From Pseudomonadota bacterium (lineage in GTDB: Bacteria; Pseudomonadota; Gammaproteobacteria; Steroidobacterales; Steroidobacteraceae), in contig JAJYLP010000002.1 of the NCBI GenBank assembly GCA_021787615.1, forward strand, positions 41,716 to 105,715: a stretch of 64,000 nt of DNA, given 5' to 3'. A program made the position numbers and the translations under genes. Under the pieces are notes generated by a model. It had not been told where the DNA came from, made no database searches, and saw only the letters and a program-made list of their open reading frames with translations. This document shows, one piece after another, positions 1 through 64,000 of this stretch. Each line of letters begins with the position of its first letter. The stretch's first letter is position 1.

Positions 1-190
1 TGCGCCGGCTGGCCCGCCGGGCGATCCAATCAAACTGCCTCGCACAGGTGCGCGATGAACGCGTGGACTGCGGTCCGCGCCTGGGCCGGCGCGAACTCGC
101 GCAGCGGGCGCTGCGGGCTGCATCCGGCGAGAGCGGCGCAGGCGAGCCGCGCGAGCCGCGCGAGCCGCGCGCCGCGTCTACGGTTTGCGG

Positions 191-763
191 TCACGCCCAC
201 TCGGGCGCGTTGCCGGGCTTCCACTTGATGCTGCAGCCGATGCTGGCGGTCTGCGCGCCGATCGGACGGCCGGCGAGCAGCGCATCGACCGCATCGCGCA
301 GCTCATTGCCGGTGACCGGAGTCTTGTTGCCGGGCGAGCTGGCATCGAAGCGCCCGCGGTATGCGAGCCGCCGATTGCCGTCGAAGAGGAAGAAGTCCGG
401 CGTGCAGATCGCCTCGTAGGCGCGTGCCGTGCGCTGCGTGGCATCGATCAGATAGGGAAATGGAAAACCCTTCTCGGCAGCGACCCGTGCCATGTGCTCG
501 GGCGCATCGTCGAGGTAGGCGTTCGAGTCGTTGGGATTGATCGCTGCGACCGCCAGACCCTTCGGGCCGTACTCACGCGCGAACGCGACGAACCCGTCGA
601 GCACGTGCTTCACGTACGGGCAGTGATTGCAGAGAAAGGCGATGAGCAGCGCACGCGAGCCGCTGAAGGACTCGAGGCTCCAGAGCTTGCCCGCCGGATC
701 GGGCAGGGAGAACTCGGGCGCCGGCGTGCCGAGCGGCAGCATGCGGGAGTGTCGGGCGACCAT
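191..763 (-). CDS. Thioredoxin-like (AhpC/TSA-type) redox protein
   Basis: A 190-residue thioredoxin-fold protein, probably a cytoplasmic thiol peroxidase or thiol-disulfide reductase; the substrate cannot be told. The N-terminal part has the AhpC/TSA layout (GTPAPEFSLPD near residue 12), and a CNHC active site sits at Cys45/Cys48, followed by PYVKH. The ATG at 763 was chosen because a perfect AAGGAGG lies 5 nt before it; the frame stays open further upstream but overlaps the aldolase. It is the last gene of a minus-strand run (ABC ATPase, permease, aldolase, this gene), 19 nt after ltaE. There is no signal peptide. The family is common next to unrelated metabolic genes, so the neighbours say little about its role. 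Confidence 0.85.
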   Translation of the reverse strand: MVARHSRMLPLGTPAPEFSLPDPAGKLWSLESFSGSRALLIAFLCNHCPYVKHVLDGFVAFAREYGPKGLAVAAINPNDSNAYLDDAPEHMARVAAEKGFPFPYLIDATQRTARAYEAICTPDFFLFDGNRRLAYRGRFDASSPGNKTPVTGNELRDAVDALLAGRPIGAQTASIGCSIKWKPGNAPEWA

Positions 764-782
764 GATGACCTCCTTCGCATCC

Positions 783-1820
783 TCAGTGTTCGGGCAGTCT
801 CGCGAGCGCGGCGCACAGCGCCTCGACGTGGGTCTCATTCTGATCCCAGGCGGCCACGAGGCGCGCCGTGCCCGCGCTCTCGGCGCCCCAGTCGTAGAAC
901 TCGAAGCCCGCCGCGCGCAGAACGCGCTTGCCCTCGGTGCCGAGCTGCACGAACACCTCGTTCGCTTCGACCGGTGCGATGAGCCGCCGCCCAGCCGCCG
1001 CGCCGATGCGGCGGGCGAGCCCATTGGCGCGCGTCGCGTTGCGCCGCCACAGGTCGTTCTCGAGGTAGGCCAGCAGCTGCGCCGCGACGAAGCGGGATTT
1101 CGAGAGCAGATGCCCGGCGCGCTTGCGCCGCAGCTCGAAGTCCCGCACCAGGCTCGTGTCGAAGAACACCACGGCTTCCGCCGCGAGCGCCCCGTTCTTG
1201 GTGGCGCCGAGGGACAGCACGTCGATGCCCGCTCGCCAGGTGACATCGCCCGGATGGCAGTCGAGGAAGGTCACCGCATTGGCGAAGCGCGCGCCATCCA
1301 TGTGCACCTTGAGGCCGTGTGCATGCGCGACCTTGCACAGCCGCGCGAGCTCATCGGGCCGGTAGGCCGCGCCGAGCTCGCTCGCCTGGCTCACCGAGAC
1401 CGCCGCCGGCTGCACGGTGTGCACGGAGACCGGGTGCGAGTCGAGCGCCGCGGCGAGCGTTTCGGCGGTGAGTTTCGCGTGCTCACCCTCGAGCAGCATC
1501 AGCTGCGCGCCGCCGGTGTAGAACGCCGGTGCCCCGCACTCGTCGCAGGCGATGTGCGCCTCGTGGTGGGCAAAGACGGCCCCGTAGGGCGGGGCCAGCG
1601 TTGCGAGCGAGAGCGCGTTGGCCGCAGTGCCGGTGGCCACGGCGAAGGCGCGCAGCGGCGTGCCGAAGAACGCCTCGAGTGCCGCATCGAGGCGGGCGGT
1701 CCACGGATCGTCTCCGTAGGCGACCTCCAGCCCGTGATTCGCCGCAGCCAGCGCCGCGAGCATCTCGGGGCAGGCGGTGGCCGTGTTGTCGCTCATGAAG
1801 CGCATGGTCTGCTTGATCAT
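783..1820 (-). CDS. ltaE: Low-specificity L-threonine aldolase
   Basis: PLP-dependent fold-type I enzyme that cleaves L-threonine or L-allo-threonine to glycine and acetaldehyde. The protein is about 345 residues, the family's normal size. It opens with the typical MRFMSDNTA, has a VATGTAANAL phosphate-binding segment, HMDGARFANA near the middle (PLP-ring Asp), and SLGATKNG, whose Lys is the expected Schiff-base residue near position 210. The start at 1820 has an AGGGGA about 10 nt upstream. An in-frame ATG at 1847 would overlap the permease gene by 13 nt. It lies just behind the ABC-2 permease on the same strand and is probably co-transcribed, though no functional link is obvious. Confidence 0.93.
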   Translation of the reverse strand: MIKQTMRFMSDNTATACPEMLAALAAANHGLEVAYGDDPWTARLDAALEAFFGTPLRAFAVATGTAANALSLATLAPPYGAVFAHHEAHIACDECGAPAFYTGGAQLMLLEGEHAKLTAETLAAALDSHPVSVHTVQPAAVSVSQASELGAAYRPDELARLCKVAHAHGLKVHMDGARFANAVTFLDCHPGDVTWRAGIDVLSLGATKNGALAAEAVVFFDTSLVRDFELRRKRAGHLLSKSRFVAAQLLAYLENDLWRRNATRANGLARRIGAAAGRRLIAPVEANEVFVQLGTEGKRVLRAAGFEFYDWGAESAGTARLVAAWDQNETHVEALCAALARLPEH

Positions 1821-1834
1821 GTGCGTATTGTCCC

Positions 1835-2839
1835 CTAAATCCTCCATTTGAACGACCAGGCGCCGAATCCGAGAAACACCAGCGTCACGAGCGCGAGGTA
1901 GATGAGGTTCGGGGCGACCGCGCCGATGCCCGCCCCGTAGAGCATCACCTCACGGGCGGCGTGCAGGAATTGCGTCAGCGGCAGCGCATCGGCCGCCCAC
2001 TGCACCCATTTGGGCGAGCCGGCGAGCGAGAACCACACTCCCGAGAGCAGCATCATCGGCCAGGTGAGCAGATTCAGCAGGCCGTTGACCAGCTCCTCGC
2101 TTGCGAAGCGCGCCGCGACGGTCAGGCCGAGCGCGATCATCGAGAGCGCCCCGAGCACGGTGATCAGCAGCAGCAGGGCAATGCTGCCGGCGCTGTGGAA
2201 ATGAATCATCGTCGCGATGACCAGGTACAGCCCCGTCGTGACGATCAGGATGATGGTCAGGCGCGAGAGCACCTGGGCGCTCAGGAACTCGAATGCGGAC
2301 AGAGGCGTGGCATGCAGGCGCTTGAGGAAGCCGCTCTGGCGGTAGCGCAGCACCACGTAGCCGACGCCGAACAGGCAGCTGAACATGACGTTCATCCCGA
2401 GGATCCCGGGGAAGAGCCAGTCGAGGTAGGGCACCGCTTTGCCGCTGACCGGCAGGCGCAGGGCGTGCGGGTCGGCCGCGAGCAGCAGCTTCTCGGTGAT
2501 GTAGCCCTTGGGCGAGTCGGTGTTGACCCAGTAGCGCGGCGGCGCGCCCGGCTCAAGGAGCAGGTCAATGCGCTGGTGGCGCACCTCGTGCAGTCCCGCG
2601 GCGGCGCTCGGCACCGCCAGGAATTGTACGTAGCGGGTATGGAAGAACGCATCCGCGCGCGCCGCGGCCGCACTGCCCACCACGCCCACCTTGAACAGCG
2701 GCCGCGGCGGGCCGCCGAATATGAAACCCATCCCGACGATGATCGACAGCGGCAGCAGCAGCGTGAACACCAGCGTGCCGCGGTCGCGGATGAACTCGAG
2801 GTTGCGGGCGTGCCAGACCGAGAGCAGGCGGCGCATCAT
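1835..2839 (-). CDS. ABC-2 type transporter permease
   Basis: Inner-membrane half of an ABC-2 exporter, 334 residues. A cytoplasmic N-terminus (SVWHARNLEFIRDRGT) leads into a first membrane helix (FTLLLPLSIIVGMGFIFG). A large external loop of about 100 residues follows, then five more hydrophobic segments from about residue 145 to the end. This is the classic 1+5 arrangement of drug or polymer exporters. Its start overlaps the stop of the ATPase gene by 4 nt, so the two are translationally coupled and should form one transporter. The cargo is unknown; such pairs handle antibiotics, lipids or haem-like molecules in different bacteria. Confidence 0.88.
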   Translation of the reverse strand: MMRRLLSVWHARNLEFIRDRGTLVFTLLLPLSIIVGMGFIFGGPPRPLFKVGVVGSAAAARADAFFHTRYVQFLAVPSAAAGLHEVRHQRIDLLLEPGAPPRYWVNTDSPKGYITEKLLLAADPHALRLPVSGKAVPYLDWLFPGILGMNVMFSCLFGVGYVVLRYRQSGFLKRLHATPLSAFEFLSAQVLSRLTIILIVTTGLYLVIATMIHFHSAGSIALLLLITVLGALSMIALGLTVAARFASEELVNGLLNLLTWPMMLLSGVWFSLAGSPKWVQWAADALPLTQFLHAAREVMLYGAGIGAVAPNLIYLALVTLVFLGFGAWSFKWRI

Positions 2840-3723
2840 GCGCGCAGCTCCCGGCCGGTGAGCTCGAGGAACAGGTCCTCGAGATTCGCGGGGCGGATAC
2901 GCAGGTTCTTCAGCGGCACCTCGGCGTCGATCAGCGTGCGCAGCGTGGCGTCCAGATCGTCCGTGGTGATCTCGACCCGATCATCGGCGTCGATCCGCTG
3001 CAGCGGCAGCTGGCGCGCGCCGTCCGGGAAGTCCGCGCGCGGCAGCTCGAGCAGCACCGCCGCGAAGTGCTCGCGCAGCAGCGCTCGCGGGGCGCCCTGG
3101 GCGATGATGCGGCCGCGGTCGACGATGGCGACCTCATCGCACAGCAGCTCCGCCTCCTCCATGTAATGGGTGGTGAGGATGATGGTCTTGCGCTGCGCCT
3201 TGATCGACTCGACCAGCGCCCAGAAGTTGCGCCGCGCCTGCGGATCGAGCCCGGTGGTCGGCTCATCGAGGAACAGCACCGCCGGGTCGTTCACCAGCGC
3301 GATTGCGAGCAGCAGCCGCTGCAGCTGCCCGCCGGAGAGCTTGCGGTTGTCCCGCTCGGCGAGCGCCTCGAGCGAGCAGAGCTTGAGCAGCTCATCGATG
3401 TCGCGCCCGTGCGCGTAGAGCCCGTGGAACATCGCCAGACTCTGTCGCACGGTGAGGAAGTTCTGCAGCGCCGTCGCCTGAAAGAGAATGCCCGCCGCCT
3501 CGCGGAAGCGCTCCCCGAGTGGCTCACCGCGGTAGCGCACCTCGCCGGCGGTCGGCGTGAGGATCCCTTCCATGATCTCGATGGTGGTGGTCTTGCCCGC
3601 CCCGTTCGGACCGAGCAGTCCGAAGCACATCCCCTCCGGCACGCTGAAGGAGATCCCGTTCACGGCCGTCACGCCCGGGTATTGCTTCAGGAGTTCGCGG
3701 ACTTCGAGAATCGGTGCGCGCAT
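2836..3723 (-). CDS. ABC transporter ATP-binding protein
   Basis: ATPase partner of the ABC-2 permease downstream, 295 residues from the start chosen here. Walker A is GPNGAGKTT (38-46), the signature LSGGQ is at 129-133, Walker B is VLFLDEP (149-155) and the switch His is H186. The roughly 75-residue C-terminal extension after the core is typical of the DrrA/CcmA exporter group. The frame stays open far upstream, but only from about residue 1 (MRAPILEVREL) does it look like the family. No strong ribosome binding site is visible there, and MLHSATTRYAM 28 nt further up is an alternative start. First gene of a minus-strand operon that ends with ltaE and the redoxin. Confidence 0.9.
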   Translation of the reverse strand: MRAPILEVRELLKQYPGVTAVNGISFSVPEGMCFGLLGPNGAGKTTTIEIMEGILTPTAGEVRYRGEPLGERFREAAGILFQATALQNFLTVRQSLAMFHGLYAHGRDIDELLKLCSLEALAERDNRKLSGGQLQRLLLAIALVNDPAVLFLDEPTTGLDPQARRNFWALVESIKAQRKTIILTTHYMEEAELLCDEVAIVDRGRIIAQGAPRALLREHFAAVLLELPRADFPDGARQLPLQRIDADDRVEITTDDLDATLRTLIDAEVPLKNLRIRPANLEDLFLELTGRELRA

Positions 3724-3849
3724 CGCGTATCGGGTCGTTGCTGAATGGAGCATCGTAGCCGATCGCGGGCAGGCGCGTCTGCCCGGTACGCCGCTCTGGC
3801 GCGCTGGTAGAATGAAGCCGGTTACGGTGTGGCGCGCGGCGGAGCTGAT

Positions 3850-4599
3850 GTGATTTCCGAAGGGGCGGCAGTGCAGTTGCCGCTTTGGTCCGAGCAGGAT
3901 GTGACGTGGAGCGTTCGCGAGAGCGAGCGCGCGCGGCGCATGGTCGTGCGCGTGTTTCACTCCGGGCGGGTGGAAGTGGTCGTGCCGGTGAGGACCCCGC
4001 CGCGGCTGATCGCGACGTTTCTCGAGCGGCACCGGCAATGGATCGAGCGCAAGCGCGCCGAGGCGCGCCGCACGGCGGTCGCGCCCGAGCCGTTTCCACC
4101 CGCGGGCATCGATCTGCCCGCCTGCGCCGAGCGCTGGCGGGTGCACCTGGCCGGCGGCATCGGCCGGCTGCGCCTCGCAAGCGGCGAGGGGCTGATCACC
4201 GTCCGGGGCGATGCCGCGGATCGTGCGGCGCTGCGCCAAGCGCTGCGTCACTGGCTGCTCGAGCGGGCGCGCGAAGTGCTCGAGCCGGCCCTTGCGGACT
4301 GCGCGCGAGAGTTTGGCTTCAGCTACCAGCAGATGGTGATCCGCCGCCAGCGCACGCGCTGGGGCAGCTGCTCGGTGCGCGGCACCATCAGCTTGAATGC
4401 CTGCCTGCTGTTCCTGCCGCCGCCCGTGGTGCGTTACCTCCTGATCCACGAGCTCGCGCACACGCGCCACATGAATCACTCCCGCCGCTTCTGGCAGTGC
4501 GTGGCGAGCTTCTGTCCGGAGTACCAGCGGCTCGATCGCCTGCTCATCGAGGGCTGGCGCAGCGTGCCGGCGTGGGTGTTCGGCGACGGCGAGCCATGA
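3850..4599 (+). CDS. YgjP-like (DUF45, WLM/SprT-type) metallopeptidase-fold protein
   Basis: A 249-residue protein of the YgjP/DUF45 family. Family hallmarks are RTRWGSCS near residue 170 and the zinc-binding HELAH at 200-204, with a further His in NHSRRFW. Members resemble zinc peptidases; E. coli YgjP has been linked to UTP pyrophosphatase activity, so the annotation is open. I chose the GTG at 3850 because GGAG lies 5 nt upstream; an in-frame GTG at 3829 would add seven residues. A TAGAAT box at 3808-3813 could be the -10 element. Its stop overlaps the kynA start (ATGA), so the two genes are coupled, though no shared pathway is apparent. Confidence 0.85.
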   Translation: MISEGAAVQLPLWSEQDVTWSVRESERARRMVVRVFHSGRVEVVVPVRTPPRLIATFLERHRQWIERKRAEARRTAVAPEPFPPAGIDLPACAERWRVHLAGGIGRLRLASGEGLITVRGDAADRAALRQALRHWLLERAREVLEPALADCAREFGFSYQQMVIRRQRTRWGSCSVRGTISLNACLLFLPPPVVRYLLIHELAHTRHMNHSRRFWQCVASFCPEYQRLDRLLIEGWRSVPAWVFGDGEP

Positions 4600-5453
4600 G
4601 AGCGCGCCGCCCCGCCAAGAGCGAGCGCGTTGACCTCAAGGGCGAGGCGATCCATTGGGATCTCGGTGGCTCGCTCTCCTACGGGCAGTACCTGCAGCTC
4701 GACAAGGTGCTCGGGGCGCAGAAGCCGCTCACGGGCGAGCGCGACGAGATGCTGTTCATCATCGTCCACCAGGCCTCGGAGCTGTGGATGCGGCTGATGC
4801 TGGACGAGCTCGGCGGCGTGCTCGAGTGCGTGCGCCGCGATGAGCTTGCGCCATCGTTCAAGCGCCTGACGCGCATCTCCTCGGTGCAGTCGCAGCTGCT
4901 CTCGGCCTGGGAAGTGCTCTCGACGCTCACCCCGGCGGATTACTCAGCGTTCCGCAACGCGCTCGGACGCGCCTCGGGCTTTCAGTCGTATCAGTACCGG
5001 CAGCTCGAATTCCTGCTCGGCAACAAGAACGCCGAGATGATCGAGGTGCATCGGCGTGATGCGGCGGTGTACGCGCGCCTCGAGCGCGTCCTCACGGCGC
5101 CGTCACTGTACGATGAGGCGCTCAGGCTCCTCAGCCGCCGCGGCTACGGCGTTCCCGAGGAGTGCCTCAACAGGGACTTCAGCGAGCCGTACCGCCCGAG
5201 CAAACAAGTCGCCGGCGCCTGGCTCGGCGTGTACCACAACGCCGAGAAGGACTGGGATCTCTACGAGCTCGCCGAGCGGCTGATCGACCTCGATTACAAG
5301 TTCCAGCTCTGGCGCTTCCATCACCTGAAGACCGTCGAGCGCATCATCGGCTACAAGAGCGGCACGGGCGGCACCGGCGGGGTGTCCTATCTTGCCAAGG
5401 CGCTCGAGCTGAAGTTCTTCCCCGAGCTCTGGCAGGTGCGCACCTCGATGTAA
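4596..5453 (+). CDS. kynA: Tryptophan 2,3-dioxygenase
   Basis: Haem-dependent enzyme that opens the indole ring of L-tryptophan to N-formylkynurenine, the first step of the kynurenine route. It has 285 residues, the normal bacterial length. Visible hallmarks are LFIIVHQASELWMRL (distal His and substrate pocket), the central QSYQYRQLEFLLG, and RFHHLKTVERIIGYKSGTGGTGG near the C-terminus, which carries the proximal haem His and the substrate-carboxylate loop. The ATG at 4596 overlaps the upstream stop by 4 nt. No kynureninase or kynurenine formamidase lies in the window, so the rest of the pathway must be elsewhere. Convergent with the HAD gene. Confidence 0.96.
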   Translation: MRARRPAKSERVDLKGEAIHWDLGGSLSYGQYLQLDKVLGAQKPLTGERDEMLFIIVHQASELWMRLMLDELGGVLECVRRDELAPSFKRLTRISSVQSQLLSAWEVLSTLTPADYSAFRNALGRASGFQSYQYRQLEFLLGNKNAEMIEVHRRDAAVYARLERVLTAPSLYDEALRLLSRRGYGVPEECLNRDFSEPYRPSKQVAGAWLGVYHNAEKDWDLYELAERLIDLDYKFQLWRFHHLKTVERIIGYKSGTGGTGGVSYLAKALELKFFPELWQVRTSM

Positions 5454-5467
5454 GGCCGCGTGGCGAC

Positions 5468-6112
5468 TCAGCGCCAGCGCACGCAGTCGATGCCGGCGAG
5501 CCGCGCCGCGCGCCGTGCGCGGGCGCCGCCGTTGACCAGGACGCCGTGCTCGACGAGCGCGAGGTGCGCGATGTCGGACAGGGAGTTACCGTAGGCGCTC
5601 GCCTCGCCGGGCAACCGCTCGCGCAGCTGGCGCAGGCAGCGGACTTTTTCCTCGCCCCGCCGGTTCGAGGTGGCGAGGCGCCCGTCGAGCCGCTCCCCGC
5701 GCCAGCGCACGCCGGTGCAGATCGACTCGCCAAAGCCAAGCGCCCGGGCGATCGCCGGCACGTACAGGTCGGGGCTCGCGCTCATCAGCACCAGATGATC
5801 GCCGGCTCGCGCGTGTGCCGCGATGCTCTCTCTGGCATCGGCGAACGTTCCGCGCGCGAGCAGCCGGCTGACGAAGCACTCCGTCCAGCGCTCAAGGTCC
5901 TGGCGCCTCACGCGGCCGAGCGCCGAGCGCATCAGCGCCGCCTTGAGCGTGCCGCGCCCGCAGATCCCGAGCCCGAACCCGAGCAGCGCCGGAACCACCC
6001 CCAGCGCGCGCGGCATGCGCCAGGGATGGCGCAGCAGGAAGCCGCACACGTAGGGGGCGAGAGTGTCGTGGCGGGTGATCGTTCCGTCGAGATCGAAGAC
6101 CGCGAGCCGCAT
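5468..6112 (-). CDS. HAD-superfamily IB phosphatase
   Basis: 214-residue HAD hydrolase of subfamily IB (SerB/PSP-like). Motif I is FDLDGT with the nucleophile Asp7 and general acid Asp9, motif II is LMSAS near residue 113, and motif IV is YGNSLSDIAHL near 175. The order and spacing match small-molecule phosphatases such as phosphoserine or phosphoethanolamine phosphatases. The helical cap of about 80 residues between motifs I and II would decide the substrate and I cannot read it. No operon partner: it converges with kynA and sits 71 nt downstream of acnA on the same strand, so it may be read through from there. Confidence 0.88.
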   Translation of the reverse strand: MRLAVFDLDGTITRHDTLAPYVCGFLLRHPWRMPRALGVVPALLGFGLGICGRGTLKAALMRSALGRVRRQDLERWTECFVSRLLARGTFADARESIAAHARAGDHLVLMSASPDLYVPAIARALGFGESICTGVRWRGERLDGRLATSNRRGEEKVRCLRQLRERLPGEASAYGNSLSDIAHLALVEHGVLVNGGARARRAARLAGIDCVRWR

Positions 6113-6183
6113 GCGCCTGAACCGCAGAGGGCTGCCGGGAGCGCACTGCCGGGCCGGGCAGGCACCGCGCTCCCGGCGGCCGA

Positions 6184-8874
<2,691 letters not shown>

Positions 8875-8990
8875 GAGTGGAGCTCTCCGGGAGGGCGAGA
8901 AAAAGGCGGCGCGGATTATAGTCGCTCTCACGGCCGCCCGCTGAGTGTCGCCCGCACGCGAGGCGCGCGGCCGCAATTCCTAATACAAAT

Positions 8991-10088
8991 TCAGGCCGGT
9001 CCGGTTCCGGTCGCGCGGGCCACGGATTCGATCACGCCGCCTCCGAGGCAGCGCTCGCCCTCGTACACCACGGCGTACTGGCCGGGCGTGACCGCCCGCT
9101 GCGGCCGCTCGAACACGATCCGGGCCGCCCCGTCCGGGAGCGGCTCGAGCCTCGCGCGCTGGTCGGCCTGGCGGTAGCGCACCTTGACGGTGCAGGCGAA
9201 GGGCTCGGCGCGCGGGCGCGAGAGCCAGTGCAGCGGGCCGGTGGTGAGCGCGGCGCCGAGGAGCAGAGGATGATCTTGTCCCTGCACGACGATGAGCGCA
9301 TTGCGCCCGGGGTCCTTGGCCGCCACGTACCAGGGGAGCTCCGGCCGCCGCGGGCGCCCGCCGATGTTGAGCCCGGTGCGCTGACCGAGGGTATAGAAGG
9401 CGAGCCCGCGATGCTCACCGAGCGCCTCGCCGTCGTCGCTCTCGATCGGGCCGGGCCGCTGCTCGAGAAATCGGCCGAGGAACTCGCGGAACGGGCGCTC
9501 GCCGATGAAGCAGATCCCGGTGCTGTCGGGCTTGTCGAACACCGGCAGACCCGCTGCGCGCGCGCGCGCGCGCACCTCGGATTTCTCGAGTTCGCCGATC
9601 GGCATCAGCGTGCGCGCCAGCTCGCGCCGCTCGACGGCGTGCAGGAAATAGCTCTGGTCCTTGGCCGCATCGCGCGCCTTGTGCAGCTCCGGGCCCCCGG
9701 CGCCGCTGAGGAGGCGCGCATAGTGTCCGGTGGCGAAGTACTCCGCCCCGAGACGCTCGGCATAGCGCAGCGCCACGCCGAATTTGATCTCGCGGTTGCA
9801 TAGCACATCGGGATTGGGGGTGCGCCCGGCGCGGTGCTCGGAGAGGAAATGCTCAAAGACGCGCTCGCGGTACTCGGCCGCGAAGCTCACGCGGTGCAGC
9901 GGGATGCCGAGCTCTTGGGCCACCGCGCGCGCGTCCTGAAAGTCCTCGGCGGCCGTGCAGTATCCGTCCTCGTCCTCTTCCCAGTTGCTCATGAACAGAC
10001 CCTGCACCTCCCAGCCCTGTTCCTGCAGGCACAGCGCGGCGACCGCCGAGTCGACACCGCCCGAGAGGCCGACGATGGCGCGCTTCAT
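8991..10088 (-). CDS. mnmA: tRNA-specific 2-thiouridylase
   Basis: Installs the 2-thio group on U34 of tRNA-Lys, -Glu and -Gln, using sulfur relayed from a cysteine desulfurase. It has 365 residues. The PP-loop SGGVDS is at 9-14. The catalytic cysteine pair is Cys97 (PDVLCNRE) and Cys193 (STGICFIG), and GHYAR lies near 121. The C-terminal beta-barrel ends in the usual GGGVIE. Its ATG overlaps the stop of the Nudix gene (ATGA), an arrangement common in gammaproteobacteria, where nudJ, mnmA and purB are neighbours; here the 193-residue unknown protein lies between nudJ and purB. Confidence 0.97.
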   Translation of the reverse strand: MKRAIVGLSGGVDSAVAALCLQEQGWEVQGLFMSNWEEDEDGYCTAAEDFQDARAVAQELGIPLHRVSFAAEYRERVFEHFLSEHRAGRTPNPDVLCNREIKFGVALRYAERLGAEYFATGHYARLLSGAGGPELHKARDAAKDQSYFLHAVERRELARTLMPIGELEKSEVRARARAAGLPVFDKPDSTGICFIGERPFREFLGRFLEQRPGPIESDDGEALGEHRGLAFYTLGQRTGLNIGGRPRRPELPWYVAAKDPGRNALIVVQGQDHPLLLGAALTTGPLHWLSRPRAEPFACTVKVRYRQADQRARLEPLPDGAARIVFERPQRAVTPGQYAVVYEGERCLGGGVIESVARATGTGPA

Positions 10089-10564
10089 ACTTCCTCGGCG
10101 GGCACGGCGAGCGCCCCGTCGAATTGCAGTTGCGCGATCGGCTCGAGCGGCACGCGCACGCCGGCGAGGTAATCCTCGAGGCAGCGCAGCACGAGCGGGC
10201 TGCGCAGCTTCTCGTGCCGCGCACGAATCTCATTCGGCGTCAGCCAGCGTGCGGCCACGATGCCGCTGTCGAGTTTCTGGTGCGCCTGGTGATCGCTCAC
10301 GGTGCCGGTGAAGGTGAAGCGCTTGTAGAGTCGCTGCGTGCGCGGGTGGCGCCACAGGTACACCCCGAGCAGCCGCTCGGGGGTGAACTTCCAGGCGCTC
10401 TCCTCGCGCACCTCGCGCACGACCGCCTCGAGGAGCGTCTCGCCGCGCTCCAGGTGACCGGCCGGCTGATTGAGCACGAGCCGCCCGTCGATGTTCTCCT
10501 CGACGAGCAGGAAGCGGCCCTCGGCCTCGGCGAGCGCCGCCACGGTGATCTCGGGGATGGACAT
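10085..10564 (-). CDS. nudJ: Nudix hydrolase, phosphatase NudJ type
   Basis: 159-residue Nudix enzyme of the NudJ type, which removes phosphate from HMP-pyrophosphate and nucleoside tri/diphosphates. The Nudix box runs GHLERGETLLEAVVREVREES around residues 36-57, with the REVREE core intact. It is preceded by NQPAGHLE and followed by GVYLWRHP, as in NudJ. The frame is open about 190 nt further upstream, but family similarity starts at MSIPEITVAA. A perfect TATAAT lies exactly 6 nt before this ATG on the coding strand, so the transcript may begin at the start codon itself. Coupled to mnmA by a 4-nt overlap, a conserved pairing in gammaproteobacteria. Confidence 0.92.
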   Translation of the reverse strand: MSIPEITVAALAEAEGRFLLVEENIDGRLVLNQPAGHLERGETLLEAVVREVREESAWKFTPERLLGVYLWRHPRTQRLYKRFTFTGTVSDHQAHQKLDSGIVAARWLTPNEIRARHEKLRSPLVLRCLEDYLAGVRVPLEPIAQLQFDGALAVPAEEV

Positions 10565-10570
10565 GGGCGG

Positions 10571-10576
10571 ATTATA
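10571..10576 (-). promoter_or_regulatory. -10 box for nudJ-mnmA, possible leaderless start
   Basis: TATAAT on the minus strand, ending 6 nt before the nudJ ATG. With the usual distance from -10 box to transcription start, the first base of the mRNA would be the A of the start codon. The -35 position (CTGAGC, spacing 17) is weak and falls at the end of the preceding gene. Seen in sequence; leaderless transcription is inferred. Confidence 0.5.
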
Positions 10577-10595
10577 TCCGCCCGGGTGCCGCGGC

Positions 10596-11177
10596 TCAGG
10601 CGGGGCGCGCGAGGCGCAGGCTCTCCGGCGGCGTGCAGGTGTCCCAGAGCTGGTCGAACTCGTGCAGGTATAGCCGCGCCACCGGCGCGTTGTCGAGATC
10701 GGCGATGCCGTCCCAGCAGTCGGCCCGCAGCCGGTACATGATGGCGCGCTCATCGGCGATCAGATAGGCGCAGTGCGGCGCACCGTTGCGCGCCGGGAGG
10801 TTGCGCACATCGATGCAGCTCGAGAGGCGCCGTGCCATGGCGAGGAAGCGGTGACCATCGGCGCTCGAGCGCCCCGGCTCACCGATCAGCACGCGCACCT
10901 TGGCGAAGGGGCGCGCGAGCACCAAGCGCTTGACCACCTCGAGAAACTCGCTCTGATCGTACAGCTCTGGCTCGAGGTTCGGTGTGTAGATCGACAGCAG
11001 CCGCTGGGCCCGGGCGGCGACCTGATTCACCGCGGTGCGCGCCTCGTTGAGCGAGATCAGCACCGTCAGCGCCTCGAGGTTGCAGGTGTCCTCGCAGGGG
11101 TCGGACTCCGGCGCGTAGCGCGCATGCGCCAGCCCCGCGAGCACGTTGTATTCGGCGATCTCGACACCTGGAGACAT
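10596..11177 (-). CDS. Conserved protein of unknown function, possible phospholipase D-like fold
   Basis: 193 residues, no confident family name. It reads like a real protein: normal codon use, no low-complexity stretches and a balanced composition. A segment rich in SIYTPNLEPELYD, then VLIGEP and FLAMARRLSS, resembles the C-terminal half of small gammaproteobacterial proteins with a degenerate phospholipase D fold (a helix-strand repeat without the HKD motif), sometimes fused to acetyltransferases; I hold this loosely. The N-terminus (SPGVEIAEYNVLAGLAHARYA) is acidic. It sits between purB and nudJ on the same strand, with a structured leader upstream. No signal peptide or membrane segment. 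Confidence 0.7.
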   Translation of the reverse strand: MSPGVEIAEYNVLAGLAHARYAPESDPCEDTCNLEALTVLISLNEARTAVNQVAARAQRLLSIYTPNLEPELYDQSEFLEVVKRLVLARPFAKVRVLIGEPGRSSADGHRFLAMARRLSSCIDVRNLPARNGAPHCAYLIADERAIMYRLRADCWDGIADLDNAPVARLYLHEFDQLWDTCTPPESLRLARPA

Positions 11178-11179
11178 TG

Positions 11180-11223
11180 TTGCGGTCCGTCAACCACGTC
11201 TGCTGCGCAGACAGCGACCGCAA
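11180..11223. repeat. Nested inverted repeat in the leader upstream of the 193-aa gene
   Basis: Outer arms TTGCGGTC (11180-11187) and GACCGCAA (11216-11223) are perfectly complementary. Inside them GTCTGC and GCAGAC (11198-11203 and 11207-11212) form a second perfect stem with a 3-nt loop. On the minus strand the structure sits directly before the ATG at 11177, so it could be an operator or an mRNA hairpin near the ribosome binding region. Confidence 0.5.
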
Positions 11224-11267
11224 TTTTAGAGAAACCGGGGCACCGCACCGTGCCGAGCCGGTCACAG

Positions 11268-11294
11268 AATCGCCCGCGTGCGCCGCGGGCGATT
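11268..11294 (-). terminator. Hairpin just after purB
   Basis: A perfect 11-bp stem (AATCGCCCGCG and its complement) with a 5-nt loop lies 2 nt past the purB stop codon. It is very GC-rich, but no clear run of U follows on the minus strand, so it is either a weak intrinsic terminator or an mRNA 3'-end stabiliser. Confidence 0.5.
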
Positions 11295-11296
11295 TG

Positions 11297-12679
11297 TCAT
11301 ATTTCCCCGGCCAACTCCGCAGCCCAGCCGATGTAGTCGGCCGGGTGCAGGCCGCGCAGCCGGCGCTTCTCATCTGCCGGCAGGGGCAGCGTGTCGATGA
11401 ATTCCGCGAGCGAGCGCTCATCGATGCAGCGTCCGCGGGTGAAGGCCTTCAGCCGCTCGTAGCCCCCGGGGATGCCCGCCGCGCGCAGCACCGTTTGCAC
11501 CGCCTCGCCGAGCACCTCCCAGGCGCCATCGAGATCCTCGCGCATGCGGGCCGGATCCGCCTCGACCTTGCCGAGCCCCCGCGCGAGCGCGCGCCAGGCG
11601 ATCAACGTATGGCCGAGCGCGACGCCGAGGTTGCGCAGCACGGTCGAGTCGGTCAGGTCGCGCTGCCAGCGCGACACCGGCAGCTTCTCGGCGAAGTGGC
11701 GCAGCAGCGCGTTGGCGATACCGAGGTTGCCTTCGGCGTTCTCGAAGTCGATCGGATTGATCTTGTGCGGCATGGTCGATGAGCCGACCTCGCCGGCGAG
11801 CACGCGCTGTTTCAGATACCCGAGCGAGATATAACCCCAGAAGTCGCGGCTCATGTCGAGCAGCACGACATTCAATCCTGCGAGCGCATCGCAGTACTCA
11901 CCGATCCAGTCGTGCGGCTCGATCTGCGTGGTGTAGGCGTTGCGCTCGAGGCCGAGCGACTCGATGAACGCGCCGCTCACGGCGCGCCAGTCCACCCCGG
12001 GGAGCGCGGCGCGATGCGCGTTGAAATTGCCGACCGCGCCGTTCCACTTGCCGAGGATGGCGACGGCTGCCCAGCGTCGCTCGGCGCGGCGCAACCGCGC
12101 CACGAAGTTCGCCACTTCCTTGCCGAGGGTGGTCGGGCTCGCCGGCTGTCCGTGGGTGCGTGCGAGCATGGCGTAGCGGGCTGCGTGGTGCGCCAGCGCG
12201 GTGAGTGCGCCGAGGAGCGTTGCAAGCGGCGCGCGCAGCTGCTCGCGGGCGGCGCGCAGCAGCAGTGCGTAACTGACGTTGTTGATGTCCTCGGAGGTGC
12301 AGCCGAAGTGAACGAGCTCCAGGGTGGCGGGCGCGGCGCCCGCCGCGGCGAGCTCGTCGCGCACGTAATACTCGACCGCCTTCACATCGTGATTGATGCG
12401 CGCTTCGATCGCCTTGACCGCCGCAGCGCAACCGCTATCGGGGCCTGCGGCGAGCCGGCGTGCGCGCTCGCGGACCGGGGCGTCCAGTCGGGCTCCGGGA
12501 AGCTGCGGCACCGCGGCTGCGAGGTGCTCGAGCCATGCCGCCTCGACGCGCACGCGCTGGCGGATGAGCCCGGCCTCCGAGAGCAGCTCGCGCAGCGGCT
12601 CGGTGGCGGCTCGGTAGCGGCCGTCGACCGGCGAGAGGGCGAGGATGGCGGGCAGTTCGTCGCGGGGCGTTTCGCTCAT
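11297..12679 (-). CDS. purB: Adenylosuccinate lyase
   Basis: Fumarase/aspartase-superfamily enzyme acting twice in purine synthesis: it releases fumarate from SAICAR and from adenylosuccinate. It has 460 residues, the E. coli-type length. The opening LSPVDGRYR is diagnostic of the gammaproteobacterial form. HFGCTSEDINN, ARTHGQPASPTT and the signature loop GSSTMPHKINP (with the catalytic Ser nearby) are intact. I start at MSETPRDE, where similarity begins; no good ribosome binding site precedes it, and MGYHNASEP 18 codons upstream is an alternative. The gene diverges from fumC, another member of the same superfamily, across about 120 nt. Confidence 0.96.
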   Translation of the reverse strand: MSETPRDELPAILALSPVDGRYRAATEPLRELLSEAGLIRQRVRVEAAWLEHLAAAVPQLPGARLDAPVRERARRLAAGPDSGCAAAVKAIEARINHDVKAVEYYVRDELAAAGAAPATLELVHFGCTSEDINNVSYALLLRAAREQLRAPLATLLGALTALAHHAARYAMLARTHGQPASPTTLGKEVANFVARLRRAERRWAAVAILGKWNGAVGNFNAHRAALPGVDWRAVSGAFIESLGLERNAYTTQIEPHDWIGEYCDALAGLNVVLLDMSRDFWGYISLGYLKQRVLAGEVGSSTMPHKINPIDFENAEGNLGIANALLRHFAEKLPVSRWQRDLTDSTVLRNLGVALGHTLIAWRALARGLGKVEADPARMREDLDGAWEVLGEAVQTVLRAAGIPGGYERLKAFTRGRCIDERSLAEFIDTLPLPADEKRRLRGLHPADYIGWAAELAGEI

Positions 12680-12800
12680 GCGCTGCAGGAGTAAGGAGAA
12701 GGGGAAGGGCTCGGATGCATTATGATAGCCCATACCGTAGCGCGCCCGCAGGCGGTCCTGAGCGGCACGGCGAACCGTTCGCGGGCCATGGAGCCATTGC

Positions 12801-14204
12801 ATGACGAAATCCTTTCGAACCGAGCACGACAGCATGGGCGAGCTGCAGGTGCCCCAGGATGCGCTCTGGGGCGCGCAGACGCAGCGGGCGGTGGAGAACT
12901 TCCGGGTGAGCGGGCGGCCCATGCCGCGGGCCTTCATCGGCGCGCTGGGCCTGGTCAAACAGGCGGCCGCCCGGGCCAACAGCCGCCTCGGGCTGCTCGA
13001 TCGGGACGTGGCCGAGGCGATCGAGGCGGCCGCCGCCGAGGTCGCCGACGGCCGGCACGATGCGCACTTTCCCATCGATGTGTTTCAGACCGGCTCCGGG
13101 ACCAGCACGAACATGAACGCCAACGAGGTGATTGGCGCGCTCGCCACGCGCCGCCTCGGCAGGCCGGTGCATCCGAACGATCACGTCAACATGGGCCAGA
13201 GCAGCAACGATGTGATTCCGACCACCCTGCACGTGAGCGCCGCGCTCGCGGTGCGGCGTGACCTCGCCCCGGCGCTCGATGAGCTGTGCCGCACGCTGCG
13301 CGCCAAGGAGGCCGAGGTGGGCGCGGTGGTCAAGACCGGCCGGACCCATCTGATGGATGCGATGCCGGTGACGCTCGGGCAGGAGTTGTCCGGCTGGCGC
13401 GCGCAGATCGAGAGCGGCATGGAGCGCCTCGCGGCCACCGCCCCGCGGCTGCATCGTCTTGCCCAGGGCGGCACGGCGGTGGGCACGGGCATCAACGCCC
13501 ATCCGGACTTCGGCGCGCGCTTCTGCCAGGCGCTCGCGGAGCTCACCGGCTGCCCCTTCGAGCCGGCGCACAACTATTTCGAGGCGCTCTCGAGCCAGGA
13601 CACGGCGGTCGAGCTGTCGGGGCAGCTGAAGGTGATCGCCGTCAGCCTGATGAAGATCGCCAACGATCTGCGCTGGATGAACAGCGGTCCGCTCGCCGGC
13701 CTCGGGGAGATCGCCCTGCCGGCGCTGCAGCCCGGCAGCAGCATCATGCCGGGCAAGGTCAACCCGGTGATCCCGGAGGCGACCGCCATGGTGTGTGCGC
13801 AGGTGATCGGCCACGATGCCACCATCACCGTGGCCGGCCAGTCGGGCAATTTCCAGCTCAATGTCATGCTGCCGGTCATCGCCTACAACCTGCTCGAGAG
13901 CATCCGCCTGCTCGCCAACGTCGCGCGGCTCCTCGGCGCCCGGGCGATCGCCGGCTTCACGGTCAATCCGGCGCGTCTCGCCGAGGCGCTCGAGCGCAAT
14001 CCCATTCTGGTGACGGCGCTGAACCCGGTGATCGGCTACGAGAAGGGCGCGGCGATCGCCAAGAAGGCGTATGCCGAGGGACGGCCGATCCGGGAGATGG
14101 CCGAGAAGATGACCAGTCTGTCCCGCGCGGACCTCGAGCGGCTGCTTGATCCGCAAGCGCTCACCCGCGGGGGCATCAAGGGCGGCGCGGGCGGCGGTGG
14201 TTGA
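12801..14204 (+). CDS. fumC: Class II fumarate hydratase
   Basis: Iron-independent fumarase converting fumarate to malate in the TCA cycle, 467 residues, the usual length. The N-terminal [14 protein letters not shown], the [13 protein letters not shown] loop, [22 protein letters not shown] and the signature [15 protein letters not shown] are all present. These are the substrate and catalytic segments of class II fumarases; the GELQVP and GSGTSTN wording separates it from aspartase. The ATG has GGAG about 8 nt upstream. Divergent from purB, whose reaction yields fumarate. The following Nudix gene begins 46 nt downstream on the same strand. Confidence 0.96.
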
Positions 14205-14250
14205 GGGCAGCGGCAGCGCGCGTTCGGCGCCTCGGCTCGAAGGGGCCGTG

Positions 14251-14892
14251 ATGTTGGCGAGGATCGAGGCGCGCCTCGCCGGCAGCCGGCCGCGCCACGC
14301 GCCCGAGGACTGGCTGGTGCCGGGCCAGAGCCTTGAGCGCAGCCGTGAGCTGCGCCGCTACTTTCCCGCCAACCCGGCGCCGGCGGCGGTGCTGGTGCCC
14401 CTGGTGGATCATCCGCAGGGGCCCACGGTGCTGCTGACACGCCGCGGGCGCGACCTGCGCAATCACGCGGGGCAGGTCAGCTTTCCTGGCGGGCAGATCG
14501 ATGCCGAGGACGCAGATCCGGCGGCCGCGGCGCTGCGCGAGGCGCACGAGGAGATCGGGCTCGAGGCTCGCTATGTGAGCGTGATCGGCTACCTGCCCGA
14601 CCATGTGGTCAACAGCGGCTTTCGAGTGACGCCGGTGGTTGCCCGCATCGCCCCGGGGTTCGAGCTGCACATCGAGCGCCAGGAGGTGGACGAGGTGTTC
14701 GAGGCGCCCCTCGCCTATGTGTTCGATGCGCGCAATCAGCGGCCGCGGCGGCACCGCTTCCGCGGCACCCGCGTCGAGATCGAACTGCCGGACATCCCCT
14801 ACGGGGAACACAACATCTGGGGCGCCACGGCCGGAATGCTCGTGACGCTTCAGCGGCTGTGCTGCGGCGAGCTCGGCGATGGACCGGCCTGA
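14251..14892 (+). CDS. nudL: Coenzyme A pyrophosphatase-type Nudix hydrolase
   Basis: 213-residue Nudix hydrolase of the CoA-pyrophosphatase (NudL/UPF0035) group, which cleaves CoA, especially oxidised CoA, to 4'-phosphopantetheine and 3',5'-ADP. The family-specific run LLTRRGRDLRNHAGQVSF directly precedes the Nudix box, whose REAHEEIGL core lies near residue 105. The ATG at 14251 is preceded by AAGGGG at 5 nt; a longer reading frame into fumC lacks similarity. Its end overlaps the mazG start by 14 nt. The pair nudL-mazG makes sense as two housecleaning nucleotide hydrolases. Confidence 0.9.
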   Translation: MLARIEARLAGSRPRHAPEDWLVPGQSLERSRELRRYFPANPAPAAVLVPLVDHPQGPTVLLTRRGRDLRNHAGQVSFPGGQIDAEDADPAAAALREAHEEIGLEARYVSVIGYLPDHVVNSGFRVTPVVARIAPGFELHIERQEVDEVFEAPLAYVFDARNQRPRRHRFRGTRVEIELPDIPYGEHNIWGATAGMLVTLQRLCCGELGDGPA

Positions 14893-15748
14893 GCCGGCCG
14901 CAGCGCTCGCGGCGCTGCTGGCGCTCATGGCGCGCCTGCGCGACCCCGAGAGCGGCTGTCCCTGGGACCGGGCGCAGGATTTGCGCACCATCGCCCCGTA
15001 CACCATCGAGGAGGCCTACGAGGTCCGCGACGCCATCGAGCGGGACGATGCGCCAAAGCTGCGCGAGGAGCTCGGCGATCTGCTCTTCCAGGTCGTCTTC
15101 CACGCGCGCATGGCCGAGGAGCGCGGCTGGTTTGATTTCGCCGACGTGGCGGCGGGAATTCACGCCAAGCTGGTGCGGCGCCACCCGCACGTGTTCGGCG
15201 CCGGCGCGCCGCGGGCCGAGGAGCCGCAGGGGGCCTCGGGGGGGCTTGCCCGCAATGAGTCCGGCACGCCCCTGAACGAGGCCGAGCAGTCCCTGCAGTG
15301 GGACGAGATCAAGGCGCGCGAGCGCGCCGCCTCGGGCGCCCCGGACCGCAGCACGCTCGCGGATGTGCCGCAGGGGCTGCCGGCGCTGCTGCGCGCGAGC
15401 AAGCTCGGCCGGCGCGCCGCGCGGGTGGGCTTTGACTGGCAGCGGCCCGAGGAGGTGCGCGCCAAGGTGCTCGAGGAGCTCGGCGAACTCGACGCGGCGC
15501 TCGCGGCGAGCGGCGGCGTGGCCGATGCGCATGGCGTCGAGGAGTTCGGCGATGTGCTCTTCGCGCTCGTGAACTGGAGCCGCCACCTGGGGCTCGATGC
15601 CGAGGAGGCGCTGCGCCGCGCCAGCGACAAGTTCGAGCGGCGCTTCCGGCGCATGGAGCGGCTGGCCGGCGGGCGAGGACTGGCGCCCGCGGCGCTCGGC
15701 GCCGAGGCGTGGGATGCCCTGTGGCGCGAGGCCAAAGCGTCGGATTGA
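14879..15748 (+). CDS. mazG: Nucleoside triphosphate pyrophosphohydrolase MazG
   Basis: Two-domain MazG of 289 residues, hydrolysing (d)NTPs to monophosphate and pyrophosphate; it also lowers ppGpp in E. coli. The N-terminal domain has LRDPESGCPWDRAQDL, IEEAYEV and EELGDLLFQVVFHARMAEE. The C-terminal repeat has EEVRAKVLEELGELD and EEFGDVLFALVNW. Both EExxE...ExxD metal-binding sets are complete. Translation should be coupled to the preceding Nudix gene through the 14-nt overlap. No mazEF-type toxin lies near it, so it is a stand-alone housekeeping copy. Confidence 0.95.
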   Translation: MDRPEPAAALAALLALMARLRDPESGCPWDRAQDLRTIAPYTIEEAYEVRDAIERDDAPKLREELGDLLFQVVFHARMAEERGWFDFADVAAGIHAKLVRRHPHVFGAGAPRAEEPQGASGGLARNESGTPLNEAEQSLQWDEIKARERAASGAPDRSTLADVPQGLPALLRASKLGRRAARVGFDWQRPEEVRAKVLEELGELDAALAASGGVADAHGVEEFGDVLFALVNWSRHLGLDAEEALRRASDKFERRFRRMERLAGGRGLAPAALGAEAWDALWREAKASD

Positions 15749-15857
15749 GGGCGCGCGCAGGCGCCTGCGGCGTATTCAGCGCCGATTCACGGGTGGTAGT
15801 CTAGGGTGCCGGACGCCGGGTCAGCCCCCTCTTGGGCGGCCTCCGGCATCGGAACAG

Positions 15858-16175
15858 ATGCTCCAAGTGCGACCCTTCACACAAGCAAGCTTGCGCCTGG
15901 CGATCGTGACGGCAGCGGCGTTGATCGCGGCCGGGCCCTGGCCGGCTCGGGCGCAGACCGCCATGGCGCGGGCCGCACTCGCCGGCTCCATCACGCAGGT
16001 GCGCATCTCGATGGCTCAGGCCGTCCGGATGGTCGAGCAGCGCTTCAAGGCGCGCGTGGTGCGGGCCGAGACGCGCAAGGACGGCGGCCGCACGGTGTAC
16101 GTGCTGCGGCTGCTCGACAAGTCCGGCCGGGTGTTCACCGTGCGGGTCGACGCTGCGAGCGGCCAGATCCTCTGA
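15858..16175 (+). CDS. Periplasmic PepSY-domain protein
   Basis: 105 residues: a signal peptide (hydrophobic LAIVTAAALIAAGPWPARAQ, cleavage likely after ARA-Q near residue 33) followed by one PepSY domain. Its marks are ISMAQAVRMVEQRFKARVV and FTVRVDAASGQIL. Small secreted PepSY proteins are often encoded beside OmpR/PhoB-type two-component systems and may act as their sensors or inhibitors. Here the response regulator starts 19 nt downstream. GGAAC 5 nt before the ATG is the probable ribosome binding site. The N-terminal extension of the overlapping longer frame has no similarity and was left out. Confidence 0.85.
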   Translation: MLQVRPFTQASLRLAIVTAAALIAAGPWPARAQTAMARAALAGSITQVRISMAQAVRMVEQRFKARVVRAETRKDGGRTVYVLRLLDKSGRVFTVRVDAASGQIL

Positions 16176-16194
16176 AGCTGCCTCGGGAGGGGCC

Positions 16195-16881
16195 ATGCGG
16201 GCATTGGTGGTTGAAGATGAGACGGCGCTGCGCGAGAGCCTGAAGGCTCAGCTTGCCGGGACCGGCTTCACCGTCGATGTGGCCCAGGATGGCCAGGAGG
16301 GACTCTTTGCGGGCCTGGAATACCCGCTCGATGTGGCGGTGATCGACCTCGGCCTGCCGAAGGTCTCGGGGCTGGAGGTGATCCGCAAGTTGCGCGCCGC
16401 GGGCAAGACCTATCCGATCCTCATCCTCACCGCGCGCGACAACTGGCAGGACAAGGTCGAGGGCCTGCAGGCCGGCGCCGACGATTACGTCTCCAAGCCT
16501 TTTCACTTCGAGGAGCTGCTCGCGCGATTGCAGGCGCTGCTGCGCCGCGCCGGCGGCTGGGCGAGCCCGCAGCTCAAGTGCGGCCCCGTCACCCTCGACA
16601 CGCGCGCCCAGACCGTCGCCGTCGATGGAGCGCTCGTGGAGCTCACCACCTTCGAGTACCGCATACTCGAGCACCTGATGCTGCGGGCGGGCGAGGTGAT
16701 CTCCAAGGCCGAACTCACCGAGCGGCTCTACGATCAGGACTTCGAGCGCGACAGCAACGTCATCGAAGTGCTGGTCGGCCGGCTGCGCCGCAAGCTCGAT
16801 CCGCACGATCGGCTGAAGCCCATCGAGACGCTGCGCGGCCGCGGCTACCGCTTCTCGCTGGCGCGTCAGGCGACTGTCTAG
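16195..16881 (+). CDS. OmpR/PhoP-family response regulator
   Basis: 228-residue transcription factor with a receiver domain and a winged-helix DNA-binding domain. Phospho-acceptor Asp51 is in AVIDLGLPKVSG; the acidic pair (VVEDE) is at 6-9 and the conserved Lys is in YVSKPFHFEE near 100. The C-terminal domain has the OmpR signature ELTTFEYRILEHLM and ends RGRGYRFSL. It is closest in feel to PhoP/QseB regulators. Order PepSY, regulator, kinase on one strand with short gaps (19 and 20 nt) shows an operon. The P-type ATPase downstream may be a target, but no repeat typical of PhoP boxes was identified. Confidence 0.93.
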   Translation: MRALVVEDETALRESLKAQLAGTGFTVDVAQDGQEGLFAGLEYPLDVAVIDLGLPKVSGLEVIRKLRAAGKTYPILILTARDNWQDKVEGLQAGADDYVSKPFHFEELLARLQALLRRAGGWASPQLKCGPVTLDTRAQTVAVDGALVELTTFEYRILEHLMLRAGEVISKAELTERLYDQDFERDSNVIEVLVGRLRRKLDPHDRLKPIETLRGRGYRFSLARQATV

Positions 16882-16901
16882 GCGCTGCGCGCGGGGACGG
16901 C

Positions 16902-18248
16902 GTGCACTCACTCAGTCAACGACTGCTGTTGTCTGTGGCGGTGCCCCTGGTGCTGTTCTTTGGCTTCATGACGTGGGTGCTCGATCACGGCTTTCGCACC
17001 CTCTCGGATCACTCGCTGCACGAGCTGCTCGACTCGCAGATCATCGCGCTCATCGCCGCCGCCGAGCACGAGAAGGGCGGCGGGTATGGCGCGCCGCTGA
17101 CGGCCCTCGACTCGCGCTTCGCGACGCCGCGCTCGGGCTTGTACGCCGAGATCCGCTCGGCCCATCATCAGTGGCGCTCGCCCTCGACGGTCGGCGCGCA
17201 GGTCGATTTCGGGCCGCTGCTCACGCAGGGCGCGCGCACCTTCTTCCACACGATGGCCGGGCACAGCCGCCTCGCCGTCGAGAGCCGCGGCGTGGCGTTC
17301 GCCGATAACCCCGGCGATGGGGGCCCAGTGACCTTCAGCGTCGCGGTGAGCCTGACGCCCTACGAGGAGCAGCTGTGGGAATTCCGCCGCCGCATGGTGC
17401 TGTGGTTCAGCGCCCTGATGCTGCTGCTGCTGGCGACGCTCGCGGTGCTGCTGCGCGCGGTGCTCGCCCCGGTGCGCCGGCTGGAGCGCGAGATCCACGA
17501 GGTCGAGGAGGGCCGCAGCGAGGTGCTCGGCGCCGGTTATCCGCGCGAGCTGAAGGGCGTGGCGCGCCATCTCAATGCGCTGCTCATCGGCGAGCGCAAG
17601 CGGGTCGCGCGCTACCGCGACACCCTCGGCAATCTCGCGCACAGCCTGAAGACGCCGCTCGCCGTGATGCGCACGGCGCTGCCGGCCGCGGGCGATGCGC
17701 CGAGCGCGATCGGCCAGGAAATCGACCGCATGAGCGACATCATCGAGCATCAGCTGAAGCGTGCGGCCGCCTCGGGCGGGGCGCTGCTCGGACAGGCGCC
17801 CGTTGCGGTGGCGCCGGTGGCGGCCGATCTGCGCGCGGCGCTGCTGAAGGTCTATCGCCACAAGGATCTCTCGCTCGAGCTTGCCGTCCAGCCCGATAGT
17901 CAGTTCGTGGGCGACCGCGCCGACCTGATGGAGATGCTCGGCAACCTCCTGGAGAACGCGTGCAAGTGGTGCCATCAGCGTGTGCGAATGACCGTGACGG
18001 TCGATCCCGATGCGGCCGTTCACGAGAACATGACAGTGACCGTGGAGGATGACGGCCCGGGGATCTCCGAGGAGAACCGCGCACGCGTGCTCGAGCGCGG
18101 TGTGAGGACCGATGAGACCGTCCCCGGTCACGGGCTGGGGCTCGCCATGGTGCGCGAGACGGTCGAGCTCTACGGCGGCCGCCTCGCGGTGGACACCTCG
18201 CCGCTCGGCGGGGCGCGCTTCGAGGTGCGCCTGCCGGGCCGAACTTAA
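16902..18248 (+). CDS. PhoQ-like sensor histidine kinase
   Basis: 448-residue membrane histidine kinase starting at GTG (16902), with GGGGA upstream. Transmembrane helix 1 is at residues 8-25. A periplasmic sensor of about 135 residues follows, then helix 2 near 170-190 and a HAMP-like linker. The phosphorylated His247 is in NLAHSLKTPLAVMR, the N box is LLENACKWC, and the G boxes are DDGPGI and GHGLGLAMV. HSLKTPLA instead of HELRTPLA is typical of PhoQ. Partner of the regulator immediately upstream. The sensor domain shows no obvious acidic patch from sequence alone, so the signal is unknown. Confidence 0.93.
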   Translation: MHSLSQRLLLSVAVPLVLFFGFMTWVLDHGFRTLSDHSLHELLDSQIIALIAAAEHEKGGGYGAPLTALDSRFATPRSGLYAEIRSAHHQWRSPSTVGAQVDFGPLLTQGARTFFHTMAGHSRLAVESRGVAFADNPGDGGPVTFSVAVSLTPYEEQLWEFRRRMVLWFSALMLLLLATLAVLLRAVLAPVRRLEREIHEVEEGRSEVLGAGYPRELKGVARHLNALLIGERKRVARYRDTLGNLAHSLKTPLAVMRTALPAAGDAPSAIGQEIDRMSDIIEHQLKRAAASGGALLGQAPVAVAPVAADLRAALLKVYRHKDLSLELAVQPDSQFVGDRADLMEMLGNLLENACKWCHQRVRMTVTVDPDAAVHENMTVTVEDDGPGISEENRARVLERGVRTDETVPGHGLGLAMVRETVELYGGRLAVDTSPLGGARFEVRLPGRT

Positions 18249-18358
18249 GTCCAGCTCCGGCTCCGGTGCGCGCGGTCCGCATAACTGCGGATTGCCGGGG
18301 GTGCAGCGGATCGGCGAAGTTGTTCCTCTTGCGGCTCAGCCCGCGTCGCGGACGGCTC

Positions 18359-18390
18359 TCCTCTGCGCGTACGCGGCGTCGCGCAGAGGA
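18359..18390 (+). promoter_or_regulatory. Hairpin covering the ribosome binding site of the H+-ATPase gene
   Basis: A perfect 11-bp inverted repeat, TCCTCTGCGCG (18359-18369) and CGCGCAGAGGA (18380-18390), with a 10-nt loop. The right arm contains the AGAGGA ribosome binding site, which lies 6 nt before the ATG at 18397. When folded, the hairpin would hide the site, so translation may depend on melting it (temperature, pH, a protein or upstream ribosomes). The mechanism is inferred. Confidence 0.6.
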
Positions 18391-18396
18391 GCGCAC

Positions 18397-20874
18397 ATGA
18401 ATAATAAGTCGACCGAGACAGGTCCCGCGGCGGTCACCGCTGCGACGCTCGCGGTCTCAACTGAGGGGCTCAGCGAAGCGGAGGCGAGGCGCCGGCTGGA
18501 TCAGTACGGGGAGAACGTCCTGCGCGAGCACCACGTCGGCATCGCACAGCGCATTCTCGGGTTCTTCTGGGGGCCGATTCCCTGGATGATCGAGGCGGCC
18601 GCGATCCTCTCGGCGGTGCTCGGCCATTGGGATGACCTCACGGTCATCGCGCTGATGCTCTTCATCAACGCCGGCGTCGGCTTCTGGCAGGAATACAAGG
18701 CCGATACGGCCATCGAGGCGCTCAAGCAGCGCCTGGCGCTCTCGGCGCACGTCAGACGCGACGGCGTGTGGCGCGAGATCGCAGCGCGGCTGCTGGTGCC
18801 GGGTGACCTGATCGCCATCCAGATCGGCAACATCGTGCCGGCCGATGCCACGTTGGCGGACGGGGAGTACCTGAGCGTAGATCAATCCGCGCTCACCGGG
18901 GAGTCACTGCCGGTCGACAAGAAACGCGGCGACACGGCCTATTCGGGCTCGATCGTGCGCCAGGGCGGGATGAACGCGGTGGTGAGCGCCACCGGCATGA
19001 ACACCTACTTCGGGCGCACGGCGCAGCTCGTGGAGCAGGCCGGGGCCGTCTCGCACTTCCAGCGTGCGGTGCTGCGCATCGGCAACTTCCTGATTCTCAC
19101 CACCGCCGCTCTGGTGCTGGTCATCGTGATCGCGGGGCTGTTTCAGCACAACGCGCTGCTCGAGATGGTGCAGTTCGCGCTCATTCTGGCAGTCGCCTCC
19201 ATCCCGGTGGCGCTGCCAGCGGTGCTCTCGGTCACCCTTGCGGTCGGGGCCGAGCGCCTGGCGCGCCTGAAGGCCATCGTCTCGCGCCTGGTGTCGATCG
19301 AGGAGCTGGCTGGCATGAATACGCTGTGCTCGGACAAGACGGGCACGCTGACTCGCAACGAGCTGACGCTCGGTGCCACGCTGCCGGCTCCCGGCGTCGA
19401 GACAACGCAGCTGCTGACGGCCGCGGCGCTCGCTTCGCGCCGAGAGGCGCCGGATGCAATCGACAGTGCAATCCTCGCCGCAGCCCCGCCGGCGAAGCAG
19501 CTCGAGGACTACCGGTTGAAGACCTTCCGGCCGTTCGACCCGGTGGTCAAGCGCACCGAGGCGGAGCTTGAGCACCTCGGCAAGGTGCTCAAGGTGACCA
19601 AAGGCGCCCCGCAGGTGATCGTCGAGCTGTGCCAGCCGGATGCGCAGCAGCGCGCCGCGGTCCTCGCGCAGGTGGATCAGGCCGCCGCCAAGGGTTACCG
19701 GACGCTCGCGGTGGCGCGCGACGAGGGCGCCGGCTGGCGCTATCTCGGCCTGCTGCCGCTGTTCGACCCGCCTCGAGAGGACAGCGCCGAGACCATTCGA
19801 GCGACGCGCGCGATGGGCATCGACATCAAGATGGTCACTGGCGATCACGAGGCGATCGCCCGGCAGATTGCCGCCGAGCTCGATCTCGGGCGCAACATCG
19901 TCGTGGCGGATGCAGTATTCGGCAAGCAGTCCCCGCCGCAGGCGCTCAAGCAGGTGCTCACGGCCGACGGGTTCGCGCGGGTGTTCCCCGAACACAAATT
20001 CCAGATTGTCAAGGCACTGCAGTCGAGCGGGCGGATCGTCGGCATGACCGGCGATGGCGTCAACGACGCACCGGCACTAAAGCAGGCCGACGTCGGCATC
20101 GCGGTGAGCGGTGCCACGGATGCCGCGCGCGCCGCCGCGGCGCTCATCCTGACAGCACCGGGCCTCTCGGTCATCACGACCGCAATCCAGGAGGCGCGCC
20201 GGATATTCGAACGGATGACGAGCTACGGGACGTACCGCATCGCCGAGACGATCCGTCTCATTCTGTTCATGACGGCGACGATCCTGATCTACAACTTCTA
20301 TCCGGTCACCACGCTCATGGTGGTGCTGCTCGCCCTGCTCAATGACATTCCGATCATGATGATCGCCTACGACAATGCGCCCGTCGCGCCCGCTCCGGTG
20401 CGCTGGGACATGCCGCGGGTGCTCACGGTCGCATCGTCCCTTGGGCTCTACGGCGTGTTCGAGAGCTTCGTGCTGTACTGGATCGCCAGGGACCTGTTGC
20501 ATCTTCCCGTGCCGGTGCTGCAGGCCGTGATCTTCCTGAAGCTCCTCGTGTCGGGTCACATGACCATCTATCTGAGCCGCAACCGGGGCTGGGCCTGGCA
20601 ACGGCCATGGCCGCGGTGGCTGCTGGTGGTGCCGTGCGAGTTGACTCAGCTGCTCGGCACCCTGATCGTGGTGTACGGTGTGGCCATGGCGCCCATCGGC
20701 TGGGGGCTCGCGCTGCTCGTGTGGGCCTACACGATCGCGTCCTTCTTCGTCGCGAACGCCGTCAAGATCGCCGCTCACGGCCTGATCGATCACCGGATGG
20801 GCTCGCATGCGCGCCATTTGCGACGCGTCGAGGGCGCCCTCGGCTGCGGGCCGCAGCCACTCGTGCATCGCTAG
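18397..20874 (+). CDS. Plasma-membrane-type proton-pumping P-type ATPase
   Basis: 825-residue P3A-type ATPase related to the fungal and plant H+-ATPase, expected to export protons using ATP. The order is an actuator loop with SALTGESLPV, membrane helix 4 ASIPVALPAVLSV (the P3A ion-site pattern), phosphorylation site CSDKTGTLT with Asp313, then the KGAPQV nucleotide-binding motif, MVTGDH and the hinge MTGDGVNDAPALK. About ten membrane segments are visible. Bacterial members occur in acid-tolerant and alkaline-pH species. The start has AGAGGA at 6 nt, inside a hairpin. It lies 148 nt after the PhoQ-like kinase on the same strand and could be part of a pH or envelope response. Confidence 0.93.
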   Translation: MNNKSTETGPAAVTAATLAVSTEGLSEAEARRRLDQYGENVLREHHVGIAQRILGFFWGPIPWMIEAAAILSAVLGHWDDLTVIALMLFINAGVGFWQEYKADTAIEALKQRLALSAHVRRDGVWREIAARLLVPGDLIAIQIGNIVPADATLADGEYLSVDQSALTGESLPVDKKRGDTAYSGSIVRQGGMNAVVSATGMNTYFGRTAQLVEQAGAVSHFQRAVLRIGNFLILTTAALVLVIVIAGLFQHNALLEMVQFALILAVASIPVALPAVLSVTLAVGAERLARLKAIVSRLVSIEELAGMNTLCSDKTGTLTRNELTLGATLPAPGVETTQLLTAAALASRREAPDAIDSAILAAAPPAKQLEDYRLKTFRPFDPVVKRTEAELEHLGKVLKVTKGAPQVIVELCQPDAQQRAAVLAQVDQAAAKGYRTLAVARDEGAGWRYLGLLPLFDPPREDSAETIRATRAMGIDIKMVTGDHEAIARQIAAELDLGRNIVVADAVFGKQSPPQALKQVLTADGFARVFPEHKFQIVKALQSSGRIVGMTGDGVNDAPALKQADVGIAVSGATDAARAAAALILTAPGLSVITTAIQEARRIFERMTSYGTYRIAETIRLILFMTATILIYNFYPVTTLMVVLLALLNDIPIMMIAYDNAPVAPAPVRWDMPRVLTVASSLGLYGVFESFVLYWIARDLLHLPVPVLQAVIFLKLLVSGHMTIYLSRNRGWAWQRPWPRWLLVVPCELTQLLGTLIVVYGVAMAPIGWGLALLVWAYTIASFFVANAVKIAAHGLIDHRMGSHARHLRRVEGALGCGPQPLVHR

Positions 20875-20905
20875 GCGGCCGAGGATCGCTGCATCGCTGC
20901 GACGA

Positions 20906-21697
20906 TCACTGGGGCGGCTGGCGGGGGCGGATGCGCGAGTGGGCGAATCCGGGCGCTTCGCGCGGCTCGGGCCGCAGGCGCCGCTTGAGGATGGCGAGCG
21001 CATCCTCCGGCCGCTCGGCGAATTCGAACAGCTTGAGGTCCTCCCGGTCGATCACGCCGTGGCGTGCGAGCGCCTCGAAGTCGATGATCTCGTTCCAGTA
21101 CTGCGGCCCGTAGAGGATCACCGGAATGTCCCGCGCGAGCTTTCGGGTCTGCGCCAGTGTGAGGATCTCGGTGAGCTCATCGAGCGTGCCGAGCCCGCCG
21201 GGGAAGGCGATGAGCGCGCGCGCCAGGTGCGCAAACCACAGTTTGCGCATGAAGAAGTAGTGGAACTCGAACGTCAGCTCGCTCGAGAGGTAGGGGTTGG
21301 GGTGCTGTTCGTGCGGCAGGCTGATGTTGAGCCCGACCGTCTTGCCGCCGGCCTCCGCGGCGCCGCGGTTGGCCGCTTCCATGATGCCGCCGCCGCCGCC
21401 CGAGCAGATCACGTAGCGATGCGTGTGCTCCGGAAGCGAGGCCGACCAGCGCGTGATCAGGCCGGCGAGCTCGCGCGCGTGCTCATAGTAGCGGCCGAGC
21501 GGCCCCTCGGGGCGCAGCCGGGCGGAGCCGAAGAAGACGATGGTGGCGTGCACGCCGGCGCGCCTGAAGCGCTCGAGCGGCTCGAGATACTCGGCGAGAA
21601 TGCGCAGCGGTCGCGCCGCATCACTCTCGAGGAAGCCGGGCTCCTCGTAGGCGAGCTGCGGGCCTGTCCGGTTCTCGGTTGACGGGTTCTTGTCCAT
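20906..21697 (-). CDS. LOG-family protein (lysine decarboxylase-like Rossmann fold)
   Basis: 263-residue member of the TIGR00730/LOG family, whose characterised members hydrolyse nucleoside 5'-monophosphates such as cytokinin ribotides to base and ribose phosphate. The diagnostic PGGLGTLDE lies near residue 160. CSGGGGGIMEAANRG near 95, with the nucleotide-binding glycines, precedes it. The enzyme has an N-terminal extension of about 60 residues, as in the larger bacterial subgroup. TGATG overlap with the upstream RNB gene means the two are coupled. The real substrate in this organism is unknown. Confidence 0.9.
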   Translation of the reverse strand: MDKNPSTENRTGPQLAYEEPGFLESDAARPLRILAEYLEPLERFRRAGVHATIVFFGSARLRPEGPLGRYYEHARELAGLITRWSASLPEHTHRYVICSGGGGGIMEAANRGAAEAGGKTVGLNISLPHEQHPNPYLSSELTFEFHYFFMRKLWFAHLARALIAFPGGLGTLDELTEILTLAQTRKLARDIPVILYGPQYWNEIIDFEALARHGVIDREDLKLFEFAERPEDALAILKRRLRPEPREAPGFAHSRIRPRQPPQ

Positions 21698-23169
21698 CAG
21701 CGCACTCGCTCGAAGTCGATGAAGCCACGCTCTACGTCGACCCGCACCAGCCGCACGCGCAGCCGGTGGCCGATGTCGGCCCCTTCAACGCCGCGCACCA
21801 GGCGGCCCTCGATCGCCGGGCGCAGGATCCGCACCCAGGTGCCCTTGGCGGCCGCGCCGGTCACGAGCGCCTCGAACGGCTCGCCGATGCGGCCGGCGAG
21901 CAGCAGCGCGGCGGCGGACTTGGCCACCCGCCGCTCCACTTTGGCCGCCTTGTCCTCCTGCTCGGTGCAGTGCTGGGCGAGCGCGGTGAGCACCTCGTAC
22001 GGGTAGGGCGCGGCCGCACCGGCGAGCACCGCCTTGACCAGACGCTGACTGATCAGGTCGGGAAAGCGGCGGTTCGGGGCGCTGGAGTGGGTGTAGTTGC
22101 TCACCGCGAGCCCGAAGTGCCCGGAGGCGCTTTGTCCGGCCGCCTGCGCCAGGTACTCGCCGCGGCCGAGCGACTTGACCACCGCGAGCGAGAGGTCCGC
22201 GAAGCGCTCCGGATCGGCGTCGCGGCGGCGCGCAAGAAATGCGTTCAGCGCGAGCGCATCCGGCACGGAGGGCAGATGCTCTCCGACTTCCTCGGCGAGC
22301 GCGATGATGCGGTCCCAGCGCCGGGGCGTGCGCAGCACCCGCCGCAGCGAGGCGACGCCGTGCCGGTCGAGAAAGCGCGCGACGGCGCCGTTGGCGGCGA
22401 TCATCAAGTCCTCGATCAGCTCCTGCGCGCGGTTCTTGCGGTCGCGCTCCAGGTCGCGAAGCGCATCGCCGTCGAACACCGCGTGGGTCTTGAGTGTCTC
22501 GAGCGTCAGCGCGCCGTGCTCGTGACGCAGGGCGCGCATCGCCTGGGCCGCCGCATCCTGCAGGCGCACCTGGCGCTGCAGGAGCGCATCGCCGAGGGCG
22601 GCGGGCGGGCCGGCCTCGCCCTCGAGCCAGGCGGCCACCGAGGGGTAGGCGAGCTTGGCCTGATTGCGCACCAGGGCCCGATAGAGATCCGAATGCCCGA
22701 CGCGCCCATCGGCCGCAACGGTCAGGTCGGCAACGAGCGCCAGGCGCTCCTGGCGCTCGTTGAGGGAGGTTAGATCGGTCGAGAGCCGCTCGGGCAACAT
22801 GGGAAAGACCCGCGCGGCGGTATAGATCGAGGTCGTGTTGTGGCGCGCGTGGGCATCAATCGGCGTGTCGGCGCCGACGAGCGCATCGACGTCGGCTATT
22901 GCCACCCAGATGCGTGTGCTGCCGCCCTCGAGCGCCGCGCCGGCGCAGATCTGATCGAGATCGCGGGAGTCGTCGTTGTCGATCGAGACCCACGGCAGCT
23001 CGCGCAAGTCGCGAACTTCGGCCCCGGAGGGGGCGCGCGCCGGCGCGCCAAGAGCGGCGGCCTGGCGCATCGCGGCCGGCGGAAACTCAGGCTGCAGGTC
23101 GCGCTCGATCATCGCGATGCGCGCGATATGCCGTAGGATCTGTCGCCCACCGTGCGAGGCCGGATGCAT
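21697..23169 (-). CDS. RNB-domain ribonuclease (short form of RNase II/R)
   Basis: 490-residue 3'-5' exoribonuclease with an RNB catalytic domain. SIDNDDSRDLDQI near residue 63 carries the Mg-binding aspartates, and HNTTSIYTAARVFPMLPERL and YTHSSAPNRRFPDLI are typical RNB segments. Compared with RNase II (about 640) and RNase R (about 810 residues) it lacks the N-terminal cold-shock domains. It keeps only a small S1-like tail, as in the short RNB proteins of Xanthomonas relatives. The start at 23169 is supported by GAGGGG 6-7 nt upstream. Overlaps the LOG gene by the TGATG junction. Confidence 0.9.
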   Translation of the reverse strand: MHPASHGGRQILRHIARIAMIERDLQPEFPPAAMRQAAALGAPARAPSGAEVRDLRELPWVSIDNDDSRDLDQICAGAALEGGSTRIWVAIADVDALVGADTPIDAHARHNTTSIYTAARVFPMLPERLSTDLTSLNERQERLALVADLTVAADGRVGHSDLYRALVRNQAKLAYPSVAAWLEGEAGPPAALGDALLQRQVRLQDAAAQAMRALRHEHGALTLETLKTHAVFDGDALRDLERDRKNRAQELIEDLMIAANGAVARFLDRHGVASLRRVLRTPRRWDRIIALAEEVGEHLPSVPDALALNAFLARRRDADPERFADLSLAVVKSLGRGEYLAQAAGQSASGHFGLAVSNYTHSSAPNRRFPDLISQRLVKAVLAGAAAPYPYEVLTALAQHCTEQEDKAAKVERRVAKSAAALLLAGRIGEPFEALVTGAAAKGTWVRILRPAIEGRLVRGVEGADIGHRLRVRLVRVDVERGFIDFERVR

Positions 23170-23339
23170 CCCGTTCCCCTCAACCGTCGATGTTGGGCAT
23201 CGTAGGCGGCGTGTGCCGGGAGGGTCAATGTGCGCTGCCGAGGCTTTTGGTGGACACTGCGTATTTACAATGAACCTTGCAGACGATGGCATGACAATCT
23301 GAAGCGGCGGCCGGACGGCCGCGCGGTAAGGAGTCGGCA

Positions 23340-25736
23340 ATGATTGAGCAGGGCGAGCCGGCGGTCGGTGAGCCGCTTTCGGGCGAGCAGCTGCGCCGCA
23401 TCGATGCGTACTGGCGGGCCGCCAATTATCTGTGTGTCGGTCAGATCTATCTGCACGAGAACCCGCTGCTGCGCGAGCCGCTCACCGCCGCGCACATCAA
23501 GGCGATGCTGCTCGGGCACTGGGGCACGACGCCGGGACAGAACTTCATCTATGCGCATCTGAACCGGGTGATCCGCGAGCGCGACCTCGACATGATCTAC
23601 CTCTCCGGTCCCGGCCACGGGGGACCGGCGCTCGTCGCCAACACCTACCTCGAGGGCACCTACAGCGAGCTCTATCCGGAGATCGCCCCGGATGAGGCGG
23701 GGCTGAAGCGCCTGTTCAGGCAGTTCTCCTTTCCCGGCGGCATTCCGAGCCACGTCTCACCGGAGTGCCCGGGCTCGATCCACGAGGGCGGGGAGCTCGG
23801 CTACTCCCTGAGCCACGCCTGCGGTGCGGTGCTCGATAACCCCGGGCTGATCGCCGCCTGCGTGGTCGGCGACGGGGAGGCCGAGACCGGGCCGCTCGCC
23901 GGCAGCTGGCACCTGAACAAATTCATCAACCCGGCCGCCGACGGGGCGGTGCTGCCGATTCTGCACCTGAACGGCTACAAGATCGCCAACCCCACGGTGC
24001 TGGCGCGCATCGAGCCGGAGGAGCTCACGCAGCTGCTCAGCGGATGCGGCTGGCGGCCGTACTTCGTCAGCGGCCATGAGCCGATGAGGATGCATCAGCG
24101 GATGGCCGGGACGCTCGATGCGGTGATCGGGGAAATCCTCGCGATCCAGCGCGCTGCGCGCGCCCCGGGTGCGAGCGTGACGCGCCCCCGCTGGCCGATG
24201 ATCGTGCTTGAGAGCCCCAAAGGCTGGACGGGGCCGAAGAGCCTCGACGGCAAGCCCATCGAGGGCACTTTCCGCGCGCACCAGGTGCCGATCCCCGATC
24301 CGGCCGGCAATCCGGCGCATCTCGCCGCGCTCGAGGCTTGGCTGCGCAGCTACCGGCCCGGGGAGCTGTTCGAGGGCGGCCGTCTGCGCCCCGAGCTCGC
24401 CGAGCTCGCTCCGCGCGGTGCGCGGCGCATGGGCGCCAATCCCCATGCCAACGGCGGGCTGCTGCTGCGCGATCTGCACCTGCCGGACTTCCGCGACTAC
24501 GCGCAGGCGGTGAGCGAGCCGGGCGCGGTTCAGGCCTCCGATACCGGCGTGCTCGGGACCTTCCTGCGTGACGTCATCGGCATGAACCCCAGCACCTTCC
24601 GTCTGTTCGGGCCCGATGAGACCATCTCCAACAAGCTGCAGGCCGTGTTCGAGACGAGCAATCGGCAGTGGCAGGGGCGCACGCTGCCGAGCGATGAGTT
24701 TCTCGCACCGAGCGGCCGGGTGCTCGAGATCCTGAGCGAGCATCAATGCGAGGGCTGGCTCGAGGGCTACCTGCTCACCGGGCGGCATGGCCTGTTCAAC
24801 TGCTACGAGGCGTTCATCCACATCATCGACTCGATGTTCAATCAGCACGCCAAGTGGCTGAAGGTCACGGCCGGGATTCCCTGGCGGCGGCGCATCGCCT
24901 CGCTCAACTACCTGCTCACCTCGCACGTGTGGCGGCAGGATCACAATGGATTCACGCATCAGGATCCAGGCTTCATCGATCATGTGGTCAACAAGAAGGC
25001 GGGCATCGTGCGGGTGTATCTGCCGCCGGATGCGAACTGCCTGCTCTCGGTGATGGATCACTGCTTGCGCAGCCGCCACTACGTCAACGTGGTCGTCGCC
25101 GGCAAGCATCCCGCGCCGCAGTGGCTCTCGATCGATGCGGCGGTGGCCCACTGCACCGCCGGCATCGGCATCTGGGAGTGGGCGAGCAACGATGAGGGGT
25201 GTGAGCCGGATCTGGTGATGGCGTGCGCCGGGGACGTGCCGACGCTCGAGACGCTGGCGGCGGTGGCCATGCTGCGCGAGGGGCTGCCGGAGCTGAAGAT
25301 CCGCGTGGTCAACGTGGTGGATCTGATGCGCCTGCAGCCGAGCAGCGAGCATCCCCACGGCCTGAGCGATGCGGATTTCGATTCGCTGTTCACCGCCGAG
25401 AAGCCCGTGATCTTCGCGTTCCACGGTTATCCGTGGCTGATTCATCGCCTCACCTACCGCCGCCGCAACAACGCCGGCATCCACGTGCGCGGCTACAAGG
25501 AGGAGGGCACCATCACCACGCCTTTCGATATGACCGTGCTCAACGAGATGGACCGCTTCCATCTGGTGCAGGATGCCCTCGATCGGCTGCCGCAGCTGCG
25601 CGACCGGGGCGCGTATCTGAAGGAGCGCGCACGCAGGCTGCTGATCGAGCACGCCACGTACATTCGCCGTCACGGCCGCGACATGCCGCTGGTGGCGGAC
25701 TGGAGGTGGCCGGCCGGGCCGGGGCGGCGCGCGTGA
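23340..25736 (+). CDS. xfp: Xylulose-5-phosphate/fructose-6-phosphate phosphoketolase
   Basis: 798-residue thiamine-diphosphate enzyme that splits xylulose 5-P (and often fructose 6-P) with phosphate to acetyl-phosphate plus a triose or tetrose phosphate. Family marks are [18 protein letters not shown], the GPGHGGPA loop, [10 protein letters not shown], the thiamine-binding [16 protein letters not shown], and RLFGPDE. A TAAGGAG lies 6 nt before the ATG, and a TACAAT box upstream (23268-23273) may be the -10. The next gene, 25 nt downstream, is acetate kinase, so the pair turns sugar phosphate into acetate and ATP without passing through pyruvate. Confidence 0.96.
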
Positions 25737-25761
25737 GCGGCGGCGCGAGCGGCTGACTCCC

Positions 25762-26886
25762 ATGCTCATCGCCACGATCAACAGCGGTAGCGCATCGATC
25801 AAACTCGCCGCCTTCGAGCTGCCGGACGGCGCCCCGAGCGAGACGGCCCCGCTGCGGCGCGTCGCCGCGGTGCGTCACGAGGGGACTCACCTCGAGCCGG
25901 CCGCTGAGCTTGCCGCCTTCCTCGAGGAGCTGCCGGCGCCGCCGGCGGCGCTCGCGCACCGCGTGGTGCACGGCGCGCAGCGCTACACGCATCCGGTTCG
26001 AATCGATGCGCCGGTGCGCCAGGGCATCGGCGAGCTCGCAGCGCTCGCGCCGCTGCACAATCCGCTCGCGCTGCGCTGGATCGACGCCGCGAGCGCACTC
26101 TGCGGGACGGGGGTCGCGCAGGTGGCGGTTTTCGACACGGCGTTCTTCGCGAGCCTGCCGCGCGTTGCCGCGGAGTACGCTCTGCCGCCCTCGCTCGGTT
26201 GGGACGTTGGGGTGCGCCGCTACGGCTTTCACGGCCTGGCGCACGAGGCGATGTGGCGGCGCTGGTGCGAGCTCAGCCCGGCGCTCGAGCTCGGCGGGCG
26301 GCTGATCAGCCTGCAGCTGGGCGGCGGCTGCTCGGTCACGGCGCTCGAGCGTGGACGGCCGCGCGACACCTCCATGGGTTTCTCACCGCTCGAAGGTCTG
26401 GTGATGGCGAGCCGCTGCGGGGACATCGATGCGGCGGTGGTGCCGTACCTCGCCGGACGGCTCGCCGTGGAGCCGGCGCGGCTCATCGAATCGTTCAATC
26501 ACGAGGCGGGACTGCTCGGCATGGGCGGGCATGGCAATCCGGCCGAGCTCATCGCCGCGGGCGGGGAGCGGGCCGCGCGCGCGCTCGAGCTGTATTGCTA
26601 CCGCATCTGCAAGTACATCGGCGCGTACTTGACGGTGCTCGGCGGTTGCGACGGCATCGTCTTCGGCGGTGGCGTCGGGGAACACGTGCCGGACATCCGT
26701 CGCCGCGTGCTCGCAGGCCTGGGCTGGGCGGGTGTCGAACTCGATGCCGAGGCGAACTCAGCGGCCCTCGGGCGCGAGGGGCGCATCAGCACCGAGGACA
26801 GCGCGATTGCGGTGTGGACGATTTGCGTGCAAGAAGAGCCGCTGCTCGCGCGTGCCGCGGCGCGGGTACTCGGTGCGAACGGCTAA
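25762..26886 (+). CDS. ackA: Acetate kinase
   Basis: 374-residue acetate/propionate kinase, somewhat shorter than the usual 395-405. It makes ATP from acetyl-phosphate, here supplied by the phosphoketolase just upstream. The N-terminus INSGSASIKLA is a variant of LNCGSSSLK, HRVVHG carries a substrate His/Arg, VAVFDTAFFASLP contains the catalytic Asp, and YGFHGLAHE, LGGGCSV and DTSMGFSPLEGL follow. GGVGEHVPDIR near the end binds the nucleotide. No separate phosphotransacetylase lies here, as expected for a phosphoketolase bypass. Its stop overlaps the convergent oxidoreductase stop by 4 nt. Confidence 0.95.
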   Translation: MLIATINSGSASIKLAAFELPDGAPSETAPLRRVAAVRHEGTHLEPAAELAAFLEELPAPPAALAHRVVHGAQRYTHPVRIDAPVRQGIGELAALAPLHNPLALRWIDAASALCGTGVAQVAVFDTAFFASLPRVAAEYALPPSLGWDVGVRRYGFHGLAHEAMWRRWCELSPALELGGRLISLQLGGGCSVTALERGRPRDTSMGFSPLEGLVMASRCGDIDAAVVPYLAGRLAVEPARLIESFNHEAGLLGMGGHGNPAELIAAGGERAARALELYCYRICKYIGAYLTVLGGCDGIVFGGGVGEHVPDIRRRVLAGLGWAGVELDAEANSAALGREGRISTEDSAIAVWTICVQEEPLLARAAARVLGANG

Positions 26887-27536
26887 GTCGCGCGGCCGCG
26901 GGCTCCGGGAGTGAGCGCCGCGAACGCCCACCGGGCGCCCTTGCCCTGATAGAGCGCCTGGTTGATCCACACCATGGCGTACGGCTCGAGGTGGCGCGAC
27001 TGGGACAGCGCTCCGGCATCGAGGGGCTCGAATCCCAAGTCGCGCAGCAGGGCGGCCACCGTCGCTTTCGCATTGGCGTCATTGCCGGCCATGAACATTG
27101 CCGGCGCGACTGCGAATCCCGAGGTGTCGGCCATCACCTCGGCGCCGACTTGATTGAGTGTCTTGACCACGCGCGCCTGCGGCAGCCAGCCCGCGACCGT
27201 CTCACCGGCGGAGCCCGAGAAGCCGCGCTCCAGAGCGAGCACACCGTCGCGCAGCGTCAGCGGGTTCATGCAGTCGATGACGATCTTGCCCGCCATCGGC
27301 CCGAGGGCCTGCACCGCCTCGGCGGCGACAGCCCACGGCAGCGCCAGCACCACCACGGGCGCGGCCTCGGCGGCCTCGCGCGGGTTCTTGGCGAGGGCGC
27401 CGGTCTCGCGGCAAAGGGACTGAACCTTGGGATCCGATGTGTCGCGCACCCCGAGCTGCAGCTTGTGACCGCCGCGTGCCCAACCCCTCGCCAGAGCGCC
27501 GCCGACATGGCCGGCGCCGATGATTGCGATCTGCAT
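26883..27536 (-). CDS. NAD(P)-binding oxidoreductase (F420-dependent NADP reductase-like)
   Basis: 217-residue Rossmann-fold protein. GAGHVGGALARGWA at residue 7 is the dinucleotide-binding loop, VLALPWA and VIDCMNPLT are the next strands, and VVKTLNQVGAEVM is shared with the FNO/Npd family. Proteins of this type are annotated as NADPH-dependent F420 reductase-like, but most proteobacterial members are uncharacterised and probably use NADP alone. AGGGT 5 nt before the ATG supports the start at 27536. Convergent with ackA and about 145 nt downstream of the aldehyde dehydrogenase gene on the same strand. Confidence 0.85.
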   Translation of the reverse strand: MQIAIIGAGHVGGALARGWARGGHKLQLGVRDTSDPKVQSLCRETGALAKNPREAAEAAPVVVLALPWAVAAEAVQALGPMAGKIVIDCMNPLTLRDGVLALERGFSGSAGETVAGWLPQARVVKTLNQVGAEVMADTSGFAVAPAMFMAGNDANAKATVAALLRDLGFEPLDAGALSQSRHLEPYAMVWINQALYQGKGARWAFAALTPGARGRAT

Positions 27537-27681
27537 GGTGACCCTGCGCTGAGGCGCCTGGCGCGCAGTGTAGGAGCGGCGGACAGTCCGCGGCAAGCTC
27601 GCGTGCCGTACCGTGCCGACCGGTGTGTGCGGTTTGCGACGGGGCGGGCGGGCGGCTTGCCGCGCACCGCCCGCCCGGCGC

Positions 27682-29214
27682 TCACAGCTCGAACTGGATG
27701 CCCTGCGCCAGCGGCAGCGCGCCGCTCCAGTTGACCGTGTTGGTCTGGCGGCGCATGTAGGCCTTCCACGCATCCGAGCCGGATTCGCGCCCGCCGCCGG
27801 TGTCCTTCTCGCCGCCGAACGCCCCGCCGATCTCCGCTCCCGAGGTGCCGATGTTGACGTTGGCAATGCCGCAGTCGCTGCCGTTCGCGCCGAGGAATGC
27901 CTCGGCGGCGCGCAGCCGCTCGGTGAACAGCGCCGAGGAGAGCCCGTAGTGGCTGTCGTTCTGCTGGGCGATCGCCGCCTCGAGCGACTCGACCGGGATC
28001 AGATATAGAATCGGCGCGAAGGTCTCGTTCTGCACGATCGGCCAGTCGTTGCGCGCGCGGATCAGCGTCGGCTCGACGAAGTGCCCCGGACGCTCGAGCA
28101 CCTTGCCCCCGGCGAGCAGCACGCCGCCGGCCGCCTGGGCCGCGCTCACCGCGGCTTTGAAGCGCTCGAGCGCCTGCGCATCGATCAGCGGCCCCATGAG
28201 CGTTGCCGGATCGAGCGGATCGCCGATGCGCACCTGGCGGTACGCATGGATGAGGCGCCGCTCGAGATCGGCGGCGATGGCCTGGTGCGCGAACACGCGC
28301 CGCGTGGTGGTGCAGCGCTGCCCGGCGGTGCCGACCGCGCCGAACACGATCGCCGGCACGGCGAGTTCGAGGTTGGCGGACTCATCGACGATGATGGCGT
28401 TGTTGCCGCCGAGCTCGAGCAGGCTCTTGCCGAGACGCGCCGCGACGCGCTGCCCGACCTTGCGTCCGACGGCGGTCGACCCGGTGAACGATACCAGCGC
28501 GACCCGGCGGTCCTCGACGAAGCGCGTGGCGAGCTCGGCGCCCGCGTCGATGAACAGCTGGAACATCGGCGGCAGGCCGTGCTGCGCGAGTACGCGGTTG
28601 GCGAGCTTGTGCACCGCGATGGCCGTGAGCGGAGTCTTCGGCGAGGGCTTCCACACCGACACATTGCCGCAGATCGCCGCGATGAACGCGTTCCAGGACC
28701 AGACCGCCACCGGGAAGTTGAACGCCGAGATGATTCCGACCACCCCAAGCGGGTGCCACTGCTCGGACATGCGGTGGCCGGGGCGCTCCGAATGCATGGT
28801 CAGGCCGTAGAGCATGCGCGACTGGCCGACGGCGAAGTCGGCGATGTCGATCATCTCCTGCACCTCCCCGAGGCCCTCGGCGAGGATCTTGCCGTTCTCG
28901 AGCGACACCAGCGCGCCGAGGTCCGCCTTGGCCGCACGCAGCGCCTCGCCGACGAGGCGCACCGCCTCGCCGCGCTTGGGCGCGGGCACGCTGCGCCACA
29001 GCGCCGCGGTCTCGACGGCCGAGGCCATCACGGCCTCGTAATCGGCGGCATCGGCGGTGCGGACGGTGGCGAGCAGGGCGCCGGTGGAGGGGTTGTGGAC
29101 CGCGAGGGCCGCGCCGCCGCCGCGCCAGCGGTCCGGCCCGCTGCACACGCCGGGGTTTTCTCCGGCGAGCCCGAGCCGCGCGAGCAGCGCTGCGACATCG
29201 ATGGATGCGCTCAT
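27682..29214 (-). CDS. Aldehyde dehydrogenase, ALDH7 type (aminoadipate semialdehyde dehydrogenase)
   Basis: 510-residue NAD(P)-dependent aldehyde dehydrogenase of the ALDH7/antiquitin group, oxidising alpha-aminoadipate semialdehyde (piperideine-6-carboxylate) to aminoadipate in lysine breakdown. [28 protein letters not shown], the catalytic Glu in LELGGNNAI, and the catalytic Cys in [12 protein letters not shown] are all intact; the last motif is characteristic of ALDH7. ETFAPILY lies near residue 390. It starts 3 nt after the saccharopine dehydrogenase-like gene and shares its operon, which supports lysine catabolism as the role. Confidence 0.93.
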
Positions 29215-29217
29215 CGC

Positions 29218-30393
29218 TCAGGCCGCCTTGTGGGCGTTGACCGTGCGCTGGCGGCCGGTCCTGCCCGCCACGATGACCTCGCCCGAGACGTCCTTGGTGC
29301 CGCCCGGGGCGTAGTAGCGCCCGAAGCGGTTGGCGAGGATCTCCGGCAGGCGGAACTGCTCCTGGGCGATGAACCCGCAGTAGCGCTCGGGCTGCTCGAG
29401 CACCAGATCCACGACCGCGGTGATGCCGGCGGCGGTGGTGACCTGTATCGCCGACCACAGCCGCCCGCCGATCAGCTGCGGATAGATCTTGTTGACATAG
29501 TTCTCCTCGCGCAGCTGTCCGTCCTGCATGCCCGTGACCGCCACGTACACGATGATGACGTCCTGCAGCGTCTGCGGCACCGCGTTCTCCAGGATCCGCT
29601 TGAGCGTGTCGCGGTCCTGATTGAGCTTCAGATCGTTCATCAGGAGGCGCATCTGCTCACAGTGCCCGGGATAACGGATGGTCTTGTAGTTCATCGACTC
29701 GGCATGGGTGCCGTGGGTCTCGGCGAGCGAGCCGAGGCCCCCTGAGGTGTTGAATGCCTCATAGAGCGTGCCGTCGATTTCGATCTCCTCGAGCCCCTCG
29801 AGGGGGGCGACCTCGACGCTGCGGCCATCGACGATGGCCTGACAGGCGTTGCCGTACTCGTTGATCAGGCCCTCGGTCGACCAGGTGAGGGAGTACTTGA
29901 GCACGTTGTTGGGATGCTGCGGCAGGGCGCCGACGCGCAGCTTCACCGCGCGCAGCGACTGGAAGTGAGTGATGAGCTCGGCCGCGGCGATGCTGATGAA
30001 GCCGGGGGCAAGCCCGCATTGCGGCACGAACGCCTTCGCTGAGCCTTGCGAGATGGCGCGCACCGCGCGCGTCACGGCCACGTCCTCGGTCAGATCGAAG
30101 TAGTGCACGTTGGCGCTGCGCGCGGCCTCGGCCACCGTGGCATTGCAGTGGAAGGGCAGGCTCGAGATCACCGCGTCGACCGGGTGGGCGGCGAGGTGGC
30201 GCTCAAGGGCGTCGCGGCTCTTGGCGTCGAGCCCATGGGCGCTCATGCCTTTCATGCCGTGTGCCTTGACCACGGCTTCGGCGACCGCCCCGTCGACATC
30301 GGCGAGGTCAACCTGGTAGGCGCCCGAGCCGGCGAGGAGTCCGGAGATCAGTGCGCCGATCTTGCCGGCGCCGAGAATCAAAACGCGATGCAT
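29218..30393 (-). CDS. Saccharopine dehydrogenase-family protein
   Basis: 391-residue protein with an N-terminal Rossmann fold (ILGAGKIGALISGLLAGSG) and the saccharopine dehydrogenase C-terminal layout. In the saccharopine route this enzyme type yields glutamate and aminoadipate semialdehyde; the next gene encodes the dehydrogenase for that semialdehyde, so the two are consecutive steps. No lysine-ketoglutarate reductase domain is fused and none is in the window, so the source of saccharopine is unclear. The ATG at 30393 has GAGGG 5 nt upstream. The long in-frame extension upstream overlaps the aroG-type gene on the other strand and is a shadow. Confidence 0.88.
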   Translation of the reverse strand: MHRVLILGAGKIGALISGLLAGSGAYQVDLADVDGAVAEAVVKAHGMKGMSAHGLDAKSRDALERHLAAHPVDAVISSLPFHCNATVAEAARSANVHYFDLTEDVAVTRAVRAISQGSAKAFVPQCGLAPGFISIAAAELITHFQSLRAVKLRVGALPQHPNNVLKYSLTWSTEGLINEYGNACQAIVDGRSVEVAPLEGLEEIEIDGTLYEAFNTSGGLGSLAETHGTHAESMNYKTIRYPGHCEQMRLLMNDLKLNQDRDTLKRILENAVPQTLQDVIIVYVAVTGMQDGQLREENYVNKIYPQLIGGRLWSAIQVTTAAGITAVVDLVLEQPERYCGFIAQEQFRLPEILANRFGRYYAPGGTKDVSGEVIVAGRTGRQRTVNAHKAA

Positions 30394-30477
30394 GTAGCCC
30401 TCGGATCTAAGAATGAAACCATTAATTCTCCCCCTACGACGCGAGCGGCGCCAGTCCGTGCTAGGATCGAGCGCATC

Positions 30478-31845
30478 ATGCGCTCCCCCGAAAGCACCTC
30501 CTGGCATCCGGCGAGCTGGCACGGCAGACCGGCGCAGCAGCAGCCCTCGTACGACGATCCGGCCGCGCTCGAGCGGGTGGTCGCCGAGCTCTCCCGGTTG
30601 CCCCCGATCGTGGTGTCCTGGGAGATCGAGGCGCTGCGCGAGCGCCTGGCCGCCGCCGAGCGCGGGCAGGCCTTTCTCCTGCAGGGAGGCGATTGCGCCG
30701 AGACCTTCGCCGAGTGCGAATCGGACCGGATCGCCAAGAAGCTCAAGATCCTGCTGCAGATGAGCCTGGTGCTGCTGCACGGGCTGAAGAAGCCGATTAT
30801 CCGGGTCGGGCGCATGGCCGGCCAGTATGCCAAGCCGCGCTCGGCCGACACCGAGACCCGTGACGGCGTGACGCTGCCGAGCTTTCGCGGTGATCTGGTC
30901 AACCGGCCGGAGTTCACCCCGGAGGCGCGCCAGGCCGATCCACAGCTGCTGCTGCGCGGCTACGAGCGCGCGGCGCTGACGCTGAACTTCGTGCGCGCGC
31001 TGGTCGATGGCGGATTTGCCGATCTGCATCATCCCGAGTACTGGGATCTCGGCTTCGTCAAGCACGCCCCGCTGAAGGATGCCTACCAGCGCATCGTGCA
31101 GTCGATCGGCGATGCGCTTGATTTCTTCGAGGGCATCAGCGGCCGGCGGATCCACGAGGCAACGCTCGTCGATTTCTACGCCAGCCACGAGGGGCTGCAC
31201 CTGCTCTACGAGCAGGCGCAGACGCGCTTCATCCCGCGGCAGAACCGCTGGTACAACCTCTCGACGCACATGCCGTGGATCGGTATGCGCACCGCCAAGC
31301 TCGATGGCGCGCACGTCGAGTACTTCCGCGGCATCTGCAATCCCATCGGGATCAAGATCGGCGCGGCGATGGACGGCGCGTGGCTGCAAGGCCTGATCGC
31401 GACGCTCAACCCGCAGAACCAGCCGGGACGGATCACGCTGATCCACCGCTTCGGGGTGAAGGAGATCGAGTCGGCGCTGCCGAAGATGATCGAGGCGGTG
31501 CGCCAGAGCGGCCAGACGGTGCTGTGGGTGTGCGATCCGATGCACGGCAACACCGAGACCAGCACCGCGGGCCTGAAGACCCGGCGCTTCGAGAACATCC
31601 TGAAGGAAGTGGATCTCGGTTTCCGCATTCACGCGGAGCTCGGCTCGCGCCTCGGCGGCGTGCACATCGAGCTCACCGGCGATGATGTCACCGAGTGCAC
31701 CGGCGGGGCGCGGGGCCTCACCGATGCCGATCTGCAGCGCGCCTACCGCTCCACCGTCGATCCGCGGCTCAATCACGAGCAGGCCCTCGAGCTTGCGATG
31801 CTGATCGCCGAGCGCAGCCAGAGCCGGCGTCTCGTGCACGTCTGA
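30478..31845 (+). CDS. Class II (plant-type) DAHP synthase
   Basis: 455-residue 3-deoxy-D-arabino-heptulosonate-7-phosphate synthase of the class II type, first step of the shikimate pathway (phosphoenolpyruvate plus erythrose 4-P). Class II marks are FLLQGGDCAETF with the metal-binding Cys, RVGRMAGQYAKPRS, SHEGLHLLYEQ, TRHMPWIG-like STHMPWIGMRT, NPIGIKIG, WVCDPMHGNT and HIELTGDDVTEC. The family is unrelated in sequence to E. coli AroFGH. A TAGGAT at 30462-30467 leaves a leader of only about 4 nt, so the mRNA may be almost leaderless. Divergent from the lysine operon. Confidence 0.95.
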   Translation: MRSPESTSWHPASWHGRPAQQQPSYDDPAALERVVAELSRLPPIVVSWEIEALRERLAAAERGQAFLLQGGDCAETFAECESDRIAKKLKILLQMSLVLLHGLKKPIIRVGRMAGQYAKPRSADTETRDGVTLPSFRGDLVNRPEFTPEARQADPQLLLRGYERAALTLNFVRALVDGGFADLHHPEYWDLGFVKHAPLKDAYQRIVQSIGDALDFFEGISGRRIHEATLVDFYASHEGLHLLYEQAQTRFIPRQNRWYNLSTHMPWIGMRTAKLDGAHVEYFRGICNPIGIKIGAAMDGAWLQGLIATLNPQNQPGRITLIHRFGVKEIESALPKMIEAVRQSGQTVLWVCDPMHGNTETSTAGLKTRRFENILKEVDLGFRIHAELGSRLGGVHIELTGDDVTECTGGARGLTDADLQRAYRSTVDPRLNHEQALELAMLIAERSQSRRLVHV

Positions 31846-31913
31846 GCGCATGGGCGCGGCCGCCGCGGCGGCCAATTGCCTGACGAATGAGCATCGGCCG
31901 GCCGGTTTGCCGG

Positions 31914-31919
31914 TAGAAT
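31914..31919 (+). promoter_or_regulatory. -10 box for icd, possible leaderless start
   Basis: TAGAAT ends exactly 6 nt before the icd ATG at 31926, which would place transcription start on the A of the start codon. No Shine-Dalgarno sequence is present between box and start. The -35 region is weak. Same spacing as at nudJ and uvrC. Confidence 0.5.
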
Positions 31920-31925
31920 GCGCCG

Positions 31926-33246
<1,321 letters not shown>

Positions 33247-33257
<11 letters not shown>

Positions 33258-33888
33258 GGCGCTGTTCGATCCGGGCTGCGCCCGCTGCGCGCGCCTCGCC
33301 GGCTTTCTGCGCGAGGTGCGCTCGCAGTACCCGGACTACTGGGCGCGCCCGGTGCCGTCCTTCGGCGCCGCCGATCCGAGGATTCTGATCGTCGGGCTCG
33401 CGCCGGGGCTGCACGGGGCGAACCGTACCGGCCGGCCGTTCACCGGCGATTACGCGGGGATCCTGCTGTACCAGACGCTCTACGATGCGCGCCTCGCCAC
33501 CCGGGCACACTCCGAGAGCCGCGACGATGCGCTGCGGCTCCGCCATGCGCGCATCATCAATTCGGTCAAGTGCGTCCCGCCGCAGAACAAGCCGACCCCC
33601 GCGGAAATCCGCACGTGCAACGCCTATCTGCGGGCCGAGCTCGAGAGTCTCGCGCGCGTCAAGGTGGTGCTCGCCCTGGGGCGCATCGCCCACGATGCGT
33701 TTCTGCGCGCCAGCGCGCTGAAGCCCTCGGTATTCCCGTTCGGCCACGGACGGGAGCACCCCCTGGAGGATGGGCGCACGCTCATCGATTCGTACCACTG
33801 CAGCCGCTACAACACCTCGACCCGCCGCCTCACGCCGCAGATGTTCGCGAGCGTCGTGGCGCGCGCCTGCGCCCTCGCGGGCGTTTAA
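33247..33888 (+). CDS. Type-5 uracil-DNA glycosylase (UDGb-like)
   Basis: 213-residue DNA-repair glycosylase of the family 5 (UdgB) type. Motif A reads [22 protein letters not shown] near residue 53, and the C-terminal loop is DSYHCSRYN, with family 5 wording rather than that of Ung. Cysteines in PGCARCARL near residue 10, with two further Cys (CVPPQNK and CNAYLRA), can hold the [4Fe-4S] cluster. It removes uracil and other deaminated bases; UdgB enzymes tend to act on hypoxanthine and uracil in GC-rich genomes. Translation is coupled to icd through an 11-nt overlap, and uvrC follows, giving two repair genes in a row. Confidence 0.9.
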
Positions 33889-33890
33889 TT

Positions 33891-33896
33891 TAGAAT
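33891..33896 (+). promoter_or_regulatory. -10 box for uvrC, possible leaderless start
   Basis: TAGAAT lies at the end of the preceding gene and finishes 6 nt before the uvrC GTG at 33903. The predicted transcription start is the G of the start codon. No Shine-Dalgarno sequence separates them. Confidence 0.45.
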
Positions 33897-33902
33897 GGTC
33901 GC

Positions 33903-35723
33903 GTGAGCCCCGCGTTCGACTCCAAGGCGTTCGTGGCCGCGCTGCCGCGCCGGCCGGGCGTCTATCGGATGTTCGACCGCGATCACGAACTGCTCTATGT
34001 GGGCAAGGCGAGGAGCCTGAAGGATCGGGTCGGCAGCTACTTCAGCGGCAGCAACATCAGCCCCAAGGTCCAGGCGCTGGTGCAGTTGATCGCCGACATG
34101 GAGGTGACGGTCACGCACTCGGAGACCGAGGCGCTGCTGCTCGAGTACAACCTCATCAAGGCGCACCGCCCGCGCTTCAATGTGGTGCTGCGCGATGACA
34201 AGAGCTACCCCTACATCCTGCTCGCCACCGGCCACGACTACCCGCGCCTCTCGCTCTATCGCGGCCCGCGGGCTCCAGGGGCGCGCTATTTCGGCCCGTT
34301 CCCGAGCAGCACGGCGGTGCGCGAGACGCTGAATCAGCTGCAGAAGCTGTTCCGCATCCGCAACTGCCGCGACAGCTTCTTCGCGCACCGCAGCCGGCCG
34401 TGCCTGCAGAATCAGATCGGGCGGTGCTCGGCTCCGTGCGTCGGCCTGATCACCCGCGAGGCCTACGCGCAGGATGTGGAGGCGGCCGTGAAGGTGCTCG
34501 AGGGGCGCAGCGAGGAGGTCAATGCGCTGCTGAAGAGCCGCATGCAGGCGGCCGCCGAGCGGCTCGAGTACGAGCGCGCGGCGCAGCTGCGCGATCAGCT
34601 GGCCGCGCTGCGCGAGATACAGTCGCAGCAGGTCGTCACGGCGCAGAGCGAGCGCGACGTCGATGTGTTCGATATTGCCGGTGAGCCGGGCGAATACGCC
34701 GTGAGTGCCATGCTGGTGCGCGGCGGACGCAATCTCGGCACCACCAGCAGCTTCCCGCGTGCGGCATTCGCCGAGCCCGAGGAGGCGTTGTCGTCCTTTC
34801 TCATGCAGTACTACGCCAACCACGAACCGCCGGCCGAGGTGCTGGTCGGGCCGAGGCTCGAGGATGCCGGCGCGCTCGGCGAGGCGCTGGCCGAGCGCGC
34901 CGGGCACCGGGTCGAGGTGCGCTCTCCGGCCCGGGGCCTTGCGCTGAAGTGGGTGCAGCTGGCGCGCGAGAATGCGGAGCAGGCGCTGCGCATGCGGCTC
35001 GCGCGCCGCCAGGGAATGCAGGAGATGCTTGCAGCGCTCGCCGCGGCACTCGATCTGGCCGCTCCGCCGGGACGCATGGAGTGCTTCGACATCAGCCACA
35101 CCGGCGGGGAGGGGACGGTGGCCTCCTGCGTCGTGTTCGGACCCGAGGGTCCGCTCAAGAAGGAGTACCGGCGCTTCAATATCAGCGGCATCACCCCAGG
35201 GGACGATTACGGCGCGCTGCGCCAGGCGCTGAAGCGCCGCTACACGCGGATCAAGCACGAGGAGATCCCACCCCCCGATCTGCTGCTGATCGACGGCGGG
35301 CTGGGGCAGATCGAGGGCGTGCACGAGGAACTCGCTGTGCTCGGGGTCACCGGCGTGGTGCTGGTGGGGGTGGCCAAGGGCCCTGACCGCAGGCCGGGGC
35401 AGGAACGGCTCTTCGTCTACGGCGAGAGGACGCCGCGCATCCCGCCGGCGCATTCCCCCGCCTCACGGCTGATCCAGCGCATCCGCGACGAGGCGCACCG
35501 CTTCGCCATCACCGGCCATCGCCGCAAGCGGGCGAGGCGCTACAGCGAATCGGTGCTTCAGACCGTTCCGGGCCTGGGACCGGCCAAGCGGCGCGCGCTG
35601 CTGACGCATTTCGGCGGGCTGCAGGGGGTGTTGCGCGCCGGCATCGCCGATCTGGCGCAGGTGAGCGGAATCGGAGCAAGCCTGGCGCGCACCCTTTATG
35701 ATCACCTGCATCCCGGTTCATGA
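33903..35723 (+). CDS. uvrC: Excinuclease ABC subunit C
   Basis: 606-residue endonuclease of nucleotide excision repair, making both incisions around a lesion with UvrB. The N-terminal GIY-YIG nuclease (GVYRMFDRDHELLYVGKARSL) spans about residues 16-95. A UVR/UvrB-binding helix (ERLEYERAAQLRDQLAAL) is near 215-235, the RNase H-like UvrC core has CFDISHTGGE and LLIDGGLGQ, and tandem helix-hairpin-helix motifs (VPGLGPAKRRALLTHFGG) close the protein. The start is GTG, leaderless by prediction. The pgsA start lies 7 nt beyond the stop, a conserved uvrC-pgsA pairing in gammaproteobacteria. Confidence 0.97.
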   Translation: MSPAFDSKAFVAALPRRPGVYRMFDRDHELLYVGKARSLKDRVGSYFSGSNISPKVQALVQLIADMEVTVTHSETEALLLEYNLIKAHRPRFNVVLRDDKSYPYILLATGHDYPRLSLYRGPRAPGARYFGPFPSSTAVRETLNQLQKLFRIRNCRDSFFAHRSRPCLQNQIGRCSAPCVGLITREAYAQDVEAAVKVLEGRSEEVNALLKSRMQAAAERLEYERAAQLRDQLAALREIQSQQVVTAQSERDVDVFDIAGEPGEYAVSAMLVRGGRNLGTTSSFPRAAFAEPEEALSSFLMQYYANHEPPAEVLVGPRLEDAGALGEALAERAGHRVEVRSPARGLALKWVQLARENAEQALRMRLARRQGMQEMLAALAAALDLAAPPGRMECFDISHTGGEGTVASCVVFGPEGPLKKEYRRFNISGITPGDDYGALRQALKRRYTRIKHEEIPPPDLLLIDGGLGQIEGVHEELAVLGVTGVVLVGVAKGPDRRPGQERLFVYGERTPRIPPAHSPASRLIQRIRDEAHRFAITGHRRKRARRYSESVLQTVPGLGPAKRRALLTHFGGLQGVLRAGIADLAQVSGIGASLARTLYDHLHPGS

Positions 35724-35730
35724 GCCCCGA

Positions 35731-36285
35731 ATGCACTGGAATCTGCCGAACACGCTGACCTGGCTGCGCATCGCCGCCATCCCGCTGATCGTGCTGCTCT
35801 TCTTCATGCATTATCAGTGGACGGATCCGGCCGCTGGGCTGCTCTTTGCCGCCGCGGGCGTCACCGATTCGCTCGACGGTTATTTTGCACGCCGCCTGGG
35901 ACAGACCTCGCGCCTCGGCGCGTTTCTCGATCCAGTCGCCGACAAGCTCATCGTGGCTACGGCGCTGGTGCTGCTGATCAGTCGCGATACCCGCGTCGTG
36001 ATCGTGCTGACCGCCGTCGTCATCATCGGGCGCGAGATCACCATCTCGGCGCTACGCGAGTGGATGGCGGAGATCGGCGCCCGGCGCAAGGTCGCTGTCT
36101 CGCAGCTCGGCAAGGTCAAGACGGTGCTGCAGATCGTGGGACTGTCGATGATGCTGTACCGGGTGCCCATCGACGGCCTGCCGGTCTATGCGGCCGGCGT
36201 CACAATGACCGAGATCGCCGCGGCCGCGACGCTGGTGTCGATGGTGGCTTATCTGCGCGCCGCCTGGCCCGAGCTTAAGCGCTGA
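35731..36285 (+). CDS. pgsA: CDP-diacylglycerol-glycerol-3-phosphate 3-phosphatidyltransferase
   Basis: 184-residue integral membrane enzyme committing CDP-diacylglycerol to phosphatidylglycerol. The CDP-alcohol phosphotransferase signature D-x2-DG-x2-AR-x8-G-x3-D-x3-D is complete (DSLDGYFARR, then GAFLDPVADK). Four to six membrane helices are visible, and the N-terminus NLPNTLTWLRI is the usual PgsA opening. I start at 35731; an earlier in-frame ATG lies inside uvrC. A tRNA-Gly gene follows, and this uvrC-pgsA-tRNA-Gly order is widespread in gammaproteobacteria. Confidence 0.96.
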   Translation: MHWNLPNTLTWLRIAAIPLIVLLFFMHYQWTDPAAGLLFAAAGVTDSLDGYFARRLGQTSRLGAFLDPVADKLIVATALVLLISRDTRVVIVLTAVVIIGREITISALREWMAEIGARRKVAVSQLGKVKTVLQIVGLSMMLYRVPIDGLPVYAAGVTMTEIAAAATLVSMVAYLRAAWPELKR

Positions 36286-36293
36286 CGGGTGCC

Positions 36294-36321
36294 TTGACTT
36301 CGCCCCGGCGCCCCCTAAAAT
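36294..36321 (+). promoter_or_regulatory. Sigma-70 promoter of tRNA-Gly
   Basis: TTGACT (36294-36299), 16-nt spacer, TAAAAT (36316-36321). The tRNA begins 18 nt after the -10 box. Among the best matches to consensus in the window. Confidence 0.7.
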
Positions 36322-36339
36322 GCCGGCTCGCCTCGCGGT

Positions 36340-36704
<365 letters not shown>

Positions 36705-36825
36705 GATCGGATTTCATTCAGGGAAGTACCGGGTGTGTAATTCCGACGCCGAAACGGCAGTTATTGGCGCCGGTCACGTCCAGGGCGCAGCGTATCGACG
36801 CTGTCGGGCGTGTCCTTGGAACTGA

Positions 36826-37257
36826 TCATGTCTCGGCGGGAATCCAGGGGTTGATCAGGTGAACGCCGGTGGGCTCGAAGTCGGCCACGTTGCGTGTCAC
36901 CACGGTCATTCCGTGAACGAGAGCTGTCGCCGCGAGATAAGCGTCGCGTTCGGGACAGGGGTCGGGCACATGCAGTCGGGCACAGCGCAGCGCGATCGCT
37001 TGGTCTACCGGTAAAGTTCGCTCCGAGAACTCGGGCAAAACCCGGGTCCGCATCCAGGTGCGTAGCCGCTCGCCCTGTGGGGCATCGCGCCGCTCGACGC
37101 GCAGAATCCCCAGTTCGAGCTCCATGACGGAGATGGCGGAGAGGTAGAAGTTCGCTGCATCGACGCTCGAGAGCCATGCGATGACGTTGGGATCGGCCTT
37201 GCCGTCCCCGACCTTGCGTAGCTCGGACAGAACAATGGTGTCGAGCAGGTACATCAC
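36826..37257 (-). CDS. vapC: VapC-type PIN-domain toxin
   Basis: 143-residue PIN-domain ribonuclease of the VapC group, expected to cleave tRNA or rRNA when freed from its antitoxin. Acidic active-site residues are visible: Asp6 in YLLDTIV, Glu12 in LSELRK, an Asp in PERDAYLAAT and Asp in NVADF near the C-terminus. Its ATG overlaps the antitoxin stop (ATGA), the normal antitoxin-first order. The module lies inside the tRNA-Gly-linked accessory segment, where it may stabilise the element. Length and motifs are complete, so it is probably functional. Confidence 0.92.
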   Translation of the reverse strand: MMYLLDTIVLSELRKVGDGKADPNVIAWLSSVDAANFYLSAISVMELELGILRVERRDAPQGERLRTWMRTRVLPEFSERTLPVDQAIALRCARLHVPDPCPERDAYLAATALVHGMTVVTRNVADFEPTGVHLINPWIPAET

Positions 37258-37508
37258 TCGAAGTCCGCGGAGCGGGGTGGCTCGCGTGAGCGCGGAATCT
37301 CGAGCGGGATGTCGGAGAGGCCGGGCATCGAGAGCGCTTCTGCAAGGCTGCGGTGCTGGGCGGTGAGTCGCCGGTATTCCTGAATGGTGAGCAGCACGTG
37401 TGCCGGCTCACCGCGATCAGTGATGAATACAGGGCCACATTCCGCGGCTCGCTTGGCACGGGTCACGTCTTGATTGAACTCGCGGCTCGAGAAGGTCGTG
37501 GCGGTCAT
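37254..37508 (-). CDS. vapB: Phd/YefM-family antitoxin
   Basis: 84-residue antitoxin. The N-terminal half (FSSREFNQDVTRAKRAAECGPVFI then TDRGEPAHVLLTIQEY) is the Phd/YefM DNA-binding fold. The C-terminal tail (MPGLSDIPLEIPRSREPP) is the unstructured part that wraps the toxin. It should bind its own promoter, and an 11-bp perfect inverted repeat lies 17 nt upstream of the start. Coupled to the PIN toxin by a 4-nt overlap. Confidence 0.92.
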   Translation of the reverse strand: MTATTFSSREFNQDVTRAKRAAECGPVFITDRGEPAHVLLTIQEYRRLTAQHRSLAEALSMPGLSDIPLEIPRSREPPRSADFE

Positions 37509-37524
37509 GGAGGCGGCCTGACTA

Positions 37525-37552
37525 ATAAATGTAGTTACGTTACTACATTTAT
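37525..37552. promoter_or_regulatory. Probable autoregulatory operator of the toxin-antitoxin module
   Basis: Perfect inverted repeat ATAAATGTAGT / ACTACATTTAT with a 6-nt spacer, starting 17 nt upstream of the antitoxin ATG. It is AT-rich in otherwise GC-rich DNA, as expected for a promoter-operator bound by a Phd/YefM antitoxin. Confidence 0.7.
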
Positions 37553-37760
37553 GCCGCCGGCGCGATCAGCATCAGAGAATGCTCGCAATCCTGCCCGTCG
37601 TGGCCTCAACGCGGGTTGGGGTCGCCGAGTGGCTCAGCGTCCGTAGGCGCCTAGGTCGCAGACGGGGCGCATCGCCCGGTCCCGTCCAAGTCGGGCAGAA
37701 TTCAGAACATCGAGCGCGCCGCAGGGGGAAATCTTGCGCGGAATCAACGAGATGGAGCGC

Positions 37761-37786
37761 GATTTCAAGTCTCGCTTCCTGCTCCA
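37761..37786 (+). repeat. Degenerate copy of the tRNA-Gly 3' end (att-like scar)
   Basis: The 26 nt here match positions 36390-36415 of tRNA-Gly at 22 of 26 sites, including the terminal GCTCCA. Similarity extends about 10 nt further left if one base is skipped. Direct duplication of a tRNA 3' end on the far side of an integrase remnant is what an integrated element leaves behind, so 36416-37760 is the likely insert. The mismatches point to an old event. 37553-37760 shows no gene. Confidence 0.65.
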
Positions 37787-37800
37787 CAATGATTCGTTTT

Positions 37801-38248
37801 TCAGATAGTTAACGACAGTAGCTCACGTCGATTGGGCTGCTCGCCCGCAACTGCCGCAAGTAGCATGGCGGGAAAGTCCTGCGTGTCGAGAGAGCGATAT
37901 TCCTCCGAGCGCGCCAGCAGGGGGTCGATCCGGGCTATGGCAAGGGATTCTTGCGCCTGAATGGCTAACCGCTCGGGGCTGTCGACGTCGCCGTGGCTCG
38001 CCGGGTGGGCAGCATGCCGGTCCTCCATCAAGCGTACGTTCTGACGCGCGAGATAGGTTCGGCGGGTGGCGATCACCCGCGCCTCTCGTCCTTCCCGGCA
38101 TCGCTCGGCCGAGGGCGACAGTCGATTCGGGTGCGACGACGATTTGACTCGCATGGGTACAGGCTGCAACGGGGAAGAGCACCGCGGCCGGCTGCTCTGG
38201 CCCGAACGGCAAGGCACGCGCGTGGGAAGATGGGTTGAAGCGGTTCAT
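37801..38248 (-). pseudogene. Unrecognised ORF, possibly frameshifted
   Basis: Two overlapping minus-strand frames each look protein-like over only part of their length. From the ATG at 38248 one frame reads MNRFNPSSHARALPFGPEQP and stays plausible for about 50 residues. From about 38100 the neighbouring frame (RVIATRRTYLARQNVRLMED to the stop at 37801) looks better. A single frameshift near 38095-38100 would join them into a protein of about 148 residues. I recognise no family. It follows the two FtsX-type permease genes on the same strand, so it may be a decayed third component, but nothing in it resembles an ATPase or membrane-fusion protein. Confidence 0.3.
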
Positions 38249-38295
38249 GGGATATCAATATCGTGCGTTCAGTCAGTTTGAGCGCCGCGCTGTTT

Positions 38296-39465
38296 CTAAG
38301 CCCCGCGTAATGCCACGGAGACCGGCAGGCGAGCCGCACGAAGGCCCGGCAGCAGTCCCGCGAGTACTCCAATGACCAGGGCGAAGGCGATGCCGAGAAG
38401 AATGAGTCTAGGGGTGACAGCCATGCGTAGAGATAATCCGAAGGCACTCGCGGAAACTCCGTTAAAGAGACCGGTCGCGGTCGCCGCTCCGATCAGCGCG
38501 CCGGGCATTCCAAGCAGAGCCGATTCCGTCAGCGTGGAAACAAGAACCGGTCCCGACTCGAAACCGAACGCCTGCAGCGTTGCCAGTTCACGACGGCGGC
38601 TGTCAACTATGGCGTACATGGAGTTTGCTGCGCCAAGGGCCGCGCCAACCGCCATGATGCCTCCGACGAAGTACGCCGCAAAATCGAGAATTCCGTTCAG
38701 ACGCTTGTATTGCGCACTGACTACCGCTCTTTCGGACTTCGCCTCGATGCGCAGCGCCGGCATGCTCTTCAAGGTGGCCGCGAGCCGTGAGATTTCCCTC
38801 GGCGAGGTCAGCATGACCGCGACTTGGTTATAATTGTTTTGGTTGAAGGCTGCCATCATGGCGCTTGCATCGGCGTAGGCAATGCAGCCTACGTCGGCAC
38901 GGCCGAGCCGGAAGTCGCCCACCACTTGCCACTTGGTACCGCCGATGAGGCGTGTGTCTCCAATTGTGAAGCCGGAGAAAAGGCGGTGACACGAGTCGCT
39001 GGCGATGAGCTGGTTGAGCCCCGATCCGAACATGCGGCCGTCGATGAGGTGCAGCTCGGGCATGAGATACCTCAGCCCTCCGGTAACCCCGACGAGAGGG
39101 AAGGACATCAGGGTGCCTGCGGCGCGTTTGCGGCCCTCCGCGCGAACCAATACCTCCGAGACGGCGATGGGCCGACCGTTGGGTGCTGCTCGAATGCCTG
39201 GGAGTTCGTAAAGCTGACGCACCACTTCCGATGAGATGCTGCTCTGCGTCCCATCCAGCGCGCCGAGCGACAACAAGATGGCACGGTCGGGACGCACGTC
39301 GCTCATTTCCTGATGGCGGGCGCCATTGGCGATCGCCAGCATCGAAACCAGTCCCGCGACGGCACATGTGATGCCGAAAATCAAAGTAATGATCGAGCCC
39401 GACCGTTGGTTGAGAGTGCGCAAGTAGAACCCCATCAACGAGAAATACTGCCGCATTGAGCTCAT
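38296..39465 (-). CDS. FtsX/MacB-type ABC transporter permease
   Basis: 389-residue permease: one N-terminal membrane helix (SIITLIFGITCAVAGLVSMLAIANGA), a periplasmic MacB-PCD-like domain of about 215 residues, and three C-terminal helices (FVGGIMAVGAALGAANSMYA; MPGALIGAATATGLFNG; LILLGIAFALVIGVLAGLLPG). The family either drives export through MacB-like mechanotransmission or extracts lipoproteins. It begins 11 nt after the neighbouring permease, so the two may form a heterodimer. No ABC ATPase gene lies near either. Base composition here is less GC-rich than the core genome, suggesting transfer. Confidence 0.85.
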   Translation of the reverse strand: MSSMRQYFSLMGFYLRTLNQRSGSIITLIFGITCAVAGLVSMLAIANGARHQEMSDVRPDRAILLSLGALDGTQSSISSEVVRQLYELPGIRAAPNGRPIAVSEVLVRAEGRKRAAGTLMSFPLVGVTGGLRYLMPELHLIDGRMFGSGLNQLIASDSCHRLFSGFTIGDTRLIGGTKWQVVGDFRLGRADVGCIAYADASAMMAAFNQNNYNQVAVMLTSPREISRLAATLKSMPALRIEAKSERAVVSAQYKRLNGILDFAAYFVGGIMAVGAALGAANSMYAIVDSRRRELATLQAFGFESGPVLVSTLTESALLGMPGALIGAATATGLFNGVSASAFGLSLRMAVTPRLILLGIAFALVIGVLAGLLPGLRAARLPVSVALRGA

Positions 39466-39476
39466 GCGGGCGCGTC

Positions 39477-40643
39477 CTAGTCTCTGCCGAGGGCGTCCAC
39501 AATTTCCAATCGGGCTGCCAAGGCAGCGGGTACAGAAGCGCTCAGCAGCGCGAGGACCACCGCACCTCCAATGCCGGCCGCTACGACCGCCGGTGGCATC
39601 GACAGGCCTGGAACCACCTCTGCCGCGAAGGGGAACGCCATGGTCGCGATTCCCAATCCGAGTGCTGCGGCCACGACAAAGATGGCCGTGGCTTCGGCAA
39701 GTATCACAGTCAGCACTCGGAAGTCGGAATATCCGATAGCTTTCAACATCGCCAGCTCTCGCGTTCGGTCACGAAGTGAGTGCATCATCATGGTCCCGGT
39801 CGCAAGCAGCAGGGCGGCCAGAACGGCCCCTACGACCGCTCGAATGACGAAGTTGAGGTCGCCGATAGCGCGCATCTGCTGCTCGGCGTTATCGCGGTAG
39901 GACTGTGTGCGAGTCGGATGCGCCGAGTTCGCGAAGGTCCAATCGATCTCATGGGCAACGGCGTCAGCTCGATAGGGGGAAGAAGCCAGAACCACGAAGT
40001 GGGCCGCTGTGCCCTTATAGGAGGCGCGAGCCTCATCAAGGTACTCGTTATTGATGACTACCATATCGCCAGGCGAGCCGACCTGGTGAAGCGAATACGT
40101 ACCGACCACATTGAATGCCCAGTCGGCAGAGCCCGTCCCTTGCAGGGTGTCCGTTGCCACGAGCGGAATCTGCGAGCCGAGCTTCCAGCCGTATTTCTTC
40201 ATGAGTGCCCGAGTCACCAGGACTCCGTCTCGGTTGGTCGCGAGCGCACGCAAGTTCTTCGGCGAAATCTTGAATATATCAGGGGCAAGGACCCGCCACG
40301 GCCTGCCGGGATCGAGCGCAAGAGCGTAAATGTGCTGCGACGGGTCTTGATATGTCGCCGAGAAGCCGTTCAATAGGACCGCCATCTTGACGTTGGGTAA
40401 GGACCGGATTCGGGCGAGGTACGCACTCGGGAGCGGGCCGGAACCGGAAACGGCAGGACGTACGTCGAGAAGGTCTGCGCGGGAGTTCGCGATAGCCGTT
40501 TGTGCGCCGGTTTTCATGCCCTGTAACACACCAAACAGGGAGAAGGCAACCGCAATCTGCAAGAAGGTCAACAGAGTTCTGCCGGGGCGCCTCGTAATAC
40601 CGGACCAGATGAGGGGAAGGAATTTGAGCGCCATGAATCGCAT
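39477..40643 (-). CDS. FtsX/MacB-type ABC transporter permease
   Basis: Second permease of the pair, 388 residues from the ATG at 40643; MALKF three codons later is an equally good start, and the frame is open further upstream without similarity. Helix 1 (TLLTFLQIAVAFSLFGVLQG), a periplasmic domain, then three helices at the C-terminus, with the typical RTRELAMLKAIGYSDF between helices 2 and 3. Together with the following gene it should form the membrane part of a DevC/MacB-like transporter. The missing ATPase and adaptor must be encoded elsewhere or were lost. Confidence 0.85.
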   Translation of the reverse strand: MRFMALKFLPLIWSGITRRPGRTLLTFLQIAVAFSLFGVLQGMKTGAQTAIANSRADLLDVRPAVSGSGPLPSAYLARIRSLPNVKMAVLLNGFSATYQDPSQHIYALALDPGRPWRVLAPDIFKISPKNLRALATNRDGVLVTRALMKKYGWKLGSQIPLVATDTLQGTGSADWAFNVVGTYSLHQVGSPGDMVVINNEYLDEARASYKGTAAHFVVLASSPYRADAVAHEIDWTFANSAHPTRTQSYRDNAEQQMRAIGDLNFVIRAVVGAVLAALLLATGTMMMHSLRDRTRELAMLKAIGYSDFRVLTVILAEATAIFVVAAALGLGIATMAFPFAAEVVPGLSMPPAVVAAGIGGAVVLALLSASVPAALAARLEIVDALGRD

Positions 40644-40656
40644 GCCTGTCCGTGTG

Positions 40657-40941
40657 CTATTTTGAAGATCGCCGCCGCCCTTCGTCCAACTGCAATCGAT
40701 GCGTCGCACCATCAGCCGCGCGCCCGTCATGGGCGACTGGTATTGCGGTCTTGCGTTGGTCGCGGTCGAAGAGTTGAAGAATAGCGAAAATGTCGTCCGC
40801 GGCGGCGCGATCGAGATCGCTCGTCTCGGTATCGCGACCGTGCAGCACGGAGCCGAATATGCGCGTGTTCCGGGCGCGGTTCTGCGTCACGAGCTCGCGG
40901 ATCTCGCGCCGATAACCTGCTAATGCCTGCGGCGATTTCAC
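40657..40941 (-). pseudogene. Broken nucleotidyltransferase (MNT-type) gene
   Basis: The first 45 residues are a good minimal nucleotidyltransferase start: YRREIRELVTQNRARNTRIF then GSVLHGRDTETSDLD, the GS-x10-DxD catalytic motif. After SDLD the sequence (RAAADDIFAILQLFDRDQ) no longer resembles the family, which should continue with LLVDP and a helical tail, so a frameshift or recombination seems to have replaced the C-terminus. Such proteins normally act as the antitoxin of HEPN-MNT modules; no HEPN gene is present. Overlap with the extended permease frame is a shadow. Confidence 0.5.
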
Positions 40942-41474
40942 AACACCGAAAGACTCTAAGTTTTGTCTGAAGATTCTATACCACAGACCGTCCGTGCGGC
41001 GGGTCCTTGCGGTAGGGCGCGTGATTCAGCGCGGGACAACGCGGCACGTCGATCCAGGACGCAGCGTCCTCACCGCGACCCGGCGATGCTACGGCGGATT
41101 TTACGGGAGCAGATCTTCCCCCGGGGCGTGCAGTGTCTATTGCGCAAAGCGCTCGAGCGGATTGTGCGTCGTGATCATGCGGAGCGCACGCTCGTACGAC
41201 CGAACGTCGAGCGGGAGAAGGAGGGATCTGCGGGGTCGGTCAGGGCTGTGACGGCATCCTGAAACGCTGCCGCAGGCGAGCGTACCACGCGGCTCAACAC
41301 GTGGGCCGACATATCCATTCTCCGACGCCGGTTTGTGCGGGGGGTTGCCTATTTTTCCTACTTCGATACGCGCAATGGCAGCGCGAGTGCGCGCCGGGCA
41401 AAACCGACCGCATCATTCAGGCGCACGACGAAGGGGGGCCGTTCGAGGCCCCCGACATTCCCTGGGTACGGCGC
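40942..41474. other. No gene identified; probable terminator at the right end
   Basis: Neither strand carries a reading frame with recognisable similarity. A minus-strand frame ending near 41139 (SYERALRMITTHNPLERFAQ) looks protein-like over about 25 residues and may be a gene scrap. A 7-bp GC stem with a GTTCGA loop at 41434-41453 lies about 20 nt beyond the peptidase stop codon and could end its transcript, though no T run follows. The segment marks the edge of the accessory region. Confidence 0.4.
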
Positions 41475-43049
41475 TTACTGCGCCTGGTAATTGGACTCGA
41501 TGAACCTCGCCACTCTGTCGTGCAGGGGCTTGAGCACCTTGGGATTGAGATAGATCATGTGGCCGGAGGGGAAAAAGTCGTAGCTGATGTTCTTCTGCAG
41601 CGTGGCCGGGATCGTGAGCTGGTGCATCACGTACTCGGCCGAATAGAACGCCGTGCCGAGATCGAAGTAGCCTCCGAGCAGCAGGATTTTCAGGTCAGGG
41701 TTGAATTTCATCGCCGAGGCCAGGTCCGGCATCACGTTCGGGGTGAATGGCAACTGGAACCGTGCGCCGGGCTGCTTGTGCTTCCAGCTCCAGTGCATGA
41801 ATACGTTGATCCCGGGCTTGTACGTCATGTGCTTGCCGAAATCGAGCGTGTTGCGAACGTAGCTGTTGAACTCGGCGACGGTCGGCGCATTGATCGCGGA
41901 ATCCAGCGGATCGTAAGTGGCGCTTTCTCCCAGAGGATCCATCGCCGGACCGCTGTAGCGGGAATCGAGCCGGCCGGTGACCTCGTCGTCGCCGAGCAGC
42001 TGCTGGCGGAACTGGCCGCCCCGCACCCGGAGGTCGGCCTTGAGATAGTAGGCCGTGGGCAGGCCCGTGTAATCGTGCAGCTTCGCGGCGATCTGCTCTT
42101 TGGTCGCGGCGTCGAGCTCATCGCCCTGGTTGAGCGCGGTGAGATACGGCCCCATCGCGAATTGCTCGACCTCGGCAAGCAGGGGCTGAAGCGCGGTCGG
42201 CTGATTCGGCAGCTTGTGATGGTACCAGGCGGTCGCGGTGTAGCTGGGCAGGCCCAGCGCGTAACCGATGTTGATGCCCGGATCGATCTGCGGAAAATCG
42301 AGATTGATGTTGAAGTTCAGGATCGAGGACTGCAGCACCACGCCGTTGAGACCGACGGAGGCATCCCGTTCCAGGAGATTGGCGAGTACCGCCGAGCGAG
42401 TAGTGCCGTAGCTCTCACCGTAGAGGAACTTCGGCGAATTCCAGCGATTGTTCCGGGTCAGAAACTGTGTGATGAACTGCACGAAGGCGTGTGCGTCCGG
42501 ATCGATGCCGTAGACGTCCGAGGGCTTGCCGGCGCCCCCGTCGCGCTTGCCGATGACTCTGCCGAATCCGGTGCCGGGAGCGTCCACGAACACCTCATCG
42601 GTGGCATCGAGCAGGCTGTAGTCGTTGTTCACCAGCTGGTACGGTGCGGGAGGCGTCAGCGTCCCGCTGCCGACGACGACTCGCTTCGGTCCGAAGGCGA
42701 GCATGTGCAGCCAGATGGTCGAGGAGCCCGGGCCGCCGTTGTAGAAGAACGTAAGCGGACGGTTCTGCTCATCGCGCACTCCGCGTTTGAAGTAGGCGAC
42801 GTAGGACATGCTCGCGATCGGCTTGCCGTCCTTGTTCTTCAGGATCAGGATGCCGGTCTTGGCCTCGTAGGCAATACGATGTCCCTCCACGGTCACCACG
42901 CCATGGGTGATGGAACTGCGCGCCTTGGGCGGCTTGACGCTGCTCGCTCGGCCGTCTTTGCTCTGTGGTGTTCCCGTGGCCGCAAGAGCCGGCACTGCGG
43001 CGGCGGCGAGCAGCACGACAGCTGCGAAGCGAATGGAAAACTTCTTCAT
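41475..43049 (-). CDS. Secreted serine carboxypeptidase, peptidase family S10
   Basis: 524 residues with a clear signal peptide (KKFSIRFAAVVLLAAAAVPALAA, cleavage near residue 24), so it acts in the periplasm or outside. FFYNGGPGSS is the S10 oxyanion-hole motif. The nucleophile Ser213 is in LYGESYGTTR, the catalytic Asp is expected in LLLGGYFDLGTAF, and the His is in FFPSGHMIY. Bacterial S10 enzymes of about 500 residues occur in Xanthomonadales, Acidobacteria and Acetobacteraceae, and trim peptides at acidic pH. GGGAGAAG sits before the ATG. Divergent from the hypothetical gene on the plus strand. Confidence 0.93.
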   Translation of the reverse strand: MKKFSIRFAAVVLLAAAAVPALAATGTPQSKDGRASSVKPPKARSSITHGVVTVEGHRIAYEAKTGILILKNKDGKPIASMSYVAYFKRGVRDEQNRPLTFFYNGGPGSSTIWLHMLAFGPKRVVVGSGTLTPPAPYQLVNNDYSLLDATDEVFVDAPGTGFGRVIGKRDGGAGKPSDVYGIDPDAHAFVQFITQFLTRNNRWNSPKFLYGESYGTTRSAVLANLLERDASVGLNGVVLQSSILNFNINLDFPQIDPGINIGYALGLPSYTATAWYHHKLPNQPTALQPLLAEVEQFAMGPYLTALNQGDELDAATKEQIAAKLHDYTGLPTAYYLKADLRVRGGQFRQQLLGDDEVTGRLDSRYSGPAMDPLGESATYDPLDSAINAPTVAEFNSYVRNTLDFGKHMTYKPGINVFMHWSWKHKQPGARFQLPFTPNVMPDLASAMKFNPDLKILLLGGYFDLGTAFYSAEYVMHQLTIPATLQKNISYDFFPSGHMIYLNPKVLKPLHDRVARFIESNYQAQ

Positions 43050-43319
43050 GTCTCTTCTCCCTCGTCCCCGGCGCGGCGTCTGCGGCGCCGGGCGCAACGC
43101 CGTGGCCGGCCTTTGTGGGCTGGCGTGAGGGGTGGCGGCATCACCGCTTGCCCTTCTTGCATCGCACTGTAATACAACACGACAGGGCGCGCAATGAAGA
43201 GAGCCTCGCACGCCCCGCGCATCGCTCTGTCCGGCGGAGCCGGCGCGCTGACTCACACGCTGCGGTTTCGGTAACTTCGAATGGGTGCGTGAGGCGAAAC
43301 ATGGCACTGTGCCCGGGCC

Positions 43320-43919
43320 GTGAAACCTGGGCACCTCTCCGATTCGGCCCGCGGGATGCCTGCGGGCAACGCGGTCGCGACGCAAGTCACCGTCAACCGC
43401 GCGCCGGTCCTTACGCTGTGGGCCGCAGTGGTGGCTCGTCGTCTCGGGTTCGAGCGTGAGGAGGCCCTGACCATGGGCCGGGTCGTCGCCGGACTCAATG
43501 CTGATGCGAGGGGCAAGGCGCTTGGTCGGTATCATCCGCGCACGGAGGCGGTCGTGAGGGAGCGCAAGCGGCTCGAGCCCGGCGTCGTGCTGCACGTCTA
43601 TCTGCTCAATCGCCTTGTGCCTATGGCGCGGACCCAGGCGGGGCTGAGGGCGCTCTCCAAGGACAAGCCGGTGAGCCCCGAGAGCGTCGAGCGGTACCTG
43701 CAGTCAAAGTTCGGCGAGATGTTGGGGCCGACCGAGACGGCCATGAGGCGCCTCGCCGGCGCGATTCCCGATGCGGAGCTTGCTGCCGAGGCGGATCCGC
43801 TCTACGAGGTGTTCCGTCGGCAGATCCTGGCGGGTGTGGCCGGCTCGGGTGCCGCCGGAATGCTCGACCTGGAGCAGATTCGACGCCTGGCGGCGCGTAG
43901 GGCCCGAGTCTCATCCTGA
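43320..43919 (+). CDS. Conserved hypothetical protein
   Basis: 199 residues from a GTG, or 187 from the ATG at 43356; no ribosome binding site decides between them. The reading frame is protein-like, with regular heptad-style helices: TVNRAPVLTLWAAVVARRL, FEREEALTMGRVVAGLNA, RERKRLEPG, SPESVERYLQSKFG, AMRRLAGAIPDAEL. I know similar hypothetical proteins with the NRAPVLTLWA segment but no function for them. No signal peptide or membrane helix; mostly alpha-helical and basic. It stands 50 nt before the YbhB-type gene on the same strand and might be co-transcribed. Confidence 0.65.
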   Translation: MKPGHLSDSARGMPAGNAVATQVTVNRAPVLTLWAAVVARRLGFEREEALTMGRVVAGLNADARGKALGRYHPRTEAVVRERKRLEPGVVLHVYLLNRLVPMARTQAGLRALSKDKPVSPESVERYLQSKFGEMLGPTETAMRRLAGAIPDAELAAEADPLYEVFRRQILAGVAGSGAAGMLDLEQIRRLAARRARVSS

Positions 43920-43969
43920 GCGGCCCGCAGCCGGGTCTTCAGCAGCCTGATTGCCGAGGAGAGATCAGC

Positions 43970-44434
43970 ATGTCACTCACACTCACCACTTCTGCTTTCA
44001 CGCATCAAGGAACGATCCCCGAGAAATTCAGCCGCGACGGCGAGAACGTTTCGCCTGCCCTCAACTGGCGGGGCGCTCCCGCCGGCACCCGGAGCTATGC
44101 GCTGGTGGTCGAGGATCCCGACGCGCCGGCGCGCACCTTCCGGCACTGGGCGGTCTACAACATTGAGCCGGATATCGCGCGGCTGGCCGAAGGGGCGGGA
44201 TCGGGAGGGCGCGCCGGTTCGATGCGCACGGCCACGAATGACTTCGGCAACATGCGCTACGACGGGCCGCAGCCGCCGCGCGGACACGGGCCGCATCATT
44301 ATCATTTTGAGCTCTTCGCCCTCGATGTGGCGGACCTCCGACTTCCGGCACGCGCGAGCGCTGAGGACGTGCTCGCGGCCGCACGCCGGCACGCACTGGC
44401 TTTCGCGGAGGCGATCGGAACATTCGAGCGATAG
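43970..44434 (+). CDS. YbhB/YbcL-family (PEBP, Raf-kinase-inhibitor-like) protein
   Basis: 154-residue phosphatidylethanolamine-binding-protein fold. Family marks are EKFSRDGENVSPALNW, VEDPDAPARTFRHWAVYNI (the anion-binding DPDAP-HW set) and YDGPQPPRGHGPHHYHFELFAL. There is no signal peptide, as in E. coli YbhB (cytoplasmic), unlike YbcL. Function in bacteria is unclear; ligands are small anionic groups. GAGGAGAG precedes the ATG. No related gene lies nearby, so the context gives little help. Confidence 0.93.
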   Translation: MSLTLTTSAFTHQGTIPEKFSRDGENVSPALNWRGAPAGTRSYALVVEDPDAPARTFRHWAVYNIEPDIARLAEGAGSGGRAGSMRTATNDFGNMRYDGPQPPRGHGPHHYHFELFALDVADLRLPARASAEDVLAAARRHALAFAEAIGTFER

Positions 44435-44944
44435 GCACGCCGCGTGCTCAGGGTCAATCCGCGCCCGCACGGTCGCGGCGACATGGCCGCGCAGCCGCCC
44501 AATACGCGGGGGCGATCGCGGCGCGGTGCGGGTGCCGCCTGCGCAAAGGCTGAAATCGCTGCGCGGCGGCCCATTCAGATCGGCATCGGTCTGCCCCCTG
44601 CGGGTTTGCCGGTCGCCGCCGGAGTGCTGTGTCCGCGCAAGGGGTTCCTGAGTCGCATCGGAGCATGTTGATCGCTTGCTCGTCTGCGGTTTTTCCGCTC
44701 GATCAATTCAACTGATGGCGCCCGTTTCCTCCAGGGAACGCATCTTCGACAGCTCGCGCGGCGTCAGAGCGCTCCGAGAGGGCCGGGTTGGAACTCGATT
44801 CGCGCAGTGATACCCTGCAATACAAACAGCGGCGCTGACCGCGTGGCAGTCGGCGGCAAGGGGGTCTTCGGGGCTCTGCGATTTTGAAACGTCGGTCTCT
44901 GGCGGACACGGCGCCGGCATGCGACCTCAATTTAGGGGCAGATC
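44435..44944. other. Intergenic region, no gene supported
   Basis: Short frames on both strands lack any family resemblance. The last 60 nt of a minus-strand frame near 44708-44770 (LTPRELSKMRSLEETGAIS) look slightly protein-like, but no complete gene can be built. CTGATGGCGCC at 44712-44722 resembles the 3' box of a fluoride riboswitch, but its 5' partner is absent. Confidence 0.4.
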
Positions 44945-45160
44945 ATGAATGCATCGGCTGAGCCGCGGGCGAGTTCGCGCAGATGGTGGCTGCTGCTGCT
45001 CCTCGTGCCCCTGATCGCGACGCTGTGGGTGCCGTGGTTCGCGCATGTACGCCCGGTGCTATTCGGCCTGCCGTTCTTCTACTGGTACCTGTTGGCGTGG
45101 GCGCCGGGAAGCGTGCTGTGCTCGGCCTTCGTCTATTTCAAGACGCGCGATGTGATTTGA
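44945..45160 (+). CDS. DUF3311 small membrane protein
   Basis: 71 residues with two membrane helices (WWLLLLLVPLIATLWVPWFA and FGLPFFYWYLLAWAPGSVLCSAFVYF). The LPFFYWYLLAW wording is typical of DUF3311. In many bacteria such a gene directly precedes a sodium:solute symporter, as here with an 10-nt gap, and is thought to be an accessory subunit of it. Stands at the head of a two-gene operon. Confidence 0.88.
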   Translation: MNASAEPRASSRRWWLLLLLVPLIATLWVPWFAHVRPVLFGLPFFYWYLLAWAPGSVLCSAFVYFKTRDVI

Positions 45161-45170
45161 GAGGCGGACC

Positions 45171-46736
45171 GTGCACAGATCGGCGCTGATCGTCTTTCTG
45201 CTGCTGGTGACCGGGGTGAGCGTGCTCGGATTCTATGCCGCGCGCTGGCGGCGGGCGGATCTCGAACAGCTGCATGAGTGGGGCCTCGGCGGGCGCCGCT
45301 TCGGCCCCTGGGTGACCTGGTTCATGCTGGGCGGTGATATCTACACCGCCTACACCTTCGTCGCCTTGCCGGCACTGGTCTTTGGCGCCGGGGCGATCGG
45401 CTTCTTCGCGATGCCGTATACCATCATCTGCTATCCGCTGGTCTTTGCCGTGCTGCCGCGGCTGTGGCGCGTGGCGCATCGGCACAATCACATCACGGGG
45501 GCAGACTTCGTCCGCGACCGTTACGACAGCCCGCTGCTCGGCCTGCTCGTTGCGGTCACCGGCATCCTGGCGGTCATGCCGTACATCGCGCTGCAGCTCG
45601 TTGGCATCGAGGTGGTGCTGGCTGGGCTTGGCTTGCCGACCCGCGGGTGGGCGGGCGACCTGCCGCTCGTCATCGCTTTCGCGGCGCTGGCCGCCTACAC
45701 GTACACCAGCGGCCTGCGCGCCGCTGCGCTCATCGCGGTGGTCAAGGATCTGCTGATCTACGTGACGGTGATCGCGGCGGTGATCGTGATCCCAATCGAG
45801 CTCGGCGGTTTCGGCAAAATCTTCGCCGCGGTGCCGGCGGCCAAGGTCATGCTGGCCCGGCCTCCCGCCGGCAGCCTCGGCAGTTACAGCGCGTTTGCCA
45901 CGCTCGCGCTTGGCTCGGCAGTGGCGTTGTTCGCCTATCCACACGTGCTCACCGGGACGCTGTCGGCCGACAGCCCCAGGACCGTGGCGCGCAACATGGC
46001 GTTCCTGCCGGCATACACGTTCGCGTTGGGGCTGACCGCGTTGCTCGGCTTCATGGCCATCGCTGCCGGCGTGGACAAGCTGCCGCAGTTCGCGGGGTAC
46101 TTCCGCCAGTATTCGAACAACTTCGCGGTGCCCGCGCTGTTCATGAAAAGCTTCAGCGGCTGGTTCACCGGCGTCGCCTTCGCCGCGATCGCCATCGGTG
46201 CGCTGGTCCCGGCGGCCATTATGTCGATCGCCGCGTCCAACCTCTGGACGCGCAATATCTACCGCCAGTATCTGCGTCCTGACTGCTCCGGTCCGCAGGA
46301 AGCACGGCAGGCGAAGCGGGTCTCCCTGGTGGTGAAGTTCGGCGCGCTGATCTTTGCCATCGCGCTGCCGACGAGTTACGCGATCAACCTGCAGCTGCTC
46401 GGCAGCATCTGGATCATCCAGACGGTCCCGGCGCTGGCATTCGGCCTCTACACCCGCTGGTTCCACCGCTGGGCGCTCGCGGTGGGATGGCTCGTGGGCA
46501 TGGTGCTGGGCACGTGGCTGGAGGCACGGCTGCGGTTCAAGGGGACGGTGTACCCGCTGCACCTGCTCGGTACGGTCGTGCCGACCTACATCGCCGTGAC
46601 GGCGGTCGTCGTTAACAGTGTGGTTGCGGCCGGGCTGACCTGGGTGTTCCGCGTGCTTGGAATCGCGGCCGGCACCGATCGCACCGCGCCGACCGACTAT
46701 CGGAGCGCTGCCGCCGGCGGGGCTGTCGAGAATTGA
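45171..46736 (+). CDS. Sodium:solute symporter (SSS family), MctP-like
   Basis: 521-residue transporter starting at GTG, with about 13 membrane helices. WGLGGRRFGPWVTWFMLGGDIYTAYTF is the SSS-family helix 1 region, and VRDRYDSPLLG and SLGSYSAFATLALGSAVALFAYPHVLTG follow. The layout matches the monocarboxylate permease MctP and other DUF3311-linked symporters, so pyruvate, lactate, acetate or amino acids are plausible cargo; nothing here decides. The C-terminal tail after the last helix is polar. Upstream DUF3311 gene completes the system. Confidence 0.9.
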   Translation: MHRSALIVFLLLVTGVSVLGFYAARWRRADLEQLHEWGLGGRRFGPWVTWFMLGGDIYTAYTFVALPALVFGAGAIGFFAMPYTIICYPLVFAVLPRLWRVAHRHNHITGADFVRDRYDSPLLGLLVAVTGILAVMPYIALQLVGIEVVLAGLGLPTRGWAGDLPLVIAFAALAAYTYTSGLRAAALIAVVKDLLIYVTVIAAVIVIPIELGGFGKIFAAVPAAKVMLARPPAGSLGSYSAFATLALGSAVALFAYPHVLTGTLSADSPRTVARNMAFLPAYTFALGLTALLGFMAIAAGVDKLPQFAGYFRQYSNNFAVPALFMKSFSGWFTGVAFAAIAIGALVPAAIMSIAASNLWTRNIYRQYLRPDCSGPQEARQAKRVSLVVKFGALIFAIALPTSYAINLQLLGSIWIIQTVPALAFGLYTRWFHRWALAVGWLVGMVLGTWLEARLRFKGTVYPLHLLGTVVPTYIAVTAVVVNSVVAAGLTWVFRVLGIAAGTDRTAPTDYRSAAAGGAVEN

Positions 46737-46785
46737 TAATTATATCGATATTTCAATGACTTAAGATAATCACCTCGCGTCGATC

Positions 46786-47388
46786 GAAGCAAGGGGACCC
46801 GATTCGGCAGGGGATGCGCCCGTCCCGTGGCACCTGATCTGCCGGGAACACATGATCGTTTGGCGCTGGCCGTTTAGCTCGTGGTCTTCCTCGCGCTGCT
46901 GTTCGTGCAGCGGCGGGCGAAGCGATGCATCCCGTGGCTTTACGGGCTCGTGCTTCTCCGCTTCTGCGCCGTCGGCGCGGAGATCTCCGACAGCATTGAT
47001 CGGACGCTGCACCGGGGGGAGTCCCTCCGGGACGCTCGCGCGGCTGCTCTGTACGCTCGTGATTCTCGCGGCGTGGCTCGCGCACCGCGGGGCGCTCGGG
47101 AGCTCCCCGGTCAAGGACCGGCGGGACGAGCGGTATTACTGGCTCACGGCGATTGCGGCCAACAGCCTTGGCTCGGCGTTCGGCGATCTCATCGGCGGGT
47201 CGCTCGGCTGCGGTCTGATGGGCGGCATTGCGGTCAATCTCACCATGCTTGCGCTGCTGCTCATGCTTCATGACACGACTCGCGTGAGCAAAGGATTGCT
47301 GTTCTGGACTGGATTTGTGGTGACGCGCATACCTTCTGAGGCGCCACGCATCGACCCCGGCCGCGAACCTCGCCTGCGGAAGATTTGA
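46786..47388 (+). pseudogene. Decayed COG4705-type membrane protein gene
   Basis: Two plus-strand frames together recover the COG4705 (uncharacterised membrane-anchored protein) pattern. One frame gives VVFLALLFVQRRAKRCIPWL then EISDSIDRTLHRG, ending near 47025. The next frame, beginning near 47020, gives GTLARLLCTLVILAAW, DERYYWLTAIAANSLGSAFG, DLIGG and SKGLLFWTGFVVTR. A run of G around 47020-47027 is the likely frameshift. A stop interrupts the first frame near 46876, the first helices are lost, and after FVVTR the sequence diverges. The gene is not functional; it stands just before the enolase promoter. Confidence 0.6.
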
Positions 47389-47414
47389 GCGGCGCGACCC
47401 TTTGTTTGTATGAT
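47385..47414 (+). promoter_or_regulatory. Probable sigma-70 promoter of eno
   Basis: TTGAGC (47385-47390), 18-nt spacer, TATGAT (47409-47414). The predicted start near 47421 is about 50 nt before the fluoride riboswitch, and the gene starts at 47568. Confidence 0.55.
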
Positions 47415-47468
47415 CACCCGGCGCTCTGCTGCGCCGCTCGACCCGCGGCGCAGCGGCGGCCCGCTTGT

Positions 47469-47516
47469 GGGGATGGGGTCCCCCAGGAACCGCCTGTCAG
47501 GCTGATGACTCCTGCC
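47469..47516 (+). ncRNA. Fluoride riboswitch (crcB motif) upstream of enolase
   Basis: The layout matches the crcB motif: a 5' GGGGATGGGGTC block, CCCC, a small hairpin GCCT-GTC-AGGC and the conserved CTGATGACTCCT at the 3' end. The pairings hold: GGGG (47469-47472) with CCCC forms the pseudoknot, GGGGT with ACTCC closes the main stem with one G-U, and AAC lies before the hairpin. The start codon of eno lies about 50 nt on. A GC hairpin with a GAAA loop (47520-47535) in between has no T run, so control may be translational. Enolase is a known fluoride target and a known member of fluoride riboswitch regulons. Confidence 0.85.
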
Positions 47517-47567
47517 GGCCCGCCCGAAAGGGTGGTGAGTGTGCTTTGATTGGGATAAAGGAAGCCT

Positions 47568-48878
47568 ATGTCATCCGACACCCGGATCCAGTCCGTGCGC
47601 GCCCTGGAGATTCTCGATTCCCGCGGCTTTCCGACGCTGCGCGTCACGGTCGGCCTCGAGGACGGCACGCTCGCCAGCGCATCGGTTCCCTCGGGCGCTT
47701 CGACCGGGGAGAACGAGGCGGTAGAGCTGCGCGACGGCGAGGCGCGGCGTTACGGCGGCAAGGGTGTGCGCAAGGCGCTCGCCAACGTCAACGAGGTCAT
47801 CGCGCCGCGCCTGATTGGCCTCGATGCAAGCGCGCAGGCGCGCATCGATCGGATGATGTGTGATCTCGATGGGACGGCGAACAAGGCCAAGCTCGGGGCG
47901 AATGCGATTCTCGGGGTCTCGCAGGCGCTCGCGCGCGCGGCGGCACAGGCGCGGCGGATGCCGCTGTATGCGTACCTCGGGGGTGTCGGCGCGCATCGGC
48001 TGCCGGTGCCGATGATGAATGTGCTGAACGGCGGCAAGCACGCCGACTCGAGCCTCGATTTCCAGGAGTTCATGATCGAGCCGCACGGCGCTTCGAGTTT
48101 CGCCGAGGCGATGCGCTATGGTTCGGAGACGTTTCAGGCGCTGAAGAAGCTTCTGCACGAGCGTGGTCTGAGTACCGCGGTCGGGGATGAGGGCGGCTTT
48201 GCACCGGCGCTCGCGAGCAACGAGGAGGCGTGCGAGCTGATCGTCGCAGCAATCGAGCGGGCGGGTTACCAGCCGGGGCGCGATATTTCGATTGCGCTCG
48301 ATCCGGCGGCGAGTTCCTTCTACGATGAGGGCGAATACCGCCTCACGCGCAGCCGCCAGGGAAACAAGACGTCCGCGCAGATGATTGCGCTCTATCGGAG
48401 CTGGGTGGAGCGCTATCCCATCGTCTCCATCGAGGACGGGCTGGCGGAGAACGACTGGGAAGGCTTCAGCGCGATGACGGCCGAGCTCGGTGATCGCATC
48501 CAGATCGTGGGCGATGACATCCTGGTCACCAACCCGCGGTTCATCCGCCGCGGCATCAGCGAGCGCACCTGCAATGCGGCGCTGATCAAGCTCAACCAGA
48601 TCGGCACCGTCACCGAGACCGTCGAGGCCATCGAGCTGTGCCGCCAAGCGGGCTGGGGTTTCGTCGTCTCGCACCGTTCTGGAGAGACCGAGGACAGCTT
48701 CATTGCAGATTTTGCGGTTGCCATGGGCGGGGGACAGATCAAGACAGGCTCGCTCTGCCGCTCGGAGCGCATGGCGAAGTACAACCGGCTGCTCGAGATC
48801 GAGGAGGCGCTCGGCGAGGGGGCCGGGTACGGCCGCTCAGCCGGCATCGCGCTCCCGCAGAGCGCTATGAATCCGTGA
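47568..48878 (+). CDS. eno: Enolase
   Basis: 436-residue glycolytic enzyme converting 2-phosphoglycerate to phosphoenolpyruvate. [12 protein letters not shown] opens the protein and [18 protein letters not shown] holds the mobile loop Ser. [10 protein letters not shown] has the catalytic Glu, [13 protein letters not shown] a Mg ligand, and [14 protein letters not shown] (Lys), [11 protein letters not shown] and [15 protein letters not shown] are complete. Enolase is strongly inhibited by fluoride with Mg and phosphate, and the gene here lies behind a fluoride riboswitch, so raising its level would offset the inhibition. AAGGAAG is at 5 nt from the ATG. Not beside pyrG, the usual neighbour, so this may be a second, stress-linked copy. 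Confidence 0.95.
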
Positions 48879-49283
48879 GCGGCCGCTGACGGAGGGCGCG
48901 GAAAAGGGCGAGCCTGCGGCAATAAGCCGGCAGGGCGAGTCGCAGAGGCGTGCCGCCCCCGCTCGGATCACGGTTCACGCGCAGCTCCGGCCTCGGATGC
49001 AGGGCTATGGACGGCACAGCGCTGGTACTTGAGCCAAACACGCCGTCAGTGGACGATCTGAGACACGGAGAGGGCATTGTTCCCAGATCCGCCGCGAGGC
49101 TGATGATGCCTGCTCCAGCGTCACGGTGAACGGTACGCCATCCGCGCGGCACGGCAGACCCCGGTCACGGCACCTCTCTTCGATGCTGGCGTTCGAGCGG
49201 TAGCGCTTGCAGGGTGCGCTCGACGTCACCACGCCGCCGGCAGGCCGCTCTGGCGGGGCAGTCGCAGTGCTGAGGACCGGCAC
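48879..49283. other. Intergenic region holding an orphan fluoride riboswitch; no gene
   Basis: No reading frame with family resemblance was found on either strand. Besides the riboswitch at 49067-49114 the only feature is a possible promoter, TTGAGC-17-GACGAT (49029-49057). The next gene on the plus strand beyond it does not exist: a minus-strand gene ends at 49284. Confidence 0.5.
49067..49114 (+). ncRNA. Fluoride riboswitch (crcB motif) without a downstream gene
   Basis: Same pattern as the two copies at 56.9-57.1 kb: GGAGAGGGCATT, TTCCC, a GCC-GCGA-GGC hairpin and CTGATGATGCCTGC. The 16-nt string GGCTGATGATGCCTGC is identical to that at 57096-57111. The pseudoknot GGAG/TTCC uses one G-U, and GGCAT/ATGCC closes the main stem. 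No open reading frame of useful length starts within 170 nt downstream on this strand, and the next gene is convergent. It looks like the leader of a deleted gene (crcB would be an obvious candidate), or it controls antisense transcription into the membrane-complex operon. Confidence 0.75.
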
Positions 49284-51269
49284 CTAACGCAGCGTCAGGG
49301 CGAGGATTACGATGAGCAGCGTCCCGATCAGTCCCAGATAGAAGTTCAGATCCCCCGACTGCAGCGCGCGCAGCCAGCCGGCCAACCGCCAGACCGCACG
49401 CCGGACGGGGTCGAACAGCGCCGGGCCGAATACGTCCGCCACGTCGTGCTCGAACTCCAGCCTGTGGATGAAGTAAGCGACGGCACGATGCTCACGTGCG
49501 GTATCCAACGTGGGCCGGTAGATGAAGCTGTAGAAAGTGCGCATCGCGTTGGAGAATGTCAGGGAAGTCGTCGCGGAACGCTGGGGATCTTCGCGCTGGC
49601 CTCCATACCAGACCGGTGCGCGCCGCACGCGGTGGCGGCGGCTGTTCAGCAGCAGCAGCAGCGGAAGGACGGCAAGCAGCGGCATGACGATGACCAGCAG
49701 CGAGGGCGAGATGAACGCGAACGAGTCCGTCAGGGGCACGAGCAGCCAGCCGGTGGTCATGGCGTGTGCCGCGTTCGCGCCGAATTGCGCCACGTTGGCG
49801 CTCTCCAGACCGTGCAGCCACAACGGCATGCCCACGGCCGAGCCCAGCACGGCGAGGCCGAGAACGAACACCGCGCCATCGTAACGCATGCTCACACGAG
49901 GTGCCTGCGGCGAATGCCCATCGCCGAGCAGGCCGATGCCGAACGCCTTGATGAATGTCGCGAACGCAATCGCCGCGGTCAGCGCCAAAGCGGCGCCCGC
50001 CAGCGCCAGCGTCAGTCGGCCGCCCAGGGTGGTGAGATGGAAGCCCTGGAAAAGCGTCTGAAACGTGAACCACTCGGTCACGAAGCCGATCTGCGGCGGC
50101 ATGGCCGCGAGGCTCATGGCTGCGAACAGCGCGCCGACCCCGAATATTGGGTGCGCCGTGCGCAGCCAACCGCGTTGCGCGAGCCGGTACGTGCCACCGG
50201 CAACGTACACGCCGTCGGCGCCGAGAAACATCCCGCCCTTGGCGAGTGCATGTCCCGACAGATGGAGCACGGCGACCGTCCAGGCGAGTCCCGCCAGGGC
50301 CGCTTGGCCGTCCGCGCGAAACAGCAGGCTCGCCCCAAGCGTCGTCACCGCAATGGCGGCGTTCTCCGCCGTAGAGAAGGCGAGCAGAGCTCGCCAGTCG
50401 TCCTGCTGGAACGCATACAGCGCCGCCAGTATCGAGGTCAATGCGCCGACGGCCGTGACCAGGATGCCGAGGTCAAAGAGTCCAGCGCCCCGCCCGAGCC
50501 AGTTCACGAGCGTGCGCGAGAGCGCGAAGAACGCTGCATTGAGCAGCACCCCGGAGAGAATGGCGCCCGAGGCGCCGCTGCCGTTGCCGTAGGCGCCCGG
50601 GAGCCATTCGTAGAACGGCAGCAGCCCGAGCTTGGCGCCGAATCCGACGAGCGCCAGCAGCCCGACCGCCATGCGTGTGCCGGGACTCAGGGTCTGTGCC
50701 CCGCGAGTGAATTCCTCGAACGCGACGGAGCCGCCGACGTGTCGCGAGAGCAGCAGCAGCGCGAGCAGAACGGCCACCGTCCCGACCTCGAGCAGCGCCA
50801 ACATGTAGAGCGTCCGCCGCCCGGCCTGCAGCGTGGTGCGCTCGGAGAGGATCATGATCGCGCCCCCGAGGCTCATCAGCTCCCAGGCAATGAGCAAGGC
50901 GTACGCGTCCTGCAGCCCGAACAGTCCCAGCGCGCCGAGCAAACACAGCGCCGCGCCGAAGAGCCATCCCGCTCGCGCGCCGCGGATCGGCGTAGCGAGT
51001 GCGACGGCGAGCGCTGCCGGCAGCAGACCGAAGCCCATCAGCCACAATGCCCCGGGTGCGTAGTGCAGCCGCACGGTCTGATCGGCCAGGGTGAGCGGCA
51101 AGACCCGCGAGCCGGCGCCCTGGGGCAGCGCCTCGAATGCGCCCGCAAGAGCGGCTGCCGCGCCGAGCGCGATCAGCCACCGCGCCATCGAAGTGAGTCG
51201 CGCCAGAGCGCACAACGCGCCAGCCACCCACAGCCAGAATGCCGCGATCAACAGCTCAGGCATGCTCAT
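49284..51269 (-). CDS. Antiporter-like membrane subunit (HyfB/NuoL-related) of an Ehr complex
   Basis: 661-residue membrane protein of the complex I/hydrogenase-4 antiporter-like subunit group. About 16 helices are visible. GAKLGLLPFYEWLPGAYG carries the proton-path Lys, AILSGVLLNAAFFALSR and LHLSGHALAKGGMFLGADGV carry the conserved His/Lys, and AAMPPQIGFVTEWFTFQ follows. The family pumps protons or Na+ in concert with a soluble redox arm. It is last in the operon, its start overlapping the NuoB-like gene by 14 nt. Two such subunits (this one and the HyfF-like one) imply at least two ion channels. Divergent-strand expression is under a fluoride riboswitch at the operon head. Confidence 0.88.
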   Translation of the reverse strand: MSMPELLIAAFWLWVAGALCALARLTSMARWLIALGAAAALAGAFEALPQGAGSRVLPLTLADQTVRLHYAPGALWLMGFGLLPAALAVALATPIRGARAGWLFGAALCLLGALGLFGLQDAYALLIAWELMSLGGAIMILSERTTLQAGRRTLYMLALLEVGTVAVLLALLLLSRHVGGSVAFEEFTRGAQTLSPGTRMAVGLLALVGFGAKLGLLPFYEWLPGAYGNGSGASGAILSGVLLNAAFFALSRTLVNWLGRGAGLFDLGILVTAVGALTSILAALYAFQQDDWRALLAFSTAENAAIAVTTLGASLLFRADGQAALAGLAWTVAVLHLSGHALAKGGMFLGADGVYVAGGTYRLAQRGWLRTAHPIFGVGALFAAMSLAAMPPQIGFVTEWFTFQTLFQGFHLTTLGGRLTLALAGAALALTAAIAFATFIKAFGIGLLGDGHSPQAPRVSMRYDGAVFVLGLAVLGSAVGMPLWLHGLESANVAQFGANAAHAMTTGWLLVPLTDSFAFISPSLLVIVMPLLAVLPLLLLLNSRRHRVRRAPVWYGGQREDPQRSATTSLTFSNAMRTFYSFIYRPTLDTAREHRAVAYFIHRLEFEHDVADVFGPALFDPVRRAVWRLAGWLRALQSGDLNFYLGLIGTLLIVILALTLR

Positions 51270-52107
51270 CTCCCGATCGCTCCGAGCCCGACCTCAGCTG
51301 CCCGCCGCGCACGCGCTGCGGCACCCGCTGCAGGAGCATCAGCAGCGCATGGATGATCGCCGGCGGATTGGGCGGACAGCCCGGCAGGTACACATCCACC
51401 GGCAGCACGCCCTCCAGTCCGAGGCCGCAGGCGTAGCCGCCGCCGTTGGTGCCCCCGGAGACTGCGCACGCGCCCGCGGCCATCACGAAGCGCGGCTCCG
51501 GCATCGCTTCGTAGGTCTCCATGAGCGGTCCGCGCAGGGCGTAGGTCACCGGCCCGGTGACCAGCAGCAAATCGGCAAAGCGCGGCGAGGCGGTGAAGAA
51601 GACACCGAAGCGGTGCAGGTTGTAGTAGGGGTTGTTGAGGGCCTGCAGCTCCGATTCGCAGCCGTTGCACGAGCCCGCATCGACATGGCGGATGTGCAGG
51701 CTCCGGCCGAACACGCGGCGGATCTCGCGCTGCAAAGACCTCCCGTCGGCTGATGCGCCAGCGCGCGTCCAGACGAGATCCTCGCGCATGGGGCTGCCAA
51801 ATGCCCAGTCCTCTGACGAGCTGAACGCGCCCGAGGGACATGCCTCGACACAGAGCTGACACACCACACAGCGGCCGTAATCCACGGTCACGCGCTCATC
51901 ACCGGCGCCGGGTGCGAGGCGGATGGCGCCGGGGAGGCAGGCGTCCGCACACTTGCGGCAGCCCTCCTGGCATTTTTCTGGATTGAAGCGCGGCAGGCCG
52001 AGAAAGCCGGCTTGGCCAGGCTCGGCGCCCCTCCCGCGCCAGCGACTGGTCGCTTTTCCCCGGGCGAGCCCGTAGAGCGTCCAGAGCGAGATCGTCTTCA
52101 AAGCCAT
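51256..52107 (-). CDS. Fused ferredoxin / NuoB-like small subunit of the Ehr complex
   Basis: 283 residues joining two functions that are separate genes (hyfH and hyfI) in E. coli. The N-terminal third has two [4Fe-4S] motifs, CQEGCRKCADACLPG and CVVCQLCVEACPSG. The C-terminal two thirds are a NuoB-like subunit with AGSCNGCESELQA, GACAVSGG and LPGCPPNPPA, all four N2-cluster cysteines intact. Electron transfer from ferredoxin domain to the N2 site is therefore feasible. Translation is coupled to the next gene by a 14-nt overlap. It follows the large-subunit-like gene in the same operon after 12 nt. Confidence 0.9.
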   Translation of the reverse strand: MALKTISLWTLYGLARGKATSRWRGRGAEPGQAGFLGLPRFNPEKCQEGCRKCADACLPGAIRLAPGAGDERVTVDYGRCVVCQLCVEACPSGAFSSSEDWAFGSPMREDLVWTRAGASADGRSLQREIRRVFGRSLHIRHVDAGSCNGCESELQALNNPYYNLHRFGVFFTASPRFADLLLVTGPVTYALRGPLMETYEAMPEPRFVMAAGACAVSGGTNGGGYACGLGLEGVLPVDVYLPGCPPNPPAIIHALLMLLQRVPQRVRGGQLRSGSERSGDEHA

Positions 52108-52119
52108 GGATGCGCTCCG

Positions 52120-53622
52120 TCAGCGGTCACAGCCGGCCACCGTCAGGCCGAAGCTGGCCTCGTTGATCGCGTAGTCCATCATGTTGGTGTCATGGACGGT
52201 GTAGGGGAAAACCCGCCAGTTTGAGAAGCTGGGGGATTTGATCTTGACGCGCGCCAGCCGGCCGCCGGCATCGATGTGGATGGCGTAGTACGCGGTGCCA
52301 CGAGGCGTTTCGGCCCAGCCTAGCCCCTCGGTGCCCGGCCGCAGCCGGCAGTCGGCGAGCAGCGGGCCATCGGGCAGGCCGTCAAGGACGGCCCGGATCA
52401 GGCTGATGCTGCCGGCGATCTCGTCGATGCGCACCTGTTGGCGCGCGTGAGCGTCACAGCCCTCCTGCACCGCGACGCGCAAGGGCAGCTCGCTGTAGGC
52501 ACCGTACGGCTGGTCGCGCCGCGAGTCGCGATCGACGCCCGAAGCGCGCTCCACCGGCCCGGTCGCGCCCTGATCGAAGGCGAGCTGCTGCCCGAGCATC
52601 CCCGTGGTGATCAGACGATCGCGATGGCTGTTGGTGGAGCTGAGCAGGTCCGCATAGCGCTGAAATTCACCCTCGATGTGCGCGAGGTCGGCGGCAAGCC
52701 TGGCGAGCACCGGCTCGCGCCGCATCCCGCCGGGGGCGATGAGCCCGCGCAGCAGCCGGCTGCCGCTCACGCGGCAGTTCGCCTGCTTGGCCAGTTCCTC
52801 GAGGTATTTGCCCTGCGCCTCGCCGACCTTGAGCGTCGTCGTATGGCACAGGTATCCGAGATAATGCAGGTGGTTGTAGAGCCTCTCGAGCTCGGCGAGC
52901 AACACCCGCAGCCAGGCGCCGCGGGACGGCACATCACAGCCCGCAGCAGCTTCCAATGCCTGGCAGTAAGCCAACGAGTGCGCGACGCTGCCGACGCCGG
53001 AGACGCGTTCGGCGAGGACGGTGCCGAGGGACGGGGACATTCCTTCGAAGCGTTTCTCCATGCCGCGGTGCTTGAAGAACAGCTGCGGGTAGTAGTGCAG
53101 GATCGCCTCGCCGATGTACAAGAAGGCGAGCTGGGTCGACTCCAGGACATCGGCGCGGACCGGTCCGAAGGGCAGCAGCTGAACGTCCTGTGGCGCACCG
53201 CCGGCGAGTTCCGGCAGGGGTTGCGGCGCGGGCACGTAGCGCAGACCCGCAGCAGGCCCGGGCATCAAAGGCGGCCGCTCGGCCACCGCTCCGGGCAGCA
53301 GCACGAGCGGTTGCGGCAGTGGCTGACCGCTGAAGTCGATGCCGCACAGATCCGTCGTCTCGCGCTCGTACCAGGACAGCAGCGGCGCGCTCGGCGCGAG
53401 GCTCGGCGGGGGTTGCCCGCGCGGCTGGCAGCGCCAGACATGCGGTGGTCGGCCCCGGGCGGGATGCAACACATAGCGAAGCTCGGGTGTCTCGCGAGCG
53501 TCGGGGAACCACCCGTACATGAACTGCATGCGAGCCCCAGCGGCCAGGGCGGCGCCGCACCGCGGCGGCAGTTCCGACAGCGCGAGGTCCTCGTGGGTGA
53601 CCGCAAGCGGCGCGGTGCTCAT
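52120..53622 (-). CDS. NuoCD/hydrogenase large-subunit-like protein lacking NiFe ligands (Ehr type)
   Basis: 500 residues: a NuoC-like N-terminal domain of about 150 residues and a NuoD/HycE-like catalytic domain. KHRGMEKRFEG and AHSLAYCQALE align with hydrogenase-4 large subunits. At the position of RVCGICG it reads RVSGVGS, and the terminal DPC-x2-C pattern is replaced by GLTVAGCDR, so the NiFe site cannot form. This is the definition of the energy-converting hydrogenase-related (Ehr) group, whose electron acceptor is unknown. A quinone-type site as in complex I is possible. Start at 53622 overlaps the HyfF-like stop (ATGA). Third-last gene of the operon. Confidence 0.88.
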   Translation of the reverse strand: MSTAPLAVTHEDLALSELPPRCGAALAAGARMQFMYGWFPDARETPELRYVLHPARGRPPHVWRCQPRGQPPPSLAPSAPLLSWYERETTDLCGIDFSGQPLPQPLVLLPGAVAERPPLMPGPAAGLRYVPAPQPLPELAGGAPQDVQLLPFGPVRADVLESTQLAFLYIGEAILHYYPQLFFKHRGMEKRFEGMSPSLGTVLAERVSGVGSVAHSLAYCQALEAAAGCDVPSRGAWLRVLLAELERLYNHLHYLGYLCHTTTLKVGEAQGKYLEELAKQANCRVSGSRLLRGLIAPGGMRREPVLARLAADLAHIEGEFQRYADLLSSTNSHRDRLITTGMLGQQLAFDQGATGPVERASGVDRDSRRDQPYGAYSELPLRVAVQEGCDAHARQQVRIDEIAGSISLIRAVLDGLPDGPLLADCRLRPGTEGLGWAETPRGTAYYAIHIDAGGRLARVKIKSPSFSNWRVFPYTVHDTNMMDYAINEASFGLTVAGCDR

Positions 53623-55103
53623 CGCGCGCCTCCGCCAAGCTGAGCGGCGATGAGGGAGAAATAGTGACTGAAGGCGCTGGGCCACCACACCCCGAGCGCG
53701 AGCAACGGTAGAAGCGCGAGCCACATCGGCAGCAGGCACCAGAAGCGCTCCTGCCGCGGCGCTCGCCAGCGCGTGACGGCAGCTGCGGCCTGCGGGCTCT
53801 CGCCAAAGTACATGGCGCGGAAGCGGTTGAGGAAGCCGACGAAGATCACCACCAGCAGCAACAGCATCACGTACACCGCCCAGGCATTGGGGCCGGCGAG
53901 CCCTGCGCGCAGAATGGTGAACTCGCTAAGGAACAGCCCGAATGGCGGAGCGCCGGTGATGGCGACCGCGCCGGCAATCCATAGTGCCCCAGCGACCGGC
54001 ATGGCCGTGAGCACGTGATGAATGCGCCCGATGCGCTTGCTGCGGTAGGCGTGCATCGCGTCGCCGGAGCCGAAGAACATCAGCGACTTGTTGAGCGAGT
54101 GATTGAGCATGTGATAGAGCGCGCCGGCGATGCCGAGCGGTCCGCCGAACCCGAACCCGAGCGTCATCACCCCCATGTGCTCGACGCTGGAGTAGGCCAT
54201 CAGCCGTTTGACGTCCGTTTGCCGTGTGATGAACAGCGCAGCGATGGCCAGCGACAGAGCGCCAATCGCGATCACGACGGTGCGGGGAAGGGCGCCGAGG
54301 TGCACGTTGTCGATCACGCCGATGAAGCGCGCGATGCCGATCATGGCGGTGTTGAGCAGTGCGCCGGAGAGCATCGCTGAGACTGGCGCCGGGCCCTCGC
54401 TGTGCGCATCGGGCAGCCAGGTGTGCATTGGGGCGAGGCCGACCTTGGTGCCGAAACCGATGAAAACCAGCAGGAATGCCACGAGCGACAGGGTCGGATT
54501 CAGCTGCGGGGCGACAGCACGAAGCGCCGCCCAGGTGAGATTGTAGGTCGGCCCGAGGTGCAGGCTGCCTGCCCAGTAATAGAGGATGATGCCAAGCAGC
54601 GCCAGGCTGATGCCGGCTGAGACCACCACGATGTACTTCCAGGCCGCCTCGACCGCCTCGCGCGTCTTGTCGAAGCCGACCAGAAATGTGCTCACCAGCG
54701 TGGTGAGCTCGATCGCGATCCAGTACACCCCGATGTTGTTCATCAGGGGTCCGAGCAGAACCGTGAACGCGAATCCGGCGAACAGGGCGTAGAAGCGATG
54801 CAGCCGCGCCGGCTTATCGATTGAGCGCATGTAGCCGATCGCGTACAGGGAGGCGAGCAGGTACACGGCGGCAACGGACAGCTGGACCCACGCGCCGAGG
54901 GGATCGACGATGATGTACCCGTGCAGCAGGGTGTAGGGCCCGCCGCGGGCGATCGGCAGCAGCCGCAGCACCGCTGCGAACACCGCGATGGAGGCGAGCA
55001 GATTCAGGTACTCGGACACGCGCGGCGCGCCGATGAGCTCGCAAGCGAGAGCCGCCGCGAGCGGCGCGAGCAGGATGATGGCGACCAGCGATCCCGGGCT
55101 CAT
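53619..55103 (-). CDS. Antiporter-like membrane subunit (HyfF-related) of the Ehr complex
   Basis: 494-residue membrane subunit with about 14 helices. YIIVDPLGAWVQLSVAAVYLL, IAIELTTLVSTFLVGF, GFGTKVGLAPMHTWLPDAHSEGPAPVSAMLSG and HMLNHSLNKSLMFFGSGD are the classical Nuo/Hyf motifs with the Lys and His of the ion path. It begins at 55103, overlapping the HyfE-like gene by 4 nt, and ends on the ATGA shared with the large-subunit gene. Together with the HyfB-like subunit it gives the complex two ion-conducting arms. Confidence 0.9.
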   Translation of the reverse strand: MSPGSLVAIILLAPLAAALACELIGAPRVSEYLNLLASIAVFAAVLRLLPIARGGPYTLLHGYIIVDPLGAWVQLSVAAVYLLASLYAIGYMRSIDKPARLHRFYALFAGFAFTVLLGPLMNNIGVYWIAIELTTLVSTFLVGFDKTREAVEAAWKYIVVVSAGISLALLGIILYYWAGSLHLGPTYNLTWAALRAVAPQLNPTLSLVAFLLVFIGFGTKVGLAPMHTWLPDAHSEGPAPVSAMLSGALLNTAMIGIARFIGVIDNVHLGALPRTVVIAIGALSLAIAALFITRQTDVKRLMAYSSVEHMGVMTLGFGFGGPLGIAGALYHMLNHSLNKSLMFFGSGDAMHAYRSKRIGRIHHVLTAMPVAGALWIAGAVAITGAPPFGLFLSEFTILRAGLAGPNAWAVYVMLLLLVVIFVGFLNRFRAMYFGESPQAAAAVTRWRAPRQERFWCLLPMWLALLPLLALGVWWPSAFSHYFSLIAAQLGGGAR

Positions 55104-55780
55104 CCGACCAGCCTGCGCAGCTCGCGGGTGCTCGATGTACCGGCATGCACCGTGAGGTAGCGCACGAGCACGCCGAAGCACGCCACGACAACCAGCAGAT
55201 CGAACAGAATGACCAGCTCGATCAGCAGCGGCATCCCGGGCACCAGAATCTGCGAGCCGAGAAAGATGCCGTTCTCGATCACCAGCAGGCCGAGGATCTG
55301 GCTTACCACCTCGCTGCGCACCATGAGCATGAGAAAGCCGATGAGCTTCATCGACAGCATGGCGGTGAGGGCGAGCACGGCGACCGTGCCGGCAAGACCG
55401 AGCGCCTTGCTCACGTGATGGGCGACCACGAAGGCGAACAGCACGAGCAGGCCTCCCACCACCAGACTTGAGCTCGGCGCGAGCCGCTCGTGCAGCTCCC
55501 GGTCGACCTTCAGGCGACGGACGATTCTCAGCAGCAGGTACGGCAGCACCAGGCCGCGAAACAACGCGGTGAGCACCGCGATGCCATAGAGTTCAGGGTA
55601 TCCGCCGTAGTAGGCGACCGCCGCCGACAGCAAGGCGATGAGCCAGGACTGCAGCGCGAACGCGCCGAGGTAGGCATTGAGCCAGCGCGAGCCAAGCATC
55701 ACGAACGCCAGGAGCAGGCTCGTGATGGCGAGCAGGCTGAACAGGGACTGGGCAAGCGGCGGAAGCTGCGCGGCGAACAT
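55100..55780 (-). CDS. HyfE-like membrane subunit of the Ehr complex
   Basis: 226-residue membrane protein with six or seven helices, related to HyfE and by its second half to NuoK-type subunits: VLALTAMLSMKLIGFLMLMV and GLLVIENGIFLGSQIL carry the buried Glu of that fold. TALFRGLVLPYLLLRIVRRL is typical of HyfE. GAGGTAGGA directly before the ATG is a strong ribosome binding site. Between hyfC-like and hyfF-like genes with gap of 2 nt and overlap of 4 nt. Confidence 0.88.
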   Translation of the reverse strand: MFAAQLPPLAQSLFSLLAITSLLLAFVMLGSRWLNAYLGAFALQSWLIALLSAAVAYYGGYPELYGIAVLTALFRGLVLPYLLLRIVRRLKVDRELHERLAPSSSLVVGGLLVLFAFVVAHHVSKALGLAGTVAVLALTAMLSMKLIGFLMLMVRSEVVSQILGLLVIENGIFLGSQILVPGMPLLIELVILFDLLVVVACFGVLVRYLTVHAGTSSTRELRRLVG

Positions 55781-55782
55781 TC

Positions 55783-56727
55783 CTACCTCATCTGGTTGGC
55801 CACGATGGCGAGAATCGCGAGCACGAAGGAGGCGGCGAGCGGCTCCTGATAGCGGTAGTAACGCAGGCGCGACTGGGTCGTTTCCACCGCGACCACCACT
55901 GCGCCCACGGCCGCGAATTTCACGAGCAGTCCGCCGGCGGCCCCGAGCGCTCCGAGTGCCGTGCCCTGCACGGACAGCCCCCAAGGCAGCAGCAGCACGT
56001 TGCAGAAGATGATGTAGAGGATGAACTGCTTCATCGCTGAGGCCCAGCGCAGCAGCGCGAGCAGGGGGCCTGAGTACTCGAGGATCCGCCCCTCCTCGAT
56101 CATGTACACCTCGATGTGGGTGCTCGAGTGGAAGGGGAGCCGGTCGGTCTCGACGAGCAGCAGAATGAAGAACGCCGCGACCAGAAACAGGTGCGCTGGA
56201 CTCCAGTACACGGCGGGATTTCCGGCAAGCAGGTGGTTGACGACGAACGGCAGCATCGCTTTGGCCAAAAGCGTGATGCCGACAAACACCAGGATGAGAG
56301 TCGGTTCTGCCAGGATGCCGAGCATGACGGTGCGCGAGGAGCCGACGCCCCCGTAGGCGCTGCCGGAGTCCAGGCCCGCAAGCGTGATGAAGAACGAGCC
56401 GAGCGTCAGGATGAACCCGCCGCCGAGGATGTCGCCCATGTCGGACAGCGGCAGCGGAAAGTTCGTCAGTACCGGGATCAGGATCGGCACCGTCAGCATG
56501 CAGGTGAAGGCGACGACCGGCGCGATCCAATAGATGAAGCTGGCCGTCTCGGGGACCACGAGTTGCTTGTGGAACAGCTTCCACAGATCGCGGTACGGCT
56601 GCAAGATGCCCGGCCCCTGCGCGCGCTGCACCCGCTCTTCCCACTGCAGGATAGTTCCCTGCAGCAGCGGCGCGAGCACGATGACCGCAAGGACCTGTGT
56701 GATCTGCAGCAGGACGTCCCGGATCAC
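55783..56727 (-). CDS. HyfC/HycD/NuoH-like membrane subunit of the Ehr complex
   Basis: 314-residue subunit with eight helices, the piece that anchors the redox arm to the membrane in complex I and group 4 hydrogenases. GPGILQPYRDLWKLFHKQLV is the signature loop, and FFILLLVETDRLPFHSST then EVYMIEEGRILEYSGP carries the conserved acidic residues near the quinone/ion site. It begins at GTG with GGAAGG 7 nt upstream, and the start overlaps a small upstream frame (GTGA). First large gene of the operon. Confidence 0.9.
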   Translation of the reverse strand: MIRDVLLQITQVLAVIVLAPLLQGTILQWEERVQRAQGPGILQPYRDLWKLFHKQLVVPETASFIYWIAPVVAFTCMLTVPILIPVLTNFPLPLSDMGDILGGGFILTLGSFFITLAGLDSGSAYGGVGSSRTVMLGILAEPTLILVFVGITLLAKAMLPFVVNHLLAGNPAVYWSPAHLFLVAAFFILLLVETDRLPFHSSTHIEVYMIEEGRILEYSGPLLALLRWASAMKQFILYIIFCNVLLLPWGLSVQGTALGALGAAGGLLVKFAAVGAVVVAVETTQSRLRYYRYQEPLAASFVLAILAIVANQMR

Positions 56728-56867
56728 GCGTCAGCCTTCCGGTGCGCGCAGCGGCCGGGTGCAGCGCAGGCAGGGATGTCCCACGCCGCGATGCGTTCGG
56801 GCCGGACACACACCTCGGGCCGCGCGCGCAGCCTGCGGAAGGGACTCGGGACAAGCTCGGGTCGCAT
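56724..56867 (-). CDS. Possible 47-residue leader protein of the Ehr operon
   Basis: A short frame with a strong Shine-Dalgarno (GGAGGAG, about 9 nt before the ATG at 56867). Its TGA overlaps the GTG of the HyfC-like gene, so the two would be translationally coupled. The product (47 residues) is Arg-rich with three Cys (20, 34, 40) and no known family; RARPEVCVRPERIAAWDIP is its middle part. It lies between the fluoride riboswitch and the first operon gene, so it is either a real small subunit or a coupling frame that passes riboswitch control to the operon. Confidence 0.4.
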   Translation of the reverse strand: MRPELVPSPFRRLRARPEVCVRPERIAAWDIPACAAPGRCAHRKADA

Positions 56868-56900
56868 GCGCTACCGCTCCTCCGTCGCCATGACGGAATC

Positions 56901-56957
56901 GGTAGGCATCATCAGCCGTTGGCGGCAGTTTTTATTACGGGAGGAATGCCATCTCCC
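56901..56957 (-). ncRNA. Fluoride riboswitch (crcB motif) of the Ehr operon
   Basis: Read on the minus strand: GGGAGATGGCATTCCTCCC, a linker, GCCG-CCAA-CGGC hairpin, then CTGATGATGCCTAC. GGAGATGGCATTCCTCC is the 5' core I remember from the structurally studied Pseudomonas syringae fluoride riboswitch. The pseudoknot GGGAG/CTCCC and the stem GGCAT/ATGCC are perfect. The RNA would start at about its first base, given the promoter just upstream, and the operon's first start codon lies 30-170 nt downstream. Confidence 0.9.
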
Positions 56958-56965
56958 TGCGAGTC

Positions 56966-56994
56966 AATATACACAGGCGGTGAGGCACGGGCAA
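56966..56994 (-). promoter_or_regulatory. Sigma-70 promoter of the Ehr operon
   Basis: On the minus strand TTGCCC (56994-56989), 17-nt spacer, TATATT (56971-56966). The predicted start falls at 56959-56957, the first bases of the fluoride riboswitch. Confidence 0.75.
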
Positions 56995-57019
56995 GCAGCG
57001 GGGCGCTCTTGCATAACCC

Positions 57020-57048
57020 TTGCCGCGGCAGCGCGGTGATCATAGACT
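57020..57048 (+). promoter_or_regulatory. Sigma-70 promoter of the AAA ATPase gene
   Basis: TTGCCG (57020-57025), 17-nt spacer, TAGACT (57043-57048). The predicted start at about 57055 is just before the plus-strand fluoride riboswitch at 57059. Confidence 0.6.
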
Positions 57049-57058
57049 GGGCGTCGAG

Positions 57059-57112
57059 GGGAGATGGCATGCCTCCCTGAATCGCCGTGATTCGCGGCTG
57101 ATGATGCCTGCA
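57059..57112 (+). ncRNA. Fluoride riboswitch (crcB motif) of the AAA ATPase gene
   Basis: GGGAGATGGCATGCCTCCC, a linker, a GCCG...CGGC hairpin and CTGATGATGCCTGC. All pairings of the motif are perfect: GGGAG/CTCCC pseudoknot and GGCAT/ATGCC stem. It is the mirror of the riboswitch at 56957-56901, so the two form a 19-bp plus 15-bp inverted repeat around a shared promoter region of about 100 nt. The ATPase ATG lies 38 nt downstream. Confidence 0.88.
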
Positions 57113-57149
57113 GCGCACAGGTCTTTGACCGAGATCGACAGGCAATCCC

Positions 57150-57956
57150 ATGCAGCTTCAGTTCCCTGAGCTGGCCGCGCAGTTGCAAAATCGGCTGCTG
57201 CGCGGAGAGCATCTGACACTCTACGGCCCGCGCGGCGGTGGTAAGTCGACCCTGCTTATGCAACTGCATGCCCGCCTGGAGCGCAACGGCGTTCCCTGCT
57301 CCTATTCGGCTTGCACTGCCGCCCTTGATGACATCACCCGCGCGCTCGAGTGCGCCTATCCGGAAGTGGATACCCTCGAGGTCGCTCGCCGCACTGCCCG
57401 CGTGCGGCTGTGGAATGCGGCGGATCGGCGCGCTGGTGTACTGCTGCTCGATCACTTCCGCTGTAACGGCAGTGCGATGGTCTCTTTCTTGCGGCGGTTG
57501 CACGGCAAGATCGCCGGTGTGCTTACGGCGGTGGATATCGACGCGCAGAACGAGCACCGCCGTATGCGGCCGTGGCGCTATGGGGCGATGTCCGTGCGAA
57601 TGCCGATGGCGACCTCGCGTCAACTGAGACGTCTGCTCGATGAGCGATGGCGCGCTGCGCGATTGCCGCCGCTGAAGGTGGAGGCAGCCCAAGCCTTCGT
57701 CGAGGCAGCGCGCGGCCGGCCCGGGTGGATCGCCAAGTGCGTGGAGCTTGCCTGCGAGCGGCGCTACTGGTGCGAGTTCGGCCCACTCGTCACGGTCGTG
57801 CGCGTGGACACCGAGGCAGCGGTGCGTTACCAGGCGCTCGGCATGGTGCGCGCGCAGTGGACTGCGGCGGCGGGCGATCAGGGGTCTTCGGCAACCGCCG
57901 GCGGATCGGCCGCGTCCGGATTGATGACCCCAAAGCGCGCCGGCAGGTTGGCGTAG
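57150..57956 (+). CDS. AAA-type ATPase of unknown role, fluoride-riboswitch controlled
   Basis: 268-residue P-loop ATPase. Walker A is GPRGGGKST (26-34) and Walker B is GVLLLDHF near residue 94. The C-terminal half is helical (SRQLRRLLDERW, VEAAQAFVEAARGRPGWIAKCVELA), as in small AAA proteins of the ATPase/Cdc6 or MoxR-like kind; I cannot place it in a named family. It diverges from the Ehr operon and has its own fluoride riboswitch, so it probably serves the same response, for example in assembling the complex. The last 26 residues (TAGGSAASGL) overlap the convergent DUF190 gene by 79 nt and are probably not conserved. Confidence 0.8.
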   Translation: MQLQFPELAAQLQNRLLRGEHLTLYGPRGGGKSTLLMQLHARLERNGVPCSYSACTAALDDITRALECAYPEVDTLEVARRTARVRLWNAADRRAGVLLLDHFRCNGSAMVSFLRRLHGKIAGVLTAVDIDAQNEHRRMRPWRYGAMSVRMPMATSRQLRRLLDERWRAARLPPLKVEAAQAFVEAARGRPGWIAKCVELACERRYWCEFGPLVTVVRVDTEAAVRYQALGMVRAQWTAAAGDQGSSATAGGSAASGLMTPKRAGRLA

Positions 57957-58231
57957 AACAGGCGGACTTTCTCGCGGGTCACCAAGTCGAGCAGCTTCTG
58001 CGCCTCTTCCGGCGTGACGATGAACTCGACCTCGACGCACAGAGTGCCCGCGAGCTCGAAGAAGCGCGCCTCGTGCAGCGTGTGATGGCGGCCGAAGCCG
58101 GCCATCGCCTTGAACGCCGAGCCGCCGCGCACCCCGAGCCGATTGCCCTGTTCGAGCAGCCATTCCCACACCAGCCGGCCGTGATGGTGGTGGTCCTCGT
58201 GCACGTAAAATCGCAGGAGCGAGCCGTTCAT
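57878..58231 (-). CDS. DUF190 (PII-like) protein
   Basis: 117 residues. NGSLLRFYVHEDHHHHGRLVWEWLLEQ at the N-terminus, then GVRGGSAFKAMAGFGRH, FELAGTLCVEVEFIV and VTREKVRLFYANLPARFGV are the complete DUF190 (COG1993) pattern, a ferredoxin-like fold related to PII signal proteins. Family members are often encoded beside crcB (fluoride channel) genes, which fits the fluoride riboswitches nearby. The four-His run is a likely metal-binding patch. I start at MNGSLL; a longer upstream frame exists without similarity. No riboswitch of its own was found upstream. Convergent with the AAA gene, overlapping it by 79 nt. Confidence 0.88.
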   Translation of the reverse strand: MNGSLLRFYVHEDHHHHGRLVWEWLLEQGNRLGVRGGSAFKAMAGFGRHHTLHEARFFELAGTLCVEVEFIVTPEEAQKLLDLVTREKVRLFYANLPARFGVINPDAADPPAVAEDP

Positions 58232-58639
58232 GATCCGCTGGAGTTGATATTCCTGCTGCAGTCTATGCCTGGCGGCGCGGCGACTCAATCCTACGTGCAG
58301 TGACAGGCTTTTGTGCGCACGGCGCGCCGGCGGGCCTGATTCGGCGGGCGACGGGATGTCTTGCCGGGGCGATGGTGGTCCATGGCGAAGCGTGTGGGGC
58401 GATGCGGCAGACCGGCGGGTCGCTGAAGCGGGTCTGTTCGGCAGCAACTCATCGAGCGCGTACCGTAGGGTCACAGCACGTCGCGGCGCCCCTGCCCCGC
58501 ATGCCGCACCGGGTCATCGGGCGGTTGCAGCAACCTTTGTCGAGCGTATTGCTGGGGAGGGTGGCGGCCGCGCGGATGCGCTGGGGCTGGAGCAGGATCA
58601 CGCACGACGCATGCGTAGTTTTGCGTATGCGGTCTTGCG
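58232..58639. other. Intergenic region, nothing identified
   Basis: Between the divergent DUF190 and L,D-transpeptidase genes. Very GC-rich, with only short frames on both strands and no family resemblance. GGGGCGATGGTGG near 58363-58376 looks like the 5' block of a fluoride riboswitch, but the CTGATG 3' block is missing, so it was not called. Confidence 0.4.
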
Positions 58640-60637
58640 ATGGCGACCTCGATAATGCCCGCGATGAAGATCAGGATGCCGGGCGGTCGGGGTGCCGCTT
58701 CTCTATCGCGCGATATGCTCGTCCTTGCGCTCTCGATCCTCCTCGGTTGCGTGGTGGGCGCTCCTGTCGCAACGGCCGGGGAGGGCGCCTCCGTCGCGTC
58801 TGCGATTTCGATTCAGCTCACCAGGAGTGAGCCGCGCGGGCGCTTTCGAGCACTGGATCATGGGGCGCGGCGCGCATTGGACTCGATTTATGCGAACACC
58901 GCCGATCGACCGCTGTGGAGCGTCAATGGGCGGGCCACGGCGCAGGCGCTTGCGTTGGTGCACATTCTGCGCGATGCGCAGCACTACGGGCTCGAGCCGC
59001 GCGACTATGGCGGCGATGCGCTGGCTGCGCTGGTGAGCCGTGCCGGCGCGCAGCAGCCCGACAGCGAGCGCTGGGCGGGTCTGTGGGCGCAATTCGACGT
59101 GAGCCTGACAGTGCAGGCGCTGCAGCTGGTGTGCGATCTGCACTATGGGCGGATCAATCCGAGCGCCGCCGGGTTCGCCCTTGGGCGGCCGCGCCGGGCG
59201 CTGGATCTCGATGCCGTGGTGCGTTCGATTGCCCGCTCGGACGACCTGCGACGGACACTTGCCTCGGTCGAGCCGACGTTCTATCCGTACCGGCTGCTCG
59301 AGCAGGCGCTGACGAGGTACCGCCAGCTCGCCGCACAGGACGGGGCGCTCACGGATTTGCCGCCGCTGCCGCATCGGTCGGTGAAGGCCGGTCAGCGGTA
59401 CCGCGGCGCTGCCGCTTTGCGATGGCGGCTGCGCGTTGTGGGCGATCTGCCCGCAGGGGCTGATGCACGCCCCGCCACGGAGGATTCCGAGCAGATCGAC
59501 CCGGCGCTGGTGAGCGCACTGGAGCGCTTTCAACGGCGTCACGGACTCGCCGTGGACGGCATCCTCGGACCTGCGACATTCCGCCAGCTCACCACGCCGT
59601 TCGCAGCGCGTGTGCGGCAGATCGAACTGAATCTCGAACGGTGGCGATGGCTGCCGGATCTGCAGCCGCCGCTGGTGATCGTCAACATTCCGCAGTTCCG
59701 TCTCTATGCGTTTCGCACGGTGACGCGGCCCGCGGCCGACACCTTGCAGATGAATGTGATCGTGGGACGCGCCGCTTCAGGCGCGCACACGCCGACCTTC
59801 ATCACTGAAATGACATACGTGGTGTTCCGCCCCTATTGGAATGTACCCCGCAAAATCACGGTGCGGGAACTGCTGCCTGACATCCGCGCGAAGCCGGGTT
59901 ATCTCGCCTCCCAACATCTGCAGATCGTGCGCGGCGAAAGCGACGCGGCGAGCCCGGTTCCTCCAACGGGCGAGAATCTCGCCGCGCTCGCAGCCGGCCG
60001 GCTGCGAGCGCGCCAGCTTCCGGGACCGGAAAACGCGCTTGGCTTGATCAAGTTCGGTGTGCCGAATCCCTATGATGTCCTGCTGCATTCTACGCCCGCG
60101 CGATGGCTGTTCAGCTCGCCCCGCCGCGCTTTCAGTCACGGCTGCATCCGCGTCAGCGATCCGGGCGCCCTCGCGGTGTTTGCCTTGAGCGGCACGCCTG
60201 GGGATTGGAGCCGGGAAAAGATTGAGGCGGCGATGAATGGCCCCGACAATCAACGAGTCGCGCTTGCCAAGCCGATCCCCGTGATTGTTCTCTACGCGAC
60301 TGCATTCGCCACGGACCAGGGCCAGGTGCTGTTCTCCGAGGACCTGTACGGCGAGGACGCACGTCTCGAGAGGCTGCTCGGACTCACTCCCGTGACTGCA
60401 GGGTCGCGCCCCGGCGTGGCACGATCTGCTATCGGCCTGCGCGCGTGGTCTCGCCGTCGCCAGCTACTGCGCCGGCGAGCGGCGGTTGAGCTTCGGCTAC
60501 GATCCGGGCGCGTCGAAATTCCGCGGAGTGCACGCGCCGCAGCGCCCGGTGCCGGTCGGCGTCGAGCAGGAGCCGTACCGGCTGCGGCGCCAGGTCGCAC
60601 CATTCGATCGCCATACCATTGGAGGTCATGCGGGTGA
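58640..60637 (+). CDS. YcbB-type L,D-transpeptidase
   Basis: 665-residue periplasmic enzyme making 3-3 (meso-DAP to meso-DAP) peptidoglycan cross-links. A signal sequence (MLVLALSILLGCVVGAPVATA) lies near residue 26-46; a later in-frame ATG at 58664 would give a shorter N-terminus. A YcbB-like helical domain is followed by a peptidoglycan-binding repeat (LVSALERFQRRHGLAVDG) near 292-320. The YkuD catalytic domain has PYWNVPRKI and the catalytic Cys502 in SHGCIRVSDP. The last 80 or so residues (after LERLLGL) are Arg-rich, unlike the family, and overlap the PilZ gene by 209 nt; a frameshift near 60400 may have lengthened the frame. Confidence 0.9.
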   Translation: MATSIMPAMKIRMPGGRGAASLSRDMLVLALSILLGCVVGAPVATAGEGASVASAISIQLTRSEPRGRFRALDHGARRALDSIYANTADRPLWSVNGRATAQALALVHILRDAQHYGLEPRDYGGDALAALVSRAGAQQPDSERWAGLWAQFDVSLTVQALQLVCDLHYGRINPSAAGFALGRPRRALDLDAVVRSIARSDDLRRTLASVEPTFYPYRLLEQALTRYRQLAAQDGALTDLPPLPHRSVKAGQRYRGAAALRWRLRVVGDLPAGADARPATEDSEQIDPALVSALERFQRRHGLAVDGILGPATFRQLTTPFAARVRQIELNLERWRWLPDLQPPLVIVNIPQFRLYAFRTVTRPAADTLQMNVIVGRAASGAHTPTFITEMTYVVFRPYWNVPRKITVRELLPDIRAKPGYLASQHLQIVRGESDAASPVPPTGENLAALAAGRLRARQLPGPENALGLIKFGVPNPYDVLLHSTPARWLFSSPRRAFSHGCIRVSDPGALAVFALSGTPGDWSREKIEAAMNGPDNQRVALAKPIPVIVLYATAFATDQGQVLFSEDLYGEDARLERLLGLTPVTAGSRPGVARSAIGLRAWSRRRQLLRRRAAVELRLRSGRVEIPRSARAAAPGAGRRRAGAVPAAAPGRTIRSPYHWRSCG

Positions 60638-60929
60638 TGTGCGCCACAATCCGCTCCATGTGAAGACCGATCGGATCGTTGCCGAGGACCTCGACCTCAA
60701 GACAGGCTCCCGGTGGCCCAGACCAGTCGGTGCGCACGAAGGCGCCGCTCACACTGAGGTTCTCGATCTGCGCGGATACCGGCTCATGGTCTGCGGCGAG
60801 GAGCCGGACAGGCAGCTGCACGAGCATTCTTCGGCCCCATCGATGTTCCACCCGACCCCCTCGCCGAATGCGGCTGCTCGGACTTTCCGATGTACGTTCG
60901 CGGGTCGGCGCTGCGCCATCAATACGCAT
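60429..60929 (-). CDS. PilZ-domain protein
   Basis: 166-residue protein with one PilZ domain, which in family members binds cyclic di-GMP. RRMLVQLPVRLL provides the Arg-rich loop and IENLSVSGAFVRTD the N/D-x-S-x-x-G motif. About 30 residues of extra tail follow the domain. The start is not certain: the first 25 residues (Arg/Ser-rich) lack similarity. Convergent with the L,D-transpeptidase and overlapping it by 209 nt, which is unusual for two real genes and suggests that one of the two tails is out of frame. Divergent from ftsH. Confidence 0.8.
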   Translation of the reverse strand: MRIDGAAPTRERTSESPSSRIRRGGRVEHRWGRRMLVQLPVRLLAADHEPVSAQIENLSVSGAFVRTDWSGPPGACLEVEVLGNDPIGLHMERIVAHITRMTSNGMAIEWCDLAPQPVRLLLDADRHRALRRVHSAEFRRARIVAEAQPPLAGAVAGDGETTRAGR

Positions 60930-61053
60930 TCCCCGCTGATTCCGCGACCGGGCCAGGGGCCATTGCGGCCGCGGCGGCTGTCCGAGCTGCGACGACAGGC
61001 GGATCGGCGTGCTGCATACGCATTCACCGCAGCCGCGCTTCGCTGTTACGTCA

Positions 61054-61082
61054 TTGGTTCAGTGACGGTTATGCGATATATT
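61054..61082 (+). promoter_or_regulatory. Sigma-70 promoter of ftsH
   Basis: TTGGTT (61054-61059), 17-nt spacer, TATATT (61077-61082). The predicted start near 61089 leaves a leader of only about 9 nt before the GTG at 61098. No sigma-32 box (CTTGAA...CCCCAT) is visible. Confidence 0.65.
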
Positions 61083-61097
61083 TTTTTGCGGGTATGA

Positions 61098-63131
61098 GTG
61101 GTGCGGGCGCGCCATCGGGTAGATGGGCGCGCGAAGTCCGAGCGACCGGCTCCTGGACGCACCGCCAAGCAGACCGTCGTGGAACGCAAGAATCAGCTGA
61201 CGATTTGGTACTGGGTGGCCGTGATCGGGCTGCTGATCGGCATGCAGTACTACCTGCTCTCCTCGCACGTGACGACCATACCGTACAGCGACTTCAAGAC
61301 GTTGCTGGCGGCCGGCAAGGTGACTCAGGCTACCGTCAGTCAGGGCACGATCAATGCCCAGGTCGATGTCACAGGGACGAAGGACCTGCTGCCCGCACAT
61401 GAATACCAGAGCCTGATGTCGACCCCGGCTACGAGCGGGCCGCAGATGCGTCAGATCGTGACGGATCGCGTCGATGACCCGCAGCTCACCGCCGAACTGC
61501 AGGCCGCCCACGTGCGCTATTCGGGCGCGGCCGAGAGTCCCTGGCTGCGGATGTTGATCGGATGGGTCGTGCCGATCGCGCTTATCGTGCTGCTGTGGAG
61601 CTGGCTGATGCGCCGCGGCGCAGGTGCGGGCCCGGGACTGATGATGGGCGTCGGTCAGAGCAAAGCGAAGCTCTACACGGAGTCAAAGACCGGTGTGCGT
61701 TTCGCTGATGTGGCCGGGATCGACGAGGCCAAGCAGGAGCTCGAGGAGGTGGTGCAGTTCCTGCGCAATCCGGAGCGCTTTCGCGGACTCGGCGGAAAGA
61801 TCCCGAAAGGCGTTCTGATCGTTGGTGCACCGGGCACCGGCAAGACGCTGCTCGCGAAGGCGGTGGCCGGCGAGGCGGGCGTGCCGTTCCTGTCCATCAG
61901 CGGCTCCGAGTTCGTCGAGATGTTCGTCGGCGTAGGCGCGGCGCGTGTGCGTGACCTGTTCGCGCAGGCGCAGCAGCGCGCCCCCTGCATCATCTTCATC
62001 GACGAGCTCGATGCGCTGGGCAAGGCTCGCGGTATCTCCGGGATCACGGGCAACGACGAGCGCGAGCAGACGCTCAATCAGCTTCTGGTGCAGATGGACG
62101 GGTTCGATTCGCAAAGCGGCGTCATCATTCTCGCGGCCACGAATCGCCCAGAGATCCTCGATCCGGCGCTGCTGCGCCCGGGGCGCTTCGATCGGCACGT
62201 GGCGATCGACCGGCCCGACATCAAGGGGCGGGAGGCGATCCTCAAGGTTCATGCCAAGAACGTCGTGCTCAGTCCGGAGGTGGATCTGGCGGTCGTCGCA
62301 GCCAAGACGCCGGGCTTCGCCGGAGCGGACTTGGCGAACATCGTCAACGAGGCGGCACTGCACGCGGCGCGGGAGAACAAGAAAGCGGTCGAACCGAAGG
62401 ACTTCGACGAGGCCATCGATCGGGTAATCGCCGGACTCGAGAAACGCAATCGCGTCATGAACGCCAAGGAGAAGGAGACGGTCGCCTACCACGAGGCCGG
62501 ACATGCGGTGGTCGCCGAGAACCGCGCGCACGCTGACCGCGTCAACAAGATCTCGATCATTCCGCGAGGCATCGGGGCGCTCGGGTATACGCAGCAGCTG
62601 CCCACGGAGGACCGCTATCTGCTGAAGCGCAGCGAATTGCTCGACCGGTTGGACGTGCTGCTCGGCGGGCGGGTGGCCGAGGAACTGGTCTATGGAGATG
62701 TTTCCACCGGCGCGCAGGACGATCTGCAGCGCGCCACGGACATGGCGCGGCACATGGTCACCCAGTACGGCATGAGCGAGCGGCTCGGCCAGGTTGCCTT
62801 CGATACGATGCGCTCCGGGCCGTTCCTGACGGTGCCGCAGGCGCCACAACAGATGAACTACAGTGAAGAGACGGCGCGGATCATTGACGAGGAAGTGGGG
62901 CGACTCATCAAGGACGCTCATGATCGGGTTGCGCAAACGCTGACGGAGGAGCGTGAAGTTCTGGAGGCACTTGCGCGACTGCTGCTGGAGAAAGAAGTCG
63001 TCGATCGGGCTAGCCTCGATGCGCTGCTGCGCGAACACCGCAACGCATCATCTGTGGCTGCCGCCGCCGCGCCGAGCGGCGAATTGACTCCTGCCGCTCC
63101 TCTCGGGCCGCGCGCACGACGTTCCGGCTGA
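61098..63131 (+). CDS. ftsH: ATP-dependent zinc metalloprotease FtsH
   Basis: 677-residue membrane AAA+ protease that degrades misfolded and regulatory membrane proteins. Two membrane helices frame a periplasmic domain of about 110 residues (helix 1 near residue 36-57, helix 2 near 153-170). Walker A GAPGTGKT is at 243-250, [10 protein letters not shown] is Walker B, the second region of homology is [13 protein letters not shown], and the zinc site HEAGH is at 465-469. The N-terminus before helix 1 is 35 residues long and Arg-rich, so GTG 61098 may be too early; a GTG at VERKNQL is an alternative. It is not next to rlmE or folP, the usual ftsH site, so it may be an extra copy. Confidence 0.93.
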
Positions 63132-63530
63132 CGGCGGCTGGCGGACCGCCGTGATCGCCTAGCGACATACGCACCCGCTCCACGCCGGCGATCCAATCCT
63201 GCCTGGGTGCAGGGCAATGGGCGGACCGGGTTGCGCCGGCGCACACGATACCCATTACAGGTTCGCGGTTGCTTCGCTCATCGCGCCGCCGGAGCGCCTA
63301 TGGAGGTGCGAGCCGGTCGAGTCAACGACAGCATCTTGCAAGCGGCGCGGCGGAGATCGTGCGCGCGATGGGCCTTGGCGCGCGGGTGCAGCATTCCCCG
63401 GCCTCGAGGGGGGACGCTGCGGAGTCACCGGGAAGCTGCGGAACGCGAGCAACACTGTGTCAATGCGTGTGCGGGCGATGCAATCTTGAGCGTCGCTGCG
63501 GTTGAGATATCGTGCCTGGCGTGCAGCTTG
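63132..63530. other. Intergenic region, nothing identified
   Basis: No supported gene between ftsH and the partial AAA+ gene. Frames on the minus strand here are shadows of the region. 63211-63260 shows ATGGG...CCCAT pairing that loosely recalls a fluoride riboswitch but lacks the conserved CTGATG box and was not called. Confidence 0.4.
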
Positions 63531-64000
63531 ATGCCGCCCGTCTGCGCCTGCGCGCGGCCGTCGGCGGCGCCGGGTGATTTTCGCGGGATGTGCGGGCGCA
63601 GCCGAGCGATGCAGGTCCTCTATGAGCAGATCTGTCAGACCACCCGCGCCGCCGGACCGGTGCTCATCTGTGGACGGAGCGGTGTCGGCAAAGAACTGAT
63701 TACCCGCGGCCTGCACGAGAAGAGCGATCGCGCGTACGGACCTTTGCTGCCCGTCAACTGTGCGGGTATCCCCGAAGGGTTGCTGGAGAGTGAGTTGTTC
63801 GGTCACGCTTGTGGCGCGTTTGCCGGCGCGCAGCGGGTGAGGCGCGGCCTGTTCAGCGAGGCGCATGGCGGTATGGTGTTGCTCGATGAGATCGGGGAGT
63901 GGGCGCTGTTCCTGCAGGCGAAGCGGCTGCGTGGGTTGCGGGACGGCCGTGTCCGGCCGGTCGGTGCCAATTTCGAGCGCACCGTCGACGTGCGCATTGT
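63531..64000 (+). CDS. Partial sigma-54-activator-like AAA+ protein (runs off the right edge)
   Basis: The last 420 nt encode the start of an NtrC-type AAA+ domain: RAMQVLYEQI, Walker A GRSGVGKEL, PVNCAGIPEGLLESELFGHACG, a GAFAGA loop and Walker B GGMVLLDEIGEW. The gene continues past position 64000. In sigma-54 activators the loop reads GAFTGA and its Thr contacts sigma-54; here it is Ala, so the protein may not act through sigma-54, or acts poorly. The start is uncertain (ATGs at 63531, 63588 and 63609); there is no room for a receiver domain on this frame unless a frameshift cut it off. Confidence 0.7.
   Translation, partial: MPPVCACARPSAAPGDFRGMCGRSRAMQVLYEQICQTTRAAGPVLICGRSGVGKELITRGLHEKSDRAYGPLLPVNCAGIPEGLLESELFGHACGAFAGAQRVRRGLFSEAHGGMVLLDEIGEWALFLQAKRLRGLRDGRVRPVGANFERTVDVRI

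What the first reader, a model, noticed from the sequence alone, without database searches (positions are those of the whole stretch)
56901..57112. Two back-to-back fluoride riboswitches drive an Ehr membrane complex and an AAA ATPase
What first looks like a 54-nt inverted repeat resolves into two crcB-motif fluoride riboswitches facing away from each other, each just behind a good promoter (TTGCCC-17-TATATT minus, TTGCCG-17-TAGACT plus). One heads a six-gene hydrogenase-4-like operon whose catalytic Cys are lost; the other heads a small AAA ATPase. crcB-motif RNAs have, as I recall, been reported near genes annotated as formate hydrogenlyase, but I know of no explained role. A fluoride-induced ion pump without hydrogenase activity, plus a dedicated ATPase, would be a new arm of fluoride resistance, possibly moving H+ or Na+ against HF-driven acidification.
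Basis: partly seen in the sequence, partly recalled or inferred. Interest (0 to 1): 0.93.

Follow-up and report, generated by a model that had tools for sequence, protein, structure and literature searches.

The report
Fluoride-switched ion pump without hydrogenase
Two back-to-back elements that match the fluoride riboswitch family sit in front of an ATPase gene and of an operon for a hydrogenase-like membrane complex that lacks the metal-holding cysteines of hydrogenases, and this complex is predicted to pump ions to help the bacterium survive fluoride.

Summary
Rfam's fluoride riboswitch model hits both strands (50.3 and 42.9 bits; cut-off 34). A third copy precedes enolase and a fourth is sub-threshold.

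The complex is not formate hydrogenlyase: none of the four Ni-Fe cysteines remains, while 12 Fe-S cysteines are invariant. The riboswitch marks one Ehr clade: 27 of 28 rows against 0 of 23 in its sister (two of the 23 have short contigs upstream). In the class sample 10 of 11 close hits have it upstream, against 0 of 45 others. Ten hydrogenase-4/FHL controls keep all four cysteines and none has the switch upstream. Published passages name these targets 'formate hydrogenlyase'; in my sample that does not fit.

The divergent pair recurs: 17 pairs in 12 of 28 riboswitch-bearing genomes of the genus. The ATPase, a TnsC/Orc-like AAA+ protein, also occurs without Ehr genes nearby. No FluC match and no CLC-F signature was found in this 99.7%-complete genome.

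Most likely mechanism (inferred): fluoride opens translation and the complex rebuilds the proton-motive force that HF entry drains.

The parts
47460..47521 (+). fluoride riboswitch RS1, before enolase
   Evidence: RF01734 51.4 bits
47568..48878 (+). enolase
   Evidence: PF00113/PF03952
49058..49119 (+). RS4, sub-threshold riboswitch with no clear + strand gene behind it; probable relic of the riboswitch that heads the ATPase in the close relative G029
   Evidence: 33.2 bits; ORFs; alignment to G029
49284..51269 (-). HyfB-like antiporter-type subunit
   Evidence: PF00361; best NCBIfam model hydrogenase 4 subunit B, below its cut-off
51256..52107 (-). NuoI-NuoB fusion: 2x[4Fe-4S] ferredoxin domain plus small subunit
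   Evidence: PF01058 and Fer4; 12 Fe-S motif Cys invariant in 10 rows
52120..53622 (-). HyfG-like large subunit (NuoC/D type) without Ni-Fe cysteines
53619..55106 (-). HyfF-like antiporter-type subunit
   Evidence: PF00361; channel residues aligned
55100..55789 (-). HyfE-like membrane subunit
   Evidence: NF008556 54.6 bits, below its cut-off
55783..56727 (-). HyfD/NuoH-like membrane anchor, first complex gene
   Evidence: PF00146; HycD 126 bits
56724..56867 (-). leader ORF, 47 codons, stop overlaps the hyfD start (GTGA)
56864..56909 (-). predicted OFF hairpin hiding Shine-Dalgarno and start of the leader ORF
56896..56965 (-). fluoride riboswitch RS2
   Evidence: RF01734 50.3 bits
56966..56994 (-). 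promoter TTGCCC-17-TATATT
   Evidence: conserved
57020..57048 (+). promoter TTGCCG-17-TAGACT
   Evidence: sequence; conserved
57051..57117 (+). fluoride riboswitch RS3
   Evidence: RF01734 42.9 bits
57104..57152 (+). predicted translational platform of the ATPase: UGCCUG may pair with CAGGCA near the start codon
57150..57956 (+). small AAA+ ATPase, TnsC/MuB/Orc-like predicted fold
57878..58360 (-). DUF190 protein, 3' end overlaps the ATPase gene
   Evidence: PF02641 66.8 bits

Best explanation
The locus is a fluoride-response module in which two divergent elements matching the fluoride riboswitch family would switch on translation of a hydrogenase-like (Ehr) membrane complex without a Ni-Fe site and of a small AAA+ ATPase, and the complex is predicted to pump protons (or Na+) out of the cell. 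Inferred chain: HF enters, dissociates, acidifies the cytoplasm and lowers the proton-motive force; fluoride bound to the aptamer holds the pseudoknot, so its 3' strand can no longer pair with the ribosome site (leader ORF of the Ehr operon; start of the ATPase gene). The new complex takes electrons through its ferredoxin-like domain and three probable 4Fe-4S clusters and uses them to expel H+ or Na+. This would restore the force that exporters need, together with extra enolase to outlast inhibition. Shown: aptamer matches, gene order, loss of Ni-Fe cysteines, retained Fe-S motif cysteines, clade-wide riboswitch link. Inferred: fluoride binding here, the OFF hairpins, the donor, the acceptor, the ion and the benefit.
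For: Riboswitch matches well over cut-off. One Ehr clade carries the riboswitch: 27 of 28 rows against 0 of 23; 10 of 11 against 0 of 45 in 369 class genomes, 3.1-3.8 kb upstream of hyfG. Same on three Burkholderiaceae plasmids, 55-57% identical. Twelve Fe-S motif Cys invariant in 10 rows. HyfF aligns with the Glu and Lys of antiporter-type subunits (roles recalled). Riboswitch-linked neighbours form a stress set: enolase, CrcB, Na+/H+ exchanger, MutS-like, dynamin. The review PMC11139923 says that HF entry lowers the proton-motive force and that exporters depend on it (passages). OFF hairpin: 91.7% of cells paired against 29-56% for slid versions, 5 pairs with a double change, one cell each.
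Against: No expression, binding or transport data. No electron donor or acceptor is encoded in the operon. The quinone Tyr of complex I is Gly here (role recalled), so the redox end is unknown. The ATPase-side hairpin shows no covariation (0 double changes); RNAalifold's covariation term for the Ehr-side hairpin is slightly unfavourable (+0.38); against single-sequence shuffles only 2 of 26 leaders fall below 0.05. The leader ORF is not clade-wide: the three plasmids have none. I found no fluoride exporter in this genome, so 'power for the exporter' lacks its exporter here.
Confidence: 0.55

Rival explanations
1. The complex works as a cation/proton antiporter (Mrp-like) for pH homeostasis, with redox only as a gate or not at all.
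For: Two antiporter-type subunits; HyfF's best solved relative is named as a monovalent cation/H+ antiporter subunit; Na+/H+ exchangers are also riboswitch-linked in the genus and in print.
Against: Twelve Fe-S motif cysteines are invariant in 10 rows, which an antiporter would not need.
Confidence: 0.2
2. It is an Mbx-like redox converter that balances electron carriers when enolase and glycolysis are blocked; ion movement is secondary.
For: Fe-S motifs kept; Ehr/Mbx complexes are described as oxidoreductases (passages of PMC6349859); enolase is in the same cluster.
Against: No NAD(P)- or sulfur-reducing subunit recognised in the six genes.
Confidence: 0.13
3. It is formate hydrogenlyase / hydrogenase-4 and serves a shift to anaerobic fermentation.
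For: Name and association in PMC2864571; PMC11139923 sets it beside shifts to fermentation; homology to HycE, 190 bits.
Against: No Cys at any of the four Ni-Fe places in 37 of 37 riboswitch-linked rows; 10 of 10 hydrogenase-4/FHL controls have all four and none has the switch upstream; HypD not found in 10 of 15 Ehr-bearing genomes of the genus, 5 of the 8 that are at least 90% complete; no formate dehydrogenase in the operon.
Confidence: 0.02
4. The complex itself expels fluoride or HF and replaces FluC/CLC-F here.
For: No CrcB match and no CLC-F signature in this 99.69%-complete genome, which carries the riboswitch module.
Against: No known fluoride path in this fold (recalled); 13 of 15 Ehr-bearing genomes of the genus also have CrcB; a gap of the assembly may hold an exporter.
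Confidence: 0.06

Closest known systems
Fluoride riboswitch (crcB motif, RF01734)
   Same: Fold, conserved core and location in 5' leaders; three of four copies over the cut-off.
   Different: Two copies back to back 85 nt apart, a recurrent divergent module; translational platforms predicted, no terminator found by the scan.
Ehr (energy-converting hydrogenase-related) complexes
   Same: Group 4 hydrogenase-like subunits with antiporter-type subunits and no Ni-Fe ligands (definition as given in passages of PMC6349859).
   Different: A separate, riboswitch-marked clade; NuoI-NuoB fusion; sits in fluoride islands.
Formate hydrogenlyase / hydrogenase-4 (E. coli Hyc/Hyf)
   Same: Subunit set B, D, E, F, G-like; HycE 190 bits, HycD 126 bits.
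   Different: All four Ni-Fe Cys missing, no formate dehydrogenase gene in the operon.
TnsC/MuB and Cdc6/Orc1 AAA+ ATPases
   Different: Only 11-15% identity in those rows, no partner domains; occurs in fluoride clusters.

Membership tests
Fluoride riboswitch RF01734 | score over Rfam's gathering cut-off | tested here: met
   51.4, 50.3 and 42.9 against 34 bits; the fourth copy, 33.2, fails
Fluoride riboswitch RF01734 | binds fluoride and switches expression | not testable with these tools
   needs in-line probing and reporters
Ehr complexes | group 4/complex I-like large and small subunits without Ni-Fe ligands | tested here: met
   no Cys at the four places in 37 of 37 riboswitch-linked rows
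Ehr complexes | antiporter-type membrane subunits | tested here: met
   PF00361 in two subunits
Ehr complexes | couples redox to charge translocation | not testable with these tools
   needs purified complex or vesicles
Formate hydrogenlyase / [NiFe] group 4 hydrogenase | two CxxC pairs binding Ni-Fe | tested here: not met
   RVSGVG and GLTVAG in place of RVCGIC and DPCYSC
Formate hydrogenlyase / [NiFe] group 4 hydrogenase | formate dehydrogenase subunit in the operon | tested here: not met
   none of the six genes; an Fdh-alpha lies on another contig, C129
Respiratory complex I | NADH module NuoE/F/G in the operon | tested here: not met
   absent from the six genes
Respiratory complex I | quinone-site Tyr of the 49-kDa subunit | tested here: not met
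   Gly at the aligned place (residue role recalled)
TnsC/Orc-type AAA+ | AAA+ fold of that clade | tested here: inconclusive

The most novel reading that the evidence does not exclude
A whole clade of Ehr complexes ('F-Ehr') has evolved into a fluoride-dedicated, redox-powered ion pump under riboswitch control. It spreads in fluoride islands, even on a conjugative plasmid, and in this exporter-less genome it takes the place of FluC and CLC-F as the main defence. The long-standing 'formate hydrogenlyase' link of the crcB motif is a misannotation of this pump.
Probability: 0.3. Interest if true: 0.92.

Novelty: new variant of a known kind. Interest (0 to 1): 0.78.

Why it matters
Since 2010 the crcB motif has been reported before 'formate hydrogen lyase' genes (PMC2864571), and a 2024 review sets this beside metabolic shifts to fermentation (PMC11139923). 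The riboswitch-linked complexes in my sample lack every Ni-Fe ligand and so cannot be ordinary [NiFe] hydrogenases. This turns an unexplained association into a testable question: does a fluoride-induced, redox-driven ion pump protect cells whose proton-motive force is drained by HF? It also gives Ehr complexes, whose role needs experimental testing (PMC6349859), a clade with a likely inducer.

Tried and rejected
Dedicated ATPase for Ehr: rejected, since the ATPase also occurs without Ehr genes on the fetched stretch (13 of 26 loci; some contigs are short). Transcription terminators: none found in 56850-57200. Ni-Fe loss as something special to fluoride: rejected, since the sister Ehr rows lack an intact CxxC pair too. 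HypD absence as proof: only partial, since 5 of 15 Ehr-bearing genomes of the genus, this one included, have HypD, presumably for another enzyme, and 7 of the 15 are less than 90% complete. ATPase family by sequence: the profile finds only P-loop matches in the PDB; a PADLOC match at 20 bits was not followed. Paper searches for Ehr plus fluoride and for divergent fluoride riboswitches gave nothing on point in the rows listed; Baker et al. 2012 is not held, so I cannot say what its gene lists contain.

Dropped rows and weak points: of 74 riboswitch places in the genus I mapped 69, leaving out this genome's 4 and one 22.5-bit place. Some partners of the 17 divergent pairs are below the cut-off. 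G016, G033 and G046 share one practically identical island (99.9% or more), so they are not independent. In the tree I dropped duplicate rows. The 480-bit line was set after seeing the list, and profile A1 was built from 12 riboswitch-linked rows and one other, so one search is partly circular; the tree is the fairer test, and its rows are related. Of the 23 riboswitch-free sister rows, L038 and L145 have under 3 kb of contig upstream, so their state is open; contig ends were not checked for all 45 places. The searches over more than 40 genomes used stricter filters and scored few candidates per genome (12-13), so weak partners may be missed. Of the 11 rows under 323 bits I fetched 10 as controls; G464 was left out.

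Full report
CHECK. Rfam's covariance model finds the fluoride riboswitch three times over its cut-off: 47460-47521 (+) before enolase, 56965-56896 (-) and 57051-57117 (+). A fourth copy at 49058-49119 (+) scores 33.2 against 34. A search of the whole genome at E 0.001 finds these four and no other, all within 9.7 kb.

THE COMPLEX. Six genes run from 56727 down to 49284: HyfD/NuoH-, HyfE-, HyfF-, HyfG (NuoC/D)-, NuoI-NuoB fusion and HyfB-like. The large subunit aligns with E. coli HycE (190 bits); RVCGIC there is RVSGVG here, and the C-terminal DPCYSC of hydrogenase-4/FHL controls is GLTVAG. Of the 62 rows (duplicates included), the 37 riboswitch-linked ones have no Cys at any of the four places; among the other 25 one (L138) keeps a single Cys. 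As a positive control, ten hydrogenase-4/FHL-like large subunits from the phylum sample have all four, 10 of 10; two of the 29 other phylum rows have a single Cys. Eight ferredoxin-type and four small-subunit cysteines are invariant in 10 of 10 rows, so three 4Fe-4S clusters are probably kept. Residues known from complex I work (recalled) line up in HyfF: Glu of helix 5, Lys of helix 7. The quinone Tyr of complex I is Gly. Of 15 genomes of the genus that carry the riboswitch-linked complex, 10 show no HypD (5 of the 8 that are at least 90% complete), and 6 have no formate dehydrogenase hit above 215 bits, so neither seems required.

THE LINK IS CLADE-WIDE. In 369 genomes of the class, the 11 large-subunit hits over 480 bits have the riboswitch on the same strand 3.1-3.8 kb upstream in 10 cases; the other 45 hits over 300 bits have it in none (Fisher p 3e-10; threshold set afterwards, rows not independent). 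The tree has one starred clade of 28 rows, 27 with the riboswitch (exception: G205/L165, whose contig ends 355 nt behind the hyfD match), and a starred sister of 23 rows with none; 21 of these 23 have more than 4 kb of contig upstream, L038 and L145 less than 3 kb. In 398 genomes of the phylum, 15 large-subunit places lie in genomes that also hold a riboswitch; only this window's has it upstream. On plasmids, Burkholderia multivorans NZ_CP143553, B. cenocepacia NZ_CP073671 (typed conjugative) and Caballeronia pSBC1_2 carry 55-57% identical complexes, with riboswitches 3.4 kb upstream of the large subunit and 4, 7 and 3 riboswitches on the fetched stretches. In the two annotated records the neighbours are dynamin, PPase and DUF190, with MutS in one, and CrcB and a chloride-channel-type (CLC) gene in the other.

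THE MODULE. Of 58 genomes of the genus, this one included, 28 have a riboswitch match. I count 17 divergent pairs in 12 genomes, some with one partner below the cut-off, against none found in the other 25 riboswitch-bearing genomes of the class sample or the other 66 of the phylum sample (fewer candidates were scored in the latter two). Ten of the 17 are Ehr|ATPase, two of them in one shared island (G016, G033); others join dynamin with HEAT or Ehr. Gaps in Ehr|ATPase pairs are 77-90 nt, and 10 of 10 keep TTGC..-17-TATATT on the Ehr side and TTGC..-17/18-TA..CT on the ATPase side. Genes directly behind the 69 mapped riboswitches of the other genomes, by longest ORF, include Ehr (17), ATPase (14), enolase (6), IlvD (4, three of them fragments), HEAT (4), CrcB (4), and MutS-like, dynamin and Na+/H+ exchanger (3 each) (one of each of the last six named by Pfam).

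THE SWITCH. On the Ehr side the transcript continues into a leader ORF with a GGAG-type Shine-Dalgarno (used to pick it). In 14 of 14 complexes of this window's type (the window, 12 other loci of the genus and L089) this ORF of 22-53 codons ends 3 nt before or 4 nt into the hyfD start, as expected for translational coupling; of the 9 other leaders examined, the three plasmids have no such ORF and the rest no consistent one. The 3' strand of the aptamer pseudoknot (AUGCC) can instead pair with the start region of this ORF; the consensus hairpin has 91.7% of cells paired against 29-56% when slid, and 5 pairs with a change on both sides, one cell each (3 of 500 shuffles reach that), while RNAalifold's covariation term is slightly unfavourable. 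In single-sequence shuffles 24 of 26 leaders are not below 0.05. On the ATPase side UGCCUG/CAGGCA gives 93.8% against 21-59% when slid, but no double changes. Both fit a fluoride-ON translational switch; this is inference.

HISTORY. In the close relative G029 (70% complete), enolase, one riboswitch and the ATPase are contiguous and 92% identical to this window's two flanks; the junction lies inside the riboswitch. RS4 and RS3 are direct repeats about 8 kb apart that bracket the Ehr segment here, so recombination between riboswitches probably removed it in G029, where the search finds only the sister type (458 bits). G023 (98% complete) also shows only the sister type (463 bits) but keeps both riboswitches, one of them below the cut-off.

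EXPORTERS. This genome (99.69% complete) has no CrcB match, while 48 of the 57 other genomes of the genus do. Its three CLC proteins lack the CLC-F signatures named in PMC11139923 by pattern search. A gap in the 176-contig assembly remains possible.

LITERATURE. Seen: passages of PMC2864571, PMC8752731, PMC7266159, PMC8004769, PMC11139923 and PMC6349859; the others only as search listings. The association with 'formate hydrogen lyase' and with enolase, mutS, antiporters and PPase is known. I saw no text on a riboswitch-marked Ehr clade, on divergent fluoride riboswitches, or on this ATPase in the listings; the library lacks most subscription papers.

VERDICT. Real, conserved and under-explained. 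New, as far as I could see: the identity of the 'FHL' as one Ehr clade, the divergent module with its ATPase, and a testable pump mechanism. Not shown: any activity.

Noticed in passing
window 49058-49119 (+); L041: A sub-threshold riboswitch with no clear gene behind it; with RS3 it forms direct repeats bracketing the 8-kb Ehr segment, which is missing in G029 with a junction inside the riboswitch.
   Followed up: yes
window 56724-56867 (-): Leader ORF between riboswitch and hyfD, starting MRPE or VHRPE in 12 of 14 loci of this type, its stop overlapping or just before the hyfD start in 14 of 14.
   Followed up: partly
window 57878-57956: ATPase and DUF190 genes overlap tail to tail by 79 nt; a tail-to-tail arrangement recurs in relatives.
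   Followed up: no
G000:C33 (L167): This genome has a second Ehr-type complex without riboswitch, near a CLC gene.
   Followed up: partly
L035, L056, L058 (G033:C47, G016:C26, G046:C519): The same fluoride island is 99.9% or more identical in genomes of three species: recent transfer or a binning error.
   Followed up: partly
L056 10535-12086; L035: A riboswitch is followed by a short piece of ilvD and then two crcB genes; in L038 a full-length ilvD stands behind the riboswitch.
   Followed up: no
L155 (NZ_CP073671): A plasmid typed conjugative carries a fluoride island with seven riboswitches on the fetched stretch, including a divergent pair 171 nt apart.
   Followed up: partly
L036-L039: One genome of the genus (G055) has 11 riboswitch matches, two below the cut-off, also before FabF, an SNF2 helicase and a CBS protein.
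   Followed up: no
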